From positions 2,852,001-2,916,000 of the forward strand of contig NZ_CP037940.1 in assembly GCF_004358325.1 (NCBI RefSeq): a DNA stretch of 64,000 nucleotides. The letters run 5' to 3'. This DNA is from Periweissella cryptocerci (GTDB lineage Bacteria; Bacillota; Bacilli; Lactobacillales; Lactobacillaceae). Positions within the stretch are counted from its first letter, which is position 1. Each line of letters starts with the position of its first letter. Below, piece after piece: positions 1 to 64,000 of the stretch. The notes beneath the pieces are model-generated. The model saw nothing but the letters and a program-made list of their open reading frames with translations, had not been told where the DNA came from and made no database searches. The translations under genes were made by a program, and so were the position numbers.

Positions 1-3000
1 GATGCTGGCGCTAAGCTTGTCGTTAACTTTAAACAAGCGCACGATTCAATTGATAAATTCAACCGAGACATGGATAAAGCGCAAGTTAAGATGCGCGATA
101 CCTGGAACGAAGCTAAAAATTCTGATGCAGCACAAGTCGGTGAAATGTGGTCGAGTGCTGGCAAGAAAATGTCGATGGGCATCACCTTGCCAATTGTTGG
201 TGCTGGGGTTGCGGCTTTAAAGACGGGGATGGATTTTCAAGAAGGAATGTCTAAAGCCACGACGGTTATTGGCGCAACCGGTAAAGAAATTGAACAGTTA
301 CAAGACCAAGCGATAAAACTTGGTGCGGACACTTCGTTTAGTGCTAGCGAAGCAGCCGCCGGCATGGATCAATTTGGTTCTGCTGGATTTAACGCAAAGG
401 AAGTTATGTCGGGTATGGCCGGCGTAATGGATTTAGCTGCCGTGTCTGGTGGCGACGTTGCGATGGCAACTGAAAATGCTGCAACTGCAATTCGCTCTTT
501 TGGGCTTGAGACTGACAAATCAACACACGTTGCTGATGTCTTTGCGCGTGCAGCCGCAGATACTAATGCTGAAACACTGGACATGGGCGAAGGTCTTAAG
601 TATGTTGGAGCGGTTGCTCACTCCACAGGGAACGATTTAGAAGACACTGCTGCCGCAATTGGTGTCTTGTCGGATAACGCAATTAAAGGAAGCCAAGCCG
701 GTACTGTGCTTCGTGCGTCAATGCTTCGACTTTCTACACTTGGGCAAGCTGGAAACAAGACGCAAGGAATGTTTGATTCGTTAGTTCGCCTTGGCGGAAA
801 TGAAATTCCTCAATTCAAAAAGATAATTAGTGAATACTCGGTTGAATTTACCAAAGCAAATGCTGAACTGGCTGATGCAGAGGCAAAAGGCAATGCGAAA
901 CGAATGAAGGTAGCCGAAAAGACGCTCAAAGATTTATCGTTGGCGGAAGGTACAGCTTTCAGTAAGTCATTTGGTAAAGAGAAGTTCTCCACTCAAGTTG
1001 CATTACTCGAAAAAATGAAGAAACATTGGCTTGCAACCGGGCAGTCAGTTCAAGACTACAACGGTATCATCAAGCAATTAGTTGGTACCGAAGCGATGAC
1101 TGGGGTTCTGGCCTTGATTGATACCGGGTCTGAGAAACTCAAAACACAAGCAAATGCATTGCGTGAATCGGATGGTGCCGCCAAAGAGATGGCGAAATCA
1201 ATGCAAAACAACGCCAAGGGTGGTGTTGAAGCGTTTAAAGGTTCAATTGAGTCATTAGCAATCTCGCTCGAACGTCCATTAGACAATGCAATCGGCGATA
1301 CTGCTCGGGAAATCGGGGATGTCATTGATAAGTTTACGGATTTGGACGATAAGACTAAAATGACAGGTCTTACCATCGCTGGGCTTGCTGCCGCTGCAGG
1401 CCCACTCATGCTAGCAATCGGGAAGTTTAAAATTTTCCGTGCTCAGTTAAATGCAGTTGGCGGATTAACCAAAAATTGGGGTAGCGGTGGGGGTACAGCG
1501 ATACCAGGTGTTCCTTCGACAGGGAATCCGCTCGGAACTGGTGGTAGTCTTGGAGCAATGAACGTAACTGCCCAAGCGGTTTATCTGAATGGCCCAGTTA
1601 TGAGTGGTAACGGTAGTGGAAATCCTCTAGCGGGCGGAAATCCATTAAATGGTGGCGGGAGACAACCTATCCCACAAGGTCCGGCACCGTTTAATGGACA
1701 ACAAATTACGCCGATGGCTCCACAGCCAACAAAGGCGCAAAAATTTATCGGTAATGCAGGCACCGCTTTAAAATGGGGCGGTGCAGTTGTTGCATCAACA
1801 GCCGGAACGGTTATGAAAGATTTAGATCCCAATAAATCATCGAATGAAAAAGCGATGGGAACCATGGGAACTGTAGTGGGGGGCGCAGCGGGTGCCGCTA
1901 TAGGTACATTCCTCGGCAACCCAGCTTTGGGAATGACAATTGGCGCAAACATTGGTAATGCTGGTGGTGATGCACTTGGGAAAAAGATTCAAGCATGGGA
2001 TCTCAAAAATAATAAACACGCTGACGAAAAGTTGCCTACTGGAAAAGAAGCAACCGAGTATACAAAAGAGTCTCAAAAAGCTGTTAAGGATGGTAAAGTG
2101 TCGGTTCGTCCCGGTGAACAAAACGGAATGGATTACTATGCCAATAAAAAAACCGCCGAAGAGTTTCAAAAGAACCTTAAAAGCGCGGATGACGGTTATA
2201 AGAACAAACGCTATGCCGAAAAACCAAATGACGGCAACAAGTACAAATGGGTAAACGGCACAGGTTGGATTGAAGATGTTCCAATGCAAAAAAAGTTGAA
2301 ACATAATCAAGCAGTTGCTGCCAACTCAGTTGCTAAGTCATTAAGCGTAGCAACCACTGAAAAAGTTAATTCGTTTGATGCAACATCGATGCCCAACAAC
2401 AAGGACAAAAAAGGCAACGTTGATACAGCTGCCAATTCTGCCGACGTTAGCGCTCAGCTTAATAAAAATGCTACTGCCGTTGCGAACAACGCCAAACAGT
2501 ACGACAAGGTAACCAGCGCGGTCAAGAAGTATCAATCGCAAACTGAAAAATCATCTGATAAAAATATTAATTTGCTAGTTAAACAAGGCATTATGACTCG
2601 CAAAGAAGCTGACGCAGCTATCGCAACGCGAAATAAAGCTGATGCGAAACGGTATACTAATTATCAGAAATCTGTTAGTAAAATGCATAAGATTGACCAA
2701 GAAGAGCAATCGAAAATTGCCAACATTCTGCAAGGCGGATATATCAAGCTTAATGGTAAAACGCTCAAGGGCGAAAAGGCATTAGTGGCCATTAAGAAGA
2801 AGTATGGCAAAGAACGAAAAGAAGCCGAAAAAGAAGTTGCGACAGATACCGCTAAGATTCTTACGCGTAATAAGGATCGTCAAACTATTATTCTTAGCAA
2901 AATTAAAGACGCGCACAGCAAAGCGTCTCTTGCTCAAATTAAAGATAGCAAGAAAGCCCTTGATGAGATTACGAAAACTTCTAATGAGCAGTACAAGAAA

Positions 3001-4929
3001 AAGAAGAAATCGGCTGAAAAAACTCGCGATGCTGTGATTGATGCTGCTGATAAAGAGTACTACGTCAATAAGTCAATCAGCAAAAAGCAACACGATGACG
3101 CCGTCGAAAAGGCAAAAGCTAAGTGCAAAGAAACTACCGACGCTGCACAAAAAGAAAAAGATCAAGTTATCACCGAATCGCAAAAAATGTATGAAGAAGT
3201 CATCAAGCGATTTAGCGGGATGGTTCGAGATGCAAATACAACATTGCAAATGCTGGATGTTAAGTTCACTGAAGGGTATAAAGCTGTCAACATGGGGCAA
3301 GGCCCAAGTGGCAAAGGGGTCACAATGACCCAAGGCAATAAGGGCGATGGTAACCGTTCAACGAATACCATCACCGGGGATGCCTTTGCAACTGGTGGAA
3401 CTATTAAATCGAATGCACAAGCTATGGTCGGCGAGCTCGGACCTGAGTTAGCGTACAATACACGAACTAATAGAACTCGTCTTCTTGGGAGTAATGGCCC
3501 CGAATTAGCTAGCGTGCAGTCCGGCGAACACATCATCAATGCCGCTGATACATCGAAGATGATGAAAGGTGGCATGGGAAGTGGACGCTCATTACCTGGC
3601 TTTAATCCCGATTTAGCACCAGGCGGTAAGGGTGTTGGGCTGTTCGCAAAAGGGACTTTGAACAGTGATTTGCAATCGCTTGCTGACGCTGGACAAGGTA
3701 CGATGGCGCGTAAGTTGCAAGGCATGAAAGACCAAGCTGACAATTTTCCAGAACACACTAAAAAGTCAAACGACGTCGTGTATTCAAGTTTAGCAATTCC
3801 GTTCAAGCAGAACGCGCAAGCCAAGGCTGATGAAGCAATCTCACAAGCGGTAGCTCAATATGTGATACCTGATATTGGCGGCGGGGGTGGTAGCGCAGCG
3901 TCATGGTCATCAACTATCTCAGCTGTGGCAAAAGCCATGCAAGTTCAATTGTCCAGTGCTGGTTTAGCATCAGTTATCGAACAAATCCAAACCGAATCTG
4001 GTGGTAACCAAGCAATTAAGCAACAGGTTAAGGATATAAACTCAGCAAACGGTCATCCAGCGCAAGGGCTATTGCAATACATTCCATCAACATTTAACGC
4101 GTACAAAATCAATGGTCGTGGCAATATTTTAAGCGGAGTTGACCAATTGTTTGCGCTTTTTAACGATTCTAATTGGTTTAGAGATATTGCCGGTAAAGGT
4201 GGCTGGGGCCCAAGCGGTAAGCGTCGTTTTGATGAAGCGCCTGGGCAATTTAACGCACCCGCAATGGGAGCTGGGGGCGTTGTCGGAACCGCGAAGGCGC
4301 TGGGTGAGGATAAGCCGTATAAATGGGCTGCATCCGGACCTGATGCATATGACTGCTCGGGACTAGTTGCCGCTGCATTCAAACAATACGGCGTAAACTT
4401 ACCGCATAACTCATTTGGACAATGGAATGCTACTCAGCACGTTTCACGAGCTGATGCTAAGCCGGGTGATATTGTCGCATGGGGAAACGCCGGTAAAGGA
4501 CACGTTGGATTGTATGAAGGTGGTAATAGCTACTACTCAGCATTGAGTCCTAATAGTCGACCAAATATTAAATCGGCATCGCTTACACCAACAGTGAGCG
4601 GTTCGAAGTTTCTCGGTTTCGGTCGAGTTCCTGGTTTCGCAAAGGGTGGCCGGCCTAAGACTAACCAAGTTTCGATAGTTGGCGAAAAAGGTCCAGAGTT
4701 TTTTGTGCCAGACGTACCGGGGCGCGTTCACAGCAATTCTGAAACGAAGTCATTATTGCGTGACACTCGTAAAAAATCAGGCAAGAACGGAGCAACGTTC
4801 TCACCTAATACGACGATTAATGTCTATGCCGGTAAAGATACCGCCGGTTCCGTCGCAAAGGTCGTCAAGCGGGTTCTGAACAATGAAGCAGCACGATTCC
4901 GCGAGATGTTTCCGGTAGGAGGTGATTAA
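1..4929 (+). CDS. Phage tail tape measure protein with lytic transglycosylase and NlpC/P60 domains (5' partial)
   Basis: The frame is open from base 1, so the start lies before the window. The first ~400 residues match the phage tail tape measure family (stretches such as ATTVIGATGKEIEQL). A long Lys/Ala-rich, coiled-coil-like centre follows. Near residue 1300 a glycine run precedes an SLT/lysozyme-like domain with a TESGG motif and the SANGHPAQGLLQY region. An NlpC/P60 domain follows, with DCSGL (nucleophile Cys near residue 1452) and a GHVGLYEGG histidine motif. The protein sets tail length and its wall-cutting domains probably help DNA entry. Two short repeats of the type GELGPEL/GEKGPEF flank these domains. 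The family call is firm; the enzymatic role is inferred. Confidence 0.93.
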   Translation, partial: DAGAKLVVNFKQAHDSIDKFNRDMDKAQVKMRDTWNEAKNSDAAQVGEMWSSAGKKMSMGITLPIVGAGVAALKTGMDFQEGMSKATTVIGATGKEIEQLQDQAIKLGADTSFSASEAAAGMDQFGSAGFNAKEVMSGMAGVMDLAAVSGGDVAMATENAATAIRSFGLETDKSTHVADVFARAAADTNAETLDMGEGLKYVGAVAHSTGNDLEDTAAAIGVLSDNAIKGSQAGTVLRASMLRLSTLGQAGNKTQGMFDSLVRLGGNEIPQFKKIISEYSVEFTKANAELADAEAKGNAKRMKVAEKTLKDLSLAEGTAFSKSFGKEKFSTQVALLEKMKKHWLATGQSVQDYNGIIKQLVGTEAMTGVLALIDTGSEKLKTQANALRESDGAAKEMAKSMQNNAKGGVEAFKGSIESLAISLERPLDNAIGDTAREIGDVIDKFTDLDDKTKMTGLTIAGLAAAAGPLMLAIGKFKIFRAQLNAVGGLTKNWGSGGGTAIPGVPSTGNPLGTGGSLGAMNVTAQAVYLNGPVMSGNGSGNPLAGGNPLNGGGRQPIPQGPAPFNGQQITPMAPQPTKAQKFIGNAGTALKWGGAVVASTAGTVMKDLDPNKSSNEKAMGTMGTVVGGAAGAAIGTFLGNPALGMTIGANIGNAGGDALGKKIQAWDLKNNKHADEKLPTGKEATEYTKESQKAVKDGKVSVRPGEQNGMDYYANKKTAEEFQKNLKSADDGYKNKRYAEKPNDGNKYKWVNGTGWIEDVPMQKKLKHNQAVAANSVAKSLSVATTEKVNSFDATSMPNNKDKKGNVDTAANSADVSAQLNKNATAVANNAKQYDKVTSAVKKYQSQTEKSSDKNINLLVKQGIMTRKEADAAIATRNKADAKRYTNYQKSVSKMHKIDQEEQSKIANILQGGYIKLNGKTLKGEKALVAIKKKYGKERKEAEKEVATDTAKILTRNKDRQTIILSKIKDAHSKASLAQIKDSKKALDEITKTSNEQYKKKKKSAEKTRDAVIDAADKEYYVNKSISKKQHDDAVEKAKAKCKETTDAAQKEKDQVITESQKMYEEVIKRFSGMVRDANTTLQMLDVKFTEGYKAVNMGQGPSGKGVTMTQGNKGDGNRSTNTITGDAFATGGTIKSNAQAMVGELGPELAYNTRTNRTRLLGSNGPELASVQSGEHIINAADTSKMMKGGMGSGRSLPGFNPDLAPGGKGVGLFAKGTLNSDLQSLADAGQGTMARKLQGMKDQADNFPEHTKKSNDVVYSSLAIPFKQNAQAKADEAISQAVAQYVIPDIGGGGGSAASWSSTISAVAKAMQVQLSSAGLASVIEQIQTESGGNQAIKQQVKDINSANGHPAQGLLQYIPSTFNAYKINGRGNILSGVDQLFALFNDSNWFRDIAGKGGWGPSGKRRFDEAPGQFNAPAMGAGGVVGTAKALGEDKPYKWAASGPDAYDCSGLVAAAFKQYGVNLPHNSFGQWNATQHVSRADAKPGDIVAWGNAGKGHVGLYEGGNSYYSALSPNSRPNIKSASLTPTVSGSKFLGFGRVPGFAKGGRPKTNQVSIVGEKGPEFFVPDVPGRVHSNSETKSLLRDTRKKSGKNGATFSPNTTINVYAGKDTAGSVAKVVKRVLNNEAARFREMFPVGGD

Positions 4930-5628
4930 ATGGGGCAACTTAAATACACAACAACATCTAAGGTGTGCGTAAAAAAAGCAAGATACAAGAAAAATAAAAA
5001 AGGCAAATACGTCTTGAAAAAAGGCAAAAAGATTCTAATTAGCAAAGCTGTTTATAAGAATCAGAAAAAAACGCATAAGATTCCATTTTTTGCGTTGCAA
5101 GAATCGATAAACGAACCGAATGACTCAACGTCCCATTCGGTTGATTTTGGTAGTCCGATTACCGATCACATCAAAGAAGGTGACCAAACAATTAGTTTGA
5201 GTGGCCTTTTTCGTGATGGGCATTCAAAAGAGTTTAAGACCGCTCGTGACCAATACACGAAGTTGAAAGCTTTGAAGAATAAGGGGACGGTCTTTCAATG
5301 GCGCGGGCGGATTAAGCGTTCGAGTTTTATTATTACTAATCTGACTCGTAGCTATGAGAAGCTCGCGCCAGGAAAAATCGAAGCACAAGTTGAATTGAAA
5401 CATATTCGGCGTGTGAAACTGATTTGGAAATCTAAAAAGAAGAAAAATTCAGGTAAGAAACAATCAAGTGGCGGCAAGAATGGTGCGGCTGTCTATGTGA
5501 CTGTTAAGAAGGGAAATACTTACCAGGGCTGGGCGCTAAAGTATGGAACTTCGCTTAAACAATTACGCGCATGGAACAAATGGAAAGATAACGCTATTCC
5601 AGTAGGAAAACGTGCCAGGGTCAAATAA
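4930..5628 (+). CDS. LysM-domain phage tail protein (XkdP-like)
   Basis: This 232-residue protein starts right after the tape measure stop; GGAGGTGATTAA supplies the ribosome-binding site. The first ~50 residues are very Lys-rich. The middle (HSVDFGSPITDHIKEGDQ) resembles tail/baseplate proteins that sit after tape measure genes in contractile-tailed phages. The C-terminal ~45 residues form a LysM domain (VKKGNTYQGWALKYGTSLKQL). Established context: in PBSX-like phages a LysM protein (XkdP) links the tail tube to the baseplate. Assignment to that role rests on order and the LysM domain. Confidence 0.8.
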   Translation: MGQLKYTTTSKVCVKKARYKKNKKGKYVLKKGKKILISKAVYKNQKKTHKIPFFALQESINEPNDSTSHSVDFGSPITDHIKEGDQTISLSGLFRDGHSKEFKTARDQYTKLKALKNKGTVFQWRGRIKRSSFIITNLTRSYEKLAPGKIEAQVELKHIRRVKLIWKSKKKKNSGKKQSSGGKNGAAVYVTVKKGNTYQGWALKYGTSLKQLRAWNKWKDNAIPVGKRARVK

Positions 5629-5639
5629 GGAGGATTATC

Positions 5640-6002
5640 ATGACGATTCGAAATTACATCCCGATTGACAAGGATAATCTTCCCGAAAGATTTGAATTCG
5701 ATTTTGGGGAAGAGACATTTATTTTTGAATTTAAGTTTAATGAGCGAATGGGATATTTCACAGCATCTGTTTTTGATGAAGATGAGGATGCCATCGTTGT
5801 TGGTGAAAAGCTTATTTATGGCGAGCCACTTTGGAATGATTTGAATAATGAATTGCTTCCAATTGTTAGCATTGTACCCTTTGATGAATCGGGCAATGAG
5901 ACTGAAATCACGTTCGATAATTTTGGTGAAACTGTATTCTTATTCATAGATGACATCGCGTTGGATGGTGAAGATGACGGAGGTGTTGCAGATGGCGACT
6001 AA
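5640..6002 (+). CDS. Phage baseplate-associated acidic protein (plug-like)
   Basis: This 120-residue, very acidic protein has a clear AGGAGG site ahead of ATG. No catalytic motif is visible. It lies between the LysM tail protein and the hub-like protein and overlaps the hub gene by 11 bases, so the two are probably translated together. Small beta-rich proteins at this position in Gram-positive myophages are annotated as baseplate plug or tail proteins. I recognise the position rather than a diagnostic motif, so the specific role is an inference. Confidence 0.6.
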   Translation: MTIRNYIPIDKDNLPERFEFDFGEETFIFEFKFNERMGYFTASVFDEDEDAIVVGEKLIYGEPLWNDLNNELLPIVSIVPFDESGNETEITFDNFGETVFLFIDDIALDGEDDGGVADGD

Positions 6003-7125
6003 CGTGTATCTCTACCAACCTATGTACAAGCTGACCATTATTAATAACAAGGGTGCGAAGATGGTTATTGAAACTTTGCATATAGAATTTAATTCCCCTT
6101 TTACGTCCGACAGTGATCCGTCAACAACCACTATCGCAATCACTAATTTGTCTAAAAAACATCAAGTGCGAATCAAGCGTGGTATGCACGTCATTCTTGA
6201 AGCCGGATATAAAGGTGATGTTGGTGTAATCACTGAAGGTAATATCTCATCGATACCACCAAAGTTAGACGACGGCATTGATCGAGTGTTCACGATTACG
6301 GTGCTTGAGGGTGCCGACTACAGCAAGAAGAAAAATGTGAACATTACGTTCAAGAAGAAAGCTAATGCCAGTACGATTATTAATCGGATTGCTAAGAAGG
6401 CTGGGATTCCGGTTGGTAAATTTAAACTAGCAATCGATAAGAGTTACGAGGCTGGATACGCCGCTGATGGTTCACCGATAGAAATCATTGGTGAGATTGT
6501 AGAAAACTGCGAAAGTAAAATGTTTTACGATCGTGGAAAGTTGAAAATTGGCTTGCCGACTGACTTCAAATCCTCGAGATTGGTATTGTCGCAAGAAGGT
6601 GGCTTGATAGATGAGCCTCAACAGATGGAATACGGCGATGTAACAGGATGGTCAATGACATCTTTGTTTAATCATCGTTTAACGACGAATGCGGTAATTA
6701 ATATCGAGTCAAATTTTGTAAACGGAAAATATCATATTGTCAGTGGTGAACATGCATTCAATGGATTGGAGTTCACTACGATGATTGAAGTTGTTTCTCA
6801 AACTAGGCTAGAGGTGCAGTTAAAGAAAGCGAAAGCAGCGTATCGTCGTGAACAAATAAAGGCTGCAAGAGCTAGGGCTCGAGAAAATGCAGAAAAAGAT
6901 GTTCCGAAAACAACTGTTAAAAAGAAGCCTAAAGACAAGACTATAAACTCAGTCACAAAACACTCAACAGTGAAAAATCCGGATGGGTCAACAACTAGAA
7001 CGACCGTCACTACGACGGTTAGAAAAGACACTAAAGGCAAGAAGACTACAACGGTTACAACTACGGTAACCACAAAATTTAAAGACGGTTCGACAACGAG
7101 TATAACTAAGAAGAAAGTGAGCTAA
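5992..7125 (+). CDS. Phage baseplate hub protein (XkdQ/gpD-like)
   Basis: I chose the ATG at 5992 because GGAGG (5979-5983) sits 8 bases upstream; an earlier in-frame start at 5950 lacks such a site. The 377-residue product has the layout of late-control gpD/XkdQ hub proteins: an N-terminal beta domain (MYKLTIINNKGAKMVIE), then a segment resembling the FKKKANASTIINRIAKKAGI domain, then a second beta domain. The last ~90 residues are Lys/Thr-rich low-complexity sequence (TTTVRKDTKGKKTTTVTTT). In related phages this protein forms the hub under the tail tube. Confidence 0.72.
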   Translation: MATNVYLYQPMYKLTIINNKGAKMVIETLHIEFNSPFTSDSDPSTTTIAITNLSKKHQVRIKRGMHVILEAGYKGDVGVITEGNISSIPPKLDDGIDRVFTITVLEGADYSKKKNVNITFKKKANASTIINRIAKKAGIPVGKFKLAIDKSYEAGYAADGSPIEIIGEIVENCESKMFYDRGKLKIGLPTDFKSSRLVLSQEGGLIDEPQQMEYGDVTGWSMTSLFNHRLTTNAVINIESNFVNGKYHIVSGEHAFNGLEFTTMIEVVSQTRLEVQLKKAKAAYRREQIKAARARARENAEKDVPKTTVKKKPKDKTINSVTKHSTVKNPDGSTTRTTVTTTVRKDTKGKKTTTVTTTVTTKFKDGSTTSITKKKVS

Positions 7126-7128
7126 AAG

Positions 7129-7467
7129 ATGGCAGAAGACGAATTTGCGAAACTTATTAAAGAACAAAAACGTGCGGTAGCAGTTAGACTTCATGCTCAC
7201 TTGATTTGCAGAGTGACTTCCATTGATGGGAATCGTTGCGATTTACAGCCATTGGCGTTAAGCGGTAGAAACAAACGTAGCTTGATACCTGGTGCGCTAA
7301 TTTTGAAACACGTCCGTGAAGATTTGAAAGTTGGGGATGATGTTTGGGTTGGTTTTCACGATAATAATATCGACAATTATGTTGAGGGGTCTGGTGAAAC
7401 GTTTAAACTCGCCTCATCAAGGTTGCATAATATTAACGATGCTGTTGTGGAAGGAGTAATCACATGA
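7129..7467 (+). CDS. Phage baseplate protein, DUF2577/XkdR-like
   Basis: This 112-residue protein sits 3 bases after the hub gene. The layout (CRVTSIDGNRCDLQPLAL, then DDVWVGFHDNNIDNYVEG) matches the XkdR/DUF2577 family, an OB-fold spike or hub-associated protein found between XkdQ and XkdS in PBSX-type tails. It overlaps the next gene by 4 bases (ATGA), consistent with translational coupling. Family call from sequence pattern and order; the molecular role is inferred. Confidence 0.72.
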   Translation: MAEDEFAKLIKEQKRAVAVRLHAHLICRVTSIDGNRCDLQPLALSGRNKRSLIPGALILKHVREDLKVGDDVWVGFHDNNIDNYVEGSGETFKLASSRLHNINDAVVEGVIT

Positions 7468-7829
7468 AAGATATTCGTATCGAAGACGGTGATTTGGTGA
7501 TGAATTCGTCTGTTGATTTCGAGCTAGTGGAAGATAACGATGAAGTCGTTCAAGCAGTCAGAAATATTTTGAGTATTCGTTTGGGTGAATTTGTTTACGA
7601 TAACGAAGTTGGACTTGATTACAGTGAGTTAAACAACAAAAATTTTAACTTGGATTATTTGCAAGGTGATTTTGAAGATGCCTTGGCGAAAGATTCGAGA
7701 ATTGAAAGTATTAAATCAATTGAGTTCGACTTCAATCCCAGAAGTCGAACTCTTTTTGTTAAACTCGCGCTGGCTGGACGGTTGAATGAAATTGATTTGG
7801 AAATGGAGGTAGGAAATGACACTGACTGA
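7464..7829 (+). CDS. Phage baseplate wedge protein, gp25/XkdS-like (DUF2634)
   Basis: This 121-residue protein contains the typical gp25/W-like pattern: VQAVRNILSIRLGEFVYDNEVGLDY, then a terminal strand FVKLALAGRLNEI. The XkdS/DUF2634 group lies directly before the baseplate J gene in contractile tails, as here. It starts on an ATGA overlap with the preceding gene and its own end overlaps the next start by 14 bases. In the established model gp25-type proteins form part of the wedge that contacts the sheath. Confidence 0.82.
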   Translation: MKDIRIEDGDLVMNSSVDFELVEDNDEVVQAVRNILSIRLGEFVYDNEVGLDYSELNNKNFNLDYLQGDFEDALAKDSRIESIKSIEFDFNPRSRTLFVKLALAGRLNEIDLEMEVGNDTD

Positions 7830-8964
7830 TGTTGGTTTTGATAGTAACGATTATGAAGATGTGCTTGAGCGACTTGAAGAGTATGCGCGTCAAGAATTTG
7901 GTGAAGATGTGCAATTATCGTCAAGTTCCGTAATTGGCATGCTTCTGCGAGTTCTCGCGGGAGAATTTTCGTATCAAGCTCAAGATTTAGAAGATGTATA
8001 TAATGCTGGTTTCGTATCTAAGTCAGCGGGCATTACGTTGGACCGTTTGGCTGCCAATTACGGATTGGAACGAAAGAATGCCAGCAGCGCGACCGTTACA
8101 TTAGAATTTCACGGGACGCCCAGTTACACGATTGAAGAAGGTTTGGAAGTCCAAAGCATTAGCGGTGAAACATTTATGGTTGCTGAAGATGTGATTTTGG
8201 ACGCAAACGGATTGGGCACGGCCTTTGCATATGCTCAATCAGTCGGCATCGGCGGTAATGTTGGTGCTGGAACGATTACAGTTCAATCAGAGCCACTTGA
8301 TGATGTCACTAGTGTAAATAACCCACAGGCAGCATCTGGCGGTCAGGAAGAAGAAACAGATAAAGAGTTTCGAGCCCGGTTGAAATCGAATTTGAGCGCA
8401 ATGCCAGGCACGTCAATCAATGGATTGATGTCTGCATTAATGAATATTGACGGAGTGGCTGGGGTTAAGGTTGTTCAAAACTCAGAAGACGAGCCCAATG
8501 AAAACAATCAACCGCCTAAATCGATTCATGCTCACATCTTGGGTGGAACGAATGACGAAATCGCAAATACGCTTTTGAATCATGTATCAGCCGGCGTCGT
8601 GACAGTTGGCCAAGAAGTAGTCGAGCTGCAAGATATTAGTGGCACGACTCGCCGTATTCGTTTTAGCCGTGCTGTGCCTGTTCCAATTTCTGTTCACGTC
8701 GGAATAGTTGAACCTGAGTACATTTCGGAGGACCAAATCTCGCGAATTAAACAAAATGTGGTTGATTACATCGGAAACGTCGGAATGGGACAGACAATCT
8801 TGGTAGGTCGCTTAAACTCATGCGTTTATCGTGTTGACGGAATTGAGAATGCGTTTATCGGCATTACGCGCGAAGATGATGAACTTTCATCTCGCAGCAT
8901 TGATTTAGGAAGCTATCAAGTTGCTCAAATCTCGGTGAATGAGGTGGTGGTTGAACATGCTTGA
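7816..8964 (+). CDS. Phage baseplate J-like protein (XkdT)
   Basis: This 382-residue protein has hallmarks of the baseplate J family: VIGMLLRVLAGEFSYQAQDLEDVYNAGFVSKSAGITLDRLAANYGL near the N terminus, a central GGQEEETDKEFRARL motif, and the GTSINGLMSALMNIDGVAGVKVV segment. Length fits XkdT. GGAGG precedes its ATG. With the gp25-like and XkdU-like neighbours it forms the wedge module of a contractile (myovirus-type) tail. Confidence 0.9.
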   Translation: MTLTDVGFDSNDYEDVLERLEEYARQEFGEDVQLSSSSVIGMLLRVLAGEFSYQAQDLEDVYNAGFVSKSAGITLDRLAANYGLERKNASSATVTLEFHGTPSYTIEEGLEVQSISGETFMVAEDVILDANGLGTAFAYAQSVGIGGNVGAGTITVQSEPLDDVTSVNNPQAASGGQEEETDKEFRARLKSNLSAMPGTSINGLMSALMNIDGVAGVKVVQNSEDEPNENNQPPKSIHAHILGGTNDEIANTLLNHVSAGVVTVGQEVVELQDISGTTRRIRFSRAVPVPISVHVGIVEPEYISEDQISRIKQNVVDYIGNVGMGQTILVGRLNSCVYRVDGIENAFIGITREDDELSSRSIDLGSYQVAQISVNEVVVEHA

Positions 8965-9610
8965 TGAAATATTGAATGTGTTTCCAGGATTGTTTACGCA
9001 TCGAGAAGACAGCAATTTTTACAAATTGCTCAAGGTAATAGTTCGCGAACTTCAAGCAAAGGAACAGCTAATTGAATTCATGGGTGAAGTTCGTGGGTTT
9101 GAGAGTGCCATAGGGTCGACTCTGGACGAATTGGGTGCTGATTTTGGCCTGTATCGGGGAATGTCAAAGGACGATGTATTTCGTACACGAATTAAAGCTC
9201 ATGCAATCAGTAATCGCTCGAGTGGGTCAATTAATCAGTTGATTGATATTGCGGCAACTTCCTTACGTTGTAAGCCAAACGAAATCAACCTTGTTGAATT
9301 AGGTGGAGTTAATGAGTCCGGGAATATTATCGGGGAACCGATGGCGATTCGTTTTGACGGGCTACCACTTTCGCTGATTAAACGAGATGAAGATTTAAGG
9401 CAACTGATGGAGGTGCTAGAGGCTAATGTACCGGCGGGCATACGACTTGATTCTATTGCGTTTCAAGATGAAGTTAGTGGTGATATTTATCTTGCAACGG
9501 CTATTAGTCATGGTGAGTCGTACGAATTGGCGGCAATTGATGAGTCTGATTCCGGTGCAGCTAACGGACTTGGAACAGATTACGAACTTCCGGAAAATAA
9601 TATTGAATAA
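8957..9610 (+). CDS. Phage tail protein, XkdU-like (DUF2313)
   Basis: The ATG at 8957 is preceded by GAGGTGG (8941-8947) and overlaps the J-like gene by 8 bases; the open frame reaches further upstream without a better site. The 217-residue product begins MLDEILNVFPGLFTHREDSNFYKLL and carries GSTLDELGADFGLYRG, a pattern of the XkdU/DUF2313 family next to baseplate J. Its role is attachment of fibres or wedge assembly, inferred from position. Confidence 0.8.
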   Translation: MLDEILNVFPGLFTHREDSNFYKLLKVIVRELQAKEQLIEFMGEVRGFESAIGSTLDELGADFGLYRGMSKDDVFRTRIKAHAISNRSSGSINQLIDIAATSLRCKPNEINLVELGGVNESGNIIGEPMAIRFDGLPLSLIKRDEDLRQLMEVLEANVPAGIRLDSIAFQDEVSGDIYLATAISHGESYELAAIDESDSGAANGLGTDYELPENNIE

Positions 9611-9625
9611 TGAAAGGAGCGATGA

Positions 9626-10780
9626 ATGGCTAAATTTGGAAAAGCTGTCATTACCGATGTTGGTAAGCGTGGCGTCGCGGATTTGATTGTTGGCAATGAA
9701 GAAATCACGTTTACGAAAATACAGACATCAAGTACATCGGTACCTGATAACTTGTTACGTTCATTGGAATCACTAACTAATGTTAAACAAGAAACTATAC
9801 CAAGTAACGTCTCGCGATTGAGTGAAGACCCGGACACGGTTGAAGTTAACTTTGCTATTACTAACTTGGAAATAACAATTGATTACACCATCAACACGGT
9901 AGGGTTATTCATTAAAGGAATGGATGACGAAGACGTATTGTTTGCCGTATTTTCTGCGACTAGCGGTGTACTGATTCCGGCATTTGGTGTGAATAACAGC
10001 ATGTCTACCTCGATTGGATTACGTTTCAAGATGAGTGCAGATGCCACAGTGAGTTTTGCGGTCAGTCCAGATGTGCTGATAACGCATCAAGAATTCGAAG
10101 CTGCACTTGCTGAGCAGGATGAAATCAATCAAGCGAAGGCTGATGATGGCCAAGTTGTGAAACTAAACGGAGACCAAGCAGTTTTAGGCGAGAAAGATTT
10201 TGAAATCTTGAAGATGGCTGGAGAAATTGTTGCCACATTAGGCATGTTACCAGTCAACCCAGCTAATGATGATCAAGTGGTTCATACAACGAAGGATGAA
10301 GCGATTGTTGGCAAAAAGAATTTTACGGATTTGAACCAAAATAATAAGAAGGTTGCGACAATTGATCAACTTCCAGACATGTCTAGATACGCGTTAAATA
10401 CTTCTGTTGGTAAGATAAAACGTTTAGCAAGTTGGTCTGCGACTGTTCGTAACGGAAACACGCTAACTCTTTCAGAATCAGTGGATGCCTATGATTTCAT
10501 CACGATGGAAGCAGCATACAATGGCGTTCGGTGTTTTGGTGAGTGGGTCGCTCGTTCAGCTGCTCGTTCGGGTGGATGGACAGCAACTGCTACTAATATA
10601 AATGACACCGTGAATGCAGGACCAGAAACAGGACAAGCGCGAATGAAAATGCCAACACCCACTACGCTCAATATTATCGACGTACGAGCTATTAAGCAAA
10701 ATACTCAAGGAGTTACGACGCTGGTTGAAAATACTGATCAGTTCATAATTTACGGGGTGTTTGGTATCAAATTTAATTAA
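9626..10780 (+). CDS. Phage tail fibre protein
   Basis: This 384-residue protein has a GAAAGGAG ribosome-binding site. Its N terminus (KAVITDVGKRGVADLIVGNEEITFTKIQ) resembles tail-fibre attachment domains found downstream of XkdU. Two related short blocks follow (DGQVVKLNGDQAVLGEKDFE and DQVVHTTKDEAIVGKKNFTD), which look like repeated fibre-shaft segments. The C-terminal ~120 residues form a beta-rich tip-like domain (VRCFGEWVARSAARSGGWTATA). It is separate from the diversified receptor-binding protein that follows. Fibre role from position and repeat layout. Confidence 0.75.
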   Translation: MAKFGKAVITDVGKRGVADLIVGNEEITFTKIQTSSTSVPDNLLRSLESLTNVKQETIPSNVSRLSEDPDTVEVNFAITNLEITIDYTINTVGLFIKGMDDEDVLFAVFSATSGVLIPAFGVNNSMSTSIGLRFKMSADATVSFAVSPDVLITHQEFEAALAEQDEINQAKADDGQVVKLNGDQAVLGEKDFEILKMAGEIVATLGMLPVNPANDDQVVHTTKDEAIVGKKNFTDLNQNNKKVATIDQLPDMSRYALNTSVGKIKRLASWSATVRNGNTLTLSESVDAYDFITMEAAYNGVRCFGEWVARSAARSGGWTATATNINDTVNAGPETGQARMKMPTPTTLNIIDVRAIKQNTQGVTTLVENTDQFIIYGVFGIKFN

Positions 10781-10797
10781 CGAAAGGGGATGAATAA

Positions 10798-13338
10798 ATG
10801 ACAGCAATTCAATTGAATTTATCACTGGATAAATCATTTGTGACCGACCAAATCCTTGTGCTTCGTCGTGGAGATTACGGGTATCAAGAATTTGATGCAA
10901 CAATCGCAGACTTCATACCAACCGGCTGGGACTGTCGATTTAAAGGTATTAATAATGCGGGCGAATCAGTAATTTCAGAAGTTGAAGTGACAACTTCTGG
11001 AAGTGATTCTGTTGCACATCTTGGGTTCAAGTCTAATGCCGGCTCAGAAGTCGGGAGGTATCAACGCGCATACTTGGAATTCTCAAAAGAAGTTGACGAT
11101 GAAATGCAAATCGTTTCAACGAATAATTTCATCGTGACTGTGATTGGGGATGTCGATTATTCCGAAGAACAAGCAAATGAAACCGTGAACTTTTACAACA
11201 CGATGGTATCAACAATCGAAGAACACTTTAATCAAACGTTAACGGAGATTATTGATTATCGTGATGACGGTATTGTTGAAATCCAAAACATTTTAGATGG
11301 ATTGGTTACTACCGCTACTGCCACCAAGGATTCAGTGGCAGAGGCATTAGCTGAGTTCACTGCGTATTTGAATACACAAGAAACGCTTTGGACTGAGAAC
11401 TATGAAGCTAAGCAGGCTGAAATCATTTTAATCGTTAATCAACTGGCAGAATCATTGCAACTGAAAAGTGATTTAGAAAATGCGCTAACAGAATCGGCTG
11501 AGTTAAACGCTGCGCTGCAAACTAAATTAGATGAAGCAATGACTACTTGGGAAGGGTTGGAGGAGCGGAAGGCAGAAGTCGAACATGCGACGGAGGTTGC
11601 ATTATTCGCAGGTGAAAGTGCGACAGCATCTAAGAATGCGACGGAGGTTGTTCGCACCAACACCGAAAACCTACGCGCAACACTCCAAGCTTGGCTAACC
11701 AACAGCAACTCACAACTAGCCAGCGCCACGCAACAAATCACCAGCATGCTCGAAGCAATCGATACTGGTGAAATCATCACGAGAGAGGAATTTAACGAAA
11801 TCATGGCCACAGTTCAAATGAACGTACCAGAATTTATGCGAAAAATTTACGGCATTAAAATCAATACCAATGATGGTTCAGACGCTGGCGTTGTCCGCAC
11901 TGATGATTCCGCCGATTGGGTAGTTTACGCCGGCTTTGATGGCGAAACGCCACGCAACGATGCCGATGCAGCCATGCGTGACTTCATTTCTAAGCCTTAC
12001 AAAGACGCTATCGGCAACTGGTACGTCGATATTAAACGTCACTACACCGACATTCGTAAGACAGAATCCGGGACGTTTATCAAGCGTATCAGTCTTTATC
12101 CGTACCCAGGCTGGACACTCAGTCCAAAATTCAAGAATCCAACGACCGGCAAGTTGCTTGATCACATCTCAATCGGCTGTTTCAAAGCTTCAAGTGAATC
12201 AAGTCGAATGATTTCCAAGCCAGGGAAATACCCAACGAACTGGACTTCGATAGTTAGTTTCCGGACACAAGCCAAAGCCAATAATAACTTGGCGCCAGGT
12301 CACCAACAAATGGATTTTCACACGCGAATGGTAATCACGAACATCGTTCAGATTGTCACTGGAACGTTGAACCCGCAAGAGAAAGTGCTCAGTGATGCGG
12401 ACGTTCATGGCACAGCAATCAAAGCTCTGCGCGGACTGATTTCTGAATCGTATGATGGCGTTCAACCATCACGATTAGAGTACGAAGCGGACGGCACCAC
12501 CGTTAAAGCCACCAATCGCATTATTTTTCCGGACAATACCAACACACGAAAATATCGTGTTGGACAATCATTTTCTGGGGCTGGTGGCACTCGCACAATC
12601 ACGAAGCTCTCGTGGACAAGCAATCCAATCACTTCGGCTAAAGAATTGGTTGTGTGGGTTGATGGTGCGCCGTATAAGACAGCGGCTACCACTGCGCACT
12701 ATTGCCAGGGTTGGCCAACAGGCTTCACCAAAGACATCGCTGCGACAATCGGTACGAAAACAACGTATCGCATTAAAACTGATGCAACCATTGAGCCACT
12801 AGTCGATGGTGATGGCAACGACTTACCAGTAAACGGGACGAATACAGTTACTAACCGAGAAATTCTTTATAACGATGGCACACAACCATTCAGCTTTTAT
12901 GGTATGGAAAACTTGTGGGGCGACCTCTGGGAATGGGTTGATGACTTGAATATCAACACCCTCGAAGATGGTACGCAGGAAATCTGGACGACCGATGGTG
13001 GTGATTCTAACGCCTTTGCCTCAAATCTCTTTGCCGCACCATATAGAAAATTGGGATATGGTGCCAAAACTTCCGAATCGTGGATTAAAGATGTTGGCCT
13101 AGATCCAGATTCACCATTGCTTAATTTACCAATCCAAACTGCGACTAACGGAACTGAATCGACATATTACGGTGATTATTACTATCGTTCAACTGCAGTT
13201 GCTCCGCACGTTGCGCGTGTGGGTGGCTACTTCGACAATGGCACGAATGATGGGTTGTCGTGTTGGAACTTGAACAACACGACGTCGGGCACGCACGCGA
13301 ATATCGGGACTCGCCTGGTTAAAATGGCTTCGGTTTAA
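10798..13338 (+). CDS. Receptor-binding baseplate protein: BppU-like N terminus, coiled coil, DGR-diversified lectin-like C terminus
   Basis: This 846-residue protein is the target of the diversity-generating retroelement. Residues 1 to about 125 resemble the BppU baseplate upper protein domain (SLDKSFVTDQILVLRRGDYG). A long helical, coiled-coil-like region follows (about 130-350). The C-terminal half looks like the formylglycine-generating-enzyme/C-type-lectin fold used by DGR targets; NLWGDLWEWVDD near residues 704-715 is a family signature. Residues about 808-839 are encoded by the variable repeat (13219-13314) and end in ANIGTRLVKM. It probably contacts the host surface and switches specificity when the repeat is rewritten. 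The DGR target call is firm; the ligand is unknown. Confidence 0.93.
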   Translation: MTAIQLNLSLDKSFVTDQILVLRRGDYGYQEFDATIADFIPTGWDCRFKGINNAGESVISEVEVTTSGSDSVAHLGFKSNAGSEVGRYQRAYLEFSKEVDDEMQIVSTNNFIVTVIGDVDYSEEQANETVNFYNTMVSTIEEHFNQTLTEIIDYRDDGIVEIQNILDGLVTTATATKDSVAEALAEFTAYLNTQETLWTENYEAKQAEIILIVNQLAESLQLKSDLENALTESAELNAALQTKLDEAMTTWEGLEERKAEVEHATEVALFAGESATASKNATEVVRTNTENLRATLQAWLTNSNSQLASATQQITSMLEAIDTGEIITREEFNEIMATVQMNVPEFMRKIYGIKINTNDGSDAGVVRTDDSADWVVYAGFDGETPRNDADAAMRDFISKPYKDAIGNWYVDIKRHYTDIRKTESGTFIKRISLYPYPGWTLSPKFKNPTTGKLLDHISIGCFKASSESSRMISKPGKYPTNWTSIVSFRTQAKANNNLAPGHQQMDFHTRMVITNIVQIVTGTLNPQEKVLSDADVHGTAIKALRGLISESYDGVQPSRLEYEADGTTVKATNRIIFPDNTNTRKYRVGQSFSGAGGTRTITKLSWTSNPITSAKELVVWVDGAPYKTAATTAHYCQGWPTGFTKDIAATIGTKTTYRIKTDATIEPLVDGDGNDLPVNGTNTVTNREILYNDGTQPFSFYGMENLWGDLWEWVDDLNINTLEDGTQEIWTTDGGDSNAFASNLFAAPYRKLGYGAKTSESWIKDVGLDPDSPLLNLPIQTATNGTESTYYGDYYYRSTAVAPHVARVGGYFDNGTNDGLSCWNLNNTTSGTHANIGTRLVKMASV
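13219..13314 (+). repeat. DGR variable repeat (VR)
   Basis: This 96-base segment at the 3' end of the target gene aligns without gaps to the template repeat 212 bases downstream; 89 of 96 positions match. Seven sites differ. Six have A in the template: VR 13228 (T), 13234 (G), 13262 (G), 13288 (G), 13289 (G) and 13294 (C). The seventh, 13309 (A, template G), lies in the last bases, where the initiation-of-homing (IMH) element normally differs between repeats. The protein effects are Asn to Tyr, Asp, Gly and His, Tyr to Cys, and Ala to Thr for the non-A change. Confidence 0.95.
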
Positions 13339-13345
13339 GGGGGAC

Positions 13346-13363
13346 CGGGGGATTTCTCCCCCG
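13346..13363 (+). promoter_or_regulatory. Hairpin/cruciform element after the DGR target gene
   Basis: CGGGGGA (13346-13352), a four-base loop TTTC, and TCCCCCG (13357-13363) form a perfect 7-bp GC-rich stem 7 bases after the target stop codon. On the complementary strand the loop reads GAAA. Known DGRs such as that of Bordetella phage BPP-1 need a short-stem, four-base-loop structure just past VR for efficient retrohoming, and this element matches that description in place and size. No T-run follows, so it does not look like an ordinary terminator. Confidence 0.75.
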
Positions 13364-13684
13364 CTAGAGAAATTAATAATAAAGGCTTGATGATGCAGAG
13401 TTTCCCGTTGCCGGTTTTGTGGTTGCGATTGTGGGTGGCAACTTCAACAATGGCACGAATGATGGGTTGTCGTATTGGAACTTGAACAACACGACGTCGA
13501 ACACGAACGCGAATATCGGGGCTCGCACAATGTTATTAATGAAATTAAAAATTCAAAACAAATTAATTGCATCATCAAATCCGTAGCGCTTGCTAAAAAT
13601 ACAGCCGACGAAGCATGGTTTAGTAGAAAAACGTCGAAACACCATGAGGCGAATAACATTAGAAATTTAAGAGGTTTTATCACG
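13364..13684 (+). ncRNA. DGR template RNA region (TR plus spacer)
   Basis: This 321-base gap between the hairpin and the reverse transcriptase start carries no convincing gene. It holds the template repeat (13431-13526) and a spacer of about 158 bases before the RT start. In studied DGRs the template RNA spans TR and the adjoining spacer, where the RT primes. The limits given here are simply the gap limits; the real RNA ends are unknown. The sequence just before TR translates to FPVAGFVVAIVGGNFNNG, suggesting TR arose from a copy of a lectin-domain gene end. Confidence 0.6.
13431..13526 (+). repeat. DGR template repeat (TR)
   Basis: This is the template partner of VR (13219-13314). It contains 27 adenines in 96 bases, many in AAC codons, the arrangement that gives most amino acid variety under adenine mutagenesis. 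Weaker similarity extends left to about 13422, with one more A change and one non-A change. Homology stops sharply after CTCGC, where VR continues CTGGTT and TR continues ACAATG. It lies between target and RT, in the same direction as both. Confidence 0.95.
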
Positions 13685-14791
13685 ATGAAACGAGCTAACA
13701 ATCTTTGGCCGCAAATCATCAGTCCGACTAACATTGATATTGCATTAACGCAGGCGGCCCGACACAAAACTCACCGACGTGATGTTCAAAGCTGCATCAA
13801 AAGTCGCGATGTTTTGACCAGACAACTCGCAATTGACTTGAAGCGTGGCAATTTCACGCCATGTCAGCCAAAGGAAATGATTATTTTTGATGGCCCAACC
13901 GGAAAGCAGCGTACAATCTTGAAGCCGCGCTTCTATCCAGACCAACTGGTGCATCAGTTATTAATCACAGCAATCGAACCATCGTTAATGCGAGGTATGT
14001 ATCAATACTCTTGTGGGTCAATTCCAAAACGCGGCGCAAGCTATGGTCAAAAAGCCGTTCGCAAGTGGTTAGACAATGACCCGAGAAATACCAAGTATTG
14101 TCTGAAAATGGATGTATCAAAATTTTACCCGAGCATCGACAACGAAAACCTCAAACGAAAATTTAGAACAATCATCAAAGACAAGAAAGTTCTCTGGTTA
14201 ATTGACCGCATCGTTGATACGCAACAAGGTCAAGCGATTGGCTACTACACGAGTCAATGGTTCGCAAACTTCTACTTGCAAGACTTCGACCATTACGTCA
14301 AAGAGAAACTCGGTGCTAAGTATTATGTTCGATATGTGGATGATTTAGTCATTCTTGGGCAAAACAAGAAAACGCTGCATAAAATGCGCGAACGGATAAC
14401 TGCATATCTTGCGAACGAAGGATTAACGACGAAACCGAATTGGCAAGTATTCAAAATTGCCAAGCTGACACCAAGCGGTACTCATTTCAAGCGTGGCCAA
14501 ACGCCTAACGAATATCGTGGCCGTGCCATTGATTTTCTTGGATTAAAATTTTATCGCGATAATACCACACTACGAAGAAAGAACGTTTTAAGAATCAAAC
14601 GACGAGTCAAAAAGATTAATCGCAAAGGTGAACTGAATTTTCACGACGCGTGCGCAATCGTCAGCTACCACGGTTGGATGACTCGCTCAAATTCAAAACA
14701 CTTATATATCACACACATCAAGCCAGTAGTCACTATTGGTGAAGCAAAGCGGAGGATTAGACATGAATCTCTACGGAAAAATCGAGAATGA
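13685..14791 (+). CDS. DGR reverse transcriptase
   Basis: I start at ATG 13685, with AGAGG about 10 bases upstream; the frame stays open back into TR but starts there would translate the template. The 368-residue protein has RT motifs in order: KPRFYPDQLVHQLL with YSCGSIPKRG, KMDVSKFYPSID (Asp143), IGYYTSQWFANFYL (Ser190-Gln191), YVRYVDD (Asp219, Asp220), and FLGLKFY near the thumb. SQ in motif 4 and the small size without maturase or integrase domains fit DGR RTs rather than group II introns or retrons. It copies TR RNA with A-specific errors to replace VR. It overlaps the next gene by 29 bases. Confidence 0.95.
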   Translation: MKRANNLWPQIISPTNIDIALTQAARHKTHRRDVQSCIKSRDVLTRQLAIDLKRGNFTPCQPKEMIIFDGPTGKQRTILKPRFYPDQLVHQLLITAIEPSLMRGMYQYSCGSIPKRGASYGQKAVRKWLDNDPRNTKYCLKMDVSKFYPSIDNENLKRKFRTIIKDKKVLWLIDRIVDTQQGQAIGYYTSQWFANFYLQDFDHYVKEKLGAKYYVRYVDDLVILGQNKKTLHKMRERITAYLANEGLTTKPNWQVFKIAKLTPSGTHFKRGQTPNEYRGRAIDFLGLKFYRDNTTLRRKNVLRIKRRVKKINRKGELNFHDACAIVSYHGWMTRSNSKHLYITHIKPVVTIGEAKRRIRHESLRKNRE

Positions 14792-14984
14792 TGAATTAAA
14801 AGTAATGATGGCCACCGAATGCCCAGAAGGATACTATCCAGTAATTTTCAACGCCGTGCCACCGTACGACCAAGAAACTCAACTTTGCAAAGTTGGACTT
14901 GGCACAATTGCTTTCGGCACGTTGTACGTCGGTTACGAAATTGAAGATGTACCGGAAAACAACGACGAAAGCGCAGGTGATTAA
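14763..14984 (+). CDS. Small phage protein of unknown function
   Basis: This 73-residue acidic protein uses ATG at 14763, with a GGAGG-like site (GCGGAGG) upstream inside the RT gene. It starts MNLYGKIENDELKVMM. No family is recognised. It overlaps the RT end by 29 bases and ends in TAATG, which starts the holin gene. Its size and composition do not resemble Avd, the helical accessory protein of many DGRs. Similar small acidic proteins commonly sit between tail and lysis genes in lactic acid bacteria phages. Confidence 0.6.
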   Translation: MNLYGKIENDELKVMMATECPEGYYPVIFNAVPPYDQETQLCKVGLGTIAFGTLYVGYEIEDVPENNDESAGD

Positions 14985-15379
14985 TGATTGATTTTGCAAT
15001 CCAAAACGTTAATGGCGCAATTAAAGCAATGACCGAATTTGGCAAGAATGCGACTGAATTTCTCATCGTAATGACAGTTCTAGTTGCCGGATTCGCAAAG
15101 CCTCTTCATCAATTGAACGGTTGGTTGAAAAACAAGAAAATCATCGCTCGCCGTGTGATTTTAGTCGAGTTAGCTGACGAAGTCGTTTCTTACTGTGAAG
15201 CCCACGCAGCGGAAATTTCAGAGCCGAAAAAAGAGCATGCGATGTCGATGCTAAAAGATTTGCTGGATGAAAAAATTGGCAAAGATATCGTTAAAACAAC
15301 ACAGATTGATTCGCAAATCGAGCAAGCCGTCCAACGGCTGAAACAAAATGAATTTGAAGTGAAGAAAGGGCAAGAATGA
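14984..15379 (+). CDS. Phage holin, LLH-like
   Basis: This 131-residue protein has one hydrophobic segment (about residues 23-40, FLIVMTVLVAGFAKPL) followed by a long charged helical tail. That layout and the place before the endolysin fit the LLH holin family of lactobacillus phages. Its ATG overlaps the previous stop by one base. Holins form membrane lesions that release the endolysin or collapse membrane potential at lysis. Confidence 0.78.
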   Translation: MIDFAIQNVNGAIKAMTEFGKNATEFLIVMTVLVAGFAKPLHQLNGWLKNKKIIARRVILVELADEVVSYCEAHAAEISEPKKEHAMSMLKDLLDEKIGKDIVKTTQIDSQIEQAVQRLKQNEFEVKKGQE

Positions 15380-15651
15380 TGAAAAACCAAGTAACGAAAG
15401 AACAAATCGATAAGTTGATGTCGAATGCTGAAATCAACGTAGAAACCGTTCACAGCAAAGTAACCATTGTCACAGTAAAATTACCGAATGGCTTTGTCAT
15501 TACCGAAGCAAGTGGAGCAGTTGACGCTGCTAACTATAATGCTGAAATCGGCAAGAAAGTTTGCTTGGAACGCATTCAGAATAAGTTGTGGGAACTGGAA
15601 GGCTATGCGTTAGCAAACGACCTTCTCAAATCGAAAGAAAGTGGTGAATAA
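15376..15651 (+). CDS. Gp49-like phage protein
   Basis: This 91-residue protein starts on an ATGA overlap with the holin gene. It contains VETVHSKVTIVTVKLPNGFVITEASGAVDAANYNAEIGKKVCLERIQNKLWELEGY, the characteristic stretch of the Gp49 family in phages of low-GC Gram-positive bacteria. Function is not established. It is encoded between holin and endolysin and probably belongs to the same late transcript. Confidence 0.78.
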   Translation: MMKNQVTKEQIDKLMSNAEINVETVHSKVTIVTVKLPNGFVITEASGAVDAANYNAEIGKKVCLERIQNKLWELEGYALANDLLKSKESGE

Positions 15652-15652
15652 T

Positions 15653-16435
15653 ATGAGTAAATATTTAGTGGTGGCAGGACACGGAGCAGGCGACCCAGGC
15701 GCAGTTGGTAACGGTTTAACTGAAGCCGGATATTACCGCGATAAAATGATTCCCGCAATCAAGAAATACGCCAAGCAATTGAAGAAAAATTCAATCGAAA
15801 TCTACGACACGTCACACGATATGTTTAAAGACACCAAGAGTGGTAACGGTGCCTACAAGTTGAACGGTTTCGAATCAGTAACAGAATTACACTTGGATGC
15901 TGCCGGTGCCGGAAGTACAGCGCATGGTGGCCACGTTATTATCCACAAAGGTTTTAATCCCGATGCCAGTGACAAGGCAATTGCAAATGTCGTTAAAAAG
16001 TACATTGGCTGGTTTAAGCCAAATGGATTCGATAAGCGTGATAACTTGTTAAATCTCAACGTATGCGCTAAGCGTGGCGTTGGATATCGCTTGATTGAAT
16101 TTGGTTTCATCACATCACTCGTAGACACCAACATCTTGAAAGCTAAGGTTGATACGATTGCTAAAGAATTGGTTGAAGCAATCACTGGTGAAAGTTTGGC
16201 TGCCAAATCAAAGGCAGAATATTACACTGGCATCAAAGCCGGCGCCAAGGTTGAAGCCCGAAAAACATTTGGAATTTATTCAGATGTTGCCAGAAAGAAA
16301 AAAGTGCGCGACTATCCGGCCGGCGGTTCATTCAAAATCAAAGGCATGGTCAAGAACGCAAATGGCACACCGTTGTTCATCACATCGAAGGGCAATTACT
16401 GCACCGCGAATAAAGAGTATATCAAAGTAGTTTAA
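15653..16435 (+). CDS. Phage endolysin, N-acetylmuramoyl-L-alanine amidase
   Basis: The 260-residue product starts at ATG 15653 (MSKYLVVAGHGAGDPGAVGNG). The first ~180 residues match the zinc amidase Amidase_3 fold: GHGAGDPG with a metal-binding His, LHLDAAG, and a later RLIEFGFIT glutamate motif. The last ~50 residues (KKKVRDYPAGGSFKIKGMV to TANKEYIKVV) look like a DUF5776/SH3-type wall-binding module common in Lactobacillaceae. It cuts the amide bond between glycan and stem peptide at lysis. It is the last prophage gene and is followed by a strong terminator. Confidence 0.9.
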   Translation: MSKYLVVAGHGAGDPGAVGNGLTEAGYYRDKMIPAIKKYAKQLKKNSIEIYDTSHDMFKDTKSGNGAYKLNGFESVTELHLDAAGAGSTAHGGHVIIHKGFNPDASDKAIANVVKKYIGWFKPNGFDKRDNLLNLNVCAKRGVGYRLIEFGFITSLVDTNILKAKVDTIAKELVEAITGESLAAKSKAEYYTGIKAGAKVEARKTFGIYSDVARKKKVRDYPAGGSFKIKGMVKNANGTPLFITSKGNYCTANKEYIKVV

Positions 16436-16442
16436 TCAAATT

Positions 16443-16491
16443 AAAGCCCCCAACTATTCTCAAAAATTGAGTTTAGTTGGGGGCTTTTTTT
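16443..16491 (+). terminator. Terminator after the endolysin gene
   Basis: A long perfect stem (AAAGCCCCCAACTA paired with TAGTTGGGGGCTTT) with a T-run. It closes the phage late operon. Confidence 0.93.
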
Positions 16492-16684
16492 ATGTATTCT
16501 GCCTGTCGGGATTTACGTTGTTATTTGTTGACCATTTGTTGACTTGCCTATCAAATTCAGTCGTATTTGGCAGGTGATAGTGCAATTGATTCTGCATAAA
16601 ATACCGGTTTAAAGCGGTTCTTGTTAGTTTTGACTAGTCGTTTACTATACGGCGTATAATATTGCAAGAATTAAAACTTAACTG
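16492..16684. other. Probable right edge of the prophage
   Basis: Phage genes end before this stretch and host genes begin after it, so the attachment site should lie here or close by. TTTGTTGACCA followed by TTTGTTGACTT (about 16526-16548) is a short direct repeat of the sort seen as integrase arm sites. No tRNA end is visible. The core cannot be named because the left prophage end is outside the window. Confidence 0.4.
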
Positions 16685-16738
16685 TTGACGGCAATCAGAC
16701 AATGGCATATATTATGACTATACTATATGTCATATAAT
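16685..16738 (+). promoter_or_regulatory. Promoter and PadR-type operator
   Basis: TTGACG (16685-16690) and TATATT (16708-16713), spaced 17 bases, form a good sigma-A promoter. Immediately downstream and overlapping is a dyad, ATGAC (16714-16718) with GTCAT (16729-16733), flanked by AT-rich mirrored bases. The placement would block RNA polymerase, as expected for autoregulation by the PadR protein encoded next. Confidence 0.7.
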
Positions 16739-16792
16739 ATTGATTTTTGTGAAATTATTCAATAGATATCAAAGATAACGAAAGGAGCAACG

Positions 16793-17146
16793 ATGGCAAT
16801 TCAAATACCAACTGAGTTATTGGATGGCGCGGTCCTAGCGATTTTAGCCGAAGAAAACCTCTATGGCTATGCGCTCACGAAGCGGGTCCAAGCTCAACTA
16901 CCGGTTTCAGAGTCCACGATGTACCCAGTGTTGCGGCGCTTGAAGAAAAATGAGGCGCTCACAACATATGATGAACCATTTGAAGGGCGGATGCGGCGCT
17001 ATTATCAATTAACCGCGCTTGGTCGGCAACAATTACAAATGATTCAAGCTGATTGGCATGGATTTAGCGCAGCAATTAATCACTTGTTGATTGCAGATGA
17101 TAAACAACCTGCGAAAAATAAATTAACTAATGAGGGAGTGGAATGA
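16793..17146 (+). CDS. PadR-family transcriptional regulator
   Basis: This 117-residue protein has the PadR winged-helix pattern: LDGAVLAILAEENLYGYALTKRVQ, then SESTMYPVLRRLKKNEALTTY and GRMRRYYQLTALGRQQL. A GAAAGGAG site precedes its ATG. It is the first gene of a three-gene operon with DUF1700 and DUF4097 proteins, overlapping the second by 4 bases. Such PadR regulators usually repress their own operon; the dyad at 16709-16738 is the likely target. Confidence 0.92.
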   Translation: MAIQIPTELLDGAVLAILAEENLYGYALTKRVQAQLPVSESTMYPVLRRLKKNEALTTYDEPFEGRMRRYYQLTALGRQQLQMIQADWHGFSAAINHLLIADDKQPAKNKLTNEGVE

Positions 17147-17796
17147 TGGAAAAGACGTATGAAGACTATTTCAAGGAGCTTGACAGTTACCTTAATCGCC
17201 TCACAGATGATGAGCGTGGGGATGTGATGAGTTATTATCAAGATTATGCCACCGATGGCAACTTGCATACTTATCGGGAAATCAGTGCGCAGATTGGGCT
17301 ACCTAAGCGATTGGCCAAGCAAATCTTAGCCGACTACTCTATTCAAATTGATGATGGACCCCGCCCAACGAATGAGACTTTGGTAAAAAGTTCTAAACGG
17401 CACGCACGGTTAATCTGGTTTATCATTTTGGGGCTGTTAGCTTCACCAGTAGCGTTGCCAGTGGCGGCGGTTTTAATTATTATATTAATGACGGTAATTA
17501 TTATCGTGGTAGCAGTTGCCATCGCAATCCTAGGTACTTTAGTAGCCGGATTCGTAACCGCCGTAAGCTTTGTGGTTGCGGGATTAGGTGTGCTCACACA
17601 ATCGGTTTCTACGGCATTATTTTTCATTGGGATTGGTATCGCCGGGATTGGGATTGCGTTGGTCGTTACCCCGATCTTTTGGCTATTGGTCAAAGCTATC
17701 TTTAAAGGTAGTGTGACATTTACCAAATGGATTGGTCGTAAATTTATTAAACGGACCAATACTAATGTTGAGAGTGAAAGTGAGGTAACCGCCTAA
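17143..17796 (+). CDS. DUF1700 (HAAS) membrane protein
   Basis: This 217-residue protein starts on an ATGA overlap. The N-terminal ~70 residues (YFKELDSYLNRLTDDERGDVMSYYQDYATDG, IGLPKRLAKQIL) are the HAAS domain of DUF1700 proteins. Four or so hydrophobic segments follow between residues about 85 and 190. PadR-DUF1700-DUF4097 operons are widespread in lactic acid bacteria and are associated with envelope stress; the exact function is unknown. It overlaps the next start by one base. Confidence 0.88.
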   Translation: MMEKTYEDYFKELDSYLNRLTDDERGDVMSYYQDYATDGNLHTYREISAQIGLPKRLAKQILADYSIQIDDGPRPTNETLVKSSKRHARLIWFIILGLLASPVALPVAAVLIIILMTVIIIVVAVAIAILGTLVAGFVTAVSFVVAGLGVLTQSVSTALFFIGIGIAGIGIALVVTPIFWLLVKAIFKGSVTFTKWIGRKFIKRTNTNVESESEVTA

Positions 17797-18620
17797 TGCG
17801 ATTTAAAAAAACGATTATTACAGGTGTGATTTTAATGGCTGCGGGGATGGCGCTGGTACTAGTTGTGCGAGGCAACAGTGACACAAAACGCACGATTACA
17901 TGGGATCATGGTTTCAAAATTGCACAGTATCAACGAAAAACAATCTCGCTTAATGATTTAAAGTCCGTTAAAATGGACTTAGACAATTTCGATGTTCAAG
18001 TTGTGCGCGGGTCTAAGCTAAATTTACAAATCAAAAGCCCAGCCGACGTTTTTCCAACTGTCACCGGAATTGATGATGGTCACTTGCAAATTATTGAAGA
18101 TAATAAACACACTGGTGATTTTAACCTTTCATTGGAAGCCTTAAGCGAGCAAGTGGTTTTAACTGTTCCAAAAAAGTATGAATTAAGCGATTTAATGCTA
18201 GAAACAGACAACGGGCGGTTATCGGTAGTCAACATCAAAGCACAACGGTCAAATTTTAAAACAGATAATGGCCGGATGCAGGTTACGAATAGTAAGTTAG
18301 GCGCGACTAAGATTAAGCAAGAAAACGGCTCAATCAACGTAACTAACACGGTGACTGGTGTACTGAACATGGAAAATGAAAACGGCTCAATTGAATTAGC
18401 CGACTTAACTTTACAAGGCCACAGTAGCATTGAAAATGAAAATGGCCGGATTAACGTGACAAATGCGAACGTTGATGGATACACAATTAACAGCGACAAT
18501 GGTACGATTAACGTTGATGGTAAGAAGCACTATAATCTCTACCACACACCAACGAATGGTGCGAATATGTTGAATATTGAAAACAGTAATGGGGATATCA
18601 CCGTTACGACGCATAATTAA
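17796..18620 (+). CDS. DUF4097 beta-helix surface protein (LiaG-like)
   Basis: This 274-residue protein has an N-terminal membrane segment (residues about 5-25) and then a repeated beta-strand pattern built on DNGRLSV, ENGSINV, ENGSIEL, ENGRINV and DNGTINV, typical of the DUF4097 adhesin-like right-handed beta-helix. It begins one base before the end of the DUF1700 stop (TAATG). It is likely exposed outside the membrane and works with the DUF1700 protein in envelope stress sensing; that role is inferred. Confidence 0.85.
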   Translation: MRFKKTIITGVILMAAGMALVLVVRGNSDTKRTITWDHGFKIAQYQRKTISLNDLKSVKMDLDNFDVQVVRGSKLNLQIKSPADVFPTVTGIDDGHLQIIEDNKHTGDFNLSLEALSEQVVLTVPKKYELSDLMLETDNGRLSVVNIKAQRSNFKTDNGRMQVTNSKLGATKIKQENGSINVTNTVTGVLNMENENGSIELADLTLQGHSSIENENGRINVTNANVDGYTINSDNGTINVDGKKHYNLYHTPTNGANMLNIENSNGDITVTTHN

Positions 18621-18641
18621 TGAATGAAATGAGGCTTAATG

Positions 18642-19619
18642 ATGGAATGGACAGAAGTTGATGTGAATACCACAAGTGAAGCGGTGGAAGCTGTTTCAAG
18701 TATTTTGACGGACTTGGGCGCAGCTGGGATTAAGATCGATGATGCCAATGACGTCTTGAACTATGAACGTGCCGATAAGAGCGTTTATATTAACTGGGAC
18801 GAAGTTGACCACCGCATGGAAGGGGCTGTAGTTACAGCTTACTATCCCGCATCAGTTTTTGTGCCGGAAATTTTACCAATTATTAAGCACAAAGTTACCC
18901 AACTGGCCGAATTTGGGTTGGATTATTTGCCAGGGACAGTCACAACGGCCGCTGTTGAAAATACAGAATGGGCAACGGCGTGGAAGAAATATTATCACGC
19001 AGTACGCTTGACGAACCGCTTGACGATTGTGCCTTCATGGGAAGACTACACTCCAGTGCAAGAACAAGAAAAATTGATTGTGCTCGATCCAGGAATGGCG
19101 TTTGGTACGGGAACACACCCAACGACCCGCGTAATGTTAGAAGCGCTTGAAATGGTCGTGCGGGGCGGTGAAAGCATGCTGGACGTTGGAACTGGTTCAG
19201 GAGTCTTAAGCATTGCCGCTAAGCACTTAGGTGTAGGTGATATCCATGCGACAGATATTGATGAAATCGCCGTGCGCAAAGCCCAAGAAAACCTCGACTT
19301 GAATCCAGTTGGTAAGGACATCAAGATTACTGCTTCGGACTTGTTGAAAGATGTCGCTGAGACGGAAGTTGATTTGATTGTTGCCAACATTCTGTCAGAA
19401 GTCTTGCACCCATTGATTCCGCAAGCGTGGGAAAAACTCCGTGACGGTGGTCTGTTCTTAACGAGCGGCATCATTGATGAAAAGTTCAACGAAATAAAGA
19501 CGGCTGAAGAGGCAATGGGCTTTGTCATTGACCAAACCCTTAAAATCGGCGATTGGTTTGGTATCATTGCACACAAACCAGCACCTGATGAAGTTAATGA
19601 ATTCACGGCACAAGGCTAA
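18642..19619 (+). CDS. prmA: Ribosomal protein L11 methyltransferase
   Basis: The second of two adjacent ATGs is preferred; GAGG lies 7 bases upstream. The 325-residue protein has the PrmA N-terminal domain and the SAM-binding core VLDPGMAFGTGTHPTTRVML, then MLDVGTGSGVLSIAAKHLGV and the VANILSEVL motif. It trimethylates ribosomal protein L11. It precedes rsmE, as in many Firmicutes. Confidence 0.97.
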   Translation: MEWTEVDVNTTSEAVEAVSSILTDLGAAGIKIDDANDVLNYERADKSVYINWDEVDHRMEGAVVTAYYPASVFVPEILPIIKHKVTQLAEFGLDYLPGTVTTAAVENTEWATAWKKYYHAVRLTNRLTIVPSWEDYTPVQEQEKLIVLDPGMAFGTGTHPTTRVMLEALEMVVRGGESMLDVGTGSGVLSIAAKHLGVGDIHATDIDEIAVRKAQENLDLNPVGKDIKITASDLLKDVAETEVDLIVANILSEVLHPLIPQAWEKLRDGGLFLTSGIIDEKFNEIKTAEEAMGFVIDQTLKIGDWFGIIAHKPAPDEVNEFTAQG

Positions 19620-19625
19620 TTAGCT

Positions 19626-19678
19626 GGGAAATAAAAAGACTGGGAAATAATCACCGTTATTAGGTCGTGTTATTTCCC
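19626..19678 (+). promoter_or_regulatory. Hairpin leader between prmA and rsmE
   Basis: GGGAAATAA occurs twice (19626-19634 and 19642-19650), and each copy can pair with TTATTTCCC at 19670-19678. No T-run follows the stem. It could be a weak terminator, processing site or a switch with two alternative pairings; only the pairing itself is seen. Confidence 0.45.
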
Positions 19679-19714
19679 GATTCTATACATAAATTATTAA
19701 TCGAGGTAAGTACG

Positions 19715-20452
19715 ATGCAACGTTATTTTTTAAAAACTCCAGTTGGAAAATCATTTGAATTGGATGACGATATTCAACACCATTTTGTCACGGTATTGCG
19801 GGCAGTTGAAGGCACTAAAGCGGAATTCGTACGGTCAGATCACACCGTGTTTATCGGTGCAGTTAGTGCGCTTACGACTGAAAAGACCGTAATCGACTGG
19901 GTTAATGATGTCGCCGTCGATGTCGAATTACCAGTGGAAACGACAATCATTGCGGGCTTGCCTAAAGGCGATAAGGCCGAATTAATTGTGCAAAAAGCGA
20001 CTGAATTGGGCGTGCACCATATTATTTTTGTCCCAACAAAGTGGAGCGTGGCAAAATGGAACGGCAAGGAAGCAAAAAAGGTTGCCCGATTACAAAAGAT
20101 TGCGGACGGCGCCGCAGAACAAGCACACCGCACAATTCAACCGGTAATTAGTTATGCTGATAACTTGCGGGATTTAATGGCTAATGATTATGATGTTAAA
20201 ATAGTGGCGTGGGAAGAATCAGCCAAACAAGGTGAACAATCAGCACTCACGGCGGCCTATCAACAACTGCAACCCGGTAATAAAATAGTGGCGGTCTTTG
20301 GTCCAGAAGGTGGCTTAACGCCCGAAGAAGTTGCAATTCTCAGCCAAAATGGTTACCAAGCAGCGGCATTAGGGCCACGGATTTTGCGCACGGAAACGGC
20401 ACCGTTATATTGGTTAAGCTCACTTAGCTTCTTTTTGGAACTTAATCGGTAG
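19715..20452 (+). CDS. rsmE: 16S rRNA (uracil-1498-N3)-methyltransferase
   Basis: The ATG at 19715 follows CGAGGTAAG. The 245-residue protein starts MQRYFLKTPVG, has the N-terminal PUA-like part, and a SPOUT methyltransferase core with ELIVQKATELGVHHIIFVPT, GPEGGLTPEE and LGPRILRTETAPLYW. It methylates U1498 of 16S rRNA. It follows prmA after the hairpin leader. Confidence 0.96.
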   Translation: MQRYFLKTPVGKSFELDDDIQHHFVTVLRAVEGTKAEFVRSDHTVFIGAVSALTTEKTVIDWVNDVAVDVELPVETTIIAGLPKGDKAELIVQKATELGVHHIIFVPTKWSVAKWNGKEAKKVARLQKIADGAAEQAHRTIQPVISYADNLRDLMANDYDVKIVAWEESAKQGEQSALTAAYQQLQPGNKIVAVFGPEGGLTPEEVAILSQNGYQAAALGPRILRTETAPLYWLSSLSFFLELNR

Positions 20453-20464
20453 TTCTGGTATAAT
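20435..20464 (+). promoter_or_regulatory. Promoter for the small membrane protein gene
   Basis: TTGGAA (20435-20440), an 18-base spacer, and an extended TGGTATAAT (TATAAT 20459-20464). The -35 lies inside the end of rsmE. Confidence 0.6.
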
Positions 20465-20498
20465 TACTATATAAGTTTTCGAGAGAACAGGTAGAGAT

Positions 20499-20897
20499 AT
20501 GCCAAAATTAATTAAGCGTTTACGACTTGAATTTATTGTCGTTGCGATAATTTTTGGAGCAATTATCCCAAAAGTCTGTAATGTAGCCGGTATGTCAGCG
20601 GCAACTAAGCAAATTTGGATTTTAGTTGTGTTGAATTTTATCGTGGCGACGGTTATTGGATTTTGGGCAAAAAAGGTCCACGCACCATGGTTGGTGATTA
20701 CCTTCATGCCGATTTTATTTGCATTAAGCAATTTTATATTCCATATTAATAATCACCAATATGCCTATTATCTGGCATTAACATATTTGGCTTTATCTGC
20801 ATTTGGTCGCTTCTCTGGCACCCGCGTTGAAGTCGATACCGATGACGACAACATCCCCGATTTAGTCGAGGGTGGCTTCAAGTCGAATATAGATTAG
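20499..20897 (+). CDS. Small multi-pass membrane protein of unknown function
   Basis: This 132-residue protein has four predicted membrane segments (about residues 11-29, 39-57, 63-82, 88-102) and a short acidic C-terminal tail (VEVDTDDDNIPDLVEGG). I do not recognise a named family. It has its own promoter within the end of rsmE and a terminator after it, so it is probably a single-gene transcript. Confidence 0.75.
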   Translation: MPKLIKRLRLEFIVVAIIFGAIIPKVCNVAGMSAATKQIWILVVLNFIVATVIGFWAKKVHAPWLVITFMPILFALSNFIFHINNHQYAYYLALTYLALSAFGRFSGTRVEVDTDDDNIPDLVEGGFKSNID

Positions 20898-20902
20898 CTA
20901 AG

Positions 20903-20929
20903 AAACTCTCGGATTGCCGGGAGTTTTTC
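20903..20929 (+). terminator. Terminator before priA
   Basis: AAACTCTCGG and CCGGGAGTTT form a stem with a TTTTT tail. Confidence 0.85.
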
Positions 20930-20976
20930 GTTTACATAGCTATGATTACTAAAGTTATATTATAGGGGGGACACAA

Positions 20977-23391
20977 ATGGAAGAACTTGCACAAGTGGTG
21001 GTTGATGTTCCAACGATGCAGACTAACCAACCATATACGTATGCCATCCCTGCTGAGTTTCGCGAGCGCCTAACACCTGGAATGCGGGTAGTTGTACCGT
21101 TTGGTAAAGGCAGCCGGGTCATCCAAGGTTTTGTCGTTGGTTTTATCAACCAAAGCGATTATGAAGGTGAATTAAAAGCTATTACAAGTATCGTCGATTT
21201 ATATCCCGTTTTGAACGATGAATTGCTTGATCTATCAGCTTGGCTAGCACAGCTATCATTTGCCTTTCGAATCAGTGTCTTACAGACGATGCTGCCGAAC
21301 GTGATGCGCGCAAAATACACTAAGTACGTTCGGGTAATTGACGAAATTGACGAAGATGTTCTGTTCTCAATTTTTCACGGCCAAGATGAAATTGAATTCG
21401 ACGAAGCACAAATGGAACCGGCAACCGTTTCTAAATTACTGGATTTACGGAAACACAATCAAGTCGAAGTCAGTTATCAAGTGGGGAATCGCGCCCGCGT
21501 TAAAACAACACTCGGTATTCAACCGCTGTTGGAATTTGAAGCCTATGAAGAAGAACGGGCGGGATTAACTAAAACGGCCGCCAAACAAAGTACTTTAATT
21601 TCATACTTACAAACGTTAAAACCGACAGATGTTATCGCTAAGAAAACAGTCAGCGAAGTCACGGGCTTAAGCGATGCAATCATTACGACCGGCGAAAAAA
21701 AGGGTTGGTTAGCGAAGGTACCGATGGAAACATATCGGGATCCAATGAAAGACTATGATATTCAAGCTACCACGCCACTCGAACTGCAAGCGACGCAAGC
21801 AGAGGCACTAGCAGCGATTAATGCGGCCGATGGTACTGCCAAAACTTTCTTATTAGAAGGGGTAACCGGATCCGGTAAAACCGAAGTTTACTTGCAAGCA
21901 ATTGCCAATGTGTTAGCGGAAGGTAAAACTGCCCTCATGCTCGTCCCCGAAATCTCATTAACACCGCAGATGATGCGGCGGGTTCGTGGACGTTTTGGGG
22001 CGGCCGTTGCTGTGTTGCACTCCGGCTTATCAGATGGTGAACGCTTTGATGAATGGCGCCGCATTGAACGTGGTGAAGCACGCGTCGTCGTTGGTGCGCG
22101 GTCAGCGGTTTTTGCTCCATTAGAAAACATTGGCCTCATCATTATGGATGAAGAACACGAAACAACGTACAAACAAGATGAAAATCCGCGCTACCACGCT
22201 CGCGATGTTGCGGCATGGCGGAGCGCGTATCATAATGCGCCGCTAGTCCTTGGTTCAGCAACCCCATCATTAGAGTCACGGGCTCGTGCTGAAAAGGGTG
22301 TCTATGAGTTGTTGTTGATGCCCAATCGCATTAACAATCACCCGATGCCCACCGTCCAAGTCGTCGACATGCGCCAAGAAATTATCAACGGTCCGGAGTC
22401 TAATTTTTCAACTGACTTACTGGCGGCAATTCAAGACCGCATTTCTAAAGGCGAACAATCTGTTTTGATGCTTAATCGGCGGGGCTTTTCAAGTTTTGTG
22501 ATGTGTCGTGATTGTGGCTTTGTGTTGGAATGTCCCAATTGTGATATCGGTTTAACGTTGCACATGGACACAAAATCGATGAAGTGCCACTACTGTGGGC
22601 ATGAGGAAGCAATTCCACATCAATGCCCAAACTGTCAATCGAACGCAATTCGTTACTACGGTACTGGTACGCAAAAAGTTGAACAAGAATTGCAAGAATT
22701 AATTCCCGGCGCTAAAATTGTGCGCATGGATGCTGATACAACCCGTAAGAAGGGTGCGCATGATAAAATGTTAACGGCCTTTGGTAATCACGAATATGAT
22801 ATTCTTTTGGGAACTCAGATGATTGCAAAAGGTTTAGATTTTCCAGACGTGACGCTAGTCGGGGTTTTGAACGCTGATACATCGTTAGGATTGCCCGATT
22901 TTCACGCGGCTGAGCGCACGTTTCAGTTGTTGACCCAAGTATCTGGTCGAGCAGGGCGTGCCGATAAACTCGGTGAAGTATTCGTCCAAACATTTAATCC
23001 CGAACATTATGCGATTAAACTTGCGCAAATGCATGACTACGAGCGCTTTTTCAGAACGGAAATGCAGATGCGGCATGCTGCTAAGTACCCACCTTATTAT
23101 TTCACGATTAAGATTCAAGCAAGTCATGCGGAAGAACGGGAAGCCGCCTTGAAGATGAGTCAGGTGGGGCGCTGGTTAAAGAACCAACTCGGCACAGATG
23201 CAATTATGTTGGGACCAACACCACGTTCAATTGCACGCATTAACAACCGATATTATTATCAGATTGTGCTAAAATATCGACAACCAGAAGAATTAGATGC
23301 CGCCTTGAGTGAATTACTCGAACGCGCGCAAAGTGAGGCGAAACACGGGCTACAATTAAGTATTGACCGTGAACCGCTATCATTTATGTAA
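20977..23391 (+). CDS. priA: Primosomal replication restart helicase PriA
   Basis: This 804-residue protein has the full PriA layout: an N-terminal DNA 3'-end-binding domain, Walker A GVTGSGKTEVYLQ (about residue 295), DEEH box, SATPS motif III, and the zinc site CRDCGFVLECPNCDIGLTLH with CHYCGH and CPNC. The helicase C-terminal part carries GTQMIAKGLDFPDVTLVGVL and QVSGRAGR. It reloads the replisome at stalled forks. AGGGGGGAC provides the ribosome-binding site. Confidence 0.97.
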   Translation: MEELAQVVVDVPTMQTNQPYTYAIPAEFRERLTPGMRVVVPFGKGSRVIQGFVVGFINQSDYEGELKAITSIVDLYPVLNDELLDLSAWLAQLSFAFRISVLQTMLPNVMRAKYTKYVRVIDEIDEDVLFSIFHGQDEIEFDEAQMEPATVSKLLDLRKHNQVEVSYQVGNRARVKTTLGIQPLLEFEAYEEERAGLTKTAAKQSTLISYLQTLKPTDVIAKKTVSEVTGLSDAIITTGEKKGWLAKVPMETYRDPMKDYDIQATTPLELQATQAEALAAINAADGTAKTFLLEGVTGSGKTEVYLQAIANVLAEGKTALMLVPEISLTPQMMRRVRGRFGAAVAVLHSGLSDGERFDEWRRIERGEARVVVGARSAVFAPLENIGLIIMDEEHETTYKQDENPRYHARDVAAWRSAYHNAPLVLGSATPSLESRARAEKGVYELLLMPNRINNHPMPTVQVVDMRQEIINGPESNFSTDLLAAIQDRISKGEQSVLMLNRRGFSSFVMCRDCGFVLECPNCDIGLTLHMDTKSMKCHYCGHEEAIPHQCPNCQSNAIRYYGTGTQKVEQELQELIPGAKIVRMDADTTRKKGAHDKMLTAFGNHEYDILLGTQMIAKGLDFPDVTLVGVLNADTSLGLPDFHAAERTFQLLTQVSGRAGRADKLGEVFVQTFNPEHYAIKLAQMHDYERFFRTEMQMRHAAKYPPYYFTIKIQASHAEEREAALKMSQVGRWLKNQLGTDAIMLGPTPRSIARINNRYYYQIVLKYRQPEELDAALSELLERAQSEAKHGLQLSIDREPLSFM

Positions 23392-23443
23392 TAACAGCAA
23401 CAAATATAACCGTAGCACCTTACCATGGAGGAATTAAATTAGT

Positions 23444-24388
23444 ATGACATCAATCGTATTTATGGGAACACCAGCATTTTCAGCACCAATCTTAACTGCC
23501 TTAGTCGAAAACGGCTATGATGTGCAAGCAGTTGTGACGCAACCAGACCGCAAAGTTGGTCGCAAGCATGTTTTAACACCAACGCCGGTTAAGGAAGTTG
23601 CACTGAAGTATGACATCGAAGTTTTACAACCTGAAAAAATCAGCGGCTCACCTGAAATGGAACGGGTGATTGAGCTTAATCCGGATTTCATTGTCACCGC
23701 CGCTTTTGGTCAATTCTTGCCAACGAAATTGTTAAAGGCCGCCAAAATCGGCGCAATTAACACACACGCGTCACTCTTACCTAAGTATCGTGGTGGTGCA
23801 CCTGTGCATTATGCAATCATGAACGGGGATGCTGAAACTGGGGTCTCAATTATGTACATGATTAAGCAAATGGATGCCGGTGACATTATTTCCGTCGCCA
23901 AGACGTCAATTTTGCCAACCGATAACGTGGGGACGATGTTTGATAAGTTGAGTCTCGTTGGGCGTGATTTGTTATTGGCAACTTTGCCAACTTTGATTGA
24001 TGGGACGGCCAAACCAGTCGCACAAATCGAAGCCGACGCCACATTCTCACCAAACATTCAACCGGCTCAAGAACAACTTGACTTCACGCGTAGTGCACAA
24101 CAATTGGATTACCATGTGCGTGGGTTGTTCCCATTCCCAACTGCATATATGCTGTTGAATGGCGAACGGACGAAAGTGCAAGGCGTGTCGGTTGTTGCAG
24201 AATCAACTTCCGCTGAACCAGGTACGGTCGTCAAGAAAACGAAACACGAATTATGGATTGCAGCTGGTGAACACTCAATCTTAAGCATTGACCAACTCCA
24301 ACCAGCTGGTAAGCCAAAGATGAGTGTGACCGATTTCTTAAATGGTAATAAAGCAGAATTTGCAGAAGGTGATCAGGTGATCTTTTAA
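23444..24388 (+). CDS. fmt: Methionyl-tRNA formyltransferase
   Basis: This 314-residue protein has the formyltransferase core (MTSIVFMGTPAFSAPIL, then INTHASLLPKYRGGAPVHYAIMNGD with the catalytic Asn/His, and MDAGDI) and the C-terminal OB domain. It formylates initiator Met-tRNA. GGAGGAATTAAATTAGT precedes the ATG. Its stop overlaps the rsmB start (ATG inside TAATG). Confidence 0.97.
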   Translation: MTSIVFMGTPAFSAPILTALVENGYDVQAVVTQPDRKVGRKHVLTPTPVKEVALKYDIEVLQPEKISGSPEMERVIELNPDFIVTAAFGQFLPTKLLKAAKIGAINTHASLLPKYRGGAPVHYAIMNGDAETGVSIMYMIKQMDAGDIISVAKTSILPTDNVGTMFDKLSLVGRDLLLATLPTLIDGTAKPVAQIEADATFSPNIQPAQEQLDFTRSAQQLDYHVRGLFPFPTAYMLLNGERTKVQGVSVVAESTSAEPGTVVKKTKHELWIAAGEHSILSIDQLQPAGKPKMSVTDFLNGNKAEFAEGDQVIF

Positions 24389-25740
24389 TGGGTAAGGCAA
24401 AATTACATTCAGCGCGTGGCTTAGCAGTCAGCACGTTAGAAATTATCAAAAACGGAGCGTACTCTAACCTCCAATTAAACGCAGCAATTCAACACTCAAA
24501 GCTGGAAGAACGTGATGTCCACTTATTTACGACCATTGTTTATGGGGTCATTCAACACCGTTTGACATTGGAATATTGGTTGAAGCCATTTGTTAAGCAA
24601 CCCCAAAAGATGCAACCATGGGTACGTGAATTACTTTACACTGCATTATTCCAAATGAAATACCTGGATAAGGTACCTAATCACGCCATTTTTGATGAAT
24701 CAATCGAAATCGCGAAGGCTCGAGGACATGAAGGCCAACGTCGTTTTGTCACAGGGGTCTTACACCAAATCGACCGCGACGGTGTGCCTGATTTCAACAC
24801 AATCAAGGATCCCACGGAACGTTTATCAATTGAAACGAGCTTACCAGTTTGGATGTTAGAAGAATTGACCAAGGAAGTTGGTTTAGCTAAAGCCGAATCA
24901 ATCGCGCGTTCAATTAATAATGCACCAGCACAGTCAGCACGGGTTAACCGGGCTGTTTCAGATATTGAAAATGCGACGGATCAATTGATTGCAGATGGCT
25001 TTGAAGTGCAACAATCACCAGTAGCACCAGATGGCTTATTGTTGAATGGTGGTTTTGTCGCTGGCTCAGCAGCATTTGCTAATGGTACGGTAACCTTACA
25101 AGATGAATCAGCAATGTTAGTGGCACCAGCCATGCAGATTACCGATCCTAGTATGAAAGTCTTGGACGCATGTGCCGCTCCCGGTGGTAAAACAACGCAA
25201 ATTGCCACGTACTTAGATCACGATTTGGGTGGCCAAGTGGATGCTTTTGACATCCACGAACACAAAGTTCAGTTAATTCGGAACAACGCTGAACGCCTCT
25301 TTGTCCGTGACCGGGTCTTTGCCACCGCAATGGACGCACGGTTACTAGGTGACAAGTACGAAAATGAAGTTTTTGATCGTGCTTTGATTGATGCGCCATG
25401 TTCTGGTTTTGGTTTATTACGTCGTAAACCTGAAATTCGTTACGAAAAAACATTGCAAGACAGCCAAAACTTACAAAAAATCCAATTAGCACTTTTGGAT
25501 TCAGTAGCCCCATTGGTCAAAATTGGCGGCTTATTGACGTATTCAACTTGTACCATCTTACGTTTAGAAAATGATGATGTGGTCAACACATTCTTGGCTA
25601 AGCACCCGGAATACGAATTAGAAACAACGTTTACAGAAAATAATTTAAAAGCGGACCGCGACACGAAGACATTAACGATTTACCCAGATGACTTCAACTC
25701 AGATGGTTTCTTCATCGCTTCACTAAAGCGCGTGAAATAA
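24388..25740 (+). CDS. rsmB: 16S rRNA (cytosine-967-C5)-methyltransferase
   Basis: This 450-residue protein has the N-terminal NusB-like domain (residues about 5-145) and the RsmB SAM domain: VLDACAAPGGKTTQIA, DAPCSGFGLLRRKPEIR and YSTCTI, whose Cys is the catalytic nucleophile. It is translationally coupled to fmt. The priA-fmt-rsmB order is typical of lactobacilli, where stp, prkC and rsgA often follow; here a repeat and a helicase module follow instead. Confidence 0.97.
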   Translation: MGKAKLHSARGLAVSTLEIIKNGAYSNLQLNAAIQHSKLEERDVHLFTTIVYGVIQHRLTLEYWLKPFVKQPQKMQPWVRELLYTALFQMKYLDKVPNHAIFDESIEIAKARGHEGQRRFVTGVLHQIDRDGVPDFNTIKDPTERLSIETSLPVWMLEELTKEVGLAKAESIARSINNAPAQSARVNRAVSDIENATDQLIADGFEVQQSPVAPDGLLLNGGFVAGSAAFANGTVTLQDESAMLVAPAMQITDPSMKVLDACAAPGGKTTQIATYLDHDLGGQVDAFDIHEHKVQLIRNNAERLFVRDRVFATAMDARLLGDKYENEVFDRALIDAPCSGFGLLRRKPEIRYEKTLQDSQNLQKIQLALLDSVAPLVKIGGLLTYSTCTILRLENDDVVNTFLAKHPEYELETTFTENNLKADRDTKTLTIYPDDFNSDGFFIASLKRVK

Positions 25741-25753
25741 TGGCTCTATTCCA

Positions 25754-26127
25754 TCTGACGTGGGATTGAATAAAATTGGCCACTGCGTGCCAGTAAATTA
25801 CTTGGCGCACCGCGCTGGAAGCAACCTCCCAAGCCAAAGTGCGGTCTTGGTCGGTTCGGACAAGCTGGGAGTCTAAGGAATAAATTCCTAAGACTCCTCA
25901 TCTTATCCTCAGCGACGATATGTGTTACACACGTATCGCCCCAGTCGTGGTGTAAAGGCTGCGCCCGCCAAGCAATTTGCTGGCACTACGTTAGTTAGGA
26001 ATAATACTCGAACTAGCAAAAATAGTTACCTACTACAGACTGCAGTGGCATGGGAAAAAACAGCACTGAAAAATGAACCTCAGTAGTTTGATGATTGAAA
26101 AGTGTAGAAATGACAATTCCGCGCTAG
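25754..26127. repeat. Dispersed intergenic repeat, copy A (long, structured)
   Basis: This 374-base block fills most of the 529-base gap after rsmB. It starts TCTGACGTGGGATTGAATAA and ends AATTCCGCGCTAG, the shared ends of the family. Its middle is unusually rich in stems: GAGTCTAAGGAA with TTCCTAAGACTC (25869-25896), CGATA.GTGT with ACAC.TATCG (25916-25938), and CTCCCA with TGGGAG around 25826-25871. No gene was seen in the gap. A structured RNA is possible. Confidence 0.7.
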
Positions 26128-26269
26128 AATAGATCGAACCGAAATAATTATTGTTAAGCGGTTGTGCACCTACCCCATTGTTTATGCTAGATAATTAACA
26201 CAAAGTAAATTTTAATGGTCGGTAGTATGCCGACCGTACATAGTTCACCAATTAAGAAAGGGAGTAGCG

Positions 26270-27307
26270 ATGCCAATTCCATATTTGATTACGAAATTGC
26301 GGGCCGATGAGTGGCGGCGGACAAAAGTCATTGCAAATGCGTGGCAATCAACGACCACGACCATGTCAACGGCATTTTGGGCGTTGGCGTATGACATGCT
26401 CCCAGAGATTGGCTTATTCAGTACAGATGTCGAAAAGCAACTGTTGCAATTAAAAAACGGCGGTTTGGTGGAATTCAACGAGAGCGGTTTGGTCCGGTTA
26501 ACAAGTAGTGGGCTGGCCGCTCAAGCTGACTATCGTGATAATCATTACGTACCCCAGCATTTACAAATAAATTTAATGGCGGATGTGCGGGCGTTCCAAG
26601 ATGTATTCCTATTAGTGAATCAATCGATTTCAGAATTGGCGCACCATAACGCTAAGTTTTATCCATATCAGATTGACTTGCGAAATCAATGGCAAGTCAA
26701 GGCGTGGTTAAAGGCTCATCCGCGAGAGGAATTAATTAACGCTTGGCGCGAGGCATTAACTACGTGGCTTGTGACCCAAGACGAGTTGGATGCTGATTTA
26801 TTTGCGGCAACATTATTTGGGTATGAGATGAACGGTCAGTTATTGCAAGCTCTACCAGGACGGCCGGAATGGGTCGAAACGGATTGGCTCTTATGGCAAT
26901 TAGATTGTTTTGCGAGTTTGATGACGACCGGTCTAGAACAGCAAAATATCATTGGCGAACTAGTGGGGTTAGTTGGGCGAGATATGTTATCCGAAAGTAA
27001 CGTTGCTTCAATTCAAATGTGGCAACAAGGGCAATCATTTGAGCAAGTGGCCCATTCACGGCGATTAAAGCTTAGTACCATTCGTGAACATATTCTACGT
27101 GGCGCGATGTTTCGCAATTGGACACCCGAGCAAGTGCGCTCAATTGTGCCACCAGCTGAACGGATGAAACTGTTTGAGACATTTGATGTGCAACCATTTG
27201 ATCAGTGGGTGTATAAAGATTACGCAAATGGGGATGATCCAATATTTTTTATGTATTTTCGATTATTCCAAATTGCACAGATTAAGGAAAGGGCGGCGAA
27301 AGCATGA
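26270..27307 (+). CDS. YpbB-like helicase-associated helix-turn-helix protein
   Basis: This 345-residue protein overlaps recQ by 4 bases. Its C-terminal part (MWQQGQSFEQVAHSRRLKLSTIREHILRGAM) is a helix-turn-helix of the type found in helicase-associated proteins, and its place immediately before a recQ-type gene matches ypbB before recS in Bacillus. The N-terminal region has no recognised fold. A role in helping or regulating the helicase is inferred from linkage. Confidence 0.75.
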   Translation: MPIPYLITKLRADEWRRTKVIANAWQSTTTTMSTAFWALAYDMLPEIGLFSTDVEKQLLQLKNGGLVEFNESGLVRLTSSGLAAQADYRDNHYVPQHLQINLMADVRAFQDVFLLVNQSISELAHHNAKFYPYQIDLRNQWQVKAWLKAHPREELINAWREALTTWLVTQDELDADLFAATLFGYEMNGQLLQALPGRPEWVETDWLLWQLDCFASLMTTGLEQQNIIGELVGLVGRDMLSESNVASIQMWQQGQSFEQVAHSRRLKLSTIREHILRGAMFRNWTPEQVRSIVPPAERMKLFETFDVQPFDQWVYKDYANGDDPIFFMYFRLFQIAQIKERAAKA

Positions 27308-28749
27308 ACGAAACGGAAGTTAAAATGCATGCCATTTTAAAAGCACAATTCGGCTTTGATGATTTCCGCCCGGGCCAAGAAGAAGTCTTAACCGCGTTAC
27401 TAGTTGACCAGCAAAATGTTTTAGCGGTGTTGCCAACTGGTACTGGGAAAAGCTTACTATATGAATACGCAGGTTACGTGCTTGGTGGGACAACGGTAAT
27501 TGTGTCACCGCTCCTTTCTTTGATGCAAGATCAAGTTGCACGGTTAAACTATCATGGACAACGGCAGGCAGTCGCGATTAATTCAATGATGAAGCCGGCC
27601 ACGAAGAATTTTGCCTTGCAACACTTAGAGCAATTCCGCTATATCTTTATCGCACCAGAAACGCTCGTTCAAGAACCCGTGATGCTAGCATTACAACGGT
27701 TGCAAGTGAATTTGTTTGTTGTAGATGAAGCCCACAGTATTGCACAATGGGGACCGGATTTTCGCCCCGACTATCTTGAACTAGGGCGAGCATTTCAGCA
27801 ATTAGGACAACCACGATTGCTTGCATTAACCGCAACGGCTAGCGAAACGGCGCGCCACGAAATTTTAGCCCAGTTTAATTTGCCGGTCGCGCCACAAACT
27901 ATTTTATATTCAGTCAATCGCCCCAATATTCATTTGCGCACAGAACGATTAGCGGATGATAAGACGAAGCAACAACGCTTATTGAGTTTGGTTAAAGAGT
28001 TACCAGGCGCCGGGATAATTTATCTTTCGAGTAAAAAGTTAGCCGATCAGTTGGTCATAACACTCCAACAGGCAAACGAACGGCGTGTGGCGGCATACCA
28101 TGGGGATGTGACTGGTGACCAACGTTACGCAGTCCAACAACAATTCATGGCTAATCAATTAGACGTGATTGTCGCGACGTCGGCCTTTGGCATGGGAATT
28201 GATAAAGCTGATATTCGTTGGGTCATCCATTATCATTTATCGAATGATTTAGAAGCATATGTGCAAGAAATTGGCCGGGCTGGGCGTGATCAACAACCAG
28301 CGTTGGCGGTACTCTTATATGGACAAAACGATGAGTACTTAGTGCGCAACTTAATCGATACCAGTTTGCCAGTTGAAGGCGACATCCAACATTTTTTCAA
28401 GCGCACTCCAAATTACACGTTTGACCCACAACATGAACGCTTATTGAACTACTATCAAAACCGCGGTCTTAGCGCAGCTCAAGTCACGCAACTTTTTCGC
28501 CAGCGTGTTGGCTTACGGTTTCGCGCACTCGCAGCAATGCTTGACTATATTGAAGCGGCGGATGATAAACGTAATTATTTGTTAAAGTATTTTGGTGAAA
28601 CACCATTAGAAGCGCCAGCCGATGGTAATTGGTCAACTGAGCAAACGCCACTGGATATTCCGGCATTAAACTTGCCAAGTGCAGTTGAACAAGTTCCAAA
28701 TTTGGGCTTGTTAGGGTGGCGTGAGACGCTAGAAAATTTGTTTGGCTGA
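27304..28749 (+). CDS. recQ: ATP-dependent DNA helicase, RecQ family (short form)
   Basis: This 481-residue protein has RecQ motifs: FRPGQEEVL, LPTGTGKSLLYEY (Walker A), DEAHSIAQWGPDFRPDY (DEAH box with aromatic loop), LALTATAS, IIYLSSKK, and TSAFGMGIDKADIRWVIHYHL with EIGRAGRD. It is shorter than E. coli RecQ and no HRDC domain is visible, as in Bacillus RecS. It unwinds 3'-5' at forks and repair intermediates. It is coupled to the YpbB-like gene by an ATGA overlap. Confidence 0.93.
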   Translation: MNETEVKMHAILKAQFGFDDFRPGQEEVLTALLVDQQNVLAVLPTGTGKSLLYEYAGYVLGGTTVIVSPLLSLMQDQVARLNYHGQRQAVAINSMMKPATKNFALQHLEQFRYIFIAPETLVQEPVMLALQRLQVNLFVVDEAHSIAQWGPDFRPDYLELGRAFQQLGQPRLLALTATASETARHEILAQFNLPVAPQTILYSVNRPNIHLRTERLADDKTKQQRLLSLVKELPGAGIIYLSSKKLADQLVITLQQANERRVAAYHGDVTGDQRYAVQQQFMANQLDVIVATSAFGMGIDKADIRWVIHYHLSNDLEAYVQEIGRAGRDQQPALAVLLYGQNDEYLVRNLIDTSLPVEGDIQHFFKRTPNYTFDPQHERLLNYYQNRGLSAAQVTQLFRQRVGLRFRALAAMLDYIEAADDKRNYLLKYFGETPLEAPADGNWSTEQTPLDIPALNLPSAVEQVPNLGLLGWRETLENLFG

Positions 28750-28812
28750 AAATCATCAACTTCTAGCCGATATATGGTACAATAATGTTTGAAATTTTTT
28801 AGGAGGAGAAGC

Positions 28813-29469
28813 ATGAGTCAGAATAATAATGACCAACAAAAGCAACCTTGGGATTCTTCCTTTGGTGGCGAACAGTCAGAAGAAAATTTGCCATCGCGGA
28901 CATCAATCCGTAAACGTAGCAAACGTTCAACTTTTATTTTAAGTCTCCTAATTCTGGCTGTAATTTTACTTGCCGCAATTCCGGTTTATCGATTTGTGGT
29001 CGATGTGAACAGTTCCAATACACCGAGTGATGACGTTGCAAGTAGCCAAACAACGGTGAAAACTTCGGAGCCCTCATCAAGCAAGGCTGAGTCAAAGTCT
29101 GATGATAGTGCTGCCAGCAAGAAAGCTGCCACAGAAAAAGCAGCTGAAAAATCTAAAGCAAGCAGTCAAAAAGCAGCTAAGGCGGCTAAAGCTAAAGCTG
29201 CCAAAAGCTCTTCGATAGCAGCTAAGGAAGCTGCCGAGGTATCATCTGAAAAAGCCGCAAATGCAGCTTCAAAGAAAGCCGCTAAAGCTTCAAGCAAAGC
29301 TGCTGCTAAGGCCAAAAAAGACAAAGACAAGACATATGCGACTGTGACAGAAGTGAATGGTTACCGTTTTGCGCTCGCGCATGGGTTAACATTGGCTGAG
29401 TTACAACATTTGAACCCTGGTGTTGATTTAAGTAGTGTTCACCAAGGTCAAAGTTTACGTGTTAAGTAA
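28813..29469 (+). CDS. LysM-domain membrane-anchored protein (YpbE-like)
   Basis: The ATG at 28813 follows AGGAGGAGAAGC. The 218-residue protein has a cytoplasmic N terminus, one membrane segment (about residues 42-62), a long Ala/Lys/Ser-rich low-complexity linker, and a C-terminal LysM domain (NGYRFALAHGLTLAELQHLNPGVDL). It lies between recQ and cmk, as ypbE does in Bacillus. It probably binds peptidoglycan from the membrane. Confidence 0.85.
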   Translation: MSQNNNDQQKQPWDSSFGGEQSEENLPSRTSIRKRSKRSTFILSLLILAVILLAAIPVYRFVVDVNSSNTPSDDVASSQTTVKTSEPSSSKAESKSDDSAASKKAATEKAAEKSKASSQKAAKAAKAKAAKSSSIAAKEAAEVSSEKAANAASKKAAKASSKAAAKAKKDKDKTYATVTEVNGYRFALAHGLTLAELQHLNPGVDLSSVHQGQSLRVK

Positions 29470-29496
29470 ATATTTTTGGATAGGATCGTAGTAAAA

Positions 29497-30192
29497 ATGA
29501 CAGACAAAATGCAAGTAGCAATTGATGGCCCAGCTTCGGCCGGTAAATCAACAATTGCTAAGATTATCGCTAAAGAATTTGGTTATATCTACGTTGACAC
29601 TGGTGCAATGTACCGGACAATTACGCTCGCAGCAATGCGCGCAGGCTTAATTGTGCCTGGCCAAGAAACGGTCGATGAAGCCGCTGTAACGGCTTTGTTA
29701 CCAAAAACGTTGATTGGCTTTACACCTGATCCAGCCGGACAACGGGTTTTCTTGAATGATGAGGATGTTAGCGAAGCTATTCGTCACAGTGATGTGAATG
29801 GGTTAGTTTCGATGATTTCAGCAATTCCTGCTGTGCGGACAGATTTAGTTAAGCGCCAACGTGATATCGCGGCCTCAGCTAGCATTGTGATGGATGGCCG
29901 TGATATTGGAACTACTGTTTTACCTGATGCACAAGTAAAGATTTTCTTAGTAGCTAGTGTTGAAGAACGTGCGGCCCGGCGTTTTAAGGAAAATCAAGAA
30001 AAGGGGATTGATACTAACGATACGCTAAGCGAAATCGAAGCATCAATTGCTCGTCGTGATTACCTTGATTCTCACCGCGAAGTTTCACCATTGGTCCAAG
30101 CTGCTGATGCACAACTTGTTGATACAACTGGCATCGATATTCCAACTGTATCAGCGAACATTGCATCAATCATCAACGAAAAGTTGAAATAA
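29497..30192 (+). CDS. cmk: Cytidylate kinase
   Basis: I prefer the ATG at 29497 over an upstream TTG at 29476. The 231-residue protein has the P-loop [43 protein letters not shown] and the [14 protein letters not shown] signature. It phosphorylates CMP and dCMP. It precedes rpsA, the usual order in Firmicutes. Confidence 0.96.
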
Positions 30193-30268
30193 AAATAAAA
30201 AGATAGTAAATTAGAACGAAATAGGGTATTATATACTCTAGAGTCGTTTTATTGGAGGATTGTTTTTC

Positions 30269-31471
30269 ATGAGTGAAGAAAACAACGAATTTTTAGCAGC
30301 ACTTAACGCCGCTGACGAAATTAACGTCAACGATGTTGTTAAGGCACAAGTTTTAGGTTTTGACGAACAACGTCAAACTTTAGTATCAATCGAAGGCACT
30401 GGTCTTGAAGCAGTTATTCCTGTTCGGGAATACTCAAACAACCCAGAAGCTGATATGACAACCGAATTAAAAATTGGTGATGTCTTAGATCTTGTCGTTA
30501 TCCGTAAAATCGGTAGCGATAAGGAAGGCGGTTCATTCCTTGTTTCTAAGAAGCGCCTTGAAGTTAAGAAGGCTTGGGAAACTCTTGAAAAAGACCACAA
30601 GCCTGGTGATATCCTTGAAGTACCAGTTATCCAAGCCGTCCGTGGCGGTCTTGTAGTTGACGCTGGTGTTCGTGGATTCATCCCTGCATCAATGATCGAA
30701 AACCGTTTTGTTTCAGACTTGAACCAATACAAGGGTCAAACTGTTCGTGCACAAATCGTTGAAATCGACCCAGCGGACAACCGCTTGATCCTTTCACGTC
30801 GTGCCGTTCTTGACGCTGAACGTTCAGAAGCTGTCGAAAAGGTCTTCTCTACTCTTAACGTTGGCGACATCGTTGAAGGTAAGGTTGCTCGCATGACTGA
30901 CTTCGGTGCATTCATCGACCTCGGTGGTGTTGACGGTCTTGTTCACGTTTCAGAACTTTCATACGACCGCGTTTCTAAGCCTTCTGACGTATTGTCAGCT
31001 GGTGAAGATGTTAAGGTTAAAGTTCTTGCATTGGACAAAGACAAGCAACGTATCTCATTGTCAATCAAGCAAACACAACCAGGTCCTTGGGACAAGGTTG
31101 CTGAAGAAGCACCAGAAGGCGCAATCCTTGATGGTACTGTTAAGCGTTTGACTGATTTTGGTGCGTTTGTTGAAGTTGCTGCCGGTGTTGAAGGTTTGGT
31201 TCACATTTCACAAATCTCACACAAGCACATCGAATCACCTTCTGATGTATTGAAGTCAGGTGAAACTGTTAAGGTTAAGGTCTTGTCAGTTGATCCAGCA
31301 GCGCAACGCTTGAGCCTTTCAATCAAGGCCCTTGAAGAACGCCCAGCATCAGAAAAGTCTAACGACAACCGTCGTGAAGACAACAAGTCTGCATCATCAT
31401 CAGATATCAAGAACTATTCTTCTGACGACGATGACGAAGGTTTCACACCATTCGCTGATTTGTTGAAGTAA
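30269..31471 (+). CDS. rpsA: 30S ribosomal protein S1
   Basis: The ATG at 30269 follows GGAGG (30254-30258); an in-frame TTG at 30260 is too close to it. The 400-residue protein has four S1 RNA-binding repeats, the last two with VEGKVARMTDFGAFIDLGGVDGLVHVSEL and a similar block about 85 residues later. The C-terminal ~45 residues are acidic and disordered. Four repeats rather than six is usual in low-GC Gram-positives. Confidence 0.96.
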   Translation: MSEENNEFLAALNAADEINVNDVVKAQVLGFDEQRQTLVSIEGTGLEAVIPVREYSNNPEADMTTELKIGDVLDLVVIRKIGSDKEGGSFLVSKKRLEVKKAWETLEKDHKPGDILEVPVIQAVRGGLVVDAGVRGFIPASMIENRFVSDLNQYKGQTVRAQIVEIDPADNRLILSRRAVLDAERSEAVEKVFSTLNVGDIVEGKVARMTDFGAFIDLGGVDGLVHVSELSYDRVSKPSDVLSAGEDVKVKVLALDKDKQRISLSIKQTQPGPWDKVAEEAPEGAILDGTVKRLTDFGAFVEVAAGVEGLVHISQISHKHIESPSDVLKSGETVKVKVLSVDPAAQRLSLSIKALEERPASEKSNDNRREDNKSASSSDIKNYSSDDDDEGFTPFADLLK

Positions 31472-31484
31472 TTTGACTTTAATA

Positions 31485-31514
31485 AGAGAGATCGGCTTGC
31501 CGGTCTCTTTTTTA
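31485..31514 (+). terminator. rpsA terminator
   Basis: GAGATCGG and CCGGTCTC form a stem followed by TTTTTT. Confidence 0.9.
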
Positions 31515-31613
31515 TTTAAATGAAAAGTATCTGGCCGATATTTTTCTAATTGAGAAACGCGTTTGTGTCGTTTCGGAAACTTAACTTAACGTATAGAACC
31601 AAAGGAGGCTCTT

Positions 31614-32924
31614 ATGGCTTATCCACTCGTAGCGATTGTTGGTCGCCCAAATGTTGGGAAATCAACTATTTTTAACCGTGTCGTCGGTGATCGTATTTCG
31701 ATCGTTGAAGATACACCAGGTGTGACGCGTGACCGAATTTACGCGCGTGGCGAATGGCTTGGACGTGAATTCCGCTTGATTGATACTGGTGGGATTGATA
31801 TTGACGACCAACCATTTATGAAACAAATTACGGAACAAGCTGAAATCGCCATTGATGAAGCTGACGTAATTATTTTCATGGTTAGTGCCCTTGAAGGGTT
31901 AACTGATGCCGATGAACGTGTCGCAAAAATTTTGTATAAAGCTGATAAACCGGTCATTCTCGCCGTCAACAAGGTTGATAATGTCGAAAAACGTGCGGAA
32001 ATCTTTGATTTTTATGCGTTAGGTTTTGGCGAACCATTCCCAATTTCTGGTGCACACGGTATCGGTCTTGGTGATATGCTTGATGAAGTGATCAAGTCAT
32101 TCCCTGAAGATACTGGTGACGATGATGAAGATAAGATTAAGTTCTCATTCATCGGTCGGCCTAATGTTGGTAAGTCATCATTAGTTAATGCTTTGCTCGG
32201 TGAAGAACGGGTTATCGTGTCACCAATCGAAGGAACGACGCGTGATGCCATCGATACTAAGTTTACCGATGAAGATGGTGATGAATTTGTCATGATTGAT
32301 ACGGCTGGTATCCGTAAGCGTGGTAAGGTATACGAAAATACTGAAAAGTACTCGGTTATGCGTGCCATGCGTGCGATTGATGATTCTAACGTGATTTTGA
32401 TGGTCTTAGATGCCGAAACTGGTATCCGTGATCAAGATAAGCACGTGGCTGGTTATGCCCATGAAGCAGGCCGGGCCATCATCTTAGTTGTCAACAAGTG
32501 GGATACACTTGAAAAAGACAACCACACAATGCAAGAATTTGAAGAACACATTCGCAACGAATTCAAGTATTTGGATTATGCGCCAATTGTCTTCGTTTCT
32601 GCAAAAACCCACCAACGTTTGGATAAATTACCAGCGTTGATCAAGGCTGTCAACGAAAACCACAAGAAGCGGATTTCAAGTTCTACCTTGAATGAAGTCT
32701 TGTTGGATGCTATTGCTACAACACCAACGCCAACTGTTCACGGGAAGCGTTTGCGTATTTACTATGGTACGCAAGTGGCAATTCAACCACCAACATTTGT
32801 TATTTTCGTTAATGACCCTGAAATGATGCACTTCTCATACCAACGTTTCCTTGAAAATCAAATTCGGAATGCCTTTGATTTCACTGGAACGCCAGTGCAC
32901 TTAATCATTCGTGAACGTAAGTAA
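31614..32924 (+). CDS. der: Ribosome biogenesis GTPase Der (EngA)
   Basis: This 436-residue protein has two tandem GTPase domains, each with GRPNVGKS (about residues 10 and 184), DTGG/DTAG and NKVD/NKWD, and a C-terminal KH-like domain. It acts in 50S subunit maturation. AAAGGAGG precedes the ATG. The cmk-rpsA-der run is typical of Firmicutes. Confidence 0.97.
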
Positions 32925-32934
32925 ATAAAAACAA

Positions 32935-32964
32935 TAGGTCTAGTCATTGAATTGGCTAGGCCTA
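32935..32964. terminator. Hairpin after der
   Basis: TAGGTCTAGTCA and TGGCTAGGCCTA pair over 12 positions with a few G-T pairs. There is no clear T-run, so termination is uncertain. Confidence 0.45.
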
Positions 32965-33039
32965 TGTTAGTCAAATTGGTTATGCGGGAGTTACTTAACT
33001 GGAATGGCTCCAAGCTGATGAAATACGAGGTGAATTACT

Positions 33040-34308
33040 TTGGAAACTGCATATTCTGAACAAATGTTGACAGCGTTAAGCGCCGGTCAACTCGAGGAAG
33101 CACAACGCGTGTTTGCGTTAGCTTTACGGCATGATGACGATGATATGTTATTTAGTTTAGCGGAAGAATTGTATGGTTTAGGTTTCTTAAAACAATCCAA
33201 GCGGACGTATTCGAAATTATTGGAAACTTATCCCGACGCCGATGAAATTCGGATTGGTTTGGCCGATGTTGCCATTGATGAAGACGAAATTGATGAAGCT
33301 TTGGGTTACTTGAGCGAAATTGAAGAAACTTCTGATGCATATGTCGAAGCATTATTAGTAACAGCTGACTTGTATCAAACTGAAGAATTATACGAAGCTA
33401 GTGAACAAAAGCTCTTGAAAGCCTATGAACTCGCACCGGATGAACCAGTGATTTTGTTTGCCTTGGGTGAATTTTATTTCAACATGCGCCAATTCAAGCA
33501 GGCGATTACTTTCTACAAGGAAATGTTGTTGCAAGGGCTGAAATCATTCTCACGGGTTGATTTAGTTTCACGAATTGGGGTCGCATACGCCCAAGCTGGT
33601 AACTTTGACAACGCGATTGGGTATCTTGAACAAATTCACGAAGCCGATATGACGGCCGACGTACAATTCCAATTGGGCTTTACGTATTTCCAATTGAAAG
33701 AATGGGAAAAAGCTGCCAAAGCCTTTGAAGGTTTGGAAGACATGGATAACCAGTATGGTAGTTTGTATCCATATTTAGGCCAAGTTTATGTTGAGTTAAA
33801 CCGTTTGGAAGATGCGTTGCGGACGTTCCAAGCAGGGTTAGCGGTTGATGAATTCAATGAAAACTTGTATCGTTTGGCAGCAGAAACGGCCATTAAGTTG
33901 TCTGATGATGACCAAGCCATTAAGTACTTCCTACAAGGCTTAAACATCGAACCCGATGATACAACGATGGTGTTGGAATTATCAAACCTCTATGTCCAAA
34001 AGGGTGAAGATGATAAAAACGTTGAATTGTTGAGCGCCTATGTCCAAAATGATGAAATTGATCCCCAAATCTACTGGAATGCCGCTAAGTCATTAGCCCG
34101 CGTTGACCAATGGGATTTGGCCCGGAAATACTGGGAAGCAGCACAACCATATTTCATGGAAAATGGTGATTTCTTACGCGAAGCATTTGATTTCTGGCGT
34201 GAAGACGGTGATTCTGCCAATGCGATTGTCTTAGGACAAGCGTACTTGAAGGTTGAACCTGAAGATACGGAAATGATTGATGCCGTAGATTCGCTCGAAA
34301 ATTACTAA
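33040..34308 (+). CDS. Tetratricopeptide repeat protein
   Basis: This 422-residue protein is accepted with a TTG start at 33040 because GAGG lies 9 bases upstream. It is made almost entirely of TPR repeats (patterns such as PVILFALGEFYFNMRQFKQAITFYKEML and AYAQAGNFDNAIGYLEQI). Acidic TPR proteins after der (or after a histone-like gene) are common in lactobacilli. It is a scaffold for protein contacts; the partner is unknown. Confidence 0.9.
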   Translation: METAYSEQMLTALSAGQLEEAQRVFALALRHDDDDMLFSLAEELYGLGFLKQSKRTYSKLLETYPDADEIRIGLADVAIDEDEIDEALGYLSEIEETSDAYVEALLVTADLYQTEELYEASEQKLLKAYELAPDEPVILFALGEFYFNMRQFKQAITFYKEMLLQGLKSFSRVDLVSRIGVAYAQAGNFDNAIGYLEQIHEADMTADVQFQLGFTYFQLKEWEKAAKAFEGLEDMDNQYGSLYPYLGQVYVELNRLEDALRTFQAGLAVDEFNENLYRLAAETAIKLSDDDQAIKYFLQGLNIEPDDTTMVLELSNLYVQKGEDDKNVELLSAYVQNDEIDPQIYWNAAKSLARVDQWDLARKYWEAAQPYFMENGDFLREAFDFWREDGDSANAIVLGQAYLKVEPEDTEMIDAVDSLENY

Positions 34309-34320
34309 GATAGTATCCGA

Positions 34321-34356
34321 AGACGACTTTTGTAGCGATACAGAGGTCGTCTTTTT
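34321..34356 (+). terminator. Terminator after the TPR gene
   Basis: AGACGAC (34321-34327) pairs with GTCGTCT, followed by TTTTT. Confidence 0.88.
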
Positions 34357-34370
34357 GTGATTCTATTTTG

Positions 34371-34504
34371 TCTGACGTGGAATTGAATATAATTGATCAC
34401 ACTGCGTGCTACCACTCCGTTAGTTAGTAATAAATCTCAAACTAGTGCCTAAGGTAGATTCCGTGGCACGTGAGTATTCTTAAACAAATGAGAATCTCAC
34501 GCTA
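34371..34504. repeat. Dispersed intergenic repeat, copy B
   Basis: It begins TCTGACGTGGAATTGAATA, carries CACTGCGTGC like copies A, E and F, and ends GAGAATCTCACGCTAA, a diverged form of the shared right end. It sits just past the TPR gene terminator. Confidence 0.65.
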
Positions 34505-34866
34505 AATGGAGCCTTTTTTCATATTTTACAAATGCAATAATATTTATGTCGCCATTAATCTGCACAACGAGTAATATAGTGTGACAAAGAAAACGCGCAA
34601 TATCAAAATGCAATTAATTCAGCGCCGGTTTATTGAACGTTTTTTCACATATTTGCATTTTATCTCACTAGGACGGCTAATGTCGATAGTTAAAATTGAT
34701 ACGTGAGTATGTTATTGTGCGGTGCAAATGCTGTTCCATCAATGATTTGGTTAGGGTATTCTAATAATGGTATTCATTATCGCCGAAAAATAAATATATG
34801 TTTTTATTGTGTATTAATGAGCATTATAGTGCTATAATTTTATCAAATGAAAACTAGGAAAGTCGT
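34505..34866. other. AT-rich gap with no gene
   Basis: About 360 bases of AT-rich sequence. GCTATAATTTTATC (TATAAT 34833-34838) is a likely -10 element for the membrane protein gene downstream; no convincing -35 is seen. Nothing else was recognised. Confidence 0.6.
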
Positions 34867-35265
34867 TTGAGAGATATATTTAAAATGATCATTGAACTAA
34901 TAACAATACTAATTTGTCTTATTATTGTACCAACAGCTGTCGGCATTATTTTATTTAATATTAATAGCTTATGGCTTAATACTATTGGGCTGGTAACTTT
35001 CATGGCGCTGTTTGTACTGGCGTCGCCCCCAATGTATGACTTCTTGGAAGGTTCGCATCCCCACAGCCCCGAATGGTTTAGTAAAGTTGGCCATTGGCTT
35101 GTTACAATGGGGGGCAATGACAAATCAGGTGTTGTTTGGTCTTTGAGCTTTTTTGTCTGGGGCGTCTACGTAATTATTTTGCTAGGAAATGTTTTGGCGT
35201 GTGTGAAAGCTAAGAGGCAAGCTGTGCGGCGACTAGGGAAGGTTGATGAATCAGCTCTAAATTAG
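34867..35265 (+). CDS. Small membrane protein (DUF3899-like)
   Basis: This protein of up to 132 residues uses TTG at 34867 (AGGAAAG just upstream) or ATG at 34885. It has hydrophobic segments near residues 8-30, 35-53 and 90-112. SPPMYDFLEGSHPHSPEWF separates them. The layout resembles DUF3899-type membrane proteins, but I am not sure of the family. It lies alone after a long gap, before the pRiA4b ORF-3-like gene. Confidence 0.65.
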   Translation: MRDIFKMIIELITILICLIIVPTAVGIILFNINSLWLNTIGLVTFMALFVLASPPMYDFLEGSHPHSPEWFSKVGHWLVTMGGNDKSGVVWSLSFFVWGVYVIILLGNVLACVKAKRQAVRRLGKVDESALN

Positions 35266-35346
35266 GCTGACCGAGTTAATAATAATTAACACAAGCAGAG
35301 CTAAAATGGTAAGATGGAAAGAATAACTTACGATAAGGAAATTGCG

Positions 35347-35952
35347 ATGCTTACACTTAATTTTGAATTACTCGACGCTGTGAATCCCTCAACGCGGGAG
35401 GTTTTAGTACCTGAAAACTTTTCTTTTGCCAAACTACATACGTTAACCCAATTGCTGTATGGTATGCAAGATTCCCATTTGCACCTGTTCAAATCCACCG
35501 ACGATGTTGTTCAGGTTTTTGCGACCTTTGATAAAGAAGGTTACGACGAAGCGATTTACTATCAAGAAAGCGCGGCGACGAGCAACTTGCTTGAAAAACC
35601 GATTGATAAAACAATTTGGTATGAAGATGAGTTGAGCATTGATGAAGTGATTGTGCCGAGCCAGCCGTTTGTTTACGTTTATGACTTTAATGATGATTGG
35701 GAAATCGCAATAACGCGTGGTGCGATCGATGAAAATGCCAAAAAAACTGATTCACCAGTTGTCCTGAAGACAGTCGGATCAGATATTATTGAAAGTATTG
35801 GTGGTCCGGTGGGTTTAGCGCATCTGCAAGCTGTTTTGGACGATCCAAGTAATGAAGAATATGATGACTATGTCGCGTGGCTGCACGACACCGAAATCAA
35901 TGTGCCCACTACATGGGGATTAAACAACATGATTCAGCAATTTTTTAAATAA
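35347..35952 (+). CDS. Plasmid pRiA4b ORF-3-like protein
   Basis: I chose ATG 35347 because AAGGAA ends 6 bases upstream; an ATG at 35314 lacks such a site. The 201-residue protein has the pattern FSFAKLHTLTQLLYGMQDSHLHLF, then YVYDFNDDWEIAI and GGPVGLAHLQAVLDDPSNEEYDDY, that marks the pRiA4b ORF-3 family. Function is unknown. A terminator follows it. Confidence 0.8.
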   Translation: MLTLNFELLDAVNPSTREVLVPENFSFAKLHTLTQLLYGMQDSHLHLFKSTDDVVQVFATFDKEGYDEAIYYQESAATSNLLEKPIDKTIWYEDELSIDEVIVPSQPFVYVYDFNDDWEIAITRGAIDENAKKTDSPVVLKTVGSDIIESIGGPVGLAHLQAVLDDPSNEEYDDYVAWLHDTEINVPTTWGLNNMIQQFFK

Positions 35953-35959
35953 CAAGCAG

Positions 35960-36009
35960 CGCCCCCCGATTTCAGTTATCCGCGGATAAAATGGAATTTG
36001 GGGCTTTTT
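35960..36009 (+). terminator. Terminator after the pRiA4b ORF-3-like gene
   Basis: GCCCCCCGATTTC pairs imperfectly with GGAATTTGGGGC and is followed by TTTTT; an inner stem TCCGCGGA lies in the loop. Confidence 0.8.
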
Positions 36010-36024
36010 GCGGTTTTAGCTATT

Positions 36025-36072
36025 TTAGCGTGGAATTCTCATTTCTATAATTTTATTCAATCCCACGTCAAA
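36025..36072 (-). repeat. Dispersed intergenic repeat, copy C (minimal)
   Basis: This 48-base copy in opposite orientation holds only the two ends: TTAGCGTGGAATTC and ATTCAATCCCACGTCAAA. It looks like the smallest form of the family and shows that the ends alone can be present without the middle. Confidence 0.7.
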
Positions 36073-36185
36073 CTCAATAGGCGGTATCCTTAAACAGCGG
36101 TATATCATAGTATTACGAACGTTAAGCCGTAGAAAAATCTATGAATGCCCTTAAATTACATGTTTTATCTAAATTACGAGTAGTC

Positions 36186-36218
36186 TTTACAAAATCTTCA
36201 CACCCAATAACGTATAAT
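36186..36218 (+). promoter_or_regulatory. PHO-box-like direct repeat and -10 of the polyphosphate operon
   Basis: TTTACA (36186-36191), five bases, TTCACA (36197-36202), then TATAAT (36213-36218). No normal -35 is placed 17 bases from the -10. Bacillus PhoP binds TTHACA repeats about 11 bases apart and activates promoters of this layout, so phosphate control is likely but inferred. Confidence 0.6.
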
Positions 36219-36254
36219 AGTAACTAATAACAATTACGAAATGGGGGCGATTAG

Positions 36255-37766
36255 ATGGCTAAGAAATTAATTGGTGAGATATTAGTTGGGACAACTAGTA
36301 TTGAACTTGTCATCAGTAACACACGGACATTACAAGTAATCGAAAGTGTTCAAAAAAATATGCAAGATGGTTCCGAAATTTATGATTCCGGGGCCTTACC
36401 AATTGCGTTAGTGCATCGTTTATTGGCGGCACTGCAAGGTTTTCGCCAAATTTTAGCGGATTATGATGTGCAGAATGTCCGTGTCTGGGGTAGTGAAATG
36501 TTTGCACATGCCTCGAACGCCGAGTATATCGCCGATCAAATCTATCTAGCGACCGGATTTACGATTCATTGGTTGAACAGCAGTCAGGAAGTTTTCTACC
36601 GTAACCAAGCAATCCGCACATTCTACCCAATGTTTGAGGAACTCGCAGCTGATAAATTATATATTATTGGTATGAATAATGGGCGGATTGATTTAGGCTA
36701 TTATGCGCAAAATGATTTCCGCTATTCACGAAGCGTGGCATTGGGACCAGTGCGCATTGCCGAAGAAGTGGAAGATATTGAGAGCCAAATTGTTGACTAT
36801 CCGCAATTTTTACGCGATTTCATTGCTAGTAAAATTGCCGATTTTACGCGGGTTTTACCGATTACGGAACCCAGTGAAAACTTGTTGCTGGTGGGTTCGA
36901 CAGTGCTAAATGATATTTTTATCGCACCACGCGGCCAATCACAAGAAATCACGCTGTCGGATTTCAGTAAGTTACAACGTAAGATGCAGCGCATGTCACA
37001 ACAAGCCATCAGTGATGAATATGGCATTGAACCAGCTATGGTGCGCTATGTATTACCAGAACTCTTCTTGCTGGAACGGGCATTTGCGATTACCCATGCC
37101 AAACTAATTACACTTGTGAAAATGTCAGTCGTTGATGGGCTTATTTTTGCTGACAGCGATACTAAACACATTGGCGATGCTGAAATCATTACCTCCGCCC
37201 GCGATATTTCTACGCAATACCGGGTAGAAGCCAAGCACCGCGATCAAGTTGAAAATTTTGCTTTGCATTTATTTGATCAACTAAAGCCAATTCACCAGTT
37301 AGATAGTCGGGAACGCTTATTGCTCAACGTGGTCAGTTTGGTACACGATATTGGGAGTTTTGTGAATAGTCATGCGCACTATCTCCACTCCGAAGATTTG
37401 ATTCGGGGGATTGATTTTCATGGCATGTCAACGCGTGAGACCGAAATCATTGCGGCTGTGGCACGCTATCACAGCTCGCAGACACCGGACTCGGACGAAT
37501 ACGTCTTACAGCGGTTTAACCGTGCTGAACGCCTGTTAATTGCCAAATTAACCGCTATTTTACGGGTTGCAGATGCATTGGATGATTCACGCGGACAAAA
37601 AATCCAACAAATCTCCGTCTCGTTGCGAAGTGATGAAGTTGTCATTACAGCAGTCACGAGTGAAAATATTTTACTTGAAAGTTGGGTTTTCCAGCAAAAA
37701 GCTAAGTTCTTTATGGATGTGTTTGGCATCCAACCAATCTTAAAGAAAAGGATGAGTCGTGCATGA
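36255..37766 (+). CDS. ppx: Exopolyphosphatase, Ppx/GppA-type with C-terminal HD domain
   Basis: This 503-residue protein has an N-terminal actin-like Ppx/GppA fold (IGEILVGTTSIELVISN) and an HD-type C-terminal domain (SLVHDIGSFVNSHAHYLHSEDLI). The N-terminal acidic and glycine motifs are weaker than in the second Ppx, so activity may differ. It is the first gene of a ppx-ppk-ppx operon and overlaps ppk by 4 bases. It likely hydrolyses polyphosphate or pppGpp; it could also be a regulatory paralogue. Confidence 0.85.
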   Translation: MAKKLIGEILVGTTSIELVISNTRTLQVIESVQKNMQDGSEIYDSGALPIALVHRLLAALQGFRQILADYDVQNVRVWGSEMFAHASNAEYIADQIYLATGFTIHWLNSSQEVFYRNQAIRTFYPMFEELAADKLYIIGMNNGRIDLGYYAQNDFRYSRSVALGPVRIAEEVEDIESQIVDYPQFLRDFIASKIADFTRVLPITEPSENLLLVGSTVLNDIFIAPRGQSQEITLSDFSKLQRKMQRMSQQAISDEYGIEPAMVRYVLPELFLLERAFAITHAKLITLVKMSVVDGLIFADSDTKHIGDAEIITSARDISTQYRVEAKHRDQVENFALHLFDQLKPIHQLDSRERLLLNVVSLVHDIGSFVNSHAHYLHSEDLIRGIDFHGMSTRETEIIAAVARYHSSQTPDSDEYVLQRFNRAERLLIAKLTAILRVADALDDSRGQKIQQISVSLRSDEVVITAVTSENILLESWVFQQKAKFFMDVFGIQPILKKRMSRA

Positions 37767-39940
37767 GTGAGAAAAAAGAATTTGCCAACCCTAAAAATTT
37801 TGTGAACCGTGAGTTAAGCTGGTTAAAGTTTAACGATCGTGTCCTCGAGGAAGCCCGCGACAAGCAAAATCCATTGTTGGAACGCGTTCGTTTCTTAGCG
37901 ATTAGCCAGAGCAACTTGGACGAATGGTTCATGGTGCGCGTCGCCTCGTTAGCCCAAATGGTTAAAGTTGGCTATGACGGCAAAGACGCCGCCGGCATGA
38001 CACCAATCGAGCAGCTAAACGCCGTTAGTGCCGCAGCTGGTGACCAAGTTAAATTACAGTATCAAACATTATCGCGGGTCTTGTTACCAGCGTTAAAAGA
38101 ATACGATATCCAACTATTACGTTTAGCTGATTTAGATTCACGCCAATACGATTACTTTGAAGATTATTTCGATCGGGAATTATTTCCTGTACTGACCCCG
38201 ATGGCAGATGATGAAACGCGCCCATTTCCATTCCTTGCCAACGATTCAATTAATATTGCCGTCCGTTTGACCAAGCCTGGTACGGAAACTGATAAGAAGG
38301 AAAAACTATTTGCCACCTTACAAGTTCCCGATAATGTGTTTAAACGAATTATTCCGGTGCCGGGTACCAGTAATCATTTTATTTTACTCGAAGACGTCAT
38401 CAAGGAATTTGTCGCCAAGATGTTTCTTGGTTACGACGTCAAAGAAACCGCCACGTATCGTGTTTTGCGTGACATGGAGTTAGATGTTGCCGAAGATGAT
38501 ACCCCTAATTTATTAAAAGAAGTGCAAGCTAAGTTGGTCGAACGGGAACGGGGAGCAGTCATTCGGCTCGAAATCGAAAGTACGATGAGTAAGCATATCA
38601 AGACGCGTTTACAGGATGCTTTGAAAGTCGATGATTTCCGGACGTATGCGGTCAGCGGACCAATTGATTTGACGTTCATGTCAGAACTTGTAAAAGTAGT
38701 CAAAGATTTCCCTGAACTGAGCTATCCAAAGTTCCAAGCATACCAAGCCACAGATTTAGCTAAAGGCAACATTTTTGATACAATTCGCAATCAAGATCAA
38801 CTGTTGCACCACCCATACGACACTTTTGATTCGGTAGTCCGCTTCATTCAACAAGCCGCTGAAGACGAAGACGTCCTCGCCATTAAAATGACGTTGTACC
38901 GCGTTTCGGGTGATTCGCCAATTATCAAGGCGCTTGGACTGGCAGCCCGGAATGGGAAACAAGTTACGGCCTTAGTCGAAGTGAAAGCGCGTTTTGATGA
39001 AGAAAACAACGTACACTGGGCGCAAGAACTTGAGCGGATGGGCGTGCACGTGATTTATGGTCTGCGTGGTTTAAAAACGCATAGTAAGTTAACATTAGTC
39101 GTGCGCCGCGAAGGTGATGAAATTCGGCGTTACTTGCATATGGGAACTGGGAATTACAATGACGTCACGGCGCATTTCTACACTGACTTAGGACTCCTGA
39201 CGTCAGATACGAATATGGGCATTGATGCGGCCAATGTCTTTAATATTTTGTCGGGGTATTCTGAACCAGAGTACTTCCATAAGTTACACATTTCACCAGA
39301 TGGTATTCGGGAATTCTTGGAAGAAAAGATTGCCCAAGAAATTGCTAATTCCAAAGCTGGCCGTCCAGCATACATTAAGTTTAAAGCAAACTCAATTTCT
39401 GATGCGCCAATCGTGCAACATTTGTACGCTGCGAGCCAAGCGGGTGTAAAAGTTGACTTGATTGTCCGGGGCATTTCAATTTTGCAAACAGGAATTCCAA
39501 ATGTCAGTGAAAATATTGAATTGCACTCAATTGTTGGCCGTTTCCTAGAACATAGCCGGATTTACATGTTTGCCAATGATGGTGCTGCGGAAGTCTACTT
39601 ATCAAGTGCTGATTTAATGACGCGGAATTTAAATCGCCGGGTTGAATTGCTCTTTCCAGTGGAAGATCCAGCCTTAAAACAACGCGTTGAGGATATTTTT
39701 GATACGCAGTGGAATGATAATGTTAAAACACGCGTGATGCAAGACGACGGTAGCTATCAAAAAGTAGATCGCCGTGGTTCGACCACCGCATTGGATGCGC
39801 AAATGAGTTTTGTGGAAGCTGCAGCGATGCAAGTCAAAGCCCAAGCAAAAGCGGCAGCAAAAGAAGCCCAACGGGAGCAATTTATGCCGTTGAATAATCC
39901 ATTTGATGATGCGAATAAACCCACAAATACCCAAGAATAA
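37763..39940 (+). CDS. ppk: Polyphosphate kinase
   Basis: This 725-residue protein has PPK1 features: FVNRELSWLKFNDRVLEEA at the N terminus, the ATP-binding core HHPYDTFDSVVRFIQQAAED, and the phospholipase-D-like motifs HSKLTLVVRREGDEIRRYLHMGTGNYND (autophosphorylated His) and HSRIYMFAND. The C-terminal ~45 residues are Ala/Lys-rich. It makes polyphosphate from ATP reversibly. It lies between two ppx genes, so synthesis and breakdown are co-expressed. Confidence 0.97.
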   Translation: MSEKKEFANPKNFVNRELSWLKFNDRVLEEARDKQNPLLERVRFLAISQSNLDEWFMVRVASLAQMVKVGYDGKDAAGMTPIEQLNAVSAAAGDQVKLQYQTLSRVLLPALKEYDIQLLRLADLDSRQYDYFEDYFDRELFPVLTPMADDETRPFPFLANDSINIAVRLTKPGTETDKKEKLFATLQVPDNVFKRIIPVPGTSNHFILLEDVIKEFVAKMFLGYDVKETATYRVLRDMELDVAEDDTPNLLKEVQAKLVERERGAVIRLEIESTMSKHIKTRLQDALKVDDFRTYAVSGPIDLTFMSELVKVVKDFPELSYPKFQAYQATDLAKGNIFDTIRNQDQLLHHPYDTFDSVVRFIQQAAEDEDVLAIKMTLYRVSGDSPIIKALGLAARNGKQVTALVEVKARFDEENNVHWAQELERMGVHVIYGLRGLKTHSKLTLVVRREGDEIRRYLHMGTGNYNDVTAHFYTDLGLLTSDTNMGIDAANVFNILSGYSEPEYFHKLHISPDGIREFLEEKIAQEIANSKAGRPAYIKFKANSISDAPIVQHLYAASQAGVKVDLIVRGISILQTGIPNVSENIELHSIVGRFLEHSRIYMFANDGAAEVYLSSADLMTRNLNRRVELLFPVEDPALKQRVEDIFDTQWNDNVKTRVMQDDGSYQKVDRRGSTTALDAQMSFVEAAAMQVKAQAKAAAKEAQREQFMPLNNPFDDANKPTNTQE

Positions 39941-39963
39941 TTGCACGACGGAAAGGAATTTGT

Positions 39964-40938
39964 ATGAAAAAATTTGCAGTGATTGATTTAGGCTCCAACT
40001 CAGCCCGGATGACCGTTAGTGAAATTCATCCAGATGGTTCATATATTGTTTTGGAACGCATGCAAGAAATGGTACGTTTATCACAAGATATGGGGGCGGA
40101 GAAAATTCTCCAAAAACCAGAAATCGAACGAACTTTAGTTGCTTTGGAAAAATTCCAAGGAGCATTAGAAAAGTACGAGGATATCACAGTACGCGCGGTT
40201 GCAACTGCGGCTGTGCGACAAGCTAGCAATCAGGCCGATTTCTTGGCACATGTTAAGAAAAAAACGGATTTGGACCTCGAAGTTTTAACTGGTGAAGAAG
40301 AAGCCCATTACGATTTTCTCGGGGTTACCAATACTTTGAAAGCCAAAAATGTGGTGATTCTCGATACCGGTGGGGCGTCTTCAGAACTAATCTTAGTGCA
40401 AGGAAAACAAGCGCTCCATGAGGTGAGCTTGCCTATTGGTGCCGTGAATTTGACGGAAATGTACCTTGAAAAAGATAAAGTGTCCGCCAAATCACTCTTC
40501 ACCGCATTTACGGCCGTTGATGAATTATTCAACAGCATTTCATGGCTGCATGACGCCAACGAGTTACCAATGATTGTGTTGGGTGGCTCAAATCGGACTT
40601 TAGGTAAAATGTCACGGCGCAAAAACAAAGTTCAAGATACACCGCTTCATGGCTATCGGATTAGTAATACGGAAGCCTTTGAACTCTATGAAGATGTGCT
40701 AGGCAAGGACTTAGAAGATCGAAAAAAAATCCCCGGTTTGTCCAAAGAACGGGGCGATATTATTATTGGTGGCTTAACGCCATTGATGTTGCTTTTACGT
40801 TATTTGGATTCAGATCGGGTGACATTTTCACAAGCGGGGATTCGTGAAGGGATTTTGTTTGAACATATTCAAACGACGACTGGTGAATCAGTGGTTGAAC
40901 CAGAACCAGCGGCGATGACCGTTGATGCTGAAGATTAG
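39964..40938 (+). CDS. ppx: Exopolyphosphatase (Ppx/GppA)
   Basis: This 324-residue protein has the canonical Ppx/GppA N-terminal domain: FAVIDLGSNSARMTVSEI, RAVATAAVRQASN, VLTGEEEAHYDFLGV, ILDTGGASSELILV and the G-rich VLGGSNRTLGKM. It lacks an HD C-terminal domain and is about the size of short bacterial Ppx. It is 23 bases after ppk with a GGAAAGGAA site. It probably releases phosphate from polyphosphate ends. Confidence 0.94.
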   Translation: MKKFAVIDLGSNSARMTVSEIHPDGSYIVLERMQEMVRLSQDMGAEKILQKPEIERTLVALEKFQGALEKYEDITVRAVATAAVRQASNQADFLAHVKKKTDLDLEVLTGEEEAHYDFLGVTNTLKAKNVVILDTGGASSELILVQGKQALHEVSLPIGAVNLTEMYLEKDKVSAKSLFTAFTAVDELFNSISWLHDANELPMIVLGGSNRTLGKMSRRKNKVQDTPLHGYRISNTEAFELYEDVLGKDLEDRKKIPGLSKERGDIIIGGLTPLMLLLRYLDSDRVTFSQAGIREGILFEHIQTTTGESVVEPEPAAMTVDAED

Positions 40939-41040
40939 GGTTAAATTCTTGCATTAATGCACTAAAAGTTCTAAAGTATGGTTAGTGAATTAATAAGGTT
41001 GTCCGTGAATAACCTTGCATTTAGGGAGAGTAAACTAATC

Positions 41041-41136
41041 ATGAAAAAAGATTCAATTTGGTTAAACATTGTATTGGGTGCTTGTTTGTTGTTTTGGGTC
41101 TTTGATGTCTTTGAAGCAATTATTTACAATCACTAA
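41041..41136 (+). CDS. Small hydrophobic membrane peptide
   Basis: A 31-codon gene: ATG at 41041, TAA ending at 41136, with GGGAG about 13 bases upstream. It encodes a Lys-rich start and one membrane segment (IWLNIVLGACLLFWVFDVF). A terminator lies about 30 bases after it and the polyphosphate operon just before it. Its size is below usual gene-calling limits. It could be a membrane microprotein linked to the operon or independent. Confidence 0.55.
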   Translation: MKKDSIWLNIVLGACLLFWVFDVFEAIIYNH

Positions 41137-41165
41137 CAAAAAATATTAATCAAGAATCATGTACG

Positions 41166-41200
41166 AAGGCAACCGCAGTTTTGGTGGGTTGCTTTTTTTG
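41166..41200 (+). terminator. Terminator after the small membrane peptide
   Basis: AAGGCAACC and GGGTTGCTT pair around a GCAGTTTTGGT loop, followed by TTTTTT. Confidence 0.85.
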
Positions 41201-41210
41201 CCCCATTTCG

Positions 41211-41350
41211 TCTGACGTGGAATTTATAAAATGCGATGAGATGTATGATTACCGCTAAACTTGCAGCGACAAGGATTACGGCATATTACTAGTCAGAATG
41301 CCTCGTAGTGGGAATCAATCTGAAACACATATCAAAATTCCACGCTAGAA
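41211..41350. repeat. Dispersed intergenic repeat, copy D
   Basis: It starts TCTGACGTGGAATTTATAAA and ends CAAAATTCCACGCTAGAAA. Its left 40 bases match copy F (GATGAGATGTATGAT) and its right 60 match E and F (GTAGTGGGAATCAATCTGA). The terminal 10-12 bases are inverted repeats of each other. Confidence 0.75.
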
Positions 41351-41502
41351 AAAATTTAGTTAAATTAGCAAGCAATTATCGTCAGGCCGCAACGCAATAA
41401 AAAGTCAACATTTGAGACTTTTAGCTACGCTTTTTTGCATTGAGGTGTTAGTATAGCTATTGTTATAGAAACATTACTAATATATTTTCGGGGGAATTAA
41501 AC

Positions 41503-42741
41503 GTGAAGCAACAAGCTATCAAGAAAATTGTGATCGCCGCCACGGCAATTTTGACGTTAGGCGCAACGATTTCAAGTGTGTCTGCCAGTACCATCGCGTC
41601 AACTGGCACAAGTTCAAAAACGGCAACTGCCAAGGGCTGGTCATTTGGCGTAAAAGCGCAGCCACGGATTACGGAAATGAGTAAGTACGTGCAAGTTTTG
41701 GCGCACCAAATCAAAAGGTATAATCAAGTTGCACCGAAAATGTGGCCAAATAATAAGGAAATCAACCAATATGCGCTACTCAATGATGTTGAAGATCACC
41801 GCGCCTGGTTAATTACACCGACTGGTCAAGTTACCCAGTTAACCCGGCAACAATTATTAGCGTTTAAGTTGCCATTCCTAGACACTAACATTCCAGCCGC
41901 CGTTGCCGCCCAGATTCCCGCCAAAGAATTAGCGATGATGAAAAACATGCCATTAAAGCAAAGCGGGTACTGGTCACAATTTAAAATGAAGTACGCCGGT
42001 AAGCATATTTCGGGTGGTTACTTTAATGTCAGCAACAAAGAACTAAAAAACACGAATAACTATAAGCGCTACCCACATTTGGGCACTTACGATGTGTTCA
42101 TTACGTACGCCCATGAAATGTTCCACTCGATTACACAAGCGAATTGGAAAACACCGAAGCACCAAGTGAATGTACAAGGTAGCGAACGCATGAAGGATAC
42201 CAAAGCGCGCGCCAAAACATTGCAATTGGTTGACCAATTACGGCAGGCAGTTGTGGATGGTAAAAAATCCAGTTTACTTGCCGCTTTAGCAACCTACAAG
42301 GATTATAAAAAAGAATTTCCGAGTGATTACAAAGCTGGTTTTATGTATAATCGCGCGGAAGGAACTGCGTATTACTATGAATTACACACTTCATTAATGT
42401 CTGCATATCCAAACAAAATTCACAATAGTAAAGATGTTACGCGCGCTTTGAAAACGATTCTCAAGCAATACCGGTTAGATTACTTGGATACCGGTGCGGT
42501 TGCCGGGTCATATAATATCGGTGCTTTTGCGGGGATTTTGTTGGATCAACAAGCAAAACAGCAACACATTAGTCCAAACATTTGGAAAGAATATATGGGT
42601 AAACATGCACACACCAACCCGATTGATTACTTAGCAAAGCACACGCATGCTAAATTACCCAAACCTAAAAAGACGATGTCTGTTAAACAATACAAAGCAC
42701 TCCAAAAAAAGATTTACGCTTATAAGCATTTAAAAGGTTAA
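41503..42741 (+). CDS. Secreted putative zinc metallopeptidase
   Basis: This 412-residue protein has a signal peptide (KKIVIAATAILTLGATISSVSA) and a YAHEMFHSITQ segment in which His204-Glu-Met-Phe-His208 fits the HExxH zinc motif; RAEGTAYYYEL (Glu286) is a candidate third ligand. I do not recognise a named family. No LPxTG or repeat domain is seen, so it is probably released. It stands alone between terminators. Confidence 0.7.
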   Translation: MKQQAIKKIVIAATAILTLGATISSVSASTIASTGTSSKTATAKGWSFGVKAQPRITEMSKYVQVLAHQIKRYNQVAPKMWPNNKEINQYALLNDVEDHRAWLITPTGQVTQLTRQQLLAFKLPFLDTNIPAAVAAQIPAKELAMMKNMPLKQSGYWSQFKMKYAGKHISGGYFNVSNKELKNTNNYKRYPHLGTYDVFITYAHEMFHSITQANWKTPKHQVNVQGSERMKDTKARAKTLQLVDQLRQAVVDGKKSSLLAALATYKDYKKEFPSDYKAGFMYNRAEGTAYYYELHTSLMSAYPNKIHNSKDVTRALKTILKQYRLDYLDTGAVAGSYNIGAFAGILLDQQAKQQHISPNIWKEYMGKHAHTNPIDYLAKHTHAKLPKPKKTMSVKQYKALQKKIYAYKHLKG

Positions 42742-42746
42742 TTATG

Positions 42747-42780
42747 ATAGTCTGGCCGATTGATTGGTCAGGCTATTTTC
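42747..42780 (+). terminator. Terminator after the secreted protein gene
   Basis: ATAGTCTGGCC pairs with GGTCAGGCTAT, then TTTT. Confidence 0.85.
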
Positions 42781-42848
42781 GTATTTAATCTGCGTTCTAC
42801 GTGATATAATTGTAATAAATATGTCATGCAGAAAAGGGGATTTCACAC

Positions 42849-43817
42849 TTGAAAGAAAAAATTTTCAAAATTGAAAATGCCGAACAACAAACGGGTTTAC
42901 TCGGTGCGCAAGACAATTACTTAGACTTGCTTGAAGAAGGTATGGATGTAAATTTACGTGCATTTGGCGATGAAATTAAGATAAATGGTGAAGATGAAAA
43001 AGTTGATGACACCATGGAAATTTTGCGCCAATTAACACACTTGATTAAAACTGGAATTCGGATTAACTCAACTGATATCGTTAGCGCAATGAAGATGGCC
43101 GAACGTGGGACCTTAGAGTATTTCCAAGATTTGTATTCAGAAACGTTATTGCGCGATTTTAAGGGTCATGCAATTCGGGTTAAAAACTACGGCCAACGGC
43201 AATATACTCATGCCATCCGCAACAATGATATTACGTTTGGTATCGGACCAGCTGGAACGGGGAAGACGTACCTCGCAGTTGTAATGGCAGTTGCGGCGTT
43301 GAAACGTGGTGACGTCGAACGAATTATCATTACACGACCAGCCGTTGAAGCCGGTGAATCACTGGGATTTTTGCCTGGTGATTTGAAGGAAAAAGTTGAT
43401 CCATACTTGCGCCCAATCTATGATGCTTTGCACGCGGTCTTGGGTAAGGAGCATACTGAGCGGTTAATGGATCGCGGTACGATTGAAATTGCACCGCTTG
43501 CCTACATGCGGGGGCGGACGTTAGATGGAGCGTTCATCATTTTGGATGAAGCGCAAAATACGACAGTCATGCAGATGAAGATGTTCCTAACACGACTCGG
43601 TTTTGGCTCAAAAATGGTTGTGAATGGAGATGTCTCGCAAATCGACTTGCCCCGGAATGCTAAATCAGGGCTTAAGCAAGCACAACTGGTCCTTAAGGAT
43701 GTCAAGCACATTGAATTCATTGAATTTGCAGCTGAAGACGTTGTGCGACACCCCGTAGTTGGTTTGATTATTAATGCTTATGATAAATTTGAAGCAGAAG
43801 AAAAAGGAAGTAAATAA
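42849..43817 (+). CDS. phoH: PhoH family ATPase
   Basis: This 322-residue protein starts at a TTG with AGGGGA upstream. It has PhoH Walker A GPAGTGKTYLAVVMAVAAL, then RPAVEAGESLGFLPGDLKEKVDPY and FIILDEAQNTT (Walker B). It is an ATPase of unclear RNA-related function. The stop overlaps the ybeY start (TAATG), as in nearly all Firmicutes. Confidence 0.96.
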   Translation: MKEKIFKIENAEQQTGLLGAQDNYLDLLEEGMDVNLRAFGDEIKINGEDEKVDDTMEILRQLTHLIKTGIRINSTDIVSAMKMAERGTLEYFQDLYSETLLRDFKGHAIRVKNYGQRQYTHAIRNNDITFGIGPAGTGKTYLAVVMAVAALKRGDVERIIITRPAVEAGESLGFLPGDLKEKVDPYLRPIYDALHAVLGKEHTERLMDRGTIEIAPLAYMRGRTLDGAFIILDEAQNTTVMQMKMFLTRLGFGSKMVVNGDVSQIDLPRNAKSGLKQAQLVLKDVKHIEFIEFAAEDVVRHPVVGLIINAYDKFEAEEKGSK

Positions 43818-44299
43818 TGGATTTAGCGTTAATTGATAACACCAAAGAACATGTTAGTGATGAACACCAACAACTAGTCCATGATGTTTTAGAATTTGCG
43901 GGTAATTACATTAAGCTACCTGAAGATACCGAAATGTCAGTCACATTCATGAATAATGATGAAATCCAAAAGTATAATCGCGATTACCGTGGTGTCGATA
44001 AGCCAACGGACGTAATCAGTTTTGCCATTGAAGAAGAAGATGATGATGATTTTGCCTTAATCATGGATGAAGAAATGCTTGAAGACCTCGGCAAAAACAT
44101 TGGTGATATCTTGATTTCAATGGATAAGGTTGCGGAACAAGCTGAGTTTTTAGGGCATAGTTTTGAACGAGAACTCGGATTCTTGGCAGTCCATGGTATG
44201 CTGCATTTGAACGGCTATGACCACATGGAAGCTAGTGAAGAAAAAGAAATGTTCACCTTACAAAAGGATATTCTTGATGCGTTTGGGTTGGCTCGATAA
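43817..44299 (+). CDS. ybeY: Endoribonuclease YbeY
   Basis: This 160-residue metalloprotein has the HGMLHLNGYDH zinc motif near the C terminus and PTDVISFAIEE. It acts in 16S rRNA maturation and ribosome quality control. It overlaps phoH by one base and dgkA by 23 bases. Confidence 0.96.
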   Translation: MDLALIDNTKEHVSDEHQQLVHDVLEFAGNYIKLPEDTEMSVTFMNNDEIQKYNRDYRGVDKPTDVISFAIEEEDDDDFALIMDEEMLEDLGKNIGDILISMDKVAEQAEFLGHSFERELGFLAVHGMLHLNGYDHMEASEEKEMFTLQKDILDAFGLAR

Positions 44300-44702
44300 A
44301 CGGCTTGCGTCATATAAGACGCAAACGAAGAAGAACCGGCACTTCCTTCAGTCGCTTGGTCATGCACTGGATGGGGCGTTATTAGTAGTCAAAAATGAAC
44401 GCAATATGCGGTTTCACATTTTGATGAGTGTAGTAACAATTGGATTAGGGCTCTATCTTGGCATTGGCCGGGCGGATTGGTTGTGGATTGCTGTGGCGAT
44501 TACCTCGGTGATTACTGCCGAGTTCTTGAACACAATCGTTGAGGCGCTAGTCGATTTAACAATCGGTAGTCGCTATGATGCAATGGCCAAAACTGCCAAA
44601 GACGTGGCAGCAGGTAGCACACTGCTTGCCGCTGGTTTTGCGGTGGTGATTGGGATTTTGATTTTTGAACCATACGTACGCTATTGGATTCAAACACACT
44701 AA
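44277..44702 (+). CDS. dgkA: Diacylglycerol/undecaprenol kinase
   Basis: The ATG at 44277 has AAAGGA 8 bases upstream, inside ybeY. The 141-residue protein has the DgkA family layout of three membrane segments, with FLQSLGHALDGALLVVKNERNMRFH, AEFLNTIVEALVDL and AKTAKDVAAGSTLLAA. In Gram-positives it phosphorylates undecaprenol. In many lactobacilli era follows directly; here argG-argH lie between them. Confidence 0.95.
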   Translation: MRLGWLDKRLASYKTQTKKNRHFLQSLGHALDGALLVVKNERNMRFHILMSVVTIGLGLYLGIGRADWLWIAVAITSVITAEFLNTIVEALVDLTIGSRYDAMAKTAKDVAAGSTLLAAGFAVVIGILIFEPYVRYWIQTH

Positions 44703-44704
44703 AT

Positions 44705-44752
44705 AATTGGGTTTCGCGATTACTAACGAAGTAGTTGCGAAGCCTTTTTTTT
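44705..44752 (+). terminator. Terminator after dgkA
   Basis: GGGTTTCGCGATTACT pairs with AGTAGTTGCGAAGCC, followed by TTTTTTTT. Confidence 0.93.
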
Positions 44753-44776
44753 GCAAGAAAATTAGGCTCCTTTTCG

Positions 44777-44967
44777 TCTGACGTGGGATTGAATAAACTT
44801 GGCCACTGCGTGCCACTAAATTACTTGGTGCACCACGCTAGAATAAATAGAAACAAAAATTAGATAGGCGAGAGTGGTATGCATTTAGGACAGTTTGGTG
44901 TCCAGGCTGGTTCCAGACACGTAGTGGGAATCAATCTGAGACACATATCCAAATTCCATGCTAGAAA
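44777..44967. repeat. Dispersed intergenic repeat, copy E
   Basis: It starts TCTGACGTGGGATTGAATAA and closely follows copy A for the first ~60 bases, ending a first unit at CACCACGCTAGAATA (about 44831-44845). It then continues into the right half shared with D and F and ends AAATTCCATGCTAGAAA. It thus looks like two nested units. Confidence 0.75.
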
Positions 44968-44988
44968 AATTTTAGCTCTAATCTTTGC

Positions 44989-45022
44989 GGGTCTGGAATC
45001 ATAAGTGATTCTAGGCCTTTTT
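44989..45022 (+). terminator. Hairpin with T-run after copy E
   Basis: GGTCTGGAATCA pairs with TGATTCTAGGCC, followed by TTTTT. Confidence 0.8.
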
Positions 45023-45054
45023 ATACGTTGAATTTTAACATATACAGCACCAAA

Positions 45055-45070
45055 ATGTATAAGTATGCAA
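45055..45070. promoter_or_regulatory. ARG-box-like operator before argG
   Basis: ATGTATAAGTATGCAA is an imperfect palindrome (TGTAT and ATGCA halves) resembling the ArgR box, about 90 bases before argG. ArgR control of argGH is usual; the site here is a motif match only. Confidence 0.5.
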
Positions 45071-45160
45071 AAACGTTGCATGACGCTTAAAATGGCAGTA
45101 TGCTGTGAACATTGAAAAATAATTAGAAAATTTATTAATGTAAATAGTGAGGATATTGAG

Positions 45161-46387
45161 ATGGAAAAAATCGTTTTAGCGTACTCCGGGGGGTTAGATA
45201 CTTCAGTTGCAATACCATGGTTAATCGAAAAAGGTTACGACGTGATTGCCGTAGTGTTAGATGTTGGTCAATCCGGTAAGGACATGGACATGATTCAGCA
45301 GAAGGCGTCCCAAGTTGGTGCGGTACAATCCATTGTGATTGATGCCCAGCAAGAATTTGCGGAGTCGTACGTTGCACCAGTTATTAAAGCAAATGCGATG
45401 TATGAAGGTGAATATCCCCTCGTTTCAGCATTGTCGCGACCTTTGATTATCGAGAAACTGGTTAAAATCGCTCACGAAAATGCCGCCACCGCAATCGCCC
45501 ACGGTTCAACCGGCAAAGGCAATGATCAAGTGCGGTTTGAAGCGGCAATTCATGCGTTAGATGCAACGATGAAAATCGAAGCACCAATTCGTGATTTTCA
45601 CTGGTCGCGGGAGGAAGAAATTGATTATGCGTTGGCCCACAATGTCCCAGTGCCAATTGGGAAAGCGAGCCCATATTCAATTGACGAAAATCTGTGGGGC
45701 CGGGCAAATGAAGCGGGGATTTTGGAGAATCCGTGGAACCAAGCGCCAGCAGATGCATATGCTTTAACTGTCGCTGCTGAGGAAGCACCAGATAATCCAC
45801 TATTTATTGATGTTACATTTAAACAGGGACTACCGGTGGCGCTGAATGACACCAAGATGGAATTAGCAGATTTGATTCATGAATTGAACGAGGTTGCTGG
45901 TGCGCATGGAATCGGGCGGATTGATCATATTGAAAATCGGCTGGTAGGGATTAAATCCCGCGAAATTTATGAAGCGCCCGCTGCAGCCGTGTTAATGACG
46001 GCGCATAAAGACTTGGAAGATTTAACATTAGAACGGGACGTCGCACATTTTAAGCCAATCGTTGAGCAGCAGTTAGCAAACTTAATCTACAATGCGCTGT
46101 GGATTTCACCTTTATTTGACGCATTACTGAGCTTTATTGATGAAACACAAAAAGTCGTTAATGGTGTTGTGAAAATGAAATTATTCAAAGGCCAAGCAAT
46201 TGCGGTTGCACGTAAGTCTGATACAAATTCGTTGTATGATGAGAACCTCGCAACGTATACGAGTGCTGACAGTTTTGATCAGGAAGCCGCCCAAGGATTT
46301 ATCAAAATGTGGACGTTACCAGGAACCGTCTATGAACAAGTTAACCACGTGCATAGTGAAGCAAATTTAAGTAAACTCAAAGATTAA
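45161..46387 (+). CDS. argG: Argininosuccinate synthase
   Basis: This 408-residue protein has the ATP-binding [29 protein letters not shown], and [12 protein letters not shown] motifs. It joins citrulline and aspartate using ATP. GTGAGGATATTGAG precedes the ATG. It forms a two-gene operon with argH, making the last two steps of arginine synthesis. Confidence 0.97.
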
Positions 46388-46417
46388 TGTATCATACATC
46401 AGCGAAAGGGGAACACG

Positions 46418-47800
46418 ATGTCAGATAAACTATGGGGTGGACGTTTTACCACCAAAGCTGCCGAGTGGGTTGATGAATTTGGTGCATCTATTACTGTGGA
46501 TCAACAGATGGCGGCCGAGGATTTACAAGGTTCACTTGCGCATGTCAAAATGTTAGCAAAACAAGGTATTATTAGTGAAAATGACGGTCAAAAAATCGCC
46601 GCTGGTTTAATAGATTTACAAGCGCAATTAGCAGCCGGAAAGCTGGAATTTACCGTTGCAAATGAAGATATACATCTCAATCTTGAGGCGATGCTCACGG
46701 CAAATATTGGCCCGGTAGCGGGAAAATTACACACCGCCCGATCACGAAATGACCAAGTGGCGACGGATTTTCATTTGTGGCTCAAGCATCGGTTGCCCCA
46801 CGTTTTGGAAGCAGTGAGTGAGTTGCAACTGACAATAGTTAATCTAGCCGATGAGCATGCCGGTACGATTATGGCAGGGTATACGCATATGCAACATGCC
46901 CAGCCAATCACATACGGCCATTATCTATTAGCATACTTTGAGATGTTGCAACGTGATTATGAGCGGTTTGAATTTAATCAAAAGCATACGGATATTTTGC
47001 CATTAGGGGCAGCAGCACTCGCTGGCACAACTTTTCCAATTGATCGTGAATTTGTTGCCGCAGAATTGGGGTTTGAACAGATATATCATAATAGTTTGGA
47101 CGCCGTGGCCGATCGTGATTTTGCGCTAGAATTCTTGAGTAATGCCGCAATTTTGATGATGCATCTGTCACGGATGGCCGAAGAATTAATTCTCTGGTCG
47201 ACGTATGAGTTCAACTATATTGAATTGAGCGATGCCTTTTCTACCGGTTCATCAATCATGCCCCAGAAGAAAAATGCGGACTTTGCAGAATTAATCCGCG
47301 GGAAAACTGGGCGGACATACGGTGCACTAATGGCTTTATTGACCACCATGAAGTCGTTGCCCTTAGCCTACAATAAGGATATGCAAGAAGATAAGGAGCA
47401 AGTTTTCGCCGTAACGGATACTATCTTGGCTTCATTGAAAGTATTTACTGGTATGCTCCAAGGCCTGACAGTGCATAAAGAACGGATGCGAGCCTCGACA
47501 GAACGCGATTTCTCAAATGCAACTGAACTAGCTGATTATCTAGCAAACAAAGGCGTGCCATTTCGTGAAGCGCATGCAATTGTTGGCGAACTAGTATTAA
47601 CTGGCTTACAAACGAATACGACTTTACAAGATATGCCCTTAGCTCAATTACAGCAAGCTTCACCACAAATTGAAGTTGACGTGTACGAAGATTTACAAGC
47701 GGATGTTGCAGTCAATCGACGGACTTCATTAGGCGGGACGGCGGTCGTGAATGTTAAAAATGAAGTCGCACGGGCAAAGCATATTTTGGAGCAACGCTAA
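46418..47800 (+). CDS. argH: Argininosuccinate lyase
   Basis: This 460-residue protein has KLWGGRFT at the start and the family signature [20 protein letters not shown] (residues about 278-297), with the catalytic serine loop. It splits argininosuccinate to arginine and fumarate. It is 30 bases after argG with AAAGGGG upstream. No argininosuccinate feeding genes (carbamoyltransferase) are in the window. Confidence 0.97.
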
Positions 47801-48008
47801 CGAGCGCATTTATTTGAGCGTAGGAATGTTAAAAATAACCGTGATAATCAAAACGCATTGCAAGTGACTTACTAATTAACGCGATATAGACAAATATCAA
47901 CATTCAACGGCTAGTTCGTGTTACAATCCTTATTGGCACTGATTTGGTGTCATACACTTACGTAGTTGTCCGTCTAATTGAGGCGGGGATGAAAGGATTA
48001 TTATATTA

Positions 48009-48923
48009 ATGAGTAAAGATGGATTTAAGTCAGGTTTCGTAGCGATTGTTGGTCGTCCAAACGTTGGTAAGTCAACTTTGATGAACCATATTGTTGGTGA
48101 AAAAATCGCCATCATGTCAAACAAAGCCCAAACAACGCGGAACAAGATTCAAGGGATCTACACGACGGATGAAGAACAGATTGTCTTCATTGATACACCA
48201 GGGATTCACAAGCCACAAAACAGCTTGGGTGATTTCATGGTTAAGTCAGCACTTTCTGCCTTACACGAAGCTGACGCAATTTGGTTTGTTGTCAATGCGG
48301 ATGAAGAACGCGGGCGTGGGGATGATTTCATCATTGAACGTTTGAAGGATGTTAAGACAACCCCAGTTTACTTAGTGATTAACAAGATTGATTTGGTCCA
48401 CCCAAATGAATTGTTAGACATTATCGCAACTTACCAAGGTATCGAAGGTATGGAATGGGCCGAAGTATTCCCAATTTCTGCTAAAACTGGTGCCAACGTG
48501 CAAGAATTGATTGATAACGTCGCTGGTAAGTTGGAAGCTGGTCCCCAATATTTCCCAGCTGACCAAATTACTGATCACCCAGAACGTTTTGTTATTGGTG
48601 AATTAATTCGTGAAAAGGTGCTCCAATTAACTTCTCAAGAAGTACCACACTCAGTGGCTGTCGTGATTGAAAAGATTGAACGCGAATCTGACGAAAAGAT
48701 TCAAATTCAAGCAACTATCGTGGTTGACCGTCCTGGCCAAAAGAGCATCATTATCGGTAAGCAAGGTGCCGTCATCAAGCAAATCGGTATTCGTGCTCGT
48801 AAAGACATCGAACGTCTACTCGGTGACCGTGTGAACTTGACAACATGGGTTAAAGTCGAAGAACGTTGGCGTGATAAGCCCCAAGCACTGCAAAGCTACG
48901 GTTATTCAGCCGAAGATTATTAA
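48009..48923 (+). CDS. era: GTPase Era
   Basis: This 304-residue protein has [32 protein letters not shown], and a C-terminal KH domain ([16 protein letters not shown]). It binds 16S rRNA in 30S assembly. Its terminator has been separated from it by an ISL3 element (48938-50548). Confidence 0.97.
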
Positions 48924-48929
48924 ACACAG

Positions 48930-48937
48930 CAAAAAGG
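48930..48937. repeat. ISL3 target-site duplication, left copy
   Basis: CAAAAAGG at 48930-48937 is repeated exactly at 50549-50556 on the other side of the element. Eight bases is the usual ISL3 duplication length. Confidence 0.93.
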
Positions 48938-48972
48938 GGCTCTGTGTCAAATTCTGTTGGTAGGACTATTTT

Positions 48973-49008
48973 GGAACTAGAATCTTAATGGATTCTGGTT
49001 CCTTTTTT
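48973..49008 (+). terminator. Terminator inside the IS left end
   Basis: GGAACTAGAATC and GATTCTGGTTCC form a stem followed by TTTTTT on the plus strand. It can stop transcripts coming from era, taking over from the displaced native terminator. Confidence 0.85.
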
Positions 49009-49070
49009 GTTTATTTTGCGAGGATGGAACGGAGTGACATATGAGCCAAATAAATGGAGATTGGGACATC

Positions 49071-50363
49071 TTAAAAAATCTGACGGATTCGCCAGAGTAA
49101 GTGAGCCATATTTTTGTAACCACACGAGTTACGTTTAAGCTGTTTGATTTTGTGGTTCATACCTTCAACGCGTCCATTTGAATAGTTCGAGGTGATGCTG
49201 TTTTGAATTCCCTTATAATTCTTGGCGAAAGTCGAAATTGCGCTGTCCATATCGTTTCCCATAATCGTGTAATGAGTGATGATGTCTTCGAAACCTGATA
49301 AATCTTTGTTATGCATTGCTTTCATAATTTCCTGATATGCAGTCCAAACCTGACCAAATTCAGGATATTCGTCGAAGACGATGCCAATCGCTTGTTCTTG
49401 TGTTAGATATTCATTAATTCCACGCATGTAATAAGGTTTCGTTTTTTCGAGATCCTCATACATCATGTGGAAGATTTTCCATTGACTCTTCATGATTTTA
49501 TAGGCTCGATTATTTTGTTTATCATCAATGCGTTTTTGAATGTTCTTACGAACACTATCCAAGGCGTTACCGATACGCTGAGCGATATGGAAGCCGTCGA
49601 TAATGATTTCTGCGTTCGGAAATAAGAACTTAATGAAACTGGCGTATTGAGCGTTCATATCCATGACAACGTGCTTAACACGCTTCCGATTAGCTAGTGA
49701 AAATCCAAGAAAATATTGTTTGATTGTTTTGGTTAGTCGATTGGGCAGTACTTCAAATTGCTTGATTGAAGTGGCATCACACCAAATAAAGCTAAACTGA
49801 TCATTGGCTGAGCGGAACTCATCCATGGAAATAGCTTCGGGTAATTGTTGTTTAAAATTGTATTGATACTTGTATTGTCCGCCTTCGTATATTGCGTCAT
49901 ATTCGATTCGTTGTACAGAATTAGGTGAGATATGAAGGTGCTTAGCTACAGTTTTTTCTGTCATCATATCTTCGTTTAGATTCTGTTTTACGATTACTTT
50001 CGTGTTTCGTGAAATTTGGCAGTTCTTTTCGAAGTCGGATGACGCTGCTGTAAATGTATTACCACAATTCTTACAGTGAAACGTTTGTTTTACGCAGCGC
50101 TAGCGCACATCCCACAAGCTCGTGCCAGTGAGTCGCATCTCGGTTGAAGTCCACCCCCAGTGCTCGACGCAATCACGAAAACCACAGTCACTGCATCGGC
50201 TAACGGAATAGGTTAAATTAGCGGTATAAATTAAGCATTTATGTCGCTTGTCTCCGCGACCACGATAATCAAAATAGTTCCATTCTCCTGCTTCATTGTC
50301 GGTAAAATGGATGTTTTTATCTTTTAAATTTAACTCACGTAAGATACAATTGTCTTGGGACAT
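49071..50363 (-). pseudogene. ISL3 transposase with in-frame amber codon
   Basis: On the minus strand the frame starts at ATG 50363 (GAGG about 10 bases ahead) and would run 430 codons to 49071, the normal ISL3 length. It is stopped by TAG at 50100-50102 and stays open on the other side in the same frame, so it is one nonsense change and not a frameshift. N-terminal Cys pairs (CSDCGF, CKNCGN) form the zinc region; the DDE core shows WCDATS, IIDGFHIAQRIG and NGRVEGMNHKIKQLKR. A second start near 49967 could give only the catalytic part. Readthrough cannot be excluded. Confidence 0.9.
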
Positions 50364-50548
50364 AATAAATAACCTCGCATACTTTTTGATTTTTGTCGGT
50401 TGGAACGTGGTGATGGACATTTAATATGTCCTTTTTGTTTTGTACATAATTATCTATTCTAGGCTCATCTGTCGCTTTGCTCCACCCTCGCGAAGAACAT
50501 AAAAAACTGCTGACGGATTTCTCCACCAACAGTAAAAAGTATAGAGCC

Positions 50549-50556
50549 CAAAAAGG
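50549..50556. repeat. ISL3 target-site duplication, right copy
   Basis: CAAAAAGG, identical to 48930-48937. Confidence 0.93.
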
Positions 50557-50585
50557 CCAGCGAGATTAATCTCGGTGGCCTTTTG
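50550..50585. terminator. Bidirectional terminator, original era terminator
   Basis: AAAAGGCCAGCGAGAT and ATCTCGGTGGCCTTTT form a long near-perfect stem with A and T tails on both sides. Without the IS it would stand right after era. It now serves the minus-strand small gene that ends next to it. Confidence 0.88.
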
Positions 50586-50756
50586 TTAGTTGTTTTTGCG
50601 ATAAGTTACGGTCAGTTCCCAGATACCGTTATCAAATGTGGTTGCAATTGGTTTGGAACCGAATAATGAATAATCGTTTGAGACAAGCCAATCATCAACT
50701 TTGTTAATTAGGGCAAGCCGATTGTGACCGGCAAAGATTTGTGTTTGCATATGCAT
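50586..50756 (-). CDS. Small protein of unknown function (56 residues)
   Basis: On the minus strand ATG at 50756 opens a 56-codon frame starting MHMQTQIFAGHNRLALINK and ending WELTVTYRKNN, with a weak AGAAAG site ahead. It resembles short Cse60-like proteins in length and pattern, but I cannot be sure. It ends exactly at the bidirectional terminator, convergent with era, which supports it as a real gene. Confidence 0.6.
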   Translation of the reverse strand: MHMQTQIFAGHNRLALINKVDDWLVSNDYSLFGSKPIATTFDNGIWELTVTYRKNN

Positions 50757-50921
50757 CACGCTTTCTATTATTCTTTTTTCGAGATAATAATACTCCTAAA
50801 TTAAACTACTTGCAATAGTTTAAGATCACTGGAAATAGCCACTGTCTGAGCAAAATATGCCTAATTTATTAGCGCTGTGTTAGGTACGTAGAGGAAGTTA
50901 AGAATTTTTTCTTCCTATTAT

Positions 50922-51031
50922 ATGGCCACAGTAATTAAGAATGCCGATGGAACAATCACGTAACTACGGTCATTAATACTATTGCGGACCCAACAACTAT
51001 TTCAAATAAACGCCCAAATTACTGTCGTTAT
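50922..51031 (+). pseudogene. Possible remnant of a small gene
   Basis: ATG at 50922 gives MATVIKNADGTIT and then a stop. The next frame continues sensibly (VTTVINTIADPTTISNK) up to a strong terminator, as if one base had been lost. AGGAAG and CTTCCT before it form a short hairpin. No family is recognised. The gap 50757-51247 otherwise holds no gene. Confidence 0.3.
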
Positions 51032-51052
51032 CAGTAATTTGGGCGTTTTTTG
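51008..51052 (+). terminator. Terminator upstream of the pilus operon
   Basis: AAACGCCCAAATTACTG and CAGTAATTTGGGCGTTT pair over 17 bases, then TTTT. Confidence 0.93.
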
Positions 51053-51247
51053 GACGGCTATTTTTAGTGTTTGCTTGATTTAGTTCATTAATAACTAACA
51101 AATAGATAATTAACGGCAAAATGTGGTTTTTAACGTAGGTGAAGTTGTTTATGATAATTCACAGAATCAGCAAAAAAGCACAAAATTTATTAGTTACAAT
51201 GGAGATATCGAAATTTATGTAAATAATTTAATTGAAAGGAGCCGAAA

Positions 51248-53824
51248 ATGAAAAAAATCTTTGCAATGCTAATACTTGTGATCACGATGGTGGTTTGCTT
51301 TGAACCGGTTATGACGTATTTTCATTCAAATAGTGACTCCAATAAACATGTGAAGGTCGCGGCCGATGATGTTAAAATTTTAGACTTCACAATCCATAAA
51401 ACAGAACAGGATAATGGGGCCGCCAAATATACAATCATTGATCCGGTGATTACCGATGAACTTGAACATATTGGTTCAATCACAATTGAATTTCCCAAGG
51501 AATTGACCCTTGTACCGGCGACACTACCAGCCGGCTGGAAGTCACAGACGCAAGGCGGGAATGTTTATAACTATATTAATACCGCCAATGGGACTGCTAA
51601 TAACCAAGCCGAAGTTAAAAACTTTTTAAGTGCGCTGGCGTTTACGTCCAAACAAACCGTGGGTGGTGACATTAAAATCACGTTGGAAGGTGGCAAGATT
51701 GCGACGTGGGTCGATGGCGAGGGTAACAAGCACTATTACGAATTCGTCGAAGCCCAAGGTAGCGGTAAAGCGGTCACGTGGCTCCAAGCTTATAACTTAG
51801 CTAAGCAAATGGAATACCGCGGCTTGCAAGGTTACCTAGCAACGATTACTTCAACAGAAGAGCATCAATTCATTTTTGATTCAATCGCGACTAATCCCGG
51901 TTGGCTAGGTGGAACACGAATGCGTAAGCTCACAGCCAATGGTCCCCAAAAAATTGTCGATGACCAACAACTTACTGAAGCAAAATCGAACGGAACGGAC
52001 ATCCGTGAGGCATTATATTATGGAAATAAGTTAAGTACTAACTATGGTGTGTTTACTTGGGCGAATACCGATAGTGCGGCCTCCAAAGCGCAAACTACTT
52101 GGTATTGGGCGGATGGTCCTGAAGCTGGTCAAGATTTCCTATCACGACCAACATATCAGTTATATACCGATGACCGCATCGCTGGGACCGAAGCCACGTT
52201 GGCCTATAATAACAAAAACCAAACCCAGCAAATTTTCCGGGGTGCCAATACACTAGGTGACGGTTACAATGCCTGGGCGCGTGATGATAATGAACCAAAT
52301 AACTATCACAAAAACAACGATCGGACTTCGCCAAACGGAAGCCTAGTCAGTATTCCCAATTTCAGTGGTGATACGGGAACCAATACTTCATACGATGGTG
52401 AATATGTGTTGCAGTTTGGTAAGTTAAGTACGGGGAATACTAAGGTACCACGGCCGGCTTGGAATGATCGGCCGCAGTGGAGTTACGATACTACGTATAA
52501 TCAAGGTTACTATGTTGAATTTTCTGAGTACAACAACCAAAAAGCCGAAGAAACCCAAGCGGTTAAAGAAGTGCCGCTGCAACCATACATTCGCTTGAAG
52601 TATCTGGATGTTTTTGGTCAATCATTAGGTAAAGATGATGTCTTGCTATTAAATGATGATGATATCGATATCGAGCTAAATGATGAGTTTAAATTTTTGC
52701 CTGAGCACTTGTATCGAACGGATAACAAAGGTAAAGAAATTAAGTTTACGATTGATAAAATTATTTCTAGTAACCAAAATGATGTCTTAAAAACCGCCAA
52801 TGATAAAATTACGGAGCTGTTTTTAGCCTTTTCTGGTCAGGACCAATACAAGCGGACCGTTGAAATTATTTATAACCCGCCGACTGACTTGGCATATCAA
52901 TATATGTTCAATCCAAAAGGTGGTGAATTTGCCAAAGATAGCTTGAAGTATGTTGGTAACGATAAAGTCGCGCCAGTTATGTATGGGCAGATGCTATCGG
53001 GCGCAACTGATATTACTTTCCCGACAGTGACTAGACCAGGATATGAATTTAAAGGTTGGCACGATACTAAGTCAAAAACCGCTGATAGCATCTATGTTAA
53101 ACCCGCCCAGTATTTATTACTTGGCGACACTTGTTTAGAAGCAATCTGGGAAAAAGTTTACTATACGGTCACATTTGCTTCCGATAATGATAGTACAGTA
53201 AAAATTGGTGATAACCGGAATGCGACACCTAGTTCGGTTGCTACAAGTCAGGTAGAATACGGCACCCTTGCAGAAACTGTGCGGGCTGCCAAGAGTACAC
53301 ATGCTTGGAAAAGTAAAAACGCCACTTATGAAACTGGGTGGTACTACAAAGACGGTGATCGCAATGTACCAGTTGATTTAACGAGTTATCAAGTGACCCA
53401 TGACGTGACATTCTACCCAATCTTCACTGAAAGTGCCATGACGGTGCACATTAATTACGATGCGAATGGTGGTGAATTTGCAGCGAGCGTTGGGGCACCG
53501 GCACCAGTTAAGGGTGTGCGCACTTATGAATATGCGTACAAGGGTAAATTATTAGCTTATGATAAGGCGCAAAACCCAACTAGACCGGGATATACATTTA
53601 CCGGATGGTTTGATAGTGCTGGCAAGCGAATTAATTTTGCGGATGCGAAGTACCAAACATTGATAGCTGACTACACATTCTATGCCGGCTGGGAACCACA
53701 GCTGGTACTGCCATTTACGGGTGAAGCGCCTAATCATAAACGTTTACTGGCCGTGGCAATCGGTAGCAGTATTGCCATGCTAGCAATCATCGGTTTATGG
53801 ATACGTAAACAAAAATCAGTGTAA
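51248..53824 (+). CDS. Cell-wall-anchored pilus adhesin with C-type lectin domain
   Basis: This 858-residue surface protein starts with a signal peptide (AMLILVITMVVCFEPVMTYF). Residues about 155-430 contain a C-type lectin-like domain (LQGYLATITSTEEHQFIFD, then WARDDNEPNNYH and YYVEFSEY). About 555-815 hold InlB/Flg_new-type repeats (FNPKGGEF, RPGYEFKGW, YDANGGEF, RPGYTFTGW). LPFTG at 821-825, a hydrophobic span and a basic tail complete the sortase signal. It is the first of four pilus genes and is the likely tip adhesin. The ligand is unknown. AAAGGAG precedes the ATG. Confidence 0.88.
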   Translation: MKKIFAMLILVITMVVCFEPVMTYFHSNSDSNKHVKVAADDVKILDFTIHKTEQDNGAAKYTIIDPVITDELEHIGSITIEFPKELTLVPATLPAGWKSQTQGGNVYNYINTANGTANNQAEVKNFLSALAFTSKQTVGGDIKITLEGGKIATWVDGEGNKHYYEFVEAQGSGKAVTWLQAYNLAKQMEYRGLQGYLATITSTEEHQFIFDSIATNPGWLGGTRMRKLTANGPQKIVDDQQLTEAKSNGTDIREALYYGNKLSTNYGVFTWANTDSAASKAQTTWYWADGPEAGQDFLSRPTYQLYTDDRIAGTEATLAYNNKNQTQQIFRGANTLGDGYNAWARDDNEPNNYHKNNDRTSPNGSLVSIPNFSGDTGTNTSYDGEYVLQFGKLSTGNTKVPRPAWNDRPQWSYDTTYNQGYYVEFSEYNNQKAEETQAVKEVPLQPYIRLKYLDVFGQSLGKDDVLLLNDDDIDIELNDEFKFLPEHLYRTDNKGKEIKFTIDKIISSNQNDVLKTANDKITELFLAFSGQDQYKRTVEIIYNPPTDLAYQYMFNPKGGEFAKDSLKYVGNDKVAPVMYGQMLSGATDITFPTVTRPGYEFKGWHDTKSKTADSIYVKPAQYLLLGDTCLEAIWEKVYYTVTFASDNDSTVKIGDNRNATPSSVATSQVEYGTLAETVRAAKSTHAWKSKNATYETGWYYKDGDRNVPVDLTSYQVTHDVTFYPIFTESAMTVHINYDANGGEFAASVGAPAPVKGVRTYEYAYKGKLLAYDKAQNPTRPGYTFTGWFDSAGKRINFADAKYQTLIADYTFYAGWEPQLVLPFTGEAPNHKRLLAVAIGSSIAMLAIIGLWIRKQKSV

Positions 53825-53909
53825 GGTGAGTAACGAGTAAATCAAAGTTGATTTAGCCATTTATAGGCATAAGCGGTTACATTTTCAAAAAAATTTGAGG
53901 TGAAGACAA

Positions 53910-55736
53910 ATGGAAAAAACAAAGAAAAAAATAAATAAATTAATGACAATGGTATTTGCCACATTGTTATTCTTGAGTGGCGCGGCGACGTCGTTAATTG
54001 GCATCAGCACGATTCACGCTGATGATACCGGTTCAATTACAATTCATAAGCACGAAGCTGGTGGTATAGGTGAGGCCGGTGATGGGCAAGAACTTGATGC
54101 TGCAGAAGTAGCCCAAATGGGTAATCCAATTGCTGATGTGCCATACTTCGTGTATGAAATTTCAAGTAACTTAACGGCTGAGCAATTAAGCGATTTAAAT
54201 GGTGCATTAGAAGATCCTGCGATTGTCAAAGCTTTGCATGATTTGACAAAAACTAATGAAACACTAACTGTCGATGATTTGAAAATCAATCTTGCAAAAG
54301 TTAGCCCAGCTAACATAGCTGATAGTATGACAGATGAAAATGGTAATTTGACGATTGATGAGTTGGCGTTAGATAAGTACTACATTGTGATTGAGCAAGC
54401 AGCGCGACACGTAAGCTTACCACAATCTGCGCCATTCGTAGTTCGGGTACCAACCAATATTACTAATGATGGGCAAACACAAGAAATTAAAGATATTCAC
54501 GTGTACCCCAAGGGGCTCGTACTTTCATTTGCGCCCCAAAAGCGGGTTGGTGAAATGCAAATGGTTAGCGAGGCTGGTGGTGGTCTATACGAACTTTTTG
54601 GTGCAACTGAAGGTGGTATCGGGGTCGGTGGCTCAAATTTTTATACAATGAGTTTGCAAATAAGCCCAGGTTATGTTGATGCAAATATTCCCAATGCCAA
54701 GATTGAAATTTCCGACATTTTCCCCGAGGCATTACAATTAAAAAATCCGGCAACGGACTTAGATAAGTTAGTTGCAGTTTACGGCAATCCGCACATGTTT
54801 GGGGATATGTCACAAAAAATTGATGCCGATGAAATTGCCAAGTATTTTGAATTTTCATATGTTAAAAACGGCGATGGTCGGAATGAATTAAAGGTAACTA
54901 TTCAAAATATTTCAGGGGATCCGGGTGATCAAGCGGAGCTTAACGAATTTTTAGATACTTATAATCGTCTGTATTTCAGTTTTGAAGTTGAGAATACTAG
55001 TACGGATGGCTACCAAACATTCCCCAATGATATTGAAGTTAACTACTGGCGTGATGCAAGTATACCAGACGATGTGACGATTAATGAAAAAACGGTTGAA
55101 GAAGCCACAATGCATACTGGTGGGTTTAAATACACTAAGATGACGGATGATTCTGACCAATTACCTGGTGCAACTTTCCGGGTTGGGGTTAAAGTGAATG
55201 GCGATATTCAATATGTCAAAGTAATCAAAAATGATGAAGGTACGATTACGAAAGTTCTTTTACCTGGTGATGATGGGTATGATGACGCTACTGAATATTA
55301 TGAAGCAGTGTCTTCAGCTGATGAAGATAAGCGTGGGGTAGTTGAATTTAACAGCTTGCCTGTTTATGAAAAATACAAATACGTTGCGCCAAGCGGTTCA
55401 GACGTTGATACGACCCCAGACGAAGATGACCCAGATGGCGATATCGAGAGTGCCCAGAATGAAAATCTGACACCTACTAAAATGAAATACTTTGTTGTGG
55501 AAATGTCAGCACCGGCTGGTTATGAAAAATTGACGGAACCACGTGCGGTACAACCAGATGAACTTTCATCAACTGAAAAAACTGATGAATATTCAACCAT
55601 TGTTAACGTTAAAAAGTTCACCCTTCCATTCACTGGGATTGCTGGATGGTGGCTTTTCCTCCTTGGTTTTGTCGTGGTTGGGATGGCAGGATTCTTGCTA
55701 ATTCGTAATCAACGCAAAGCTAAGGCCCGTGTTTAG
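53910..55736 (+). CDS. Major pilin, LPxTG-anchored
   Basis: This 608-residue protein has a signal peptide and then SITIHKHEAGG. IKDIHVYPKG holds the pilin motif Lys201 used for inter-subunit linkage. The E-box-like YFVVEMSAPAGYE (about 527-539) supports internal isopeptide bonds. LPFTG at 572-576 is followed by a membrane span and basic tail. It is immediately followed by a class C sortase, so it is the probable shaft pilin. Confidence 0.92.
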   Translation: MEKTKKKINKLMTMVFATLLFLSGAATSLIGISTIHADDTGSITIHKHEAGGIGEAGDGQELDAAEVAQMGNPIADVPYFVYEISSNLTAEQLSDLNGALEDPAIVKALHDLTKTNETLTVDDLKINLAKVSPANIADSMTDENGNLTIDELALDKYYIVIEQAARHVSLPQSAPFVVRVPTNITNDGQTQEIKDIHVYPKGLVLSFAPQKRVGEMQMVSEAGGGLYELFGATEGGIGVGGSNFYTMSLQISPGYVDANIPNAKIEISDIFPEALQLKNPATDLDKLVAVYGNPHMFGDMSQKIDADEIAKYFEFSYVKNGDGRNELKVTIQNISGDPGDQAELNEFLDTYNRLYFSFEVENTSTDGYQTFPNDIEVNYWRDASIPDDVTINEKTVEEATMHTGGFKYTKMTDDSDQLPGATFRVGVKVNGDIQYVKVIKNDEGTITKVLLPGDDGYDDATEYYEAVSSADEDKRGVVEFNSLPVYEKYKYVAPSGSDVDTTPDEDDPDGDIESAQNENLTPTKMKYFVVEMSAPAGYEKLTEPRAVQPDELSSTEKTDEYSTIVNVKKFTLPFTGIAGWWLFLLGFVVVGMAGFLLIRNQRKAKARV

Positions 55737-55748
55737 TTAACAAAAATC

Positions 55749-56570
55749 ATGAAACAGCGTATTGTAAATGGATCGTTGATTTTGATGCTCTTACTTGGTT
55801 TAGCAATCCTGCTTTATCCGTTTGTTGGTGATTCAATTGCCAACTTCCGGAATAAATATGAGGTGCAGCAGTATCAGAAATCAGTCAAGTTTTTAAAATC
55901 CGCAAGTGCTGAAAAAAATTGGCGCGAAGCACGGAAATACAACGCGGTTTTGTATCAGCAACGGCATGGCATTGCCGTTAAACAACCCGTGCCATATGCC
56001 GACATTTTGAGCTTTAATAAAATTATGGCAATCTTGACAATTCCTAAAATTGGCATTAAAGACGAACCGATTTACCATGGGGTTAGCATGCAAGTGTTAG
56101 CACGTGGGTTGGGACACATGGCGCAAACATCAATTCCGATTGGCGGGAAATCAACCCACGCTGCCATTTCGGGTCATAGTAGTGCTTCCGATGAGAAAGT
56201 GTTTGCGAAACTCGAGCAGTTAAAATATGGTGATAATTTCTATATTGGGATTCTGGGTAAAACGCATAAATATCGGGTGAATCAAATCCGGTCAGTGCTA
56301 CCCAATGATGTTAAAAATCTTGAAATTCAAAAAGATAAAGACTACGTGACGCTAATTACTTGTACGCCGATTGGGGTGAATAGTCATCGTCTATTGATTC
56401 GCGGTGAGCGCGTACCGATGGATGGCATGGAAAAAAGTAAATTTAGACCAACCATCCTGGCAATCATCGCGGCAGTGGCTTTGCTGTTAGTTGTGATATT
56501 GCTACTATATCTGTGGTGGAAAAGAAGAAAGGGGCGTGAGGCGCATGAAAATATTAAAAATAGCATTTAG
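55749..56570 (+). CDS. Class C sortase (pilus polymerase)
   Basis: This 273-residue protein has an N-terminal membrane span, ISGHSSA with His143, TLITCTPIG with Cys205 and LLIRGERV with Arg218, the catalytic triad. A second membrane span and basic tail lie at the C terminus, as in class C sortases. The lid motif region (about 75-100) was not clearly seen. It links pilins through the Lys of the pilin motif. It is 12 bases after the major pilin and overlaps the minor pilin gene by 26 bases. Confidence 0.94.
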   Translation: MKQRIVNGSLILMLLLGLAILLYPFVGDSIANFRNKYEVQQYQKSVKFLKSASAEKNWREARKYNAVLYQQRHGIAVKQPVPYADILSFNKIMAILTIPKIGIKDEPIYHGVSMQVLARGLGHMAQTSIPIGGKSTHAAISGHSSASDEKVFAKLEQLKYGDNFYIGILGKTHKYRVNQIRSVLPNDVKNLEIQKDKDYVTLITCTPIGVNSHRLLIRGERVPMDGMEKSKFRPTILAIIAAVALLLVVILLLYLWWKRRKGREAHENIKNSI

Positions 56571-57648
56571 TGTTGTCCTTGCGGCTACTTTTGGATTTCT
56601 AAGTGCAGTCATCCAGGCTGAGGCGAGTAATGAACCTCGGATTACAATTACCAAGTTTCAATATGATCAAAACGATAAGCCAAAGCATAATTTAATCGAA
56701 ACTGGTAAATTAGCCAACACCGAACATTTAGTACCAATGGCCGGCATAACTTATCGGGTCACGGAATTGAAAGATGGGCAGAAAACGAGTCATGTCTGGG
56801 AACGAGCGACTAATGCCAGTGGTGTTGTTGATCTGACCCAAGCAGATGGGCTGGTCCGCGGCGATTATTTGGTGGAGGAATTACCGAATTCGCGGATTAA
56901 AGTTGGCATGGAGCCCCTCACGATTAGTTTGCCGTTTCACATTGTGAACATCGCCGGGGAATTCTGGTGGATGCATATCTATCCAAAAAGTATTAGTCCA
57001 GTGACCAAACCAGATGTTAAACCGACTGGGTCGGACGAGCCAAGCGTTAATCCGTTACCAAATACCGATGATGAGCTGGTTAAGGCCGGCGAAATCAAAA
57101 TTTTGAAAACCGATCGCGTTTCTAAGCAGCCCTTGAAGGGGGTTGAGTTTAAACTTGCAACCAGCTTGAAAAATCTGCATCAAGGTAAATACTACCAAGT
57201 AAACGGCCACGACTATACTTTGAAAACGAACGGCAAAGGTCGGCTAGTTTTCAAAAAATTACCAGTGGGCACATATTATGTCAAAGAAACTGCTAACTTG
57301 AAAGGTTATCATTTACTAGATGATTCCATTAAAATTACTGTGACCTCCGAAAAATGGCAACAGTCAATTAGCGTCACTAATGAAAAAACGTGGTTTCAAA
57401 AATTGATGGACGTTTTATATCCGGATACCGATGATGCGGACGGAAACGGAAACGGAAACGGAAACGGATATGGTGATTCAAAAAAGCATGGTAACAAGGG
57501 TAATCGTTCTGATTCGCAAACAACCACAAAAAATGGGAAGTCTTCATTTTTCCCACCAACGGGTGAAATTATCCGCCCAATTGCCTTTATCGTAGTTGGC
57601 GTAGGAATTGTGCTCAGCGCATACCTAGTTAGACGAAAACGGCACTAA
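56545..57648 (+). CDS. Minor pilin, possibly basal, with FPPTG sorting signal
   Basis: The ATG at 56545 is preceded by AAAGGGGCG. The 367-residue protein has a signal peptide, two CnaB-like domains with E-box-like YLVEELPNS and YYVKETANLKGYHLL, and an IYPK pilin-like motif (145-148). A Gly/Asn tract comes from four perfect GGAAAC units near 57440. The sorting signal is FPPTG (336-340), not LPxTG. It is last in the operon, where anchor pilins often lie. Confidence 0.88.
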   Translation: MKILKIAFSVVLAATFGFLSAVIQAEASNEPRITITKFQYDQNDKPKHNLIETGKLANTEHLVPMAGITYRVTELKDGQKTSHVWERATNASGVVDLTQADGLVRGDYLVEELPNSRIKVGMEPLTISLPFHIVNIAGEFWWMHIYPKSISPVTKPDVKPTGSDEPSVNPLPNTDDELVKAGEIKILKTDRVSKQPLKGVEFKLATSLKNLHQGKYYQVNGHDYTLKTNGKGRLVFKKLPVGTYYVKETANLKGYHLLDDSIKITVTSEKWQQSISVTNEKTWFQKLMDVLYPDTDDADGNGNGNGNGYGDSKKHGNKGNRSDSQTTTKNGKSSFFPPTGEIIRPIAFIVVGVGIVLSAYLVRRKRH

Positions 57649-57660
57649 GTTAATAAAAAG

Positions 57661-57723
57661 AAAAAATCGTGGATTTCATACTTAAGACGAGTTATGTCGT
57701 AAGTTTGGTTCACGATTTTTTTG
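57661..57723 (+). terminator. Pilus operon terminator
   Basis: AAAAAATCGTG pairs with CACGATTTTTT, with an inner stem ACTTAAGAC / GTCGTAAGT and a T-run. Confidence 0.9.
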
Positions 57724-57734
57724 ATTCTATTTCG

Positions 57735-57876
57735 TCTGACGTGGAATTTATAAAATGTGATGAGATGTATGATACCACTGCGTGCCTGAAAATTACATTA
57801 TGCCATCACGGTGACTGGTTCCAGGCACGTAGTGGGAATCAATCTGAGCCACATATCTAAATTCCAGGCTAGAAAA
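57735..57876. repeat. Dispersed intergenic repeat, copy F
   Basis: It starts TCTGACGTGGAATTTATAAA and ends AAATTCCAGGCTAGAAA, matching D on the left and D/E on the right. It fills most of the space after the pilus terminator. The remaining gap to 58070 shows no gene. Confidence 0.75.
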
Positions 57877-58070
57877 ATTTTAGCTTTTTTATTACGATAA
57901 CTTGCCCGAGGGCTGCCAATTTTGTTTAGTTGCTAAAAAATTACTACCTATGTAAAGTACGAATCTGGTAAAATATTTGAAAATAACTATGCGCAAAAGT
58001 GAATCCAGAATGAAATGATTTTTTTGACTTCGATGGCTTGACTGGATAGGCATAACGAGGAGTAAAAGAT

Positions 58071-58601
58071 ATGACGAAACAATACCTCCGGCGCGGTCGG
58101 ATGACGGATTTACCAGCAATTATGGCAATTTATACAGCTGCAAAGGAATATTTGGCGGCCCAAAATATTGATCAATGGCAAGATGGTTATCCAGATGAGC
58201 AAGCGTTAATTGATGATATTGAGGCCGGTGAAAATTACGTACTAGTGATTGATGGCGTCGTTGCTGCTAGTGGGACTATTTTGACAAGTGTTGAAGAGGC
58301 CTATACGAACATCGAGGATGGTGCGTGGTTAAATGGTAAAAATGATGGGTATGCTTCATTTCATCGGACGGCAATTTCAAATGATTTTCGCGGGCAACAT
58401 TTAGCCCAAACGCTGATGCAAGGATTAACGACAATCGCCCGCGAGCACGGATTTACTGACTTGCGCGTTGACACCCATCCCGATAATAAGATTATGCAAC
58501 ATGTTATCACAAAAGCAGGGTTCGATTATGTCGGCGTAGTGTGGTTGATTGAAAGTGGTATTCGTACCAAACGCTTGGCTTACGAAATGTTGGTCGATTA
58601 G
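58071..58601 (+). CDS. GNAT-family N-acetyltransferase
   Basis: This 176-residue protein has the GNAT pattern: LRRGRMTDLPAIMAIYTAAKEYL, NDFRGQHLAQTLMQGL (acetyl-CoA loop) and VDTHPDNKIMQHVITKAGFDYVGV. The substrate is unknown. It stands alone with a terminator behind it. ACGAGGAG is the ribosome-binding site. Confidence 0.9.
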   Translation: MTKQYLRRGRMTDLPAIMAIYTAAKEYLAAQNIDQWQDGYPDEQALIDDIEAGENYVLVIDGVVAASGTILTSVEEAYTNIEDGAWLNGKNDGYASFHRTAISNDFRGQHLAQTLMQGLTTIAREHGFTDLRVDTHPDNKIMQHVITKAGFDYVGVVWLIESGIRTKRLAYEMLVD

Positions 58602-58615
58602 TTATAACTCATATA

Positions 58616-58666
58616 GGCACGATTTTTCCTTTGTTAAATTTGAAGGCTAGAATCGTGCTTTTTTTG
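58616..58666 (+). terminator. Terminator after the acetyltransferase gene
   Basis: GGCACGATT pairs with AATCGTGCT, followed by TTTTTTT. Confidence 0.88.
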
Positions 58667-58762
58667 ACGGCTTTGTGGTTTTGTAGTACTATTAGTCTAA
58701 ATAATGAACTGAGAGTTCAGTAAATGAACCCAGGTAATAATAAATGGACGCGAGGTGTTGAA

Positions 58763-59386
58763 ATGGCAAAAAAAGAAGCGCTGTTTAAATTCAATCAAAT
58801 GACAATTGCTCAAGTCGCAGATACACTTTTCCGTGAGCAAGGCATTAGCAAAACGACAATGGACGAGATTGCGAAAATTGCTGGCTACAGCAAGACCACG
58901 ATTTATACTTATTTTAAAAGTAAAGAGGATTTGGTTTTATATCTTGGAGTGCAAGGTTTAACTGATTTAGTTAAAGAACTTGGAGTTGCGAGCTTGGCAG
59001 GCGATAGTGTCGTTGCAACGTTGTTGAAGTCTTGGTGGATAGTTGCGGATTTCCAGAAAAATTATGATTTATACTACGATCAAATCATGACAATGCCAGC
59101 AAGTGAGGATGTGCCACAGCACAGCCAATCAACGTGGCAAACAATTAATTTGTTACAAGAAAAAATAAATCGATTGTTCCTTAACTTATTAGATAAGGGT
59201 GTTTACGAGGGTGTACTGCGCGCGGAGGTCAATAATATTGCGACGCGCCAATTTTTATGGGCGAGTTTACAAGGGATTTTGCATTACGCTGATACAAAGA
59301 CCGGGCCATTACGGCTTACAAGTACGCAAAGACCTGAATTTCTGACGCAAAGTTATGATTTGCTCTTGCGGTCGATTTTGAAGTAG
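58763..59386 (+). CDS. TetR-family transcriptional regulator
   Basis: I use ATG 58763, with GAGGTG (58752-58757) upstream. The 207-residue protein has the TetR DNA-binding helix-turn-helix (QVADTLFREQGISKTTMDEIAKIAGYSKTTIYTYFKSKEDL) and a C-terminal ligand-binding part. The target is unknown; no transporter lies beside it. It precedes the RNA helicase by 83 bases. Confidence 0.93.
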   Translation: MAKKEALFKFNQMTIAQVADTLFREQGISKTTMDEIAKIAGYSKTTIYTYFKSKEDLVLYLGVQGLTDLVKELGVASLAGDSVVATLLKSWWIVADFQKNYDLYYDQIMTMPASEDVPQHSQSTWQTINLLQEKINRLFLNLLDKGVYEGVLRAEVNNIATRQFLWASLQGILHYADTKTGPLRLTSTQRPEFLTQSYDLLLRSILK

Positions 59387-59469
59387 GTAGTGGCTTACTT
59401 CATGGTATAATGACGGTTGGATAGAAACCTGGGCTGATTTTAAAAGCCACGGGAATAATGAGGAAAATA

Positions 59470-60948
59470 ATGTCAGATAATAAATTTAGTGAAATGGGCA
59501 TCGGCAATGATATTGTCCGAGCCTTAAATGTTTTAGGTTACAAGGAACCAACTGAAGTCCAAAGCGAAGTCATTCCGCATTTGCTGGCAGGTGATGATTT
59601 ACTGGTAAAGTCACAAACCGGTTCTGGTAAAACTGCTGCTTTTGGGATTCCTTTAGCACAAAAAATTGATTGGGATGAACGGGCACCACAAGCATTGATT
59701 CTGTCACCAACGCGAGAACTCGCCAGTCAAATCGGTGAAGACATGTTCAATATTGGTCGCTTTAAACGTTTGAAGGTTGAAACATTATTTGGGCATGCTT
59801 CATTTCGGGGACAAGCAACGAACTTGAAGCAACGCACACACGTTGTCGTAGCAACCCCTGGTCGATTACTCGATCACATTGATCAAAAGACAATTGATTT
59901 GAGTAAAATTAAAATGGTCATCATTGACGAAGCTGATGAAATGCTAAACATGGGTTTCATTGACCAAATCGAAGACGTGTTACGTGAGCTACCTAAGAAT
60001 TTTGAACTTTCATTATTTTCAGCAACTTTCCCTGATGAAATTGTTGGCTTGGCAGAAAATTATTTGGTCAATCCCACAGAAATTGAAGTTGCTTCCCCAA
60101 GTGACGTGAAAACGCGGATTATTCAACAATACTATCGGGTCAACAAAGACGAACGGATGGCTGCGTTGAAGGATATTATGATTGTTGAAAATCCAGATAC
60201 GAGCATCATTTTTGCCAACCAACGGGTCACAGTTGATGAAATTGCCACGATGCTTGCGGACCTTGGTGCCAGTGTCGAAACATTACACGGTGGTATGGAA
60301 CAACGTGATCGTACCCGCGTGATGCAAGAATTTAAGCAAGGTTACTTCCGTTATTTAGTTGCCACTGATGTCGCAGCACGGGGGTTGGATATTGCTGATA
60401 TTGAATTAATTGTGAATTATGATTTACCTGAAGAAGCTGAACACTATACGCACCGGATTGGTCGGACTGCGCGTGGCGATAAGAAGGGGAAAGCCATTTC
60501 ACTCGTGAACCAATTCGATACGCCACGATTTGAACCAATTGATGAACAACAAGATCATCAACTGATCGAAATGAAGTTACCACGACCAATGTTAGTACAA
60601 GATCGTTTGGCATCATTTAAAGCGAAGCAAAGTCGCCAGTTAAAGATTAAAAAGACGAAAGCTATTGAGTTTAAGTCTGACATCATGAAGCTACACATAA
60701 ATGCCGGTAAGAAAACCAAGATGCGCGCGGGTGATATCGTTGGGGCAATTACGAACATCGACGGTGTGGCGGGCACTGATGTGGGCGTTATTAGCATTAT
60801 CGACGTGTCAACTTTTGTGGAAATTTTGAACGGTAAGGGCGCCAAAGTTTTGCGGGCCCTCCAAAATGAACCAATCAAGGGTCGAATTCGCAAAGTAAGT
60901 AAAGCTAATGAAACACAATACGAAAAAGATATAAAGAAACAAAATTAA
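59470..60948 (+). CDS. DEAD-box RNA helicase with DbpA/YxiN-type C-terminal RRM
   Basis: The ATG at 59470 has GAGG 6 bases upstream. The 492-residue protein has Q motif, SQTGSGKTAAFGIPLA, PTRELASQI, DEADEML, SATFP, ARGLDIADI and HRIGRTARG. Its last ~70 residues (MRAGDIVGAITNIDGVAGTDVGVISIID) resemble the DbpA-type RNA-binding domain, which binds 23S rRNA in relatives. A TGGTATAAT promoter lies just before. It could also be a CshA-type general helicase. Confidence 0.92.
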   Translation: MSDNKFSEMGIGNDIVRALNVLGYKEPTEVQSEVIPHLLAGDDLLVKSQTGSGKTAAFGIPLAQKIDWDERAPQALILSPTRELASQIGEDMFNIGRFKRLKVETLFGHASFRGQATNLKQRTHVVVATPGRLLDHIDQKTIDLSKIKMVIIDEADEMLNMGFIDQIEDVLRELPKNFELSLFSATFPDEIVGLAENYLVNPTEIEVASPSDVKTRIIQQYYRVNKDERMAALKDIMIVENPDTSIIFANQRVTVDEIATMLADLGASVETLHGGMEQRDRTRVMQEFKQGYFRYLVATDVAARGLDIADIELIVNYDLPEEAEHYTHRIGRTARGDKKGKAISLVNQFDTPRFEPIDEQQDHQLIEMKLPRPMLVQDRLASFKAKQSRQLKIKKTKAIEFKSDIMKLHINAGKKTKMRAGDIVGAITNIDGVAGTDVGVISIIDVSTFVEILNGKGAKVLRALQNEPIKGRIRKVSKANETQYEKDIKKQN

Positions 60949-61040
60949 ATATGCACTGCCAAAAAGTACGATTTCCTGTGAGGGTAACCGTTTTTTTTAC
61001 GTTAATGGCAGTCTGTAATTATTAATATTACATGCTAAAA

Positions 61041-61054
61041 TGAAATCGCTTTCG
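61041..61054. promoter_or_regulatory. cre-like catabolite control site
   Basis: TGAAATCGCTTTCG matches the cre consensus at all but the last base. It lies about 100 bases before the YitT gene. CcpA control is inferred only from the motif. Confidence 0.4.
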
Positions 61055-61157
61055 TAAAGTATATGACCAAAAACCTAGCTAATGGGTCTAGTCACATGTA
61101 ATCGAGTATGTAATAATAAGAAAAAGTACAAAAAGTAAAGGTAGCTTAGGTGAAAGC

Positions 61158-62081
61158 ATGGCATACATTAAACACAAACACGTAGCATACGAATATACTT
61201 TGAAATTCATCGTTTTGATTGGCGCGGCTGTAATTCAAGCCGTCGCGCTAAATGAATTTTTAATTCCAAACGATATTTTTTCTGGTGGCTTTAACGGGAT
61301 TGCGCAATTGATGTCATGGGCATCAAATGCTATTTTTCACGTGTCGCTGTCAACCGGACTATTTATCCTATTGATTAATATTCCGATTGGGATTATTGGC
61401 TTGTGGAAAATTGGTCCTCAATTTACGGTGCTGAGTTTCTTGAATTCATTACTAACATCAGTTTTGACGATGATGATTCCCGTTTCTAAAGTCGCCTCAA
61501 ACTCACTATTGGCAAGTTTGTTTGGGGGTGTCTTAGTCGGTGCATCAATTGGTTTGACATTTAAATTTGGGTTCTCGACTGGTGGTATGGACATCGTGGC
61601 CATGGTCGTACAAAAGATAAATGGTAAGTCGATTGGAACAATTGCTATGTCAATTAATACGGTGATTGTAGCAATTGCCGGATTAAATATTGGCTGGAAT
61701 AATGCCATGTATACGATTATCGGCATCTATGCAACATCACGGGTAATCGATATGATTCACACCCGTCACCAAAAGCTGACCGCATTTATTGTCACCGACC
61801 AAGCGGATGCGGTGATCGCGGCATTACATGCGGAATTGATTCGCGGAATTACAATTTTACCTTCACAAGGTGCATTTTCACGCCAAGAATCAAAAACCTT
61901 GATGATGGTGATTTCACGTTACGAACTTTATCAAATGGAACAAATTGTTAAAGAAGTTGATAATGACGCATTTATCAACCTGGTAAATACCGTTAACTTG
62001 TCAGGGAATTTCTGGGATGAAGATGCTCAAAACAAGATTCGTAAAACGGGCACAATTACTAGTGCTGTAAATAGTAAATAA
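61158..62081 (+). CDS. YitT-family membrane protein (DUF161/DUF2179)
   Basis: This 307-residue protein has five or six membrane segments in the first ~200 residues (with FKFGFSTGGMDIVAMVVQKINGKSIGTI) and a C-terminal DUF2179 domain (TAFIVTDQADAVIAALHAELIRGITILPSQGAFSRQESKTLMMVI). The family's transport role is not established. The gap before it (60949-61157) has a hairpin near ACTGCC/GGCAGT and the cre-like site. Confidence 0.92.
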   Translation: MAYIKHKHVAYEYTLKFIVLIGAAVIQAVALNEFLIPNDIFSGGFNGIAQLMSWASNAIFHVSLSTGLFILLINIPIGIIGLWKIGPQFTVLSFLNSLLTSVLTMMIPVSKVASNSLLASLFGGVLVGASIGLTFKFGFSTGGMDIVAMVVQKINGKSIGTIAMSINTVIVAIAGLNIGWNNAMYTIIGIYATSRVIDMIHTRHQKLTAFIVTDQADAVIAALHAELIRGITILPSQGAFSRQESKTLMMVISRYELYQMEQIVKEVDNDAFINLVNTVNLSGNFWDEDAQNKIRKTGTITSAVNSK

Positions 62082-62088
62082 TTTATTA

Positions 62089-62127
62089 GGTATCGACGAT
62101 TTTAGCAAATTGTTGATACCTTTTTTT
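62089..62127 (+). terminator. Terminator after the YitT gene
   Basis: GGTATCGAC pairs with GTTGATACC, followed by TTTTTTT. Confidence 0.9.
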
Positions 62128-62200
62128 GCGCCCACGAGTGATAAAAGGTATAATTATTAAATTAAAGAAAATCAAATAACGAATAAGTTGAGGTGTTATC

Positions 62201-62389
62201 ATGCCCTTTGTGCATATTGAATTAGTTGCCGGTCGTTCACAAGATGCGATCAAAAAGATGGTGCAAGACGTTACAAATGCAGTAGTTGAAAATACTGGTG
62301 CACCAGCTGAACACGTTCACGTCATTGTTAACGAAATGGAAAAGAATCGTTACGGAGTTGCTGGTGTTTTAAAGAGCGACGAAGACTAG
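62201..62389 (+). CDS. 4-oxalocrotonate tautomerase-like protein
   Basis: This 62-residue protein begins MPFVHIEL, so removal of Met would expose Pro1, the catalytic base of the tautomerase superfamily. GRSQDAIKKMVQDVTNAV and the C-terminal AEHVHVIVNEME fit the family; the size is right. The natural substrate in lactic acid bacteria is unknown. It has its own upstream TATAAT-like promoter and GAGGTG site. Confidence 0.92.
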   Translation: MPFVHIELVAGRSQDAIKKMVQDVTNAVVENTGAPAEHVHVIVNEMEKNRYGVAGVLKSDED

Positions 62390-62413
62390 TTGGCTATGCT
62401 TGCATGGCTTTTG

Positions 62414-62443
62414 GCGTGACGGTTGAACCCGCCGCGCTTTTTT
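62414..62443 (+). terminator. Terminator before glpK
   Basis: GCGTGACGG pairs with CCGCCGCGC (one mismatch), then TTTTTT. Confidence 0.7.
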
Positions 62444-62477
62444 CATACATATCATATTAAGAAAAGGAACTTTCACT

Positions 62478-63980
62478 ATGTCAGATGAACAATACATCAT
62501 GTCGATTGATCAGGGGACGACCAGTACTCGTGCCATTATTTTTAACCACGATGGTGAGATTGTGCAACAAGCACAACATGAATTCCCGCAAATATTTCCA
62601 AAACCAGGGTGGGTTGAGCACGATGCTAATACCATTTGGGAAACTGTCCAACAAGTTATTTCTGATGCGCTGATTCAATCAAATATTAAGCCTTACAAAA
62701 TTGCGGGGATTGGAATTACGAATCAACGTGAAACAACGGTAATTTGGGATCGCATTACCGGCGAACCAGTCTATAATGCGATTGTTTGGCAATCAAAGCA
62801 AACTTCAGAAATTGCGAACCAATTAAAAGAAGACGGTTTGGCAGAAATGATTCATGCCAAGACTGGGTTAGTGATTGACTCTTATTTCAGCGCCACGAAA
62901 ATTATGTGGATTTTGGAAAATATTGCGGGCGTTAGGGAACGGGCAGAACGTGGCGAGTTGATGTTTGGGACGATTGATACTTGGATTTTGTATAAGTTAA
63001 CCAATGGTCGTGTCCATGCAACTGATTATTCTAATGCAAGTCGGACGATGCTCTACAATATCCACGAATTGAAGTGGGACACTGAAATCTTGGATTTATT
63101 GCATATTCCAGTTTCATTGTTGCCAGAAGTTAAGCCATCATCAGGTCACTTTGGGTACACGCAAGATTATGGCTTTTACGGTATCAAAGTGCCAATCACC
63201 GGGATTGCTGGTGACCAACAAGCCGCGCTGTTTGGGCAAGCCGCCTTTGAACCAGGCATGGTCAAGAACACATATGGGACCGGGGCATTTATTGTGATGA
63301 ATGCGGGGACCGATCCTAAGCTTTCGGATAATGGCTTACTAACCACAATTGCTTATGGAATTGATGATAAAGTTTACTATGCACTTGAAGGTAGTATTTT
63401 TGTAGCTGGTTCTGCAATTCAATGGCTACGCGATGGAATGCATTTGGTGGAACATGCTAGTGAAACCGAAGCAATGGCTGAGGCTGCCGGCAGCTCTGAC
63501 AATGTCTATGTCGTACCAGCATTTACTGGTTTGGGTGCACCATACTGGGATCAAGAAATGCGCGGAGCTGTGTTTGGGTTAACGCGGGGAACGACGCAAA
63601 ATCAATTTGTGCGCGCAACCATTGAATCATTGGCTTATCAAACACGCGACGTAGTTGATACGATGGCCAAGGATACTGGCTTACCAATCAAAGCCTTAGC
63701 AGTTGATGGTGGAGCGTCTAATAATAATTACTTAATGCAATTCCAAGCAGATATTTTAGATACGACCATTCGCCGGCCAATGGTCAGTGAAACGACGGCA
63801 CTAGGTGTGGCCTTTATGGCGGGACTCGCGGTTGGCTTCTGGCAAAATCAAGCTGAAGTTGAAAAGCTCTGGCAATTACGTGATGAGTTTAAAGGAACCA
63901 TGGCAGCTGATGAACGTGAAGAAAAGTATGCTGGTTGGCAATTAGCGGTCAAAGCAGCGCAAGTTTTTAAAACTAACTAA
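62478..63980 (+). CDS. glpK: Glycerol kinase
   Basis: This 500-residue FGGY kinase begins [21 protein letters not shown], with [26 protein letters not shown] and GALDGGASNN-type [19 protein letters not shown]. It makes glycerol 3-phosphate. No CcpA site or glpF/glpO gene is seen next to it within the window, so the rest of the pathway may follow beyond the end. AAAAGGAAC precedes the ATG. Confidence 0.97.
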
Positions 63981-64000
63981 TAAAAAAGGTACTGAACTAT

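Follow-up and report, generated by a model that had tools for sequence, protein, structure and literature searches.

A very probable Avd-less diversity-generating retroelement in a Periweissella cryptocerci prophage, predicted to diversify a tail-protein gene

Diversity-generating retroelements (DGRs) subject a chosen stretch of a gene to hypermutation; the mechanistic DGR literature examined here deals with one Avd-dependent element, BPP-1. According to one account Avd is essential to retrohoming (PMC10053308), and the reconstituted BPP-1 system depends on it as well (PMC12875486). A prophage of Periweissella cryptocerci (Lactobacillaceae) raises the question whether a DGR can be complete without it. 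The window, that is the whole stretch of DNA analysed, comprises 64,000 nt (GCF_004358325.1, NZ_CP037940.1, forward strand, 2,852,001-2,916,000), and the first-pass annotation had described in it a complete DGR in which target gene, VR, TR and a DGR-type reverse transcriptase (RT) follow one another in a single orientation. That order, target gene with VR, then TR, then RT, is borne out with all parts on the plus strand; the parts named are all present, and the element is complete without Avd only if Avd is dispensable. The locus is very probably a complete Avd-less DGR in a 46.8-kb prophage, its RT being predicted to diversify the 3' end of the tail gene (VR) from TR. Its features are, in window coordinates:

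9626-10780, upstream gene with a BppL_N domain
10798-13338, plus strand, target gene encoding a tail protein of 846 aa (PHROG 5302 'tail protein'), its 3' end carrying VR
13210-13314 (core 13218-13314), plus strand, VR, ending 21 nt upstream of the last coding base of the target
13295-13314, plus strand, IMH-like 3' end of VR (its last ~20 nt)
13346-13363, plus strand, hairpin CGGGGGA-TTTC-TCCCCCG, 7 bp, 32 nt past the VR end
13422-13526 (core 13430-13526), plus strand, TR
13529-13537, plus strand, 5' strand of helix P1, AATGTTATT, immediately 3' of TR
13584-13659, plus strand, RT-18 RNA (RF03021), helices P2-P5, 56.3 bits (gathering 41.3)
13652-13660, plus strand, 3' strand of helix P1, AATAACATT
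13685-14791, plus strand, DGR RT, 368 aa, with YVDD and IGxxxSQ, assigned by PHROG 1423, PDB, fold and tree
16645-16675, plus strand, right copy of a 31-bp direct repeat, the likely attachment site of the prophage, with the left copy beyond the window

The prophage setting proposed earlier is supported by this repeat, whose copies lie 46.8 kb apart, and by a Phage_integrase-family gene adjoining the left copy. Promoter and terminator scans gave results no better than shuffles.

The TR/VR observation itself is confirmed. At an offset of 212, the two copies share an ungapped repeat of 105 nt (13210-13314 and 13422-13526) with 91% identity, and the gap-free core contains seven differences as had been annotated, over 97 nt rather than the 96 first counted. 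The excess at adenines was likewise correctly noted: six of the seven differences fall at template A (13228, 13234, 13262, 13288, 13289, 13294), with a hypergeometric P of 0.0017 for at least 6 of 7 at A given 27 A in 97, and the sole exception, 13309 with template G, lies within the IMH-like 3' end. The VR is in frame within the target gene, A-to-N changes across the template codons cannot create a stop codon, and the protein repertoire could reach ~4e16. A genome-wide search for further VRs returned TR and VR only. In the proposed mechanism the RT would copy TR RNA with errors at adenines, and the resulting mutated cDNA would take the place of VR in the 3'-terminal part of the tail-protein gene. 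The repeat pair could also stem from a DGR by descent that is now inactive in this prophage, with VR fixed. Divergence is low, just 6 of the 27 template A being changed, one non-A difference sits in the IMH-like end and a second phage variant was not seen; variation of this VR was not observed since the sole other phage copy, from IMG/VR, is identical over the 7751 bases compared. Against such a loss of function, the RT frame is intact with YVDD and SQ and the VR remains in frame, and we consider inactivity unlikely.

Diversification at adenines is seen more directly in the relatives of this locus. For 40 relatives, with repeat pairs initially picked by an A-favouring scan and then counted neutrally, mismatches occur at 619 of 1145 template A, 43 of 1077 C, 35 of 1176 G and 33 of 1158 T, and in 38 of the 40 at least 75% of mismatches are at template A. 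The check proposed earlier, namely whether VRs differ between strains at A or at non-A sites, was run on these relatives, and A sites dominate. In one close pair (L006 and L029), which joins a prophage of Levilactobacillus with a viral contig, the TRs are identical over 103 nt and the VRs show 16 differences, 16/16 at template A, with 4 differences in the 300 nt just upstream. In a second pair (L073 and L074), 12 of 15 VR differences are at template A; the TRs themselves differ at four positions, two of which (47 and 59) are mirrored in the VRs and account for two of the three non-A differences, as expected from copying out of TR. The earlier remark that DGRs are seldom noted in lactic acid bacteria is fair: such RTs occur in eight of 397 sampled Lactobacillaceae genomes, this one included, and a term search of the main text of an L. 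brevis phage paper treating LBR48 found neither reverse transcriptase nor retroelement.

The RT carries the YVDD and TSQWFAN motifs reported for it, the latter within IGYYTSQWFAN, whose SQ is invariant across 46 aligned RTs. Its frame is open further upstream, to a TTG at 13475 inside TR, and the start codon is likely the ATG at 13685. The protein matches PHROG 1423 at 2.7e-99, and its top PDB sequence match is a solved DGR RT, 8ub7 (1.6e-20; runner-up 1.5e-8), which is also closest to the predicted fold (TM 0.80, rmsd 2.6) as against TM 0.55-0.69 for group II intron RTs; against three further states of the 8ub7 enzyme the TM is 0.65-0.66, not above the best group II intron RTs. A reading of the enzyme as the RT of a group II intron or a retron, beside a coincidental repeat pair, has in its favour matches that all score far under cut-off: 85 bits for TIGR04416 (cut-off 300) and, among retron models, 64 bits (cut-off 235). 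In the tree, where a grouping with intron or retron RTs would have refuted the earlier reading, the RT clusters with DGR RTs and separately from the group II intron and retron RTs sampled, the retron side consisting of five retron-like RTs that are themselves under the 235-bit cut-off, and its own lineage is a 53-row set with SH-aLRT 99. The window holds no intron RNA, RT-18 being its only Rfam match, and the A-bias recurs in relatives. Intron or retron identity was rejected on the sub-cut-off scores, the tree and the fold, and its probability is close to nil.

The spacer between TR and RT is occupied by the Rfam RT-18 RNA, enclosed by an outer helix, P1, which reaches the TR boundary and has no counterpart in the Rfam model. 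The RNA covaries across relatives and recurs across the RT lineage in which Avd was not found. At this locus it retains 22 of the 23 pairs of the structure, a count that leans towards itself since the structure was drawn up manually from an RNAalifold run on these very sequences and from the Rfam alignment; shuffles and slides served as the control. Several pairs are kept through two-sided changes, for example G-C for C-G in both P1 and P2. Among 27 matches outside the model set, found with a P1-containing model and including some near-copies, P1 has at least six pairs in 25, versus 47% for inter-locus strand swaps. Scored per single sequence, P1 exceeded its shuffles at no more than 9 of the 41 loci; RNAalifold, run on the RT-17 group, gave no P1 of its own, and the folding energy of the spacer analysed here is unremarkable (z -0.28). 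The retained pairing, together with the hairpin 3' of VR, also speaks against an inactive element, and we infer that this copy is active at present.

Nearly all BPP-1-type loci examined have Avd, and their RNA is Phage_DGR (RF03022), which 11 out of 15 loci with Avd carry, BPP-1 among them. A window scan found no Phage_DGR RNA at the present locus, an Avd HMM with matches in 66 loci had none in the window, and genome-wide searches for bAvd and IVP returned none. Here the RT-18 RNA with P1 would recruit the RT and position the TR 3' end for priming. Tentatively, and with slightly less than even confidence, we propose that Rfam RT-18, RT-17 and RT-4 form the RNA component of a large DGR lineage without Avd, whose spacer RNA, held to the template end by P1, replaces Avd in RT recruitment and in setting the cDNA start. 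Alternatively, an unrecognised accessory protein could stand in for Avd, for instance the product of the small ORF 14763-14984, which overlaps the RT stop; most relatives likewise have a small ORF overlapping or abutting the RT 3' end. These ORFs, however, fall into several unlinked groups, and the seven checked resemble ordinary tail-module genes in their Pfam and PHROG results (no Pfam match; two weak tail-protein matches and two matches to families of unknown function in PHROGs), which makes a protein substitute improbable.

The target follows the arrangement of most relatives, a tail protein whose C-terminus is encoded by VR. The varied end of the protein would touch the host surface or bind the receptor, and the cassette would probably alter which cells the phage is able to attach to, as in the host-range switching suggested earlier. 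A different assignment would leave the DGR working on an accessory tail adhesin, with the BppL_N gene (match 6.9e-8) encoding the main host-binding part. The target lacks a Pfam domain, and its AlphaFold model is too poor to be usable (mean pLDDT 52.7) in judging the C-type lectin or Ig fold expected of DGR targets, giving partial structural matches chiefly over residues 6-98 and no DGR variable protein among the 50 matches listed. Set against this are the usual DGR layout and the best PDB match of the target profile, 5vf4, a DGR variable protein (weak, E 0.037); we regard the accessory role as rather doubtful and keep the tail-protein end as the predicted host contact. The IMH and the hairpin 3' of VR may be what makes VR, and not TR, the recipient. 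Similar hairpins are present in 27 of 41 loci, and no comparable one follows TR. The loop of the hairpin after VR reads TTTC on the plus strand and GAAA on the opposite strand, and of the two only GAAA fits the consensus 5'-GRNA reported for phage DGR hairpin loops (PMC3240598).

A compact Avd-less DGR with a defined, covarying RNA in an easily grown, food-related family would make the role of Avd and its replacement by RNA testable. Curated RNA families without a function in their names would gain a likely job; the name and description of RT-18 as displayed in Rfam do not mention DGRs. The RT-n RNAs reportedly come from Weinberg et al. 2017, where the tie between RT-18 and DGRs may already be found. 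The findings further suggest that tail variation may occur in some lactic acid bacterial phages.

Compared with known systems, the element resembles the BPP-1 DGR (mtd-avd-TR-brt) in its 3'-end VR in the target, its TR, its DGR-type RT and a structured RNA between TR and RT, and adenine mutagenesis and a hairpin after VR have been reported for BPP-1 (PMC3240598). It differs in that BPP-1 has Avd and none was found here, in its spacer RNA (RT-18 instead of Phage_DGR) and in its RT, which shares 27% identity with that of BPP-1 in the alignment and exceeds it by 40 aa. Closer to it are the Levilactobacillus DGRs (L. brevis CD0817, L. tangyuanensis, L. lanxiensis and phage LBR48), carried by phages different from this prophage, which share RT-18 between TR and RT, have no Avd found near the DGR and encode RTs 47-51% identical to this one; the three bacterial loci also share the VR-TR-RT order and the hairpin, whereas the deposited LBR48 record is missing the VR copy. 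The same 53-row RT set includes DGRs of Bacillus-group, Lachnospiraceae, Butyrivibrio and Faecalibacterium phages, in which Avd was not found, and the crAss-like cr60_1, absent from the tree, is joined to the lineage by its RNA alone. Some DGRs of this lineage match RT-17 or RT-4 instead of RT-18 and some match none; the P. cryptocerci spacer matches RT-18 in P2-P5 with its P1 lying outside that model, and most DGRs of the lineage have a matching RNA in the same place.

The cassette in the window is a genuine diversity-generating retroelement (DGR) of the sort that lacks Avd, the accessory protein of DGRs like that of Bordetella phage BPP-1, and the most interesting part of the finding is the RNA encoded between its template repeat (TR) and its reverse transcriptase (RT). 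The elements are:

13210-13314, + strand, variable repeat (VR) at the 3' end of the target gene, which encodes an 846-aa tail protein
13422-13526, + strand, TR, a direct repeat of the VR at an offset of 212 with 91% identity
13685-14791, + strand, RT open reading frame, 368 aa

Over 97 nt, the VR and TR differ at seven sites, six of which are A in the TR (P = 0.0017 for at least six, given 27 A among the 97 template nt), which bears out the first-pass annotation in its claim that mismatches fall mainly at template adenines; the seventh lies inside the 3' IMH-like end. All 28 adenines of the 105-nt TR occupy codon positions 1 and 2, A-to-N changes cannot create stop codons, and about 4 × 10^16 proteins are possible. 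A whole-genome search with the TR found no copies beyond the TR and VR.

That the RT is of DGR type, and with it the identity of the cassette, also held. The protein matches PHROG 1423 (2.7e-99), its best PDB match by sequence is 8ub7 (1.6e-20), and its predicted structure (pLDDT 90.5) is closest to the same entry, titled as a DGR ribonucleoprotein reverse transcriptase (TM 0.80, rmsd 2.6). Other states of the solved DGR RT reach TM 0.79 (one) and 0.65-0.66 (three), and group II intron RTs 0.55-0.69, a range that takes in those three weaker states. We take the 8ub7 series to be the RT of BPP-1; the 8ub7 chain and the BPP-1 RT are equally long (328 aa). A grouping with group II introns or retrons was checked in a 76-row tree, in which the DGR RTs (SH-aLRT 89) stand apart from the RTs of group II introns (99) and the retron-like ones (99), and the window RT lies with other Lactobacillaceae and phage LBR48 RTs (94) within a 53-row set (99). 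The tree search was a fast one, with no bootstrapping, and drew a program warning about long branches joining. Read with table 11, the RT frame of the crAss-like cr60_1, omitted from the tree, breaks after 132 aa, which may reflect a recoded stop. Among the best 120 of 1862 protein matches, the window's own copy aside, none exceeds 54% identity.

The 63 loci around related RTs were scanned for A-biased repeat pairs, and removal of 11 copies or near-copies left 52 (L010/L036 and L008/L031 were retained). A pair lies upstream of the RT in 40; at least seven of the other 12 lack one because the contig starts within 400 nt of the RT. Since pair detection favoured A mismatches, these were recounted by neutral extension, giving mismatch rates of 54% at template A against 3-4% at C, G and T. 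In 38 of the 40 loci at least 75% of mismatches are at A; in the two exceptions, L044 and L057, kept within the totals, the wrong pair was taken. The first-pass proposal to compare VR variation at A and non-A sites was pursued in these relatives. Levilactobacillus tangyuanensis (L006) and a viral contig (L029) share an identical 103-nt TR and differ at 4/300 nt upstream of the VR, and all 16 differing VR sites are at template A, which is the best sequence evidence of DGR activity, seen in relatives. Between two further Lactobacillaceae loci (L073, L074), template A accounts for 12 of the 15 sites at which the VRs differ. Of the remaining three, two recur as differences in the TRs, the outcome expected of copying from TR to VR, and one has no explanation.

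PHROG 5302 classes the target as a tail protein, as it does every one of the 21 proteins aligned, the target among them. Its predicted structure is poor, and its fold is hinted at only by 5vf4, a Thermus aquaticus DGR variable protein (PMC6328139) that the profile matches weakly (E 0.037). The upstream tail gene at 9626-10780 has a BppL_N (lower baseplate) match and is a second candidate host-binding protein. Hairpins with at least four G-C pairs lie between VR and TR in 27/41 loci, mostly 20-50 nt past the VR and mostly with a G-run opposite a C-run. The window's (CGGGGGA-TTTC-TCCCCCG) lies 32 nt past the VR, with no T-run 3' of it; no similar hairpin was seen on inspection 3' of the TR. By analogy with BPP-1, it would mark the VR as recipient, because there such a hairpin is required for efficient retrohoming (PMC3240598).

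The genome gave no match to bAvd (PF22296) or to IVP (PF05635), a family related to it. An HMM grown from BPP-1 Avd matched 66 loci, namely 64 of 68 BPP-1-type sources plus L015 and L096, both outside the 53-row RT set, and none inside it. bAvd exceeded its cut-off in 4 of 24 genomes or records (those of BPP-1, L096, L106 and L015); two Levilactobacillus genomes gave matches below it (E 0.003, 0.08), 55 kb or more away from the DGR. A small ORF (14763-14984) overlaps the RT stop, and most relatives have small ORFs here, of several unlinked groups. Avd-less DGRs as such are not new: in complete genomes, according to one survey, 62% of DGR RTs have Avd-like domains nearby (PMC8934634), and elsewhere the majority of DGRs are stated to encode Avd (PMC10053308).

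Between TR and RT lies an RT-18 RNA (RF03021; 56.3 bits, cut-off 41.3), found in the same position in 10/11 related genome loci (not L012) and 14/16 viral loci (not L035 or L037). Within it, AGUA (13622-13625) facing GAA (13636-13638) is reminiscent of a bulged-G (sarcin-ricin) motif. Alignment folding added an outer helix, P1, pairing the nucleotides directly after the TR with the RT-18 end. In the resulting five-helix structure, 91.4% of cells are paired across 24 sequences, and 20/23 pairs show changes on both sides (P1: 95.6%, double changes at 5/7); on none of five measures is it equalled by any of 500 shuffles, and sliding lowers pairing to 35-48%. Against this, the folding energy of the window spacer is ordinary, and P1 is weakly supported one sequence at a time (9/41 loci). 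The covariance model matched 57/69 sources of related DGRs at E <=0.01, including its 24 training sources and some near-copies, and 0/68 BPP-1-type sources even at E <=1.

According to Rfam, 11/15 Avd-bearing sources instead carry Phage_DGR (RF03022). Of 16 other loci, five matched RT-17 in Rfam (L045, L046, L049, L056, L064), one RT-4 (L095) and one RT-18. The RT-17 and RT-4 RNAs occupy the TR-RT position in these Avd-less DGR loci, and the RT-18-based model gives weak matches at those with RT-17 too. Among the loci examined, none combined an Avd match with an RT-18, RT-17 or RT-4 RNA; four Avd-bearing loci (L015, L096, L161, L163) have neither RNA type, and several Avd-less loci, such as L014, L041 and L063, have no recognised RNA. 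Judged from these sequence comparisons, Avd with Phage_DGR RNA and RT-18/RT-17/RT-4 RNA without Avd look like two alternatives, which suggests that several Rfam families whose names give no function consist of DGR template-spacer RNAs, and that the spacer RNA may take the place of Avd.

The DGR belongs to a 46.8-kb prophage bounded by a 31-bp direct repeat (genome 2821835 and window 16645), with an integrase gene adjoining the left copy. An inverted repeat (16443-16487, 21-nt arms, 90%) lies directly past the endolysin gene. RTs of this kind occur in 8/397 sampled Lactobacillaceae genomes, this one and Levilactobacillus lanxiensis included. Among the 30 papers listed by a full-text search on DGRs and lactobacilli, no title combines the two. 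The nearest phage-collection record by RT (48.6%) is LBR48, an inducible L. brevis phage (PMC6805780). Its deposited genome (GU967410, NC_027990) has the TR, the RT-18 RNA and the RT but is without the VR stretch of the L. tangyuanensis locus, the pattern that would result if recombination or assembly had fused VR with TR.
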